Part shown: positions 1 through 37,703 of the stretch, in pieces
How the letters are laid out: each line of letters opens with the position of its first letter
How positions within the stretch are numbered: position 1 is the first letter of the stretch
Notes under the pieces: generated by a model
Seen by the model: only the letters and a program-made list of their open reading frames with translations
Databases searched by the model: none
Told to the model about the DNA's origin: nothing
DNA from: Candidatus Omnitrophota bacterium
GTDB taxonomy: Bacteria > Omnitrophota > Gorgyraeia > Gygaellales > Profunditerraquicolaceae
Assembly: GCA_023818655.1 (NCBI GenBank)
Contig: JAMWCI010000006.1
Location: 1-37,703, forward strand
DNA length: 37,703 nt
Direction of reading: 5' to 3'
Position numbers and translations under genes: made by a program

Positions 1-138
1 GGTCTTCAAGGTCGGATGTTCTGCCGCGCCCTGCTCAATTTTTGTTATAGCGTTAAAGGAAAGCCCTGCCTTCTCTGCTAATTTCTGTTGAGTCCAGTTG
101 CGCTCTTTGCGCAGCTCTTTTAGTCTTTTGGAAAGCAT
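1..138 (-). CDS. XRE-family helix-turn-helix transcriptional regulator (partial, runs off the left edge)
   Basis: Minus-strand translation from ATG at 138: MLSKRLKELRKERNWTQQKLAEKAGLSFNAITKIEQGAAEHPTLKT..., a typical HTH_3 domain. AAGGAG lies just upstream. Absent from the ORF track because it is truncated. Confidence 0.85.
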   Translation of the reverse strand, partial: MLSKRLKELRKERNWTQQKLAEKAGLSFNAITKIEQGAAEHPTLKT

Positions 139-412
139 TTTTCTCCTTGAGTAAATAATAAAGTTTTAGTATTATATCTTTAGTGCTCACCTTGAAATAC
201 TGAACGTTTATTATTTTACCACAAAAAATAAAATAATAAACCCTTTTCCGCCCCCTGACATTTTTGATTTTTTGTTTTTCCTTTGACAAAAAGCAAATTT
301 TCACCCGCTACCTTAAAATTTGCCCATCGCCGTTTGAGAGAGGTTTTTAGCGTGTATTAGGCGAGACAAGCGGACAAACCTCATCTTATAAACTTATTGA
401 TTTTGGACGTAA

Positions 413-448
413 GTGGCTGGCGGTCGCCCGCACCCGACCGCCAGCCAC
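413..448. repeat. Perfect GC-rich hairpin: 14-bp stem, 8-nt loop
   Basis: GTGGCTGGCGGTCG (413-426) / CGACCGCCAGCCAC (435-448), read directly. Confidence 0.85.
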
Positions 449-591
449 AGCAAAGCCGCACACGCCTTAAAATTAGCAAGAAGCGAGCGGCCAAGCGAGC
501 GCCAATGCAAGCGAGAGACGGGAGCGCCCCCAGGCGCGGTGCAGTTAATCATATTTATTGACAAAATGGGTTCGGAATTTTAAATATCTCG

Positions 592-759
592 ACCCCAGAT
601 TTTCATTTTGCATTTCAGCGAGAATCTTGAAGTCAGAAGTATAAGAAACTAAAAGGGTTTTATTGAACAACTTAAGGTTAGATACAGTCCTGAGCAAAAA
701 ATCACGCAGGGCTTCGAAATTTGCCTCGTCTGCGATGTAACTGGCTTAGTGAGCAAGAG
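592..759 (+). repeat. Left arm of a 168-bp inverted repeat
   Basis: Reverse complement of 1404-1571 without gaps. Four transition mismatches, all in the outer ~45 bp. Confidence 0.95.
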
Positions 760-1417
760 ACGCAAACGTCCTCTCTCTTACAGTAACGTCCACCGTATAT
801 TGACTAATCCTTTCTATCTTAGCCTCTTTGAATATAAAGGCGAGATTTTCCAAGGTAAGCATCCACCTATAATAGAAAAAGATTTATTTGATAAGGTACA
901 AGAAATTTTAAAATTCAGAAGCAGGCCATCCTTAATTAAAAAACATTATTTTGTTTTTAGGGGGTTAATAAGTTGTGCTGAGCGCGGACGCCAAATTACA
1001 GCTGAAATTCAAAAGGGACATCGTTATTATCATTGTGGCAAAAAGCGTGATCTCTGTCCGCAGTCACGGGTTTTTATTAGAGAGGAAAATCTCGCCCAAC
1101 AGATCAAAGAGGCAATCTTAAAGGTTGCCTTGGATGATCGGGCTTTTTCCTATATGATGGATGAGTTAAACCGGGAAATAACTTTAGCTAACGCTGAGAA
1201 GGTTCATAACCGAGTATCCGCTGAAATTAAGAATCAGGAAATTGAGGAGCAGCTAAAACGCCTGCTTAATTTGTTAGTGCGTAGAGTTATTTCTGAAGAA
1301 GAATATAAGCGGGAAAAAGCCGAGTTTGTAAATAAGAAGTTCGATAATTTGGATGGGGATAACCCTGACTGGGACTGGCACAAACGGTTTAAAAACTTTC
1401 TAACTCTTGCTCACTAA
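749..1417 (+). pseudogene. C-terminal part of a large serine recombinase (Recombinase and zinc-ribbon regions), lacking the N-terminal catalytic resolvase domain
   Basis: RPLSYSNVHRILTNPFYLSLFEYKGEIFQGKHPPIIEKDLFDKVQEIL...FRGLISCAERGRQITAEIQKGHRYYHCGKKRDLCPQ matches the usual pattern of the recombinase middle and C-terminal regions. Upstream in frame only ~36 codons remain, to a stop at 641, with no resolvase motif. Confidence 0.75.
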
Positions 1418-1571
1418 GCCAGTTACATCGCAGACGAGGCAAATTTCGAAGCCCTGCGTGATTTTTTGCTCAGGACTGTATCTAACCTTAAGTTGTTCAA
1501 TAAAACCCTTTTAGTTTCTTATACTTCTGACTTCAAAATTCTCGCCGAAACGCAAAATGAAAATTTGGGGT
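1404..1571 (-). repeat. Right arm of the 168-bp inverted repeat, abutting the 3' end of tRNA-His
   Basis: Pairs with 592-759 and overlaps the last 6 nt (ACCCCA side) of the tRNA-His gene. Confidence 0.95.
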
Positions 1572-1645
1572 GGGTGACGGGGATCGAACCCGCAAAACCT
1601 CTAGAGCCACAGTCTAGCGCTCTGACCAATTGAGCTACACCCACC
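1566..1645 (-). tRNA. tRNA-His(GTG), CCA encoded, G-1 and C73 present
   Basis: GGTGGGTGTAGCTCAATTGGTCAGAGCGCTAGACTGTGGCTCTAGAGGTTTTGCGGGTTCGATCCCCGTCACCCACCCCA folds as a cloverleaf with a GTG anticodon. Confidence 0.96.
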
Positions 1646-1651
1646 AGAAAT

Positions 1652-2113
1652 CTAACACCAATGAACGATACAATGGCAATTTCTACAAAGCCATTCTAAA
1701 TTTTCTATTTTATTATTTTTTCTATTACCGTCTTTATGGTGAACAGTCAGCACTCTTTTATCAGTAATCCCGCACTGATTACATTTTTGGGGTATCCCTG
1801 CCCTCTTCAATAAAGCGCGGTAAGCATTCTCCCCGGCAATCCAATTCGGAGCATTTACGCCACAGCGGACATTCTCGTTTTCCCAAGAACAATGACAAGA
1901 TACCGAACAAAAGAATTTTTTACTCTCTGAATTCCTGAAATCTCTAGGTGTTCGCCATATCTCTTTACCACAATAATCACATTTAACCCATCTGCCTTTT
2001 ATTTGGCCTTTGGTGCGGCATTTTATAGAACAAAACTTCCCCCATCCTTTATGCGCATAAAAAGGCTTAATATAAAATTCTTTGCCACAAATTAGACATC
2101 TCTTCTTAACCAC
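1652..2113 (-). CDS. HNH endonuclease with N-terminal zinc-ribbon repeats
   Basis: Two CxxC...C..C modules, then CNQCGITDKRVLTVHHKDGNRKNNKIENLEWLCRNCHCIVH, the HNH core. Confidence 0.85.
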   Translation of the reverse strand: MVKKRCLICGKEFYIKPFYAHKGWGKFCSIKCRTKGQIKGRWVKCDYCGKEIWRTPRDFRNSESKKFFCSVSCHCSWENENVRCGVNAPNWIAGENAYRALLKRAGIPQKCNQCGITDKRVLTVHHKDGNRKNNKIENLEWLCRNCHCIVHWC

Positions 2114-2606
2114 GACACCATTTTATCAAAGAGCGCCAAATATGTCAATATACTGAAATAGTCCACAACACGATGCTATAACTAATTAATTCATCCTCAC
2201 CATAGAGATTAATTATACTTGTTTCTTACAACTAGTAAAGACAGACTTAATGGTTTTCAACTTCCCATTATACAAAAGGTATTATGGACTGTCCTGTTTA
2301 AGCGTGATTAAGAAATCTGTATCCTGCTGATTGCTTCCTAGACTAGTATTCAGAGAGAAGTTTTATTGTCTTGCTACCATCGATATCCATCCGTTGTTGC
2401 AATGTCTCCATCCGACGACGCGCTTTATACCAGGCAGCCTCGTTCTCTCTGGTGATATTCCACGCCTTCTGCTCATCCACAGCTTGCCAACGTAACTACT
2501 CAAGATGCCGGGATCCTCCGTATTTTATCTACCTTAATCTGCCCTCTGGAATTAAACTATCTAATTTCCTAAACAAAGATTCTTGTTGTAGACTACAGGA
2601 GAGAAT

Positions 2607-3830
2607 TCATTCCTCTTTTTTTATCGTTGCCTGTTGAGATTGGTTTTTAGGTATCCCCTCTATAGTTTTCTTAATTTCTTTGCTCACCGCCACCACGCCG
2701 TCAAAGACTGTCTTGGATACGAACGTGCCGCCCTCTATAAGCTTCTCCCACAACTTGGCAGGCAACAAAAAGACATCCTGCGGACTCATAACAATTTCGC
2801 CAGTCGCCTTGTTAAGTTTATCCTCAAACGCCATCTTGATATTGCCGAAACCGAACTCCGGCTTGTCCATTTTTGTTTTTATGGTAAAATCAAGTATAAT
2901 CTTGCCGTGATTCAAGGCGCGAAAGATATCCAAGACCGTATCTGCAATTTTTGCGGCCTTTTCCTGACTTTCTCCTTCCTTAAGGGGCCGGCGCACAATA
3001 TCCACTAGTTCAAGGTGACAATCTGCAGTCACGTTATTATCAATACCATGGATATTGCTGTTGAAATTAAGGCGCGCGCTCTGGATGCGCGCTTTATCCA
3101 GATCTACCCATTGGGAATAATACGGATAAAGAAAAATTCCGTCAATTCCGTTTATCTTCAGAGTAACCTCCATGTTTTTCTTGGAATAATTCAACCATCC
3201 ATCAACAGAAATTTCCCCTTCTTCTTTTCCTGTCTCCCAAGGTATCCTCGCTTTTAAATCAAAGCTGGTCACTGTAGAATAAGACAAAGGATAGAAATCG
3301 GTTAAGCGCAAATCTATATCCTTGATGGCAATCTTTAAACTCTGCGGAGCTACTGTCTGGTCGATAAAATTCATTCTACCATTTTTAATCCTCAGCTGCT
3401 TGATAATAAGATAAACCCCTCCCCGGGTTTTAGATACGCCTTTGGCCTCAGGCGCCAGAGGCGTTTGAACTGAATAAGAAATATTGTCTCTTCCGGGCGC
3501 ACTTACCGGTTGAGCAGACCTGATATATAAAAATTCCGGTTTATCCATAACAAGATTATTCAAAGCGACCTTGCCGAAGATAAGGTAGGGAACACTTACA
3601 GAAATATCCACTTTTTCTGCTTTCATCATATCCTCTATGACTAAATTTCTAAGACGCAGATTAAGTATGGGGGTAATACCAAAATAAGCGACGTTTACTT
3701 TCTTATGCGTAACCTCCTGAAGTTTTTTGACCAAGATGGGTCTGCTAATAACGGTAAGGACGAAGTAGAAACAAAAAATGGCAATTATGACGATAAGCAA
3801 TAAAATTATTATTCTTTTATTGATTTTCAT
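2607..3830 (-). CDS. AsmA/DUF748-like membrane-anchored protein
   Basis: N-terminal TM segment followed by AsmA-like VxxxxYLIFGKVALNNLVMDKPEF and later IKQLRIKNGRMNFIDQ. Confidence 0.7.
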   Translation of the reverse strand: MKINKRIIILLLIVIIAIFCFYFVLTVISRPILVKKLQEVTHKKVNVAYFGITPILNLRLRNLVIEDMMKAEKVDISVSVPYLIFGKVALNNLVMDKPEFLYIRSAQPVSAPGRDNISYSVQTPLAPEAKGVSKTRGGVYLIIKQLRIKNGRMNFIDQTVAPQSLKIAIKDIDLRLTDFYPLSYSTVTSFDLKARIPWETGKEEGEISVDGWLNYSKKNMEVTLKINGIDGIFLYPYYSQWVDLDKARIQSARLNFNSNIHGIDNNVTADCHLELVDIVRRPLKEGESQEKAAKIADTVLDIFRALNHGKIILDFTIKTKMDKPEFGFGNIKMAFEDKLNKATGEIVMSPQDVFLLPAKLWEKLIEGGTFVSKTVFDGVVAVSKEIKKTIEGIPKNQSQQATIKKEE

Positions 3831-3842
3831 TTTTTATTAATC

Positions 3843-3919
<77 letters not shown>

Positions 3920-4251
3920 ATTTATGTGATTAAGGATTACTCAATATTTTGAAGCAGGCTGCTAGTCTGCCGCCTCAATCATAATCAACTAACGGGAATT
4001 GCCCGTAGAGATATAGCTGTCCCTAATAAATGTGGGCTTTCCATAGTTAAATTAACTTTTATATGTAACAGAGACCATTGTTATAGCGCCTGCCTTTGTC
4101 TACGGCCTTCCCGCTGATTTTGTTATGAGAAAACAAAAAATGTCAGAGAGGAGAAAGCCAAATATCTCTTACTTCTTCACTGACCACATTTTTTGTGTTT
4201 TAATCGCAGCTATTATACGCTGCGACCATATTTGACTTGGTTGAGTTTTTA

Positions 4252-4288
4252 AAGAACACAAGAGGGGTTTACCCCTCTCTTGTTCTTC
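4252..4288 (-). terminator. Hairpin downstream of tRNA-Pro, possible terminator
   Basis: Minus strand AAGAACAAGAGAGGGG-TAAA-CCCCTCTTGTGTTCTT, an imperfect long stem. Confidence 0.5.
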
Positions 4289-4310
4289 AGGAAATTCCCC
4301 AAGTTTAATC

Positions 4311-4388
4311 TGGTCGGGGCGGACAGACTTGAACTGTCGACCTCTTGGTCCCAAACCAAGCGCTCTAGCCAAACTGAGCCACGCCCCG
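4311..4388 (-). tRNA. tRNA-Pro(TGG), CCA encoded
   Basis: CGGGGCGTGGCTCAGTTTGGCTAGAGCGCTTGGTTTGGGACCAAGAGGTCGACAGTTCAAGTCTGTCCGCCCCGACCA. Confidence 0.95.
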
Positions 4389-4464
4389 TAAATAATGTAT
4401 CCGTGGCGAAATCCGCTTAAGCTTTGTGGCGGATGAACACGCGCCGGATTAACTTTTAATTATA

Positions 4465-5079
4465 TCAACTACTTCTCTGCCGCTCAATATATTTCTGGAT
4501 AATCTTTTTTGCCTTCTTAAGGGCGCGGTAGCGGTGGCTCATCTTATGTTTTATCTTTTCGCCAAGCTGGGCAAATGTCTTTTTGTATCTTGGGATAACA
4601 AATAAGGGGTCATAACCAAAACCGCTAGTTCCCTTTTCTTGGAAACCAATCACCCCTGAACATCTGCCTTCTGTCACGCCTACCAAATCATTTTTATCCG
4701 CCAAGGCTACCGCGCAGACATAATAGGCCTTTCTTTTTCGCAGCGGCAGACCATCAAGCAGCTTGAGTAGTTTGAGGTTGTTCTGACGGTCGCTTTTATT
4801 CTTTCCGGAAAAACGCGAAGAATAAATCCCGGGCATTCCTCTGAGGGCATAAACGCATAAACCAGAATCCTCGCCCAGAGTGAATTTTCCGGTAAGACGC
4901 GCAACGGTCAAGGCCTTTTTTATAGCGTTTTCACGAAAACTCTTTCCGTTTTCTACGATACGCACCGGATGCGGATAATCCGCAAGAGAGGTTATATTGG
5001 GCTTAAATTCCTTAAGGATATCTTTTATCTCGGCTAATTTTTTCCTGTTCTTGGTGGCGACTACAATTTCCAGACTCAT
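4465..5079 (-). CDS. rdgB: XTP/dITP diphosphatase (RdgB/HAM1 family)
   Basis: [22 protein letters not shown]...[25 protein letters not shown]...[11 protein letters not shown]. Confidence 0.95.
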
Positions 5080-5795
5080 ATGATGTCTTCAAGTAAAGTT
5101 CGCTGCAGACTAATCAAATCAAAGATGCCTTTTTTTGCCAAATCCAATAACTCCTCCATCTGTTTTTTGTTAAATGTCTGGCGTTCGGATGTACCCTGTA
5201 TCTCTATGAAATCTCCGCTGCCAGTCATTACAATATTCATATCCACATCCGCCTTAGAATCTTCTTCATAAGTAAGGTCCAGAAGCGGAATTCCGCTGAA
5301 TATACCGACACTCGTCGCCGCTACATAATCCTTAAGCGGAATCTCCCTCAACAAGCCGTCTTTCTTCAGTTTATTTAAGGCGTCGGCGAGGGCGATAAAA
5401 CTGCCTGTGATAGAAGCTGTGCGGGTGCCGCCGTCTGCCTGAATCACGTCGCAGTCTATCCATATCGCGCGTTCACCCAATAATTCCATTTTTGTTACGG
5501 CGCGCAAAGACCTGCCTATAAGCCGTTGTATTTCATATGTGCGGCCAGAATCTTTTCCGCGCTGGATGCGCTGAACGCAGGAACGCGGAAGCATCCCATA
5601 CTCTGCGGTTACCCAGCCTGTGCCTGTCCCTTTTAAAAAAGGTGGAACCGATTCTTCTACCGAAGCAGCACAGATTACCTTGGTGCTTCCCAGTTCAATA
5701 AGACAGGAACCCTCGGGATATTTTATATAATTGCGTGTAATGGTTACTTTCCTGAGTTCATCCGCCAACCGGCCATCGCTCCTAATCATATACAC
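5076..5795 (-). CDS. rph: Ribonuclease PH
   Basis: [68 protein letters not shown]...[19 protein letters not shown]. Confidence 0.97.
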
Positions 5796-6303
5796 TTCTC
5801 CCTTGAGAATCTACGCCCACAATTAATGGAAAATCTTTCACCTCTAATTTATAAACTGCCTCCGGACCTAATTCTTTATAGGCAATCGGCTCTGCCTTTA
5901 CTACATATTTTGAAAGCAAGGCGCCGCATCCGGCATAAGTCAAGAAATATACCGCTTTGTATTTCTTGATTTGCCGGCATACCTCTTTTGAACGCCTGCC
6001 TTTGCCAATCATACCCCTAAGACCTACCTTCAACAAAACCGGCGTAAATTCATCCATCCTGAAACTTGTGGTCGGGCCACAAGAGCCAATGACTTTACCT
6101 CTTGGCGTTGCGGTCGGACCGCAGTAATAGATAAACGCCCCTTTCAAATCTATGGGCAGAGAACTTCTTTTTTTAATCGCCTCTGCTAATCTCTTATGCG
6201 CCTGGTCTCTGGCAGTATAAACAATCCCGCTTAAGAGAACCTCATCGCCTGCTTTTAACCCTCCCAGTTGTTTTTCTATCAGTAGGGTGTTTATCCTTTT
6301 CAT
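5782..6303 (-). CDS. Class I (Fe-S) fumarate hydratase / tartrate dehydratase, beta subunit
   Basis: [24 protein letters not shown]...[29 protein letters not shown]. Confidence 0.93.
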
Positions 6304-6306
6304 TTA

Positions 6307-7164
6307 TTAAATTATTCCTGTGGCGCTCCTTAAGGCATGACAACTTATATTTACCGCAACCGGAAGGCCTGCGATGTGCGTAGGATAAGTCTCAATATTT
6401 ACCCCAATAACAGTGCTCTTGCCGCCTAAACCCATCGGGCCGATATTCAACTTGTTAATCTCCGCCATTAATTCCTGCTCTAATTTTTTTATTGGGTTTG
6501 AAAGTTTGCGGAGTGGCGAGTTTGCGATTTTTTTCAGCAGGGCTTTTTTTGCCAAAAAGGTTGCATAATCTGCTGTGCCGCCTATTCCTACGCCTATTAT
6601 ATAAGGAGGACAGGCCTCTGGACCGGCCATTTTTACCGTCTCTATTATAAATTCCTTAATCGCGTTGATTTCAATAGTAGGATTAAACATCCTTAACCGC
6701 GACTTATTCTCGCAACCAAAGCCTTTAGGTAAAACTATGATTTTTAATTTATCGCCTCTGACTATGTCTATATGTATGACCGCAGGTCCATAAACTGGCT
6801 TGCCTCTAAGAAGGGGGTCTCTTACTACTGAACTACGCAGGCATCCCTTCTTATAGCCGTCTTCTATGCCCTTATTTACCGCCTTTTTTAAATCTCCTTT
6901 TATTATAACCTCTTGGCCTATCTCTATAAATACGCAAGGCATCCCCGTGTCCTGACAGATAGCTAAATTTTCTCTTCTGGCAATTGCGGAGTTATCCATA
7001 ATTGCGGCAAGGATATCCTTTGTCCTTTTTCCTTTCTCTCTTATATAAGCGGATTTTAACTGAGTGATGACATCACCTCTAAGGGTGAAATTCGCCTTCA
7101 AACAAAGCTGCGCCACCAAATCGCGTATCCAGGAAGCAGTTATCCTTCTCATATTAGTTCTCAA
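6307..7164 (-). CDS. Class I (Fe-S) fumarate hydratase, alpha subunit
   Basis: LAICQDTGMPCVFIEIGQEV...GFGCENKSRLRMFNPT...GPEACPPYIIGVGIGGTADYATFLAKKALL. Confidence 0.93.
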   Translation of the reverse strand: MRTNMRRITASWIRDLVAQLCLKANFTLRGDVITQLKSAYIREKGKRTKDILAAIMDNSAIARRENLAICQDTGMPCVFIEIGQEVIIKGDLKKAVNKGIEDGYKKGCLRSSVVRDPLLRGKPVYGPAVIHIDIVRGDKLKIIVLPKGFGCENKSRLRMFNPTIEINAIKEFIIETVKMAGPEACPPYIIGVGIGGTADYATFLAKKALLKKIANSPLRKLSNPIKKLEQELMAEINKLNIGPMGLGGKSTVIGVNIETYPTHIAGLPVAVNISCHALRSATGII

Positions 7165-7211
7165 TCTTTAAAGAATCATACCTTTTCTTTCCCATCTTTC
7201 AATTCATTCTG

Positions 7212-7646
7212 CTATCTTTTGTATTCTCGGGTGACAGTGGTGGTAATTCCTCCGCGCGGATTAAATATTGCGGTAATCTTTATTCTGCGCGGCCTGCACG
7301 CCTTAACCAAATCCTCCAGCATCTTGTTGACTAAATGCTCGTGAAATATACCCACATTGCGGAAAAAGATGGTGTACATCTTGAGGGATTTCAACTCCAA
7401 GCAGTATTTTGCAGGCGAATACTCTATTTTTATCAGCGCAAAATCCGGCAGACCCGTCTTTGGACATATACAGGTAAATTCCGGTATCTCTATGGCAATA
7501 TCGTAGACCTTGTCTGGATACTGATTTCTCCAGACTTCTATGGCCGGCGTCTTTAGCGAACGGATATTTTCCTGTAAACCTTCGTAAGCATAACGCCCAT
7601 CGCTATCTGACTTTGTAACTTTGCGACGCATCATTTTACTCCCCAT
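7212..7646 (-). CDS. queF: preQ1 synthase (NADPH-dependent 7-cyano-7-deazaguanine reductase)
   Basis: IEIPEFTCICPKTGLPDFALIKIEYSPAKYCLELKSLKMY...FRNVGIFHEHLVNKML. Confidence 0.96.
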   Translation of the reverse strand: MGSKMMRRKVTKSDSDGRYAYEGLQENIRSLKTPAIEVWRNQYPDKVYDIAIEIPEFTCICPKTGLPDFALIKIEYSPAKYCLELKSLKMYTIFFRNVGIFHEHLVNKMLEDLVKACRPRRIKITAIFNPRGGITTTVTREYKR

Positions 7647-8302
7647 ACTTTATGCATCTGCGGTATAACTGAAACATTAAGGTTTTCGTTTCTGCATACG
7701 TATTCAAAAAAAGACACCTTCTCCCGCAACCCTACGGATTCTTCAAGACTATTCGACTGCAAGACAACACAAAGAGAATCTTTTACTCTCTTAATTATTT
7801 CTATAGCCCGGCGTAAATCCTGTTCTGTTGTAGAGTTACAGATGACCATCTTCACAAAAACATCTTTCTGCACCGCTATTTGGAGAAAACGTTCATGCAT
7901 CACCCATACCCCTTGCATCCCTGATGAGCTGGGCAGTTTTATATCCATAGCAACAATATCCGTTAGCGCAATTACATCGCTTAATGCTCGGGGAAGGGTT
8001 CCGTTTGTCTCAAGATAATTCTTCCAACCATTCCCTTTAGCCAGCGCCATTATCTCCTTTAGGAAATCACTTTGCAAAAGCGGTTCGCCGCCGGTAAATG
8101 AAATAGAGTGGTATTGACCGGGAAACTTCTCTATCTCTGCCCATAATTGCCGCGCTGTATATTCCTTAAAATAACGTAATTTGGTATCGCAGAATATACA
8201 ATTTAAGTTGCAGTTAAAAAAACGCACAAAAATCTGCCTCTGGCCCAGGTATGGACCCTCACCCTGAATGCTTGCAAAAACTTCTGCGATTTTTCCTCTC
8301 AT
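7631..8302 (-). CDS. queE: 7-carboxy-7-deazaguanine synthase (radical SAM)
   Basis: MRGKIAEVFASIQGEGPYLGQRQIFVRFFNCNLNCIFCDTKL...SFTGGEPLLQ. Confidence 0.95.
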   Translation of the reverse strand: MRGKIAEVFASIQGEGPYLGQRQIFVRFFNCNLNCIFCDTKLRYFKEYTARQLWAEIEKFPGQYHSISFTGGEPLLQSDFLKEIMALAKGNGWKNYLETNGTLPRALSDVIALTDIVAMDIKLPSSSGMQGVWVMHERFLQIAVQKDVFVKMVICNSTTEQDLRRAIEIIKRVKDSLCVVLQSNSLEESVGLREKVSFFEYVCRNENLNVSVIPQMHKVWGVK

Positions 8303-8961
8303 TGCAATGGGTCTTTTAACCCTGCCTCCTTAAACCCTTTGGCGCGAAAACGGCAACTCTGACACCTTGCGCAAGGACGCCTTCCCCCCTGATAGCATGA
8401 CCAGGTAAGGACAAAGGGCACACCTAAACGGTCTCCTAATTTGATGATTTCGGCTTTGTTTTTTTTAATTAAAGGGGTGTTTATTTTGATAGTGTTATTT
8501 CCAGTTCCTGTCTTTGTACCGCAGGAAATTACCTTTTTAAAAACCCGGAAAAATTCCGGGCGACAATCCGGATATCCGGAATAATCCTGTACGTGCGCTC
8601 CGATAAAAACCGTCTTTGCTCCGATTGTCTCCGCATAAGATATGGCAAAACTCAAAAAGATAATATTTCTTGCCGGCACATAAGTAGAAGGAATCGCCAT
8701 TGACGCTCTGTAGTTGCTGATCGGCAACCTTTTATGGCTATCCAAAAGACTTGAACCTTTCCACGGCAGACTAATCTTTAAGATTTTAAATGGGCAGTTT
8801 GCGCTTTTTGCGATGCGCTTTGCGCTTTGAATCTCGCGGCGGTGGCGTTGACCGTAATCAAAAATCAGACAGAAGCACTGATAACCCAAACTTCGGGCAA
8901 AATATAGGGTTACGGCGGAATCAAGGCCGCCCGACAATAAAACTACCGCTTTACTCCTCAT
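8299..8961 (-). CDS. queC: 7-cyano-7-deazaguanine synthase
   Basis: MRSKAVVLLSGGLDSAVTLYFARSLGYQCFCLIFDYGQRHRREI...CYQGGRRPCARCQSCRFRAKGF. Start placed at the internal Met (8961) rather than the ORF start at 9051, which lies inside queD. Confidence 0.93.
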   Translation of the reverse strand: MRSKAVVLLSGGLDSAVTLYFARSLGYQCFCLIFDYGQRHRREIQSAKRIAKSANCPFKILKISLPWKGSSLLDSHKRLPISNYRASMAIPSTYVPARNIIFLSFAISYAETIGAKTVFIGAHVQDYSGYPDCRPEFFRVFKKVISCGTKTGTGNNTIKINTPLIKKNKAEIIKLGDRLGVPFVLTWSCYQGGRRPCARCQSCRFRAKGFKEAGLKDPLQ

Positions 8962-9307
8962 AAATCGCACAACTTGCGCTATTCTCCCAGACCACCACCG
9001 ATTTAAGTTCAGGGATTTCTGGCTTGAGCGTAGAATAAATGTATTGCGCAATATTCTCGGAGGTAGGATTGACTTTCCGGAAACACGCTAACCTGTTCAG
9101 ATATTTATGGTCTAACTTCTCAAGACAGACATTGAGTTTCTTCTTGAGATATTTAAAATCAAGAAGCATCCCGGTCTTGTCAAGTTTGTCTCTGGATGCA
9201 ATAACCTCAACCTTCCAGTTATGGCCGTGCAACTCTTCGCACTTCCCTTTGTAGGCGCGTAGATTATGCGCAGCACTGAAAACAGATTCTACTTTGATAC
9301 TATACAT
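8951..9307 (-). CDS. queD: 6-carboxytetrahydropterin synthase
   Basis: MYSIKVESVFSAAHNLRAYKGKCEELHGHNWKVEV...LDKTGMLLDFKYLKKKL...LDHKYLN. Confidence 0.95.
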   Translation of the reverse strand: MYSIKVESVFSAAHNLRAYKGKCEELHGHNWKVEVIASRDKLDKTGMLLDFKYLKKKLNVCLEKLDHKYLNRLACFRKVNPTSENIAQYIYSTLKPEIPELKSVVVWENSASCAIYEE

Positions 9308-10094
9308 TATTTACCTTTTTTATATTTTTTACCGGTCGACCAAGGAATCTTTTTGCCAGCCCGCTAAACCATTCCGGATTATCGCTGACATAAAATCTGT
9401 GCTGCGGCCGGCCGTTCTTATTCAACAACCCTTCCTGGTCTAAGATTTTTTTTACTTCAATAGCCACCTGCTTCGCAGAATCAATCAAGGTTACTTCTTT
9501 TCCCATAATCCGACGGATTATTGGCTTTAAGAGGGGATAATGCGTGCAGCCTAAAATAAGCGTATCTACCTTTGCTTTCTTGAGCGGCTCAAGATATCTC
9601 CGCGCCACCTCTTCAACCACCCCGCCTTCAAGCCATCCTTCTTCAACAAGGGGAACAAACAACGGGCAGGCAACCGCGGTAATCTTTATCTCAGGGTCAA
9701 GCTGTCTTATCTCTGTCTCATAGGTGCGGCTTTTAATCGTGCCTTTTGTTCCGATTACGCCAATCCGTTTATTCCTGGTGGCATAAACCGCCTCCCTTGC
9801 TCCAGGGCTAATCACGCCCACCAGAGGAACCCGAAAATTCTTTTTCAGGACCGGAAGGGCGCAGCTGGAAGCGGTATTGCAAGCAACGCAAATGAGCTTA
9901 ACATTCTGTTTGAGCAAAAAAAGGATATTCTCAATAGTAAAACGGATTACCGTTTCTTTTGATTTTATGCCATAAGGCACGCGCGCGGTGTCCCCGAAAT
10001 ACACAATATCTTCATTGGGTAATTGCGCGATAAGCTCTCTGGTTACAGTAAGCCCGCCTACACCCGAATCAAAAACCCCTATTGCCTTTTTCAT
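9300..10094 (-). CDS. murI: Glutamate racemase
   Basis: AIGVFDSGVGGLTVTRELIAQLPNEDIVYFGDTARVPYG...VACNTASS...LILGCTHYPLLKP. Confidence 0.97.
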   Translation of the reverse strand: MKKAIGVFDSGVGGLTVTRELIAQLPNEDIVYFGDTARVPYGIKSKETVIRFTIENILFLLKQNVKLICVACNTASSCALPVLKKNFRVPLVGVISPGAREAVYATRNKRIGVIGTKGTIKSRTYETEIRQLDPEIKITAVACPLFVPLVEEGWLEGGVVEEVARRYLEPLKKAKVDTLILGCTHYPLLKPIIRRIMGKEVTLIDSAKQVAIEVKKILDQEGLLNKNGRPQHRFYVSDNPEWFSGLAKRFLGRPVKNIKKVNNV

Positions 10095-11215
10095 CTTTTT
10101 CTGGCTATCGCCGTTAACTCGCAGTTCCGACTATAATCCTGTATCCCCGCCACAATTGTCTCAGAAATCCTTTCCCGAAAATAACTATTCCTGAGCATCC
10201 TTTCCTCGCTAAGATTGGATACAAAACCTACTTCAATCAATACCGCCGGCATACGCGCTCCCCTTAATACCTCAAACCTGGCTGCCTTAACCCCCAGAAC
10301 TTTTACCCCGTTTCTGTCCATCTTCCGACAAATAGAACGCGCTAATTCAATTGATTCTGCACGATTAGCAGTATAAATCATATCCCAAAGAATCGCCTTC
10401 AGGTCAAAGGAGTTGCTTGCAAAAGAAGCGCTGGCAAGACGCAAAGGGACATTTGTCGCCGCAGAAATTGCCCGGCGGGAATCGCTTACCGTAGAGGAAA
10501 CATAATATACCTCAAAACCGCTTAGACTGCGCACGCGGTTGGCGTTTGAGTGTATACTGATAAAAATGTCTGCTCCGGAATTATTAGCGATGGCTACTCT
10601 TTTCTCGAGAGAGACATAGATATCCGAAATCCGCGTCATAACCACTTCTATTCCTTTTTCCCGCAGTAATCTGGCCAGTCTCTTGGCAATATCTAAATTA
10701 ACATCCTTCTCGCGCAGGCCTGTCCTGCCAATCGCTCCGGCATCCTTTCCGCCGTGTCCGGCATCTATCACTACTTTCTTTATAGTGATAGACGGTAATG
10801 TTTGAGAGGATGGGGAATAAGCTTGGCTGAACAAAGAATCTATTGTTCTTTCCTTAAAGCTATAGGGGACAACCACCATTCCGTTATAGATATCCACTGG
10901 ACGCTCCAGGCGCCGCGCTGCGCCATCCACAAGAATCAAGGTATCCTGTATCCGCATATTTATATGATGGAGACCTTTTTGCAAAGTAACCGTTTGGGTA
11001 AAGATGTCATACTGCCAGTCTATGCCTCTTGAGTTACAGAGTTGAGCTAGAGAGATATAGGCAGCGCCGTGAAGGTTATAAGTGGAATAACCTGGCCTAG
11101 ATGGCACAGTAACACAACCGGTTAAAATAGCAGACAACAGGCAGCATATAACAGGCAGAAAAAAAATGAACAACGTTTTATTTTCCCGCATTATTCCCAA
11201 ATCCTTATCTACCAA
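10091..11215 (-). CDS. N-acetylmuramoyl-L-alanine amidase (Amidase_3) with N-terminal lipobox-like signal
   Basis: VVIDAGHGGKDAGAIGRTGLREKDVNLDIAKRLARLL...FISIHSNANR...PAVLIEVGFVSNLSEE. N-terminus ...LLSAILTGCVTV. Confidence 0.92.
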   Translation of the reverse strand: MVDKDLGIMRENKTLFIFFLPVICCLLSAILTGCVTVPSRPGYSTYNLHGAAYISLAQLCNSRGIDWQYDIFTQTVTLQKGLHHINMRIQDTLILVDGAARRLERPVDIYNGMVVVPYSFKERTIDSLFSQAYSPSSQTLPSITIKKVVIDAGHGGKDAGAIGRTGLREKDVNLDIAKRLARLLREKGIEVVMTRISDIYVSLEKRVAIANNSGADIFISIHSNANRVRSLSGFEVYYVSSTVSDSRRAISAATNVPLRLASASFASNSFDLKAILWDMIYTANRAESIELARSICRKMDRNGVKVLGVKAARFEVLRGARMPAVLIEVGFVSNLSEERMLRNSYFRERISETIVAGIQDYSRNCELTAIARKR

Positions 11216-11268
11216 ACACTACCCATCCTAAAACCAAAGGAGACATAGCAATAGGGAATGTTTCTATT

Positions 11269-11380
11269 CTTCAACGATTAGAAGTGACGATATATTTATT
11301 TTCTTGGATTGAAAAAATTAATTCTGACCCCATTTTGAAAATTAATTCTGACCCCATTTTGTGACCCCATTTTGTAATTT
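11269..11380. repeat. Dispersed intergenic repeat, copy A, with internal tandem AATTCTGACCCCATTTTG units
   Basis: CGATTAGAAGTGACGATATATTTATTTTCTTGGATTGAAAAAATTAATTCTGACCCCATTTTGAAAATTAATTCTGACCCCATTTTGTGACCCCATTTTGTAATTTT. Confidence 0.75.
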
Positions 11381-11684
11381 TTATGAAAGTAAAACAATAT
11401 TCATTTTTTAATTTATTCCTTTCTTACTAAATTATACTACAAAAATATCCTGCCGTTACTAAGAATTTCTTTTGAGGCCGTACAAATTTCCTCCTGTTTA
11501 TTTTCCTTATCAAAACTTTTAACTCTACAGGCGATATGGGGCTATTGTAAGCTAACGCCATGGTCAGGTATTTTTTGATAACAGCTTGACGAATGGCAAG
11601 TAATACAACATAGCCGCTTTTAAACTTATCCGGGATTAAGAGTTAGTGCAATCTATTTCCTTCAGAGATACAGGTATTCTCTGA

Positions 11685-12536
11685 TCAAGCAATGGCGGTT
11701 TCTTCTTGTCTGCGTAATTGGTCATAAACATACGCTGTGGCAATAGAAGTTAGGGGAATAGTAAATAATAACCCAACCAGAAAACAGAGGACCCCTCCCA
11801 AATTAATCAACAATGCCAATACCATAAACCAAGACAACTGCCAACGTGCGCCTTTTGTCAGAGCATAGCTTGCTTTAAGAGAGGCAAGAGGGCCCATATT
11901 TTTGTCAATAATAAAATATTGGTACATTGACAACATTATTATCAAAATAATACCCGGGATAATTAAGAGTATAAATCCTCCTATTATCGCTAATGTGTAA
12001 CAAATTGATGCCAAGATAAATGAAAAAAATAATCCGCCGTTTGAAAAAAGTTCAGAAACATTCGGTTTCTGGTCGCGCGAGCATAATAAGGTAATTTTCA
12101 CCCATCCAATATTCATAATTATAGCCACCACCCATAAACCAATGGTCAACAGATAAAAGATACCTTTTGAAAATGGCAAACGATACCTGTATTTATTTAG
12201 AAATCTAAAGACTTTATCCCGATCTGCCTCCAAATTTACAGGAAGAGTTAAATCCTGCGCGTTTTTGATATTTTTTAATTTTTCTTGTACATTTCCATAT
12301 TTGTCAATGCATCCTGTCTCTTGGAGATGTCTATAAAAATTACCGGCGTCCTTAAAGTTTCTATAAACGGATTCTTTTGATATAAAAGAAAAACCTGCCC
12401 CCTGCTGCAACATTATATTGATGATTTGAAATACAGCAGAAATGATAACGATACGTAAAATAACCCCCACATACTTTTTTGTCATCTTATAACCGTGAGA
12501 GAACGCCTCCCTTTTAGAAAAAACTTTTCCGCCCAT
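11685..12536 (-). CDS. Multi-pass membrane protein with a duplicated or glycerophosphodiester phosphodiesterase-type membrane domain
   Basis: Several hydrophobic segments and ...LLIIPGIILIIMLSMYQYFIIDKNMGPLASLKASYALTKGARWQLSW, the usual signature of this membrane family. Confidence 0.65.
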   Translation of the reverse strand: MGGKVFSKREAFSHGYKMTKKYVGVILRIVIISAVFQIINIMLQQGAGFSFISKESVYRNFKDAGNFYRHLQETGCIDKYGNVQEKLKNIKNAQDLTLPVNLEADRDKVFRFLNKYRYRLPFSKGIFYLLTIGLWVVAIIMNIGWVKITLLCSRDQKPNVSELFSNGGLFFSFILASICYTLAIIGGFILLIIPGIILIIMLSMYQYFIIDKNMGPLASLKASYALTKGARWQLSWFMVLALLINLGGVLCFLVGLLFTIPLTSIATAYVYDQLRRQEETAIA

Positions 12537-12677
12537 AGGATGCTCCTTTTTTAATAACGCCTAATGCGTTTTGCAATAATATCCCACCGGCTGCCAAAAA
12601 ATATTTATTTTAAAACTTCTTATTTATTTTATTATCCGGTGGCTGTAAGGATAAGATCGGGATTTTCCTCAGCGGCC

Positions 12678-13427
12678 TTACGCAACGTCAATCCTTTTTG
12701 CTGTCGGCTTGCTCTGCCAATAGGAACCGTGGCATTTAATCTGATTCATCCCGGTATTTACCTCAATCTCTTCAATATCAATATGTTTAAAAAATGGTTT
12801 GCAATATCTGGCAATGGCATCGTCTTTATCCAGAATGTTTACCCATCGTTTAATATTTGGTGGCAGTCTTAAATCAGAATCAACATGCCCCATAGAAGAT
12901 GTAAAAATCGGAATAGGCGAACCCAAAGAAATAAATGCCTTGACTGTAACCGATGCGTCCAATCTGTATTTCCTAAATCCAAAGATATAATCAAATGCAA
13001 TAACCGACCCTAAAGAATGAGCGACAATTATACATCCTTTCATCCCCTCTTTATGATATTCTTTAAATTTGTTGTCTACTCTCTCCAAGATATTCATTGC
13101 CCCGCTGTATTTATCCCCTTTATCTTTGACATAGTACAAAATCTGTATCACTACCGGGTCAATCCCAGGGGCTATTAAGTTGCACCAAAACGGTTTCTTT
13201 TTAGGACCAAATTCAAAAGTTAAGCATCTGTTTGTTAAATCTGTGGTGACATCCGCCCAAAGCAACTCTTTCTGCACTAAACCAGAGGTCTTTTCTTATA
13301 TTTCTTTTTGCTTATACCCCTTATTTTTGAGTATGTCTTTATAGTTCTTCAGGATTAAATTATAAAGCCCGCTGCTATAGCCGGTAACCTGTTGATTTAC
13401 ACCATGAATAAATATCAGCTCTGTCAT
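12678..13427 (-). pseudogene. Alpha/beta-hydrolase (lipase-like), interrupted by an in-frame TAA at 13296-13298
   Basis: ATG at 13427 gives MTELIFIHGVNQQVTGYSSGLYNLILKNYKDILKNKGYKQKEI*EKTSGLVQKELLWADV... continuing in the same frame into ...GCIIVAHSLGSVIAFDYIF (GxSxG nucleophile elbow). Confidence 0.75.
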
Positions 13428-13446
13428 TGCGTTGATTCATTTATAT

Positions 13447-13515
13447 TTTTCAAAAATTACAAGTGACGATATCTCTGTTTCTTCTTAAAAAAATTAATTC
13501 TTACCCCAATTCCCA
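13447..13515. repeat. Dispersed intergenic repeat, copy B (degenerate)
   Basis: AAAAATTACAAGTGACGATATCTCTGTTTCTTCTTAAAAAAATTAATTCTTACCCCAATT; matches copies A and C by eye. Confidence 0.7.
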
Positions 13516-13518
13516 AAC

Positions 13519-13928
13519 TGGTGGAGGTGGGCGGAATCGCACCGCCGTCCTTAAACAATCGGATAAGAGCCGCTACATGCTTAGTTTATCTTTTCTGCTT
13601 AATCCTCGGTACTCCGGTAAACAGGATTGCCGAAGCCGCAGCCTTTTATCATCTCGTCTTCCGCCCAAAGGCAAAACGGAAAACCAGCCTGTTACCGGCT
13701 CAAACCAAGGCCACAGGCAAACCCTGGATTGAGGCCTTCCTGCTTAGTGAGGAAGGACTGCGAACGTCGGTACGCCCGCTGGGACCATTGCTGGTCTAAG
13801 CGAGTTTACCGAAGCAGACGTTAGTCTGTTTGCGTTTATTTTTTGCAAGGATTGTTAACGCGGCCAACCCTGCGTCCGCGGCATGCTGCTTTTACCCGGC
13901 TTATCTAAGTCGAGCCTAATTCACCCCC
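13519..13928 (-). ncRNA. ssrA: tmRNA (one-piece)
   Basis: 5' GGGGGTGAATTAGGCTCGAC... pairs with 3' ...CACCTCCACCA, including the G3-U70 wobble. Contains GTTGGCC..., GCAAAAAATAAACGCAAAC (compare E. coli GCAAAAAATAGTCGCAAAC) and a T-arm-like GGCGGTGCGATTCCGCC. Adjacent to smpB. Confidence 0.93.
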
Positions 13929-13936
13929 CTGATTTT

Positions 13937-14395
13937 TTATTTTTTTATTCGGAATTTCATCGCCCGGCGCACCGCCAGATCTGCCTCCCGAATCTTTATA
14001 TCTTCCCTTTTGTCGTAAAGCTTCTTTCCTTTGGCAAGCGCCAGTTCTATTTTCACAAAACCCCTCGCGTTAAAATACGCCTTTAACGGCACAAGGGTCA
14101 GACCCTTCTGCGCCAGCTGCATTGAAAGTTTATTAATCTGCCTCTTATGTAAAAGCAGTTTACGCTGCCTAATGGGCTCAACATTTAAGTAACTAGCTTG
14201 CGTATAAGGAGTTATATTCGCGTTGTAAAGCAGGACCTCGCCCCCATCTATGCGCGCAAAGCTGTCATTGATATTGATTTTGCCTTCCCTTATAGACTTT
14301 ACTTCGCTGCCTTTTAATTCTATCCCGCATTCAATAGTTTCCAGAATATGGTAATCCCTGAATGCCTTGCGGTTAGTGGTAATAATTTTATTCAT
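13937..14395 (-). CDS. smpB: SsrA-binding protein SmpB
   Basis: [43 protein letters not shown]...[37 protein letters not shown]. Confidence 0.97.
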
Positions 14396-15348
14396 TTTAC
14401 CATATCAAGGGTAAAATATAAACTTAAAAATATGGGAATAGTAAAGATGCTTAAGATATGGCCAAAGAATACCCCTTGACTAATAAGCCAATCCTCTTTG
14501 CGGTAATGCTTTATTATTATAGATAAAGAAGTGGCCGGCGGCATAGCCAGCTGCATAACTATCAATAATCCTAATGGCCCGGATATTCCGAAGTAAAAAA
14601 CGGCAAAAAGCCCGACTAGCGGCATGATAACCAATTTTGCCAGACAGATAATAAGCATCTCTTTTCTGTCAATATGACCAAGGCAGATAGAGGCCAGATT
14701 ACCGCCAACGATAAACATGGCTAACGGCAAGGTGCAGTTGCCTATCATTTCTACAGGATTCAAGATAAACGCGGGAATGAATTTATGCCAACCGAAAAAT
14801 ATCAACAGCAGGCTTGTTAAACTCGCAATCACCGGCGGGCTAAAGAGACTAAATAACTCAAACTTTTTCCCTCCCTCATGCGCAAGAAGATATACCCCCC
14901 ATGACCAGATAATAAGATCAAAACCTAAAAGAAACAGAAAAATATATATAAACATCGTCTCTGCTGTCGTTTTTGGCAGCATGCTAGCTACGAGGGCCAA
15001 TGGAAGATACCCGGAGTTCTGAAAAGCTACCAGACTTAAAAATTGAACCCTGCTCTTAACCTCTTTGTCAAGCCAGAGAAACAGCCAACCTACGGCTAAG
15101 CCGACAATAGTAATAACAACGCTAACCAAGGGGAAAACCCACCATTTAGGATACAAGCTGAAGCTGAAGTTTTTCAGGAGTTGCGCAATAATTAGGCAAG
15201 GGAAAACCACTTCAATAACCATGCGGGTTAATGACCTTAACCCATCTTCACCGAGCAGGTTTCTACGCACCAGGAAATATCCCACCGCAGCCATAAGAAA
15301 AATCTGGCTTACTGCAAGGACTGTAATTTTAAAGGACTGAATGAACAT
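14392..15348 (-). CDS. AEC (auxin efflux carrier)-family permease
   Basis: About 10 TM segments; ...[17 protein letters not shown]...[10 protein letters not shown]...[17 protein letters not shown]...[16 protein letters not shown]. Confidence 0.88.
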
Positions 15349-15449
15349 TTGTTCTCCTCAAAAAATAGTATTATAACAATAAAGAATTTATCTCGCAATT
15401 TTTATTTGGGCTGCATACGGATAATAATAAAGACAGAGGAAGGATAAAG

Positions 15450-15478
15450 TTGACAGGAGGCGAGCCATACGTTATACT
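15450..15478 (+). promoter_or_regulatory. Sigma70-type promoter for tRNA-Leu
   Basis: TTGACA (15450-15455), 17-bp spacer, TATACT (15473-15478), 10 bp before the mature tRNA 5' end. Confidence 0.85.
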
Positions 15479-15487
15479 TAGCCTTAT

Positions 15488-15573
15488 GCGGAAGTGGTGG
15501 AATGGCAGACACGCAGCGTTCAGGGCGCTGTGAGGATAACCTCATGAGGGTTCAACTCCCTCCTTCCGCACCA
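15488..15573 (+). tRNA. tRNA-Leu(CAG), CCA encoded
   Basis: GCGGAAGTGGTGGAATGGCAGACACGCAGCGTTCAGGGCGCTGTGAGGATAACCTCATGAGGGTTCAACTCCCTCCTTCCGCACCA with a class II variable arm. Confidence 0.97.
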
Positions 15574-15600
15574 TAGTGTAGGGTTGAGCCAAAAGGCTAT

Positions 15601-15673
15601 TTTTCAAGGATTAGAAACAGCGATATCTTTATATTTCTTCTTAAAAAATAATTCTGACCCCATTTAGTAATTT
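15601..15673. repeat. Dispersed intergenic repeat, copy C
   Basis: TTTTCAAGGATTAGAAACAGCGATATCTTTATATTTCTTCTTAAAAAATAATTCTGACCCCATTTAGTAATTT. Confidence 0.75.
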
Positions 15674-15676
15674 ATC

Positions 15677-16486
15677 CTAAAAAATAGACAAGGCGCTCTT
15701 TTGTATCCAGCCGATTTTATTATCTTGACGCTTTATCTTATACCAATTATCTTTAGAAGAAATTATCTCTACCTTCGCCCCTTCGGAGAGAGTAAAATAG
15801 ACAGTGGCTTTATCCATTGGCTCAAACCTGGCATCGGCCTGCGCAACTACTACCACTCCTTCTTTATTCAAGATGGCAATCTTTTCTGTTAACCCTGTAA
15901 AACCTGCGATAAAAAATACTCCGATTGCCGCAGCGATAATCAATGCTTGTTTTTTAAACGGCCTAAACATAAAACCTGTTAAAATGGCGATAAGAATCAG
16001 TATATAAAGCGCGCTCAGCAAAACCGTCAAGCCATCAAGGGTAAATTTTCCAAAAAGATTATTTAAGACCCTAGATAAAAAACCTCTCTGAAGACTGACA
16101 TTTTGCCCCTTGATTAATGAACAGGCATATGCGTAATTAGACTCTAAGTCTCTATCCAACGGAATAAGTCTCTTGGACTTTTCATAATAAAATATAGCCA
16201 TGCCAAGCTGTCCTTTTTTAAAATAACAGTTGCCCAGATTATAGTAAAGGTTGCCGCTTTCCCATCCGGCACCAAGTATGCTTTCGTACTCCTTGATTGC
16301 CTCGTCGTAATTAACCTGTTCATAATAAACATTGGCGCGGTTAAAAGCGCTCGTTTGCTCAGTATTAAAAGCTAATCCTATCTTTAAAAAAGATAAGAAG
16401 AACATGGCGAATAAAATAAAGATATTATTAGCGCGTATCTTTTTGGTTTTCATATCGTTATATCTTTTGCCTCTCCAGATAAACAA
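15677..16486 (-). CDS. TPR plus SH3-like domain protein, BatE-like; the true start may be the downstream MKTKK
   Basis: NVYYEQVNYDEAIKEYESILGAGWESGNLYYNLGNCYFKKGQLGMAIFYYEKSKRLIPLD, then TM segments, then an SH3-like ARFEPMDKATVYFTLSEGAKVEIISSKDNWYKIKRQDNKIGWI. Confidence 0.82.
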   Translation of the reverse strand: MFIWRGKRYNDMKTKKIRANNIFILFAMFFLSFLKIGLAFNTEQTSAFNRANVYYEQVNYDEAIKEYESILGAGWESGNLYYNLGNCYFKKGQLGMAIFYYEKSKRLIPLDRDLESNYAYACSLIKGQNVSLQRGFLSRVLNNLFGKFTLDGLTVLLSALYILILIAILTGFMFRPFKKQALIIAAAIGVFFIAGFTGLTEKIAILNKEGVVVVAQADARFEPMDKATVYFTLSEGAKVEIISSKDNWYKIKRQDNKIGWIQKSALSIF

Positions 16487-18359
16487 TAATCTCTTTTAAG
16501 TCCTGAAAGATTGCCTCCATTTGTTTCGGGTTAAATTGCCCGGGCGCGTATCTAGCCATATCGCAAGCCGTAAAAATCTTCTTTATTTTCTCCAAGGCCT
16601 CTTGGGCAATGCCTCTTTCTTTGGCTACCTCTTCAAAAGTATCCGCGGTTATGCCTCCTGCGGGCAGATGAAATCTATCCGCCAGATATTCTCTGATTGT
16701 CTTAAATACCGCATTGAAAAATGCCTCTGTCTTTTTCTCCCGCAACAACCTCTCAATTTCTTTTAAGCTCTTTTTTGCTTTTAGAGGGGCCTGCAACCTG
16801 CGCGCATAACGTTGGTCGCTGCTTAATCTTTGCTGCCTAAGATGAAGAATAAGCACACTCAAGAATATTATAAAGCTTAAAACCTGCAAACACCAGAAGC
16901 TCAAACTCTTATAAAGATAACGGCCGATTCTCCTGAATTGTCCGGGTGAGTTTTTCAGGTAAATTATATCCCTTCCCAACTCCTCCTTTTCTACGGCCTT
17001 GACCTGAGTCTGGGGCAGTTCTATTAATTTTGTCTGGCTCTCATCGACCTTAAATACTGTTATCGGGATAGGTTGGTGCGTTAAGGTTTCATATTGTCCG
17101 CTCTCAGTATTAAAAAAACTAAAACTTATCTGCGGGATATGGGTTATTTTCTCGGATTCAGGAATGATAACCTGCTCAAATATCTTTTCAGATTCATTCT
17201 GTTTAACCTGCGGGTCATAAACCTTAAAACCGTCTTTAGATTGCAACTTAGGCGATTTGACGCTATCAAAGTTCCCCTCTCCCCTTATGGTCATCTTCAG
17301 GGTAATAGGGTCTCCTGCCTTCACTTCTAGGGGCGTAGCTGTAACATTTAATTGGAAATCGCCCAACGCTCCATCAAAGCCTTCCGGCTTTCCCTCTTCT
17401 GGTAACGGTAAAACCGTAATCGGAAATTCCGCGGATTTTAATTCTAAAGGGTAAGCATCATACCTGCCAAAGAAGTTATCAAAGATATCGTCATTGAAGA
17501 ACCCACCGAAGAAGTCGTCGTCTAAATGAGTTCGTCTGCGCTGAGCTTGCCGGCGTACCACTAAATTACACTTTAATTTTGCCGGACCCAGGCTAAATTC
17601 GCCAGGTTTTATCGCGAACATGTCAGTGGTAAATTCAATCACATCATATAAAACTCCACCCAGTTCCTCGCGGTACTGCCTGGGTTGACCGAATTTTTCA
17701 ATGGAAAAATCATTTGTTTCTATTACCGGAAACTGAATATCGCGTACGCTCAGGCGGTTAATATAAAGTTTTATGGTTAAAGGAATGACTTCATTTAGGT
17801 ATACCTTTCTTTTAGCCGCGCTCAAAACTAAAAATATCCTATCCTTTAACTCTTCTGAGTTTATTTTTGTGGTAACATTTTCATCTAGGGATTGCTGGCG
17901 AGAATAAGACTGTCCTGCGGAAGAAGCGGAAACCACCTCTATGGTTATGGGCTTAGAGGTTAAGGTTTTACCTTGCATATCTACCGAAAACGGTCCTATG
18001 GTAAATATCCCTGTTTTTAAGGGGATTAAAGTATAAATATGGGTTATGGAACTGGTGACTACGCCATTTACTATGGAAACCATCGTTGAAGGCCCGACAT
18101 AGCGCATCTCAAAGCCTTCTATTTTATCTATGCCGGGAGGAGATACGTTTTGCGTGCCGTGAAAGGCAAGATTTAACTGAAACGCTTCACCCAGCGCTAT
18201 TTTATTGCGGTCAACCGTTGCCTCAAATTGAATATCGGAGGCATAACAAACCAACATAAAAGGTAAAATGCAAAACGCGAGAATAAAACTTAAAAGCTTA
18301 AACTTCTGCATTTTAACTCTGCGCTCCAGACCCTGCGCTCTCTGCTTACCCATTACCAA
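16458..18359 (-). CDS. BatD-like (oxygen tolerance) protein; the true start may be MQKFKLL at ~18311
   Basis: IQFEATVDRNKIALGEAFQLNLAFHGTQNVSPPGIDKIEGFEMRYVGPSTMVSIVNGVVTSSITHIYTLIPLKTGIFTIGPF is typical of BatD. Confidence 0.9.
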   Translation of the reverse strand: MVMGKQRAQGLERRVKMQKFKLLSFILAFCILPFMLVCYASDIQFEATVDRNKIALGEAFQLNLAFHGTQNVSPPGIDKIEGFEMRYVGPSTMVSIVNGVVTSSITHIYTLIPLKTGIFTIGPFSVDMQGKTLTSKPITIEVVSASSAGQSYSRQQSLDENVTTKINSEELKDRIFLVLSAAKRKVYLNEVIPLTIKLYINRLSVRDIQFPVIETNDFSIEKFGQPRQYREELGGVLYDVIEFTTDMFAIKPGEFSLGPAKLKCNLVVRRQAQRRRTHLDDDFFGGFFNDDIFDNFFGRYDAYPLELKSAEFPITVLPLPEEGKPEGFDGALGDFQLNVTATPLEVKAGDPITLKMTIRGEGNFDSVKSPKLQSKDGFKVYDPQVKQNESEKIFEQVIIPESEKITHIPQISFSFFNTESGQYETLTHQPIPITVFKVDESQTKLIELPQTQVKAVEKEELGRDIIYLKNSPGQFRRIGRYLYKSLSFWCLQVLSFIIFLSVLILHLRQQRLSSDQRYARRLQAPLKAKKSLKEIERLLREKKTEAFFNAVFKTIREYLADRFHLPAGGITADTFEEVAKERGIAQEALEKIKKIFTACDMARYAPGQFNPKQMEAIFQDLKEIIVYLERQKI

Positions 18360-19180
18360 TCCTTTAATATCTCTCTATCGTAGCCCATGGTGCGTCTATC
18401 CGTATAATCCGGGGCTACTTCATCTTGGCCGTAGCGCTCTAGAAGCGCTCGCGCCTCCTCTTCGGATAACTCCTTGTTCTTCTCTTCTTGTTCTGCTCCT
18501 TCGGCGGTAGCTGCTTCTTCCTCTTTCTGTTCTTGCTGCGATTGCCCTTCTTGACCTTCTTTTTCTTGTTGCTGTTCGTTTCTTTGAGCTGATTCCTCTT
18601 TTTCTTTACCAACAGGACAAGTTCCCTCCTTCTCTTCCTGCTGCTGTTTTTCTTCTTTTTGTTTATCTTGACTGGGTTGTTGTTTTAATTTATCTAGCAA
18701 AACCTTAAGTTCCCTTTCCACAAACTCATGGTTAAAACGCGCATCGGTATTCTTCTGGTCTAACTCCACTGCTCTCTTGTAATAATCCAGCGATTCACGC
18801 AAAAGCGCGACCGTCCCCGATAAATCCGTATTCTCTTTAAGTTTACCCAACTTATATTTACTATTCCCCAGATTGTATAAGGAATCTGCTTCGAGTTTCC
18901 TGTCTTCGCTGGTTAAAGCCTTAGTAAAAAACTCTATTGCCTTCTGATAGTCTTGTTTTTTATAGTATGCTGTCCCTATGTTGAAATTTACAACATCAGA
19001 ATCTGGCATGGCAACACTCGCGGCGTTATATCGTTGCAACGCTTCATCAAGTTTTCCCTGTCTATAGAGCCGATTTGCCTCTCTAACATTTCTCTTGGCA
19101 TCGCTGGCAGCAAGGCAGGTTGAATAACTAAACACAAAAGCCAAAAGGCAGATAAATATCGTCTCTAATCTTTCCCTCAT
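18353..19180 (-). CDS. TPR protein, BatC-like, with Q/E-rich C-terminus
   Basis: ANRLYRQGKLDEALQRYNAASVAMPDSDVVNFNIGTAYYKKQDYQKAIEFFTKAL...; position between batB and batD. Confidence 0.85.
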   Translation of the reverse strand: MRERLETIFICLLAFVFSYSTCLAASDAKRNVREANRLYRQGKLDEALQRYNAASVAMPDSDVVNFNIGTAYYKKQDYQKAIEFFTKALTSEDRKLEADSLYNLGNSKYKLGKLKENTDLSGTVALLRESLDYYKRAVELDQKNTDARFNHEFVERELKVLLDKLKQQPSQDKQKEEKQQQEEKEGTCPVGKEKEESAQRNEQQQEKEGQEGQSQQEQKEEEAATAEGAEQEEKNKELSEEEARALLERYGQDEVAPDYTDRRTMGYDREILKDW

Positions 19181-20184
19181 AACGTATTCTTCTTCCTATC
19201 ACTTAAAATAAACTCAATCGTCAAAAGAAAAAAGACTATAGTTAACGGTATCTGAAAACGCTCTTCATATTGTTTTGCCATTTTACTTTCCAGCTCTCTT
19301 TTCTCCATTTGCGAGAGCTTCTCTTTATAAATCAACTCCAACCCAAATTCTTTTGTGCTTGCGCGCACATAGCTTCCTCCTGTGGTCAGGGCTATTTTTT
19401 GCAGAGCGGCTTCATCAAGACGGCTCTTTACCACCGCTCCGCTTTTATCCTTTAAAAAGGCCTTGTTGCCATCCCTGTCAGTTACTGGTATAAGCTCTCC
19501 CTCCTTCGTGCCAATGCCAATACAAAATATTTTTATTCCTTCCTTCTGTGCCAACTCCGCAACTTTTACCGCATCCCCTTCATGGTCCTCGCCATCAGTA
19601 ATAATAATCAATACTTTATACTTCTTAAGTCCGCCTTCATAGCTTTCTAAAGCCTGCCGGATAGCGCTTGAGATGGAAGTTCCGCCTTTAGGAATAGTAT
19701 TTATATCAAGCGCATCTACCGATAAAAGAAACCCGCTATAATCTACGGTAAGCGGACATTGCAAAAAAGCGCTTCCAGCGAAAGCAATCAAGCCAATGCG
19801 GTCGCCTTTAAGATGTTTGACAAAATCTGCCAATGCCAGTTTTGTCCGCTCCAGGCGACTTGGCTTTATATCCTCTGCCAACATGCTCTTAGATACATCC
19901 ACTGCAACCAATATATCCAAACCTTTGCGTTTTATCTCCTGCCATTTAAAACCCCATTGCGGACGCATCAAAGAAAAAACTATCAGCGAGAAAACAATAA
20001 TAAGCAAAACCTGTTTTAATCTGTAGTTGCGGACATCAAAAGAGGCAAGTAGCGTAGCTAAAAGATTTTTGTCGGCAAATCTTTGCAGGGCCTTCTTTCT
20101 TCTTGAGCTTACCCAAAGAAAGAAACCTGTCAGCGCAATAATTAACCAGAAAAGTTGTGCTGCCTGTATATTGACGAATCTCAT
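19177..20184 (-). CDS. VWA-domain membrane protein, BatB-like
   Basis: KGLDILVAVDVSKSMLAEDIKPSRLERTKLALADFVKHLKGDRIGLIAFAGSAFLQCPLTVDY...IITDGEDHEGD. Confidence 0.93.
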   Translation of the reverse strand: MRFVNIQAAQLFWLIIALTGFFLWVSSRRKKALQRFADKNLLATLLASFDVRNYRLKQVLLIIVFSLIVFSLMRPQWGFKWQEIKRKGLDILVAVDVSKSMLAEDIKPSRLERTKLALADFVKHLKGDRIGLIAFAGSAFLQCPLTVDYSGFLLSVDALDINTIPKGGTSISSAIRQALESYEGGLKKYKVLIIITDGEDHEGDAVKVAELAQKEGIKIFCIGIGTKEGELIPVTDRDGNKAFLKDKSGAVVKSRLDEAALQKIALTTGGSYVRASTKEFGLELIYKEKLSQMEKRELESKMAKQYEERFQIPLTIVFFLLTIEFILSDRKKNTL

Positions 20185-20240
20185 AGTTCTATTTGTTACG
20201 TTGGTTCACCATAAGTCATGAAGAAATCGAATGATCCCTC

Positions 20241-21239
20241 TTAAGGAATCTTGCGCAAAATTGTGTTTCTTAATATGACCTCCAGCAGCAAAAAAACCAT
20301 AGCGATACTTAAAAATACAGGAAATAATTCCTGGTACTCCATATATCCCTTTTCTTCAATAGGACTTTTTTCCATACGGTCAATCTCGGCATAGATTTCT
20401 TTTAACGATTTGGTGTCTGTGGCGCGGAAATACCTGCCTTCTGTTTTGGAGGCGATATTCATCAGGGTGTCTTCATCAATCTCTACCTTTACCGGCTGAT
20501 ACACGATATTCCCAAAGAAATCTTTCACTGGATATGGCGCCAGACCTTTGGTGCCTGCGCCGATGGTATACACTTTTACCTTTAAGGCCTTGGCTGCCTC
20601 CGCAGCCAAGGCAGGAGAAACCTTGCCCGCATTGTTTATCCCGTCGGTTAAAAGAATCACGATTTTGCTTTTTGCCTTGCTGTTTTCCAGCCGCTTAAGA
20701 CTAACAGACAACCCCGAACCAATGGCAGTCCCGTCTTCAATCATTCCGATTTTAATGCGCTTAAGATTCTCAAGCAGCCAGCCGTAATCAAGGGTTAAGG
20801 GACTTGCGGTATATGCCCTGGCAGCAAAAGCGACAATGCCAATACGGTCATTTTTTCTTCCCAGAATAAAGTTTTCCACCACATCCTTTACGACATCCAA
20901 GCGGTTTGCCCTCTTGCCACGCAGAGTGAAATCCTCTGCCAGCATACTAGTGGAAGTATCCAGACAGAGTATGATATCAATGCCCTCGGTCTGAATCTTT
21001 GATTCTTCAATAGGTAGGCGGAATCTTGCCAAGGCAAGAGCCAAAAACACAAACACCAAAAAACGCAAAACCCAGATATATCGGCTGCAAAAGTTTTTAA
21101 AGGTAAGACTACCTATGGCCAAAAACCTCTCTGAAGAAAAACGAATCCCCGGGGCTCTATTTTTACGTAGAGAATAATAAATAATTCCTGCGGCTACAGG
21201 AATCAGTAAAAAAAATGCGGGATTTTGAATAATAATCAT
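20241..21239 (-). CDS. VWA-domain membrane protein, BatA-like
   Basis: EGIDIILCLDTSTSMLAEDF...GRKNDRIGIVAFAARAYTASPLTLDY...VILLTDGINNAGKVSP. Confidence 0.93.
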   Translation of the reverse strand: MIIIQNPAFFLLIPVAAGIIYYSLRKNRAPGIRFSSERFLAIGSLTFKNFCSRYIWVLRFLVFVFLALALARFRLPIEESKIQTEGIDIILCLDTSTSMLAEDFTLRGKRANRLDVVKDVVENFILGRKNDRIGIVAFAARAYTASPLTLDYGWLLENLKRIKIGMIEDGTAIGSGLSVSLKRLENSKAKSKIVILLTDGINNAGKVSPALAAEAAKALKVKVYTIGAGTKGLAPYPVKDFFGNIVYQPVKVEIDEDTLMNIASKTEGRYFRATDTKSLKEIYAEIDRMEKSPIEEKGYMEYQELFPVFLSIAMVFLLLEVILRNTILRKIP

Positions 21240-22222
21240 TTGCAGCCTAAATCTTCTTGTTTGGTCTGGTCAATCAGCTTTTTTGCCGAGGCAAAGGCTA
21301 AGCTCGCTTCTGTCTGAGCAGGTTGATACTTTGCAAATTTAACCAGGTCGCAATTGGTGAGAAAATCGCGCAACAAACTTTTATGTTCAACCGATAAACT
21401 ACCATCTTCTCTAACCTTAATGAGAAATTCTTCGGTAGTCATCTCAGGGGCGCGGATATTAAACCTGTCCTCAAGATAATGACGCACAATATCTGAAAGT
21501 TCTGTATAATAAGCCTTGGTTTGCCCATGGCGAAGGTAATCTTTTTTTTCTAATTCCGCCAAGGCTGCGTAAGCAATAATATGCGCAGGCGTATACGGAG
21601 TCTCAGATTCAAATTTCTTCTTCTTCAAAAAAATAAAACCAAAAACTCCTCCTAAAATTAAAACAAAAACCAACAGCCCCAAAACATAGAGCCATATCTT
21701 CTCCGCAAAATTCCTCGGGCCTCTTATATCGCGGATATCAGCCCGCTCTGATGCATTATCTAGCAGGCTTTTAACCTCTAACTTTACTTCATTTACGTTT
21801 AACTGACGCCAATCACTTTGTTCTTTAACGCGGTATTTGACTTCCGCGGCCGGAATTATGTGTTCGCCGCTAACATAGGTATCCAAAAGATACCACTGCT
21901 TAAAAACATTCTTTCCCAAGAGGCCTCTCTGCGACGAACCAAAGTCCTTAATTGAAAATCCGGATAAGTTTTCCGGCAAACCTTTGGGAAATTCAACCTC
22001 AATATCCTTTTTAGCCTTTACTGTAATTGTATAGGTGACTTTATCACCTATCTGTATTGAGGTTTTGTCCACCGCGGCATTCGCTTCAATCTCTGGATTT
22101 TTCTTTGCATTTTCTTGAGCTGCAAAAAGCAGACTACCATTTCTTAAAAATAAACTCGCGCAAAAAATAACGCCAATTAAATTAATTATTCTTTTTGGTC
22201 TCATTCTTATCCACAGAGTCAA
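21236..22222 (-). CDS. BatD/DUF4381-like membrane protein of the Bat operon
   Basis: EANAAVDKTSIQIGDKVTYTITVKAKKDIEVEFPKG..., single TM, cytoplasmic tail YYTELSDIVRHYLEDRFNIRAPEMTTEEFL. Confidence 0.75.
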   Translation of the reverse strand: MTLWIRMRPKRIINLIGVIFCASLFLRNGSLLFAAQENAKKNPEIEANAAVDKTSIQIGDKVTYTITVKAKKDIEVEFPKGLPENLSGFSIKDFGSSQRGLLGKNVFKQWYLLDTYVSGEHIIPAAEVKYRVKEQSDWRQLNVNEVKLEVKSLLDNASERADIRDIRGPRNFAEKIWLYVLGLLVFVLILGGVFGFIFLKKKKFESETPYTPAHIIAYAALAELEKKDYLRHGQTKAYYTELSDIVRHYLEDRFNIRAPEMTTEEFLIKVREDGSLSVEHKSLLRDFLTNCDLVKFAKYQPAQTEASLAFASAKKLIDQTKQEDLGCK

Positions 22223-23387
22223 AAATCTCTACCTCTTCTTCTTCCAAGGCTTTCTTCAGCAGATCATCGACTATCTCCCGTTGCTTCTTCATCTTGTATT
22301 CGTATTCAACCTCTGGCTTGACCTCTTCAAAGCTCTTTTGACGTCTTTGCTTCTTCTCTAGAATGTAAAAAATATAAAATTTATCCTTTATCTTCAAAGG
22401 GTCGCTTATCTGGTCTTTTTCTTTAAGAAATAATCCGGCGATAATATCCTTTGCCTCGCCAATACCGGGAATGCTTGTGTCTGTTTCCCTAATGGTAACC
22501 TCCCTAGGGCTTCCCTCGTGCTTCTTGAGTTTTTGAATCATCTCATCTTTTTGTGATTCATTTTCAAAAATTAGATAACTTGCTTTTATCTGCGCTGGCT
22601 CTGTATAGTTATCTTTATTAGCTTCGTAATATAATTTGATATCCTCCGGGCTAATCTTATCCATCTTTGCCTGTATATGACTGGCCAAAAAACTTTCCAC
22701 TACAATTTGTTTTTTTAACTGCTCCAGCATCTTGCGAGTCTCTTCTTTTGTATCCAACCCCAAACGTTTTGCTTTTGTATAGAGAACTTCCTGCCCGACA
22801 TAGTTTCTAATGAACTCCCGTCTTCTTGCCGGTTCCTCCAAGGTCTTTCTCATCCACTGAGGGACATTCTTAATAGTATCGTCTATTTCTGCATCGGTTA
22901 TTTCTTTCTTTCCGATACGTGCGACCACCCTTCCTTTTGCCTGCTGCTCCTTGTCCAGAGAAGTTCGCGCCTCCAGCTCGTATTTAGCCTGACTGCTCAT
23001 TCCCAGATTTTCCAGGGCCTCTACAATCTTCTGGCTCATCTCTCCGGAAAACTCCGCTTTAGGCTCAAGCATCTCAGCCTTATAGAAACTCCTCAGCGCC
23101 TTCTCGTATTTATATAACTCCATATAAATACCGCCTAACTTATATAAAAGTTGGGCCGCTTCTTTTGATTCTATATTGCCAGATGCCAGATATTCCTCCA
23201 AAGCTTCCGCGGCCTCGTTCTTTAAGCCCTTGCTTAAAAGTTTATTCGCATAATCTATCTGGCTTGCGCTGGCGGAAAAAGAAACCTGCCCTGCAGGTTT
23301 TACTATCCGCACAGGTAAAGTTACCACCAAAAGTGTCAAAACCGCTAACATCAGAATAATAACCATAAAAAAGAAAACCTGACGCAT
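22182..23387 (-). CDS. Membrane-anchored TPR plus SurA/parvulin-type peptidyl-prolyl isomerase-like protein
   Basis: N-terminal TM, TPR-like LYKLGGIYMELYKYEKALRSFYKAEMLEPK, SurA_N-like VVARIGKKEITDAEIDDTI...RREFIRNYVGQEVLYTKAKRLGL, rotamase-like segment ...DPLKIKDKFYIFYILEKK. Confidence 0.75.
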   Translation of the reverse strand: MRQVFFFMVIILMLAVLTLLVVTLPVRIVKPAGQVSFSASASQIDYANKLLSKGLKNEAAEALEEYLASGNIESKEAAQLLYKLGGIYMELYKYEKALRSFYKAEMLEPKAEFSGEMSQKIVEALENLGMSSQAKYELEARTSLDKEQQAKGRVVARIGKKEITDAEIDDTIKNVPQWMRKTLEEPARRREFIRNYVGQEVLYTKAKRLGLDTKEETRKMLEQLKKQIVVESFLASHIQAKMDKISPEDIKLYYEANKDNYTEPAQIKASYLIFENESQKDEMIQKLKKHEGSPREVTIRETDTSIPGIGEAKDIIAGLFLKEKDQISDPLKIKDKFYIFYILEKKQRRQKSFEEVKPEVEYEYKMKKQREIVDDLLKKALEEEEVEIFDSVDKNETKKNN

Positions 23388-24266
23388 TTAACGCAACCTC
23401 CTTTCCCGCATGCGGAAGAACTTAAACAATGTTCGGTTATAGGGAACATCCAATCGTATATCTACATTATCTACCCCTAATCTATTAAATATTTTTTTGC
23501 GTTCCTCTATTATCTTTAAGGCATTCTCCCGAAAATTTCTGCGCAAGGTTTCATTTGAGGTATCCAGTTCAAAAGTTTTTCCGGTTTCCGGGTCATCAAA
23601 TTGTACCATACCTATATCAGGCAAATCCAACTCTCTGGGGTCGGTTATGGTAATACTCACCGCATCGTGACGCTTATTGGCAATGGAGAGCGGTTTCTCA
23701 AAATCAATATCATAAAAATCGGAGATAATGAAAGTAACGGAACTTCTTTTGCATACTTTATTGAGATATTCCAATGCCTGAGGTATATCAGTTTTTTTCC
23801 CTTGCGGCTTAAAATACAAAACCTCTCTAATAATGCGCAGCACATGACTTATACCTTTCTTGGGCGGGATAAACTTCTCTATTCTATCTGTAAAGATAAT
23901 CAGCCCTACCTTGTCATTATTGCGGATTGCCGAGAACGCCAAAACCGAGCAAATCTCTGCGGCAATCTGCCTTTTTAATTTATTAATTGTGCCGAAATAG
24001 GAAGAGGCGGATAAATCCAGCAGCAACATCACTGTCAATTCTCTTTCTTCCATAAATTTTTTGACATAGGGCTGCCCCATGCGCGCGGTTACATTCCAGT
24101 CAATGGAACGGATTTCATCGCCTACCTGATACTGACGTACCTCGTCAAACTCCATACCCCTTCCCTTAAATACGCTCTGGTATTGTCCGGAAAACACATC
24201 CGTAACCATCCGCGAGGTAGTTATCTGAATCCGCCTAATCTGTTGTAAAATCTCTTTGGGAATCAT
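23388..24266 (-). CDS. DUF58 domain protein
   Basis: GQYQSVFKGRGMEFDEVRQYQVGDEIRSIDWNVTARMGQPYVKKFMEERELTVMLLLDLS. Confidence 0.95.
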   Translation of the reverse strand: MIPKEILQQIRRIQITTSRMVTDVFSGQYQSVFKGRGMEFDEVRQYQVGDEIRSIDWNVTARMGQPYVKKFMEERELTVMLLLDLSASSYFGTINKLKRQIAAEICSVLAFSAIRNNDKVGLIIFTDRIEKFIPPKKGISHVLRIIREVLYFKPQGKKTDIPQALEYLNKVCKRSSVTFIISDFYDIDFEKPLSIANKRHDAVSITITDPRELDLPDIGMVQFDDPETGKTFELDTSNETLRRNFRENALKIIEERKKIFNRLGVDNVDIRLDVPYNRTLFKFFRMRERRLR

Positions 24267-25259
24267 TTAAGGAACCTCGACCTCCTCAAATATCCTCTTA
24301 ATAATATCTTCAGCGGTTTTTTCCTCCGCCTCCGCTTCATAACTGACAATCACCCGGTGCCTTAAGATATCCGGACCGATAGACTTGACATCCTGCGGTG
24401 TAACATAGCCTCTACCCTGGATAAATGCATAAGCTTTTGCAGCCAGCGCCAGATAAATGCTGGCGCGGGGAGAAGCGCCGTATTGAATTAAATTTGTTAA
24501 GTCGCTTAACTTATATTTCTCCGGTTCTCTTGTAGCAAAAACAATATCCAGGATGTACTTCTCAAGCTTTTCATCCATATATATTTCATTAACTACTTTG
24601 CGGGCGCGCTTAATGTCTTCGGGACCAACTACAGGAGAAACTTTTATCTCTTTATCCGTAACGCTCATCTCTTTCAGGATTTTGCGCTCTTCCTCTTTAT
24701 TGGGGTAGGTGATGTTTATTTTAAGCATAAATCTGTCAACCTGCGCTTCGGGTAAAGGATATGTCCCTTCCTGTTCTATCGGGTTTTGTGTAGCCATTAC
24801 CAAAAATGGCTCATCTAACTTAAAGGTATTCTCTCCGATAGTAACCTGACGCTCCTGCATCGCCTCTAACAGCGCGCTCTGCACCTTGGCCGGGGCGCGG
24901 TTAATCTCGTCAGCTAAAATGATATTGGCAAATATAGGTCCTTTTTTAGTGGTAAAGGTGCCATCTTTGGGATTATAGACAAGCGTTCCAATAAGGTCGG
25001 CGGGAAGTAAATCCGGGGTAAACTGAATCCTCTGGAATTTGGTATTTATTGCCTGAGCAAGGGTTTTTACGGAAAGGGTCTTCGCCAAACCTGGAACGCC
25101 TTCCACAAGCATATGGCCATTAGCCAACAATCCAACCAAAAGGCGTTCAATCAAGTATTTCTGTCCGACAATAATCTTTTCTATCTCATGTTTAAGACTT
25201 ATGACAAAACTGCTCTCTTGTTTTACTTTTTCATTAATAACAGTAATTCCTGTATCCAT
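24267..25259 (-). CDS. MoxR-family AAA+ ATPase
   Basis: GHMLVEGVPGLAKTLSVKTLAQAINTKFQRIQFTPDLLPADLIGT...ILADEINRAPAKVQSALLEAMQERQVTIG. Confidence 0.97.
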   Translation of the reverse strand: MDTGITVINEKVKQESSFVISLKHEIEKIIVGQKYLIERLLVGLLANGHMLVEGVPGLAKTLSVKTLAQAINTKFQRIQFTPDLLPADLIGTLVYNPKDGTFTTKKGPIFANIILADEINRAPAKVQSALLEAMQERQVTIGENTFKLDEPFLVMATQNPIEQEGTYPLPEAQVDRFMLKINITYPNKEEERKILKEMSVTDKEIKVSPVVGPEDIKRARKVVNEIYMDEKLEKYILDIVFATREPEKYKLSDLTNLIQYGASPRASIYLALAAKAYAFIQGRGYVTPQDVKSIGPDILRHRVIVSYEAEAEEKTAEDIIKRIFEEVEVP

Positions 25260-25377
25260 CGCCTACCTCCTTTGATTTCGTTTGCGGCACGATTTTAATT
25301 ATCCTCATTTTTTGATAAATTCACCGTATTCCTTTTTATGCACAGGATTATACCTCATAAAAAACTTTTTTCGATAA

Positions 25378-26655
25378 TTACCTCGCCTGCTTCTTTTTGA
25401 CGCGGATAATAATAACATCGTCTTTGACTTCTGAGGTTATGCTTTTTTCATCGGCGTCTGACGGCAGCAACATGCTCCTTAAAAAATAACCAAAGGTCTG
25501 CGAGCTCAAACGTCTGCCGGCGCCATTCTCCTGCAAACTATCCGCGTATTCTCCGCTTACGGTAATTGTGCCTCTATTTATCTCCACGTTAATTTTATCT
25601 TTGTTCAAATCGGAAATATTTATCTTGTAAATATATTCATCATCTGTTTCCTGCGTATCCAATTGAGCATCGTAGAAGATATCGCCTTTAAACATCCCCC
25701 TCTGGCTGCCCCAACGATTGAAGGCATCCTGCATCAATAAATTCATCTGTTTCTGCATGCGTTTAATTTCATCCCAGGAGTCCCGGTCCTGCTCATCCAA
25801 GGATGGAATAACGGGAGATGACTGGGAATGCGGAAAGATATTGGCCCTCTTGCGTTTCGTCTGAATATTTGCGTTCCGCTTATATTCTTCAATTAATTTT
25901 CGCACTTTCTCTACTGGAATCGCAAAACCTATATTCTGAGAATACTGCACTACTGCCAAATTTATCCCGATAAGCTCGCCATTTAAATTAAATAAAGCCC
26001 CTCCGCTGTTCCCGGGGTTAATAGGGGCATCGATCTGTAACAAGCTGTCGGCAATCAGTTCTCCATATGTAGAATACAGTTTCCTGTTTTTGCCGCTGAC
26101 GATGCCGGAGGTAACAGTATTTTCAAGGCCAAAGGGATTGCCAATGGCAACCACAGTCTCACCGAGCATAAGGTCTTTTGTTTGGCCCAATACGGCCTCA
26201 GTAAGCTCCTTAGGGGGCGTAATCTTAATAAGAGCCAAATCTTCTTCGGAATCTTCATACAACACCTTGCCCTTTGCCTGCATACCGTCGTTTAGAATAA
26301 CATAAATGGAATCAGCCATATTGACGACATGGGCATTGGTTACAATAAGCCCGCTTTTATCTATAATGACTCCCGAGCCTACGCTCTTTAGCTTCATAGC
26401 CTGCGTCATTCCGTGAAGCGAGAAGAACTGGTCAAACAGGGTATCCAAATCCCCTCCGTAATTGCCCCAAAGCGGATTCTGCCTAAGGAATAAAACCCTC
26501 TCTGTGCTGATATTCACTACCGCTGCGGATGAACCTTTAACAACTTTAACGACAGGGGTCTGGCGATTATTTATCTCCGAAGCGTAACTAATTTTCCAAA
26601 CGGCACTTAATACCAGTAAAACTACAGATGATTTCTTCAGCAGTTTCGCCAACAT
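25378..26655 (-). CDS. Secreted HtrA/DegP-like trypsin-type serine protease fused to a C-terminal Hsp20/alpha-crystallin domain
   Basis: Signal peptide; VNISTERV...GSGVIIDKSGLIVTNAHVVNMAD...EEDLALIKI...DAPINPGNSGGALFNLNGELIGIN. Residues ~290-425: WDEIKRMQKQMNLLMQDAF...DDEYIYKINISDLNKDKINVEINRGTITVSGEYAD...FGYFLRSMLLPSDADEKSITSEVKDDVIIIRVKK (Hsp20-type). No PDZ-like segment seen. Confidence 0.9.
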   Translation of the reverse strand: MLAKLLKKSSVVLLVLSAVWKISYASEINNRQTPVVKVVKGSSAAVVNISTERVLFLRQNPLWGNYGGDLDTLFDQFFSLHGMTQAMKLKSVGSGVIIDKSGLIVTNAHVVNMADSIYVILNDGMQAKGKVLYEDSEEDLALIKITPPKELTEAVLGQTKDLMLGETVVAIGNPFGLENTVTSGIVSGKNRKLYSTYGELIADSLLQIDAPINPGNSGGALFNLNGELIGINLAVVQYSQNIGFAIPVEKVRKLIEEYKRNANIQTKRKRANIFPHSQSSPVIPSLDEQDRDSWDEIKRMQKQMNLLMQDAFNRWGSQRGMFKGDIFYDAQLDTQETDDEYIYKINISDLNKDKINVEINRGTITVSGEYADSLQENGAGRRLSSQTFGYFLRSMLLPSDADEKSITSEVKDDVIIIRVKKKQAR

Positions 26656-26660
26656 AGCAA

Positions 26661-27317
26661 CTATCTCCTTTTTGGTATATATTTATTTCTTAGGGAGCTG
26701 TTCTTTAAGATTGCGATTCTATCTCTAATGTATTCGCTACCTAGCGCAATGTCATCTTTATAAACAGGATTGTAAACGCCATTAAGAAAGAATTTTTCTC
26801 TAATTATAACGCAAATTTTAGGCAATTTCAAAAAGTTATTCTCATAACCGGACACATTATAAACGTCATTTATATATAAAGGGATAATAGGGGGTTTGGA
26901 TTTAAGTCCAAGGTAAGCTGCGCCTGAAAGAAATGTATTTAATTTTCCATTTCTTGATAATCGTCCTTCTGAGAATACGCCTATAATCCGCTCTTGTTTT
27001 AAAAGACGCCTGGCCTCTTTCAGCGCTTCTTTATTGCTACCCTTACCCGGCTCTACCTTAAAAAAAGGGATTCGTTTAGCAAAAAAAGAGAAAGGTTTAA
27101 TACGAAAAACCCAAATTGCTACTAACCAATGTATTATACGGTTTGTGCAACAGGTAACTACGAAAGGATCAAGAAGACTCGTGTAATTGACGACTAATAT
27201 GGCAGGACATTGCGAAGGTATGTTTTCTTTTCCTTTTATCTCCAATCGGAAAACTATCTTTAATATTACAAAAAATAACCCTTGGGAAACATAGTAAACA
27301 CACTTGCCAATATCCAT
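26661..27317 (-). CDS. 1-acyl-sn-glycerol-3-phosphate acyltransferase (PlsC family)
   Basis: CPAILVVNYTSLLDPFVV...FFKVEPGKGSNKEALKEARRLLKQERIIGVFSEGRLSRNGKLNTFLSGAAYLGLKSKPPIIPLYI. The usual HX4D histidine appears as N(YTSLL)D. Confidence 0.85.
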   Translation of the reverse strand: MDIGKCVYYVSQGLFFVILKIVFRLEIKGKENIPSQCPAILVVNYTSLLDPFVVTCCTNRIIHWLVAIWVFRIKPFSFFAKRIPFFKVEPGKGSNKEALKEARRLLKQERIIGVFSEGRLSRNGKLNTFLSGAAYLGLKSKPPIIPLYINDVYNVSGYENNFLKLPKICVIIREKFFLNGVYNPVYKDDIALGSEYIRDRIAILKNSSLRNKYIPKRR

Positions 27318-27327
27318 TGTATTAAAT

Positions 27328-27534
27328 TTATCCGTATTTTATTCCGAGGGATGTTCGTTTTGTCTCTTTGCGACTGCCGACTGACTCATGGCATTGCACA
27401 CAGCGATAATCGTACAGCTCTCCGTCAGGCAATACCAAAAGCAGTGTTTCTTGCACTGGCATAGACCTGCCACAGTTGGCACAATACAGATGTGTGGCGG
27501 TCATTTTTTCAAATTGCCTCATTTCTTCCACCAA
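27328..27534 (-). CDS. Small zinc-ribbon protein
   Basis: HLYCANCGRSMPVQ...YDYRCVQCHESVGS; overlaps the upstream gene by 16 bp. Confidence 0.65.
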   Translation of the reverse strand: MVEEMRQFEKMTATHLYCANCGRSMPVQETLLLVLPDGELYDYRCVQCHESVGSRKETKRTSLGIKYG

Positions 27535-28058
27535 TCCGCGTCATCCTCTTCTTCATTGTTAAATTCGCTAAAGTCCGAAGGCAAAATGATATTGAAATAA
27601 AGAAAAAGACATCCGGGGATATCGCCGATGCCTTTGAACTTTTTAAGATCCTTTAAATTTTTTGGAAGACTATCGCCAATCTCCGGCATATAATCTTTCA
27701 GCAGTGCCTGCATCTTGCGCAAAACCTCTTCTTGCAACTGGAGCCCTAACGGTAAAGTCGGCAATTTTTTACTGCACTTCCTGCAGTAGAATTTTATATC
27801 TCCGCATCGAATGCATTCTCCAACAAAGAATTCCTCTAATGTGAACTTCTGTTTGCATCCAACGCAATGCAGCTTCCTTTGACAAGCAGCGCAGATGCTT
27901 AGCGTCTTAAGAGACGCTGTCTTAAAAACTAACGGACTATCAGTAAAATATATCTTGCCACAAAATTTACATTCTAAGGGGAAGTCTGTGCCTGAGGGAA
28001 ACGTTTCTATTTTTTTACATATATATTTATGCCTTCTACATTTTGTCTCCTTGGTCAT
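27519..28058 (-). CDS. Multi-zinc-ribbon protein of unknown function
   Basis: LECKFCGKIYF...ICAACQRKLHCVGCKQKF...GECIRCGDIKFYCRKCSKKLP; acidic C-terminus. Confidence 0.75.
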   Translation of the reverse strand: MTKETKCRRHKYICKKIETFPSGTDFPLECKFCGKIYFTDSPLVFKTASLKTLSICAACQRKLHCVGCKQKFTLEEFFVGECIRCGDIKFYCRKCSKKLPTLPLGLQLQEEVLRKMQALLKDYMPEIGDSLPKNLKDLKKFKGIGDIPGCLFLYFNIILPSDFSEFNNEEEDDADWWKK

Positions 28059-28078
28059 AGGTGCACTCCTAACACTAA

Positions 28079-28231
28079 TTAAATTAATGTCTGTGCCTTA
28101 TCCCCTCCAATGTAGTATTTGCCGTAAAAATATTCTTTGGGGTCAAGTCCTTTCTCTAAAAGGTTAATCCGCCTGCGACGCCTCTTTAGTCTCTGCCTGA
28201 ATTTAATCTTTAATCTCTTTTTTGAACTCAT
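28079..28231 (-). CDS. Small basic protein (50 aa), unknown function
   Basis: MSSKKRLKIKFRQRLKRRRRRINLLEKGLDPKEYFYGKYYIGGDKAQTLI*, translated by hand. ATGA overlap with the upstream small ORF. Missing from the ORF track because it is short. Confidence 0.65.
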   Translation of the reverse strand: MSSKKRLKIKFRQRLKRRRRRINLLEKGLDPKEYFYGKYYIGGDKAQTLI

Positions 28232-28407
28232 ACCTTGTCCATTTCAAAAAGGTCCTGCCCGCACCAACGGCATCTCTTTTCTTCATCGCTGTAACCATCG
28301 GTCATAAGGCACTTGCGACAGCGATAATTGCCTTTTGAGCGTTTCAACACACCGTATTCCTTCTCTAGCGCCATAATATCTATGTTTTTGAGTATATTCT
28401 CATGCAT
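28228..28407 (-). CDS. Small zinc-ribbon protein (59 aa), unknown function
   Basis: MHENILKNIDIMALEKEYGVLKRSKGNYRCRKCLMTDGYSDEEKRCRWCGQDLFEMDKV*; two CxxC pairs; 6 bp downstream of rpoZ. Confidence 0.7.
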   Translation of the reverse strand: MHENILKNIDIMALEKEYGVLKRSKGNYRCRKCLMTDGYSDEEKRCRWCGQDLFEMDKV

Positions 28408-28413
28408 GGTTAT

Positions 28414-28656
28414 TTATTTCTTACTTAATCTTACTTTTCCTTCAGCAATCTCAAGCAAAGCAACAGTAGATGACTTGACATTCGCCCCTACCTCAACCAG
28501 CTTGGGTTGTCCTTCAGAAATCTCTATTGCCCTCTTAGAAGCCAAATTTACCAGTTTATAAACAGAATTACTGCATTTATCCAAAAGTTTCTCTAAAGGC
28601 ACTTCTCTTGTCATCATAGCTCTTACTATTTTGTAGCGATAACGGGCTGCTGCCAT
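28414..28656 (-). CDS. rpoZ: DNA-directed RNA polymerase omega subunit
   Basis: EKLLDKCSNSVYKLVNLASKRAIEISEGQPKLVE...KSSTVALLEIAEGKV. Confidence 0.87.
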   Translation of the reverse strand: MAAARYRYKIVRAMMTREVPLEKLLDKCSNSVYKLVNLASKRAIEISEGQPKLVEVGANVKSSTVALLEIAEGKVRLSKK

Positions 28657-28694
28657 TATTGGCAGCAGCCCGTTGGTTTTACTTTTGTCTCTCT

Positions 28695-30338
<1,644 letters not shown>

Positions 30339-30767
30339 TTAATCGGCAACGATAGCCAAGACATCGTCTTCTCTAATAATCAAATGCTCCTCATCATTTA
30401 ACTTTATTTCTGTTCCCGAATATTTGCCATAAAGGATTCTATCTCCAACCTTAACCTCTAACGGATGAATCTTGCCGTCTTCTAACACCTTACCCTTACC
30501 TACTGCTATTACCCTGCCCTCCTGCGGTCTTTCTTTGGCAGTATCTGGCAAGATAATTCCTCCCCTGGTTTTTTCTTCCGCCTCCAAAGGTTTAACCAAG
30601 ATTCTGTCTCCCAATGGTGTAATCTGCATAGACGCCTCCTCCTTTCCTTGAATATCCCATTTGCTTACGCCTGATTTTATTTCCTGTTTCTGTTCAGGGT
30701 TTTTTTTATTTGGCATCTTCCTTCGCACCAAAGATTCCTTTTTGCCAACAACTTTTCTCTTCTTCAT
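30339..30767 (-). CDS. groES: Co-chaperonin GroES; ORF has a 46-aa basic N-terminal extension, alternative start at 30629
   Basis: [48 protein letters not shown]...[28 protein letters not shown]. Internal GGAGGAGG precedes ATG 30629. Confidence 0.96.
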
Positions 30768-30796
30768 CTAAAAACAATATCACCTCCTTTGCGAAT

Positions 30797-30822
30797 TAAG
30801 ATAACAAAATATTTTAATCTTA
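30797..30822. promoter_or_regulatory. Imperfect palindrome upstream of the groES ORF, candidate operator
   Basis: TAAGATAACAAAATATTTTAATCTTA: TAAGAT/ATCTTA arms around AAAATATTTT. Confidence 0.35.
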
Positions 30823-30887
30823 TTTTCTTGCTCGGATTTTATGTTGCGGATTATTTATTTGTTGCGGATAATTCTGTATTTTCTCTC

Positions 30888-31565
30888 TTATAATACCTGA
30901 ATCTTTTTCCCTGATGCTTCTTTATCCACATAGACAGCTGTTTTGGCAATCTTAATAGTTAATACTCCATCCTTATAATCTGCGGTTATCTCATCCTCTT
31001 TTATATTCTCGGGCAGTGAAATAACCCTTGAAAAATGCCCATAGCTTCTTTCCTGTTTAAAAAACTTATCCGCCTTCTCTTCTTCAAGCACGGTTTCTCG
31101 TTCGCCAGAGACCTTAAGTATTTTGTTCTTGATTTCAACATTTATTTTATCCTTATTCATTCCAGGCAAATCCATTGTTATCGTATAATGCGTCTTGTCT
31201 TCCCTAATATCTATATCCGGCTCAAAGAAATTTTCTTCAGTAAAAGACAATAACCCCTGACTTCCCAGGTTTCTTTTTAGGTTCTCGGCAAATATCTTGT
31301 TAAAACGTTGATGCATTCGCCTCATTTCTTCAAATGGCTTAAATTTATCAACAAAGAAATCATCCCGTTGCCAGTCATCATTAAAAATCCTCTGAATAAA
31401 TCTTGTAATCGGCGATTTCCACAGACTTACCGAGGAGCCAACTTTCAGCGCGACATTTCCAAACTTATCTATACGTTTCTTTAGGATAATCAGATACGCC
31501 CCTTCAACCACTAAGCCGATACTCAATATTATTATCAAAACTATTAATATCTTCTGATTTTTCAT
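30888..31565 (-). CDS. Membrane-anchored Hsp20/alpha-crystallin protein
   Basis: N-terminal TM (ILIVLIIILSIGLVVEGAYLIIL), then FEEMRRMHQRFNKIFAE...EPDIDIREDKTHYTITMDLPGMNKDKINVEIKNKILKVSGERE...GHFSRVISLPENIKEDEITADYKDGVLTIKI. Confidence 0.92.
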   Translation of the reverse strand: MKNQKILIVLIIILSIGLVVEGAYLIILKKRIDKFGNVALKVGSSVSLWKSPITRFIQRIFNDDWQRDDFFVDKFKPFEEMRRMHQRFNKIFAENLKRNLGSQGLLSFTEENFFEPDIDIREDKTHYTITMDLPGMNKDKINVEIKNKILKVSGERETVLEEEKADKFFKQERSYGHFSRVISLPENIKEDEITADYKDGVLTIKIAKTAVYVDKEASGKKIQVL

Positions 31566-31599
31566 CTTGTGATATTCACTTATGAATGCGGGTTGTTAA

Positions 31600-31626
31600 G
31601 CTGCGGCACTGAGCTTATGCCGCAGC
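31600..31626 (-). terminator. Stem-loop downstream of the Hsp20 gene, possible terminator
   Basis: GCTGCGGCA - 9 nt - TGCCGCAGC, perfect 9-bp GC-rich stem; weak U-tract. Confidence 0.45.
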
Positions 31627-31651
31627 CTTAATTTTAAAGCCTATTCTCTGT

Positions 31652-32035
31652 TTAATCTTTAATTTCAATTCTTTTTGGCTGATCCTGACTGGACTTAACT
31701 AGTCTTACCCTTAATATACCGTTTTCATATTGAGCGTCGATTTTGTTCATGTCAATTTCTTCCCCGATTACAAAGGTCCTTGCATACTCCAGCGGACAGC
31801 GTTCTCTATGAATAACAGTATATCCTTTAGGCACGACTTCGTCTTGCTCCCTCGTCTTGCCTCTTATCGTTAATTCATTTCCTTTAAGCTCAAGCGCTAT
31901 ATCTTCTCTGGTTAAACCCGTCATCTCGGCTTCAAGAATGACTTCTTTATCGGTCTCCTGTATATTAACTAAAGGCTGTATAACCCTTGGCTCAAACCGC
32001 CTTGCCCTGTGTTTAACAAAGGTCATCTTCAACAC
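31652..32035 (-). CDS. Hsp20/alpha-crystallin protein; likely start ATG at ~32026
   Basis: PLVNIQETDKEVILEAEMTGLTREDIALELKGNELTIRGKTREQ...CPLEYARTFVIGEEIDMNKIDAQYENGILRVRLVKS. Confidence 0.92.
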   Translation of the reverse strand: MLKMTFVKHRARRFEPRVIQPLVNIQETDKEVILEAEMTGLTREDIALELKGNELTIRGKTREQDEVVPKGYTVIHRERCPLEYARTFVIGEEIDMNKIDAQYENGILRVRLVKSSQDQPKRIEIKD

Positions 32036-32048
32036 CTCCCCCGCACCC

Positions 32049-32082
32049 TAAAGTAACGTCTCGAAAACGAGACGTTACTTTA
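32049..32082. promoter_or_regulatory. Perfect 15-bp stem-loop spanning the stop codon of the first Hsp20 gene
   Basis: TAAAGTAACGTCTCG-AAAA-CGAGACGTTACTTTA, read directly. Confidence 0.7.
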
Positions 32083-32554
32083 TGTCTATTTTAAGCTGTT
32101 TAGGCTTTGCTTCTTCTTTCTTGGGAAGCACCAATTCCAAAACGCCATTTTTGTAGGTGGCGTTTACCTTAGAAGCATCCACTTCCGCGGGAAGGCGAAT
32201 TGCCCTGTTGAAAGAACCGTAGAAACGCTCTGTCCTGACAAAGTCTTTCTCTTTTGTTTCTTTCTCTTGTTTCTTCTCTCCCTTTATTATCAAGATATCT
32301 TTATTAACAGAAACCTCTATTTCATCTTTTTTCATCCCAGGGATATCGGCCTTAACCATAACGTTGCCCTTGGAATCGTAGATATCTACAGCTGGGCTCC
32401 AAGCGCCTTCCAGCAAGCCTACATCACGGTCGCTCCACCTCAACAAAGAAGAGTCAAACAATCTGTTCATTTCATTCTGAATTGCCTCCAGGTCCCTAAA
32501 AGGATCCCACCACATTTCTCTTGGCCTCCAAGGTATAAGCGCCATAGTTAACAC
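32075..32554 (-). CDS. Hsp20/alpha-crystallin small heat-shock protein
   Basis: MALIPWRPREMWWDPFRDLEAIQNEMNRLFDS...WSPAVDIYDSKGNVMVKADIPGMKKDEIEVSVNKDILIIKGEKKQE...FNRAIRLPAEVDASKVNATYKNGVLELVLPKKEEAKPKQLKIDIK. Confidence 0.97.
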   Translation of the reverse strand: MLTMALIPWRPREMWWDPFRDLEAIQNEMNRLFDSSLLRWSDRDVGLLEGAWSPAVDIYDSKGNVMVKADIPGMKKDEIEVSVNKDILIIKGEKKQEKETKEKDFVRTERFYGSFNRAIRLPAEVDASKVNATYKNGVLELVLPKKEEAKPKQLKIDIK

Positions 32555-32659
32555 CCCCTTTCAAAATTATTTATTTTGTCCTCTCTTCAATTTAACATTC
32601 ACAGCTGAAACTCATCTGTCTTCTCTTGCGTTTTTTTAACCGCCTCATCATCTTTCTTT

Positions 32660-32686
32660 TTAGCACTCTTTATATTGGAGTACCAA
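32660..32686. promoter_or_regulatory. CIRCE-like HrcA operator
   Basis: TTAGCACTC-TTTATATTG-GAGTACCAA against consensus TTAGCACTC-N9-GAGTGCTAA: left half perfect, 2 mismatches in the right half. Upstream of the hsp20 gene. Confidence 0.8.
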
Positions 32687-32703
32687 TGCCAAAGTAAAAA
32701 AAA

Positions 32704-32997
32704 TTAATCCTTTTTAAAGATTTTCTTCTCAATCTCTAATATAACTTTTAAACCATCCACCTTTACCTTCTTTTCTTTCATCAGGTACCAAATATGGCTC
32801 AATCTATCCAACTCACCCTTAGAATAAAGTCGCGATTTCCCTTTTTTTCTGGGTGGACGAACAATGTTCTCTTTATCAAGCTGCTTGAGCACCCAGACCG
32901 GTATGCCTAAAAGCCGGTGGATAACGCCGCTGGTATATACCGGCTCATTTATGTCAACATCAAAAACATCGCCGTATTTGACTTCTTTTTTCATCAC
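32704..32997 (-). CDS. MerR-family (HspR-like) transcriptional regulator
   Basis: INEPVYTSGVIHRLLGIPVWVLKQLDKENIVRPPRKKGKSRLYSKGELDRLSHIWYLMKEKKVKVDGLKVILEIE. Confidence 0.82.
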   Translation of the reverse strand: MMKKEVKYGDVFDVDINEPVYTSGVIHRLLGIPVWVLKQLDKENIVRPPRKKGKSRLYSKGELDRLSHIWYLMKEKKVKVDGLKVILEIEKKIFKKD

Positions 32998-33002
32998 TTA
33001 AA

Positions 33003-33031
33003 TATATAACACATTTCTCGAATTTTGTCAA
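33003..33031 (-). promoter_or_regulatory. Sigma70-type promoter of the MerR-like gene
   Basis: Minus strand TTGACA - 17 bp - TATATA. Confidence 0.75.
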
Positions 33032-33110
33032 GTGTTTTTCGTAAATTTTTTTTCGTTTTTCGTAATTATAAATTTAACATGCGCTAACAGCCATCGCAAC
33101 CATCCAAAAA

Positions 33111-34226
33111 TTAATCTGTCCTTGTTTTTTTCCATACAGAATAGCATCTCTCGTAAGCGGTGAAAGCTGGCTTTTTGGAAAAATCCCAGCGCACCAGACC
33201 AAAGTAATCCACGCCGTTACCCCAATGATTCTTGCAATCGCGGAAAAACGCCCAAAAAACTCTCTCAATGTATTTTTGCTCGGGCAATTTTGTGTAAACT
33301 TCTTTTAAAAATTGCGCCTGTTGGCGCTCGGTGGGATTCTCGCCCATCCACCACGCCGCTACTTCCCGATTGTTTACCCCGGGACAACCTATCTCCGTCA
33401 CCCAGATTTTCTTGTCGCTATCTCCGTTTCTGGACATAATCTTATAGGCAGTAGCAGTGGTAGCCAATACTGTTTTTACCGCGTTCTTATGCAAAGGCGT
33501 CTCAAAGATATGGATATTGAGTATATCAAAATAACCTTTTCCGCCATGGTCATAAAGATTATTGACACTAGCAATACCGTTGGCCAAACCTCCATTTAAA
33601 ATCTTGCAGTTAGGGTCTATCTTCTTTGCAGTCAGGTAAACTTCCCTTAAAAGTGCGCAGTAAGAACGCAGACCATCCTGATTTTTCCAGTAGATAGAAG
33701 AATCTGGCTCATTCCAGAGTTCCCAATATCTGACTCTGCCTTTGTAGCGTTCAATGACTTTGGAGACGTATCTTAAAAAAAAATTATTCTCTCGCGGAGG
33801 ACAATTCCACTTTCCGCAATCAGAGGCCCAATCCGTACTGTATTGGAGTATACCCAGTATCTTGATATCGGCAAGGGTCACTGTTTCCACAATGCGGTCG
33901 TATTTATCAAAAATAAACCGACCCTCCTGCGGTTCGATATCGCTCCATAAAAAATCCACTCTTACCCAGCCCACGCCTGCCTCTTTCATCAGTTTGACTG
34001 CTTTCGTAATCTCTTTTACCGAAGGATATTTATAATTATTCCAAGCGTGATTCCAATGTAAGAACTCCAGTACCCCAAAGGGATTATCGTCATTCTCATT
34101 ATTAACGGCAGCCAAGGTTTCCTCCATTTTCTCCTCCCGTATATCTGCCTGCGCAGAGAATACGCAAAAAATAGAAAAAACAAAAATCAGAATCAATAAA
34201 TGTTTTTTATCTGACACTCTCTTCAT
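33111..34226 (-). CDS. Secreted cellulase-like glycoside hydrolase (clan GH-A fold, GH39/GH5-like)
   Basis: Signal peptide; MKEAGVGWVRVDFLWSDIEPQEGRFIFDKYDRIVE...VRYWELWNEPDSSIYW (acid/base E)...KIWVTEIGCPG (nucleophile E). Confidence 0.85.
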   Translation of the reverse strand: MKRVSDKKHLLILIFVFSIFCVFSAQADIREEKMEETLAAVNNENDDNPFGVLEFLHWNHAWNNYKYPSVKEITKAVKLMKEAGVGWVRVDFLWSDIEPQEGRFIFDKYDRIVETVTLADIKILGILQYSTDWASDCGKWNCPPRENNFFLRYVSKVIERYKGRVRYWELWNEPDSSIYWKNQDGLRSYCALLREVYLTAKKIDPNCKILNGGLANGIASVNNLYDHGGKGYFDILNIHIFETPLHKNAVKTVLATTATAYKIMSRNGDSDKKIWVTEIGCPGVNNREVAAWWMGENPTERQQAQFLKEVYTKLPEQKYIERVFWAFFRDCKNHWGNGVDYFGLVRWDFSKKPAFTAYERCYSVWKKTRTD

Positions 34227-35586
34227 GCGGCTGGTCTTCTATATTGACGTAATCTTCAAAACTCATCGTCTGGCCCAGTTCCTGTTTTACAATGCGAATC
34301 CTGTCCGGGACATAAGGATGAGTTTTGAAATATGATTTTGGCCGTAGCGGCTGACGCCGCTCAGTTTCCTGCAGCTTCTTAAGAAAACTAATCATTCCCG
34401 ACGAGTCGTAACCGGCAAGTCTTGCATAACGTGTTCCCAATTGGTCTGCTAAAAGTTCATCCTCACGAGAATACCCAAGCATCAGTTGCATAAATGCCGT
34501 ATCTATGGTCGCACCTACTTCTCCTGAACCAGACGCATAAGCAATGACTAAACGCAACAGAGAATAACCGTACATGCCCTGCAACTTTTTAATCGCGTGC
34601 CGCGCAACCACATGGCCTACCTCATGCCCTAAAACACAGGCCAGCTCGCTGTCATTGGCTATTTTATCTATCAGCCCGGTATTCACATATATAAAACCTC
34701 CGGGTAGAGAAAACGCATTTACCTCTTTATCCTCCAATACCTTAAATATATAATCTATCTCCTTTCTGTCGCAGACAGCAACAATTTTCTTTCCGATATC
34801 CCTGACCCGTTTCTGAACCAGAGGGTCATCTGCTAATTTGTATTGCTTTTCCACCTCTCTAGAGATAGCCTGACCCATGGCTACTTCTTTGTCCGTATTA
34901 TAATAATAAATTTCCTGCTCTCCGGTAACAATATTATATTCAGTGGAACAGCCGAATATAAACAAAGGACAGATGAAAAACAGCAGGAAAATAAATATCT
35001 TTACATCCAATCTCTTAAGTAAAAGACGCACTCTTCTCAAAGGCAATCCTACCACATTGTAGAAACAACCCTCAATACGTCGGATAAACAAAGCGCCTTT
35101 TCCCTGAATATCAAAGCTGCCCGCTTTATTTAAAGGATTAATCTGTCTAAGATAATTTTTTATTTCTTTATCGGTTAACTTATCCATATAGACTCTGGTT
35201 TTTTCACAATCCACTAATTCTATCTTTCTATCCTTATCCAACACGGCAACACCTGTATAGATATCTTGCGGTCCACCAGAAAGCTCTTTAAGCATATCTC
35301 TGGCCTCCTTCAGATTTCTGGGTTTGCCAAATATCTTATTGTTTTTTACGGTTATCGTATCTGCGGCAATCACCACTCCACTTTTTATCCTTGCGGCTAC
35401 GCCCCGCGCTTTCTGCATAGCATTAATCTTCACCAAACCTGCATAGCTGAGATTGTCAACGTCAATATTTTCCTCCTCTTTTATCCCCGCAGGCATAGCC
35501 TTAAACCTTAATCCCAATATTTTAAATATCTCTCTGCGCGCCCTTGACTCTGTGGCCAGATATATCTTTCTTTTCACGGTTTTCAT
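34207..35586 (-). CDS. Fusion protein: N-terminal Maf-like nucleotide pyrophosphatase and C-terminal M48-family metalloprotease
   Basis: Maf: IYLATESRARREIFKILGL...VVIAADTITVKNNKIFGKPRNLKEARDMLKELSGGPQDIYTGVAV...INPLNKAGSFDIQGKGALFIRRIEGCFYNVVGLPL. M48: FSLPGGFIYVNTGLIDKIANDSELACVLGHEVGHVVARHAIKK, with a lipobox-like IFGC between them. Confidence 0.88.
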   Translation of the reverse strand: MKTVKRKIYLATESRARREIFKILGLRFKAMPAGIKEEENIDVDNLSYAGLVKINAMQKARGVAARIKSGVVIAADTITVKNNKIFGKPRNLKEARDMLKELSGGPQDIYTGVAVLDKDRKIELVDCEKTRVYMDKLTDKEIKNYLRQINPLNKAGSFDIQGKGALFIRRIEGCFYNVVGLPLRRVRLLLKRLDVKIFIFLLFFICPLFIFGCSTEYNIVTGEQEIYYYNTDKEVAMGQAISREVEKQYKLADDPLVQKRVRDIGKKIVAVCDRKEIDYIFKVLEDKEVNAFSLPGGFIYVNTGLIDKIANDSELACVLGHEVGHVVARHAIKKLQGMYGYSLLRLVIAYASGSGEVGATIDTAFMQLMLGYSREDELLADQLGTRYARLAGYDSSGMISFLKKLQETERRQPLRPKSYFKTHPYVPDRIRIVKQELGQTMSFEDYVNIEDQPHEESVR

Positions 35587-35625
35587 AAGATTGGTTTTTG
35601 CTTCTTCCGTACGCTATAGATACAA

Positions 35626-36864
35626 TTAAGATAATGCGGCACTTTCGCCGGCAAGATAACCGGTAGAGAATGCCGCCTGCAGATTAAAGCCTCCTGTATC
35701 CGCATCCACATCTATCATCTCACCGGCAAAATACAAACCTTTAACAATACGCGATTCCATGGTGCGCGGATTTATCTGGCTCAAAGATACGCCGCCCTGA
35801 GTCACCATCGCCTCCTCTAGGGGCGCAGTACGTTCAATATCCATGCGGAATCCCTTCAGCAGGTCGGCTAACCGTTGCCGTTCTTTGCGCGTAATATAAC
35901 TTGCCTTTTTTTCTGGGGCGATTTTTGCCAAAGAAATAAAAACATCAACTAATCTTGCCGGCAACAGTTCTTTTGTATTATTGCGCAGATTCTTCCGGGC
36001 ATATTCCCGGAACTGGCGATTAAGGCGCTCTAAAACTTCTTCCCTTGATAAAGCGGGTTTAAGGTCTATTTCTGCGTAAACCCGCCTTCTTTCATTAAGC
36101 CAAGTAGCGATCTTGCCACTTAAGGTAAGGACAAGCGGTCCAGATATACCTGCAGATGTAAACAACAACTCCCCTATTCCTGAAACTATCTCTTTCTTTC
36201 CGTCGCTGAACTTAATCCTGATATTCTTTAATGTCAGCCCTTCCAGGGGATATCTTTGTTTAGTTTCCAAAGGAACAAGGGCAGGCTGAAGCCTAACAAT
36301 AGTATGCCCAAGTCTTTCAGCTATCCTCATTCCCAGTCCGTCTGAACCAGTAAAACTATAAGAAGCTCCACCTGTGGCTAGAATAACCCTGTCACAACTT
36401 AAAGTCTTTCCGTCTTTAAACACGGTGCCTTTAACCCTATTACCCTCTAGAAGTATATCCACGACAATCCTGCCAAAGAGAATCTCTACCTTATTTTTTA
36501 ACAGCTCTCTTTTGAAAAATTTCACTACGGTTGCGGAATTATCGCTCGTTGGGAATACGCGGTTTTGTCTTTCTATCTTCAGCTTTAAACCGCTCTCTGC
36601 GCAAAAAGCCATCAATTCTACATTGAAGAATTTCTTAAAGGCATCCCTAAGGAATTGTCCGCCCGAAAAGAATCTTTCCAAAAACGCATCCAGCTGGCAG
36701 GCGTTGGTGATATTACAACGGCCTTTACCGCTCAAAAGGAGTTTTCTACCCAGAACCGGATTCCTTTCCACCAGCACAACCTCTTGAGCTAACATTGCCG
36801 CACGTATAGCAGCCATTATGCCTGCTGGACCAGCGCCTACAACTACTATCTTTTTTCTTTGCAC
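35626..36864 (-). CDS. NAD(P)/FAD-dependent oxidoreductase, HI0933/YhiN family
   Basis: KIVVVGAGPAGIMAAIRAA...NPVLGRKLLLSGKGRCNITNA...ATGGASYSFTGSDGLG...GVSLSQINPRTMESRIVKGLYFAGEMIDVDADTGGFNLQAAFSTGYLAG. Confidence 0.95.
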   Translation of the reverse strand: MQRKKIVVVGAGPAGIMAAIRAAMLAQEVVLVERNPVLGRKLLLSGKGRCNITNACQLDAFLERFFSGGQFLRDAFKKFFNVELMAFCAESGLKLKIERQNRVFPTSDNSATVVKFFKRELLKNKVEILFGRIVVDILLEGNRVKGTVFKDGKTLSCDRVILATGGASYSFTGSDGLGMRIAERLGHTIVRLQPALVPLETKQRYPLEGLTLKNIRIKFSDGKKEIVSGIGELLFTSAGISGPLVLTLSGKIATWLNERRRVYAEIDLKPALSREEVLERLNRQFREYARKNLRNNTKELLPARLVDVFISLAKIAPEKKASYITRKERQRLADLLKGFRMDIERTAPLEEAMVTQGGVSLSQINPRTMESRIVKGLYFAGEMIDVDADTGGFNLQAAFSTGYLAGESAALS

Positions 36865-36872
36865 AAGGATTA

Positions 36873-37433
36873 TTAAAGGCCGAAATCGGCTATTGTGAAT
36901 ATGGATTCTAGCCTGAGACCTACTTGATTTAAGTTCTTCCGCGCGCCTTCATTCCTGTCTACGACGACAATTGCCGAGTCCACAATCACGCCCAGATTGT
37001 TCAGAATTTCCTTAGACTCAATTAGGGCCTTGCCGGTGGTGGCTACATCATCAACAAGAATCACACGGCTTCCCTTGCGTAAACCAGGACCCTCTATCCT
37101 CTGCTTGGTGCCGTGTTCTTTGGGAGTCTTTCTTACAATAAATGCAGTGATGGGTATCTTTTTGATATAGCTGAGGATAACCAGCGCCCCGACAATAGGG
37201 TCTGCTCCAAGCGTTGGCCCCCCCACAGCGACAATGTCTCTTCCTTTAATCATCTCCAGGATTATGCTGGCAGTAAGATAAGCTCCTTCTGGGGTAAGTG
37301 TAATGATACGACCGTCCAGATAATAATTGCTCTCTCTGCCTGAAGAAAGAATAAATCTTCCCCTTTTCAGCGCTTCCTTTTTCAGAAGCTGGAATAATTT
37401 TTTCTTTAATTCGTTTATGTTTTGGTCTTGCAT
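36873..37433 (-). CDS. pyrE: Orotate phosphoribosyltransferase
   Basis: FILSSGRESNYYLDGRIITLTPEGAYL...VAVGGPTLGADPIVGAL...KEHGTKQRIEGPGLRKGSRVILVDDVATTGKALIES. Confidence 0.95.
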   Translation of the reverse strand: MQDQNINELKKKLFQLLKKEALKRGRFILSSGRESNYYLDGRIITLTPEGAYLTASIILEMIKGRDIVAVGGPTLGADPIVGALVILSYIKKIPITAFIVRKTPKEHGTKQRIEGPGLRKGSRVILVDDVATTGKALIESKEILNNLGVIVDSAIVVVDRNEGARKNLNQVGLRLESIFTIADFGL

Positions 37434-37566
37434 CGCTGGTTGTATTTTACTATTCTAACAGTAGCCTGTCAACACCCCATTAAATTTAGTTAAGCAAGCA
37501 ATATTTCGCACTTTTGTTTTAAACTATCTCTCTTAGGCTGTTTTATTGGTTTTAAGTTTATATGTT

Positions 37567-37703
37567 TTATAAGCCCAAAATCCAAAGGTTAAGGCCGCGT
37601 TCGTTTTTGAAGTAACCCTGTATTTTAATACGCCTGCGTATCTCCTCAAGGAAGCGCTCTAAGTGATTAGTGGTAGAAATCACGGAGCGCACCTCCTTTG
37701 GAA
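37567..37703 (-). mobile_element. C-terminus of an IS256/mutator-type transposase (partial, runs off the right edge)
   Basis: Minus-strand translation PKEVRSVISTTNHLERFLEEIRRRIKIQGYFKNERGLNLWILGL* resembles the conserved C-terminal TTN.lER...EIRRR segment of mutator transposases. Confidence 0.75.

Follow-up and report, generated by a model that had tools for sequence, protein, structure and literature searches.

A predicted exported HtrA-type protease with a C-terminal alpha-crystallin domain is conserved in Candidatus Omnitrophota

An HtrA core joined to an alpha-crystallin domain

We found that a single gene of a Candidatus Omnitrophota bacterium encodes an HtrA-type protease core followed by an alpha-crystallin domain (ACD), the fold of small heat shock proteins (sHSPs), where a PDZ domain normally sits. 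Our data comprise 15 intact fusions, namely the protein described here (P0001) and 14 orthologues, together with one frameshifted copy, all from independent assemblies. The best explanation, to which we give a probability of about 0.6, is an exported HtrA protease whose C-terminal ACD, rather than a PDZ domain, captures clients in cis for cleavage. The PDZ domain is usually viewed as the sensor that defines HtrA proteases, and sHSPs are viewed as stand-alone, mostly cytosolic holdases. The fusion is a natural, conserved case in which an HtrA core has been combined in evolution with a different client-binding fold.

The gene lies on the minus strand of the window, by which we mean the whole stretch of 37,703 nucleotides analyzed here, and reads from 26655 to 25378 with no internal stops, behind an aaggag ribosome-binding site just 5' of the ATG start. 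An uninterrupted 425-aa frame had been described in the initial annotation, which gave no strand, and all the motifs quoted there (NAHVV, DLALI, GNSGGAL and WDEIKRMQKQMNLLMQDAF) were recovered. The features of the gene and its two neighbours are as follows.

26661..27317, minus strand: PlsC-type acyltransferase, upstream neighbour (PF01553; 5 bp from the fusion)
25378..26655, minus strand: gene of the 425-aa HtrA-ACD fusion (stop codon 25378-25380; orthologues intact in 14 further assemblies)
26581..26655, minus strand: signal peptide, residues 1 to about 25, MLAKLLKKSSVVLLVLSAVWKISYA (read from the sequence; hydrophobic N-terminus kept in orthologues)
25876..26553, minus strand: HtrA-type trypsin-like protease domain, residues 35-260 (TIGR02037; Trypsin_2; Foldseek)
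26329..26331, minus strand: catalytic His109 (invariant in the A3 alignment)
26239..26241, minus strand: catalytic Asp139 (invariant in the A3 alignment)
26083..26085, minus strand: Arg191, at the L3 sensor-loop arginine position (invariant in the A3 alignment; aligned to the loop arginine of DegQ; putative role)
26005..26007, minus strand: catalytic Ser217 of GNSGGA (invariant in the A3 alignment)
25780..25875, minus strand: disordered and variable linker, residues 261-292, at the place expected for PDZ1 (pLDDT about 40-64; fastest-changing part; no PDZ)
25672..25779, minus strand: N-terminal lead-in of sHSP type, WDEIKRMQKQMNLLMQDAF, with a short loop, residues 293-328 (AlphaFold helix 293-313; lead-in in 11 of 15 fusions)
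25393..25671, minus strand: ACD, residues 329-421 (Pfam HSP20; PDB sequence search; AlphaFold model and Foldseek)
24267..25259, minus strand: MoxR AAA ATPase, downstream neighbour and first gene of the Bat/vWA operon (AAA_3, E 1.9e-66)

Both halves of P0001 are recognized by profile models. Pfam places Trypsin_2 at residues 93-231 (E 2e-32) and HSP20 at 334-424 (E 6e-11, with a bit score twice the curated cut-off), and no PDZ model matches up to E = 1, as expected from the earlier remark that no PDZ segment follows the protease. In NCBIfam, the Do/HtrA subfamily TIGR02037 matches residues 35-265 (E 2.4e-70) with a score of 237.7 against a family cut-off of 416.2; the score falls below the cut-off because the protease half alone matches and the PDZ half is missing. 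P0001 therefore has the trypsin-like domain, the His-Asp-Ser triad and the HtrA-type sequence of the family, and it carries an export signal, itself a reading of the sequence. It lacks the C-terminal PDZ domain, of which HtrA proteins by definition have at least one (PMC11642142), and its C-terminal part folds as an ACD, the hallmark domain of sHSPs. The N-termini of the orthologues retain a hydrophobic segment despite diverging sequence, with a cleavage-like site, and the fusion protein is most likely Sec-exported and predicted to be periplasmic. Overall, the domains and the N-terminal signal support the proposal that the gene encodes an exported chaperone-protease hybrid with Hsp20 at the usual PDZ position.

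An AlphaFold model of P0001, built from 31 sequences, is confident over most of the protease (most blocks of residues 81-260 above 85 pLDDT) and over the ACD core (most blocks 83-94). Residues 270-291 and 311-326 fall below 50 pLDDT and are disordered, with the helix 293-313 between them. The ACD strands of the model span residues 332-336, 340-346, 356-360, 363-378, 381-396, 401-411 and 414-421. In Foldseek searches the whole model matches HtrA/Deg1/DegP proteases, and the best 50 PDB matches of the C-terminal part are exclusively ACDs, led by the core domain of human alphaB-crystallin (TMt up to 0.84). When the C-terminal 100 residues were searched as a single sequence against the PDB, the matches were again exclusively small heat shock proteins and crystallins, including wheat Hsp16.9 (E 1e-6). 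Pfam, the PDB sequence search and AlphaFold/Foldseek thus confirm the C-terminal domain as an ACD and leave no place for a PDZ or other fold. The initial annotation had assigned about 135 residues to the Hsp20 type; the ACD is real, but the folded domain covers residues of about 329-421, and the remainder consists of the lead-in helix (293-313) and part of the disordered linker.

Distribution and conservation of the fusion

We asked how widely the fusion is distributed. The host genome (1.57 Mb, 91% complete, 147 contigs) holds it as the sole HtrA match, and five of 108 genomes of the same family, the host included, carry it across three genera. A profile search over 384 Omnitrophota genomes found the fusion in ten genomes, one of them with the frameshifted copy, from five families and two classes, and a protease-only relative in nine. 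A second genome draw added one more (G502, family f48), with a 416-aa frame that equals the L077 fusion in length. The families with fusions, all Omnitrophota, are f1, f36, f43, f47 and f48 in the host's own class and f59 in another class. When the GTDB contig collection was scanned with a 50-aa core alignment, the further fusions all came from Candidatus Omnitrophota except for one contig labelled Ruminococcaceae UBA1447. Among the matches listed by tblastn against plasmids there were ordinary HtrAs only. These searches covered Omnitrophota genomes, the GTDB contig collection and plasmids, and other phyla may hold independent fusions.

The architecture is maintained wherever the gene is intact. 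None of the 15 intact proteins contains an internal stop, and in Pfam all 11 fusions examined (P0001 and ten others) score above cut-off for Trypsin_2 and HSP20 and none matches PDZ. The dN/dS ratio is 0.03-0.10 for the protease and 0.07-0.31 for the ACD; pairs with both ratios defined have the higher value in the ACD, and the linker evolves faster. These values indicate purifying selection on the ACD and hence its retention for a function.

Our data indicate that several genomes have the fusion in place of the ordinary HtrA. Of the 12 genomes with an intact fusion that were tested, seven (G000, G018, G147, G159, G200, G252 and G169) have no other Trypsin_2 protein, and the only PDZ matches of G000 are frames of 420 and 385 aa, neither with Trypsin_2. 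The fusion ACD is also the only HSP20 domain found in five genomes (G080, G147, G159, G169 and G261), of which G147 and G159 are merely about 75% complete. The module is nevertheless not essential to the lineage, since protease-only relatives manage without a C-terminal module and some close relatives are without any HtrA.

Several single cases were observed alongside. Four genomes of genus g13 (G012, G062, G084 and G086), each 94-95% complete, contain no Trypsin_2 protein, and HtrA seems dispensable there. Genus g136 includes one genome with the fusion (G252, 436-aa frame) and one with a 280-aa PDZ-less protease (G481), which suggests that the ACD was gained or lost at the genus level. In the frameshifted copy (L081 4758-5825, G397), the apparent frameshift falls in the ACD on a contig of 1.6x coverage; it is probably a sequencing error and possibly decay.

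Evolutionary origin

In an unrooted protease tree the fusions group together (support 90/80), with protease-only HtrAs of 274-292 aa as their sister (99/90), and both are split from the PDZ-bearing Omnitrophota HtrAs (100/99). The sister clade (L082-L086, L103, L107, L108 and L109) is mostly of 274-292 aa, lacks PDZ and ACD, and includes some members with a lipobox-like signal. From this branching, the common lineage of the fusions and the protease-only HtrAs probably either lost its PDZ domain, at its root or earlier, or never had one, with the ACD added later; on this unrooted tree, loss of the ACD in the protease-only sisters is a less probable alternative. The description of an ACD in place of PDZ domains therefore holds for the position it occupies, but the PDZ was probably already absent, since the sister clade consists of protease-only HtrAs.

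The ACD tree points to an exported partner. Fourteen of the 15 fusion ACDs form one clade (100/100) with the ACD of a lipoprotein (L033) and the standalone exported sHSP L119, and this clade nests among sHSPs that are exported or TM-anchored (85/82) and is separate from the cytosolic ones. The remaining ACD, that of L077, adjoins a TM-anchored sHSP. A separate origin for it is suggested by the tree and is not required, as a single clade of the fusions, L033 and L119 was compatible with the data (AU p 0.41). These data suggest that one HtrA and one exported sHSP probably fused once. Furthermore, the WDPFxEM-type lead-in is recognizable in 11 of the 15 fusions (it is lost in three from genus g13 and reduced in L077), so that a whole exported sHSP, including its N-terminal region, was probably joined to the protease.

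Export or membrane anchoring is an unusual location for sHSPs. Such proteins are numerous in Omnitrophota, where they form several families in the ACD tree (window 30888-31565 on the minus strand, L121 2246-2941, L036 4616-5299, L119 454-1086, L126, L125, L134 and L127). The lipoprotein in the fusion clade is a protein of 887 aa from genus g13 (L033 2897-5560, G012:C7) that carries an ACD of the fusion type at its C-terminus, encoded beside a MoxR/DUF58 operon; here the ACD seems to have moved onto an unrelated exported protein.

Features kept and lost by the fusion ACD

Part of the sHSP repertoire has been discarded. In all 15 intact fusions the protein stops 0-3 residues past the matched ACD, without the C-terminal I-x-I tail by which sHSPs build oligomers, whereas the standalone sHSPs compared extend 11-18 residues beyond the domain and carry a C-terminal I/V-x-I/V motif, the exceptions being L119 (2 residues) and L046 (a tail with no motif). 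The GVL glycine near strand beta9 is replaced in 15 of 15 fusions and present in the comparison sHSPs except L119, and the ER preceding the S-Y/F-G motif is gone from the fusion ACDs. Since the tail and the GVL glycine are lost, sHSP-style oligomerization through the tail is unlikely, and the proposal in the initial annotation that the ACD may drive such oligomerization was not borne out.

We reasoned that the fusion ACD has likely been released from sHSP assembly, which would leave its edge groove open. In MjHSP16.5, removal of the last residues with I-x-I stops oligomerization and raises chaperone activity (PMC3638399), a result that fits a tail-less fusion ACD acting as a holdase. The lost hallmarks (GVL glycine, ER motif and I-x-I tail) could also mean that the fusion ACD no longer binds clients. 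The lead-in, a region with which sHSPs often bind clients, is missing from three fusions and reduced in a fourth, which likewise counts against client binding.

Comparison with known systems

The fusion shares its signal peptide and HtrA core with catalytic triad with the DegP/DegQ/HhoA-type HtrAs (S1C; TIGR02037) and differs from them in the absence of PDZ. Among the matches listed, the solved chains nearest to it in sequence are those of cyanobacterial HhoA, Thermotoga HtrA and E. coli DegQ, and no solved chain among the best PDB matches listed covers both a protease and an ACD. HtrA cores without PDZ have precedents. Arabidopsis Deg5 naturally lacks PDZ and can trimerize, yet no activity has been detected for it (PMC3640471); unlike the fusion, it has no ACD and is located in the thylakoid. 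Human HtrA3S remains fully active after removal of PDZ (PMC4481513) and is thus a working PDZ-less core, as proposed for the fusion, although it is an isoform with a 7-residue tail that is monomeric without PDZ and has no ACD.

On the chaperone side, the exported or TM-anchored Omnitrophota sHSPs belong to the same wider ACD lineage and have the WDPFxEM-type lead-in; they lack a protease domain, and most retain the GVL and the I-x-I tail, with L119 resembling the fusions in its missing tail. Canonical sHSPs (wheat Hsp16.9, alphaB-crystallin and MjHSP16.5) share the ACD fold and strand order, whereas the fusion ACD is tethered to a protease and lacks their I-x-I tail and GVL glycine. We found no description of an HtrA joined to an ACD in the open-access literature searched, in agreement with the earlier view that the architecture is not a characterized family. 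As far as found in that literature, the novelty is a new conserved arrangement of two well-known domains, which domain databases may list. The fusion makes testable whether HtrA activation needs PDZ and whether a holdase can hand clients over in cis to a protease. It further points to an exported sHSP repertoire of Omnitrophota and offers a natural model of a protein-quality-control enzyme.

Proposed function and alternative explanations

We hypothesized that the fusion captures and cleaves clients within one molecule. Characterized HtrAs are homo-oligomers of trimers (PMC11642142), and the protease core would trimerize like other HtrAs. The ACD, on its flexible linker, would grip hydrophobic or beta-edge segments that envelope proteins expose on unfolding and hold them near the active sites, raising their local concentration, so that hand-over would occur in cis; ACD pairing may additionally link trimers. 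The HtrA core does not strictly need PDZ, as HtrA3 is fully active without it and DegS activity rises upon its removal, and the invariant Arg191 at the L3 position leaves room for a switch. A stronger version, which we consider less likely than not, is a self-feeding chaperone-protease in which the ACD replaces PDZ both in client capture and in HtrA switching and ACD pairs join trimers into cages. If true, it would represent PDZ-independent HtrA activation and an sHSP acting in cis with a protease.

The ACD might instead be mainly an assembly module whose dimers join trimers into a closed hexamer, 12-mer or 24-mer, as PDZ1-PDZ2 contacts do in DegP cages, with client binding secondary. Three-fold trimers and two-fold ACD dimers could close into cages geometrically, the PDZ1-PDZ2' contacts of DegP hold cages that enclose substrate (PMC11642142; PMC3081313), and an ACD trimmed of its N- and C-terminal regions remains a stable dimer (PMC3638399). 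The model also has a long beta5-beta6/7 hairpin and its best matches are alphaB-crystallin core domains. However, the hairpin tip is weak (pLDDT about 65-72), the I-x-I tail is missing in 15 of 15 fusions, and the linker varies widely in length and sequence, which suits a flexible tether over a fixed cage. We consider this alternative unlikely.

Less probable again is a regulatory lid, in which the ACD would cover the protease or hold it inactive through the L3 loop until displaced by a client, a PDZ-like relief performed by another fold. In DegS the L3 arginine makes an inhibitory PDZ contact and removal of PDZ raises activity (PMC11642142), and the arginine at this position is invariant in the A3 alignment; the long disordered linker, however, disfavours a fixed contact between the domains.

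It is very improbable that the ACD is a tolerated, decaying passenger with no chaperone function, perhaps a spacer or stability tag. Several sHSP hallmarks are lost, the ACD dN/dS exceeds that of the protease in pairs with both defined, and the one frameshift lies in the ACD, on the 1.6x-coverage contig; a dN/dS of 0.07-0.31 and an ACD frame intact in 15 of 15 fusions nevertheless amount to purifying selection, and the same ACD type on the unrelated 887-aa lipoprotein of genus g13 argues for a useful module. An artefact joining two genes in assembly or annotation, conceivable in a fragmented metagenome assembly of 147 contigs with sHSP genes nearby, is ruled out because the homologues are not two separate genes: the 14 other intact orthologues carry the same in-frame join, in one reading frame, at different loci of many independently assembled genomes.

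Genome context

On the minus strand, the window carries in order a MerR-type regulator, three sHSPs (one TM-anchored), groES, groEL, an omega-like subunit, a cysteine-rich protein, plsC and the fusion, and then moxR, DUF58, PpiC-type and Bat genes. The plsC gene and the fusion are likely co-transcribed. A CIRCE-like element at 32660-32686 (2 mismatches, 0 expected by chance) lies upstream of the first sHSP and adjoins the MerR-type regulator gene (32704-32997), and such elements also occur beside sHSP genes of relatives; it is placed ahead of the sHSP/groE genes, to whose transcript the fusion may possibly belong. Matches to the HspR/HAIR operator (CTTGAGT-N7-ACTCAAG) stayed at chance level, and a promoter/terminator scan gave nothing above shuffles.

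Across lineages, the fusion is found with groEL, sHSPs and the Bat operon in two lineages and with DsbD_N/thioredoxin-like genes in others; it is followed by a DsbD_N protein in L080 and L094. In G018 it sits at the opposite end of the Bat operon, near an sHSP and groEL. G057 has the same gene island as the window, but plsC overlaps moxR directly and the fusion is absent, whereas in L072 the fusion sits between the cysteine-rich protein and moxR; the absence in G057 is therefore probably a loss.

The cysteine-rich protein (179 aa; window 27519-28058, minus strand) has no Pfam or NCBIfam match and is kept between groEL and fusion/moxR in G057 and L072. The L072 contig is the one labelled Ruminococcaceae bacterium UBA1447 (DCTF01000062.1). 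Its genes are Omnitrophota-like and share the window's order (groES-groEL-cysteine-rich protein-fusion-moxR-DUF58), so that the contig is probably mis-binned and the genome label wrong or mixed. Finally, one Trypsin_2 match (G080:C3:65257-65727) lies within a giant ORF of the type seen in Omnitrophota, whose frame is open for 37,731 aa.
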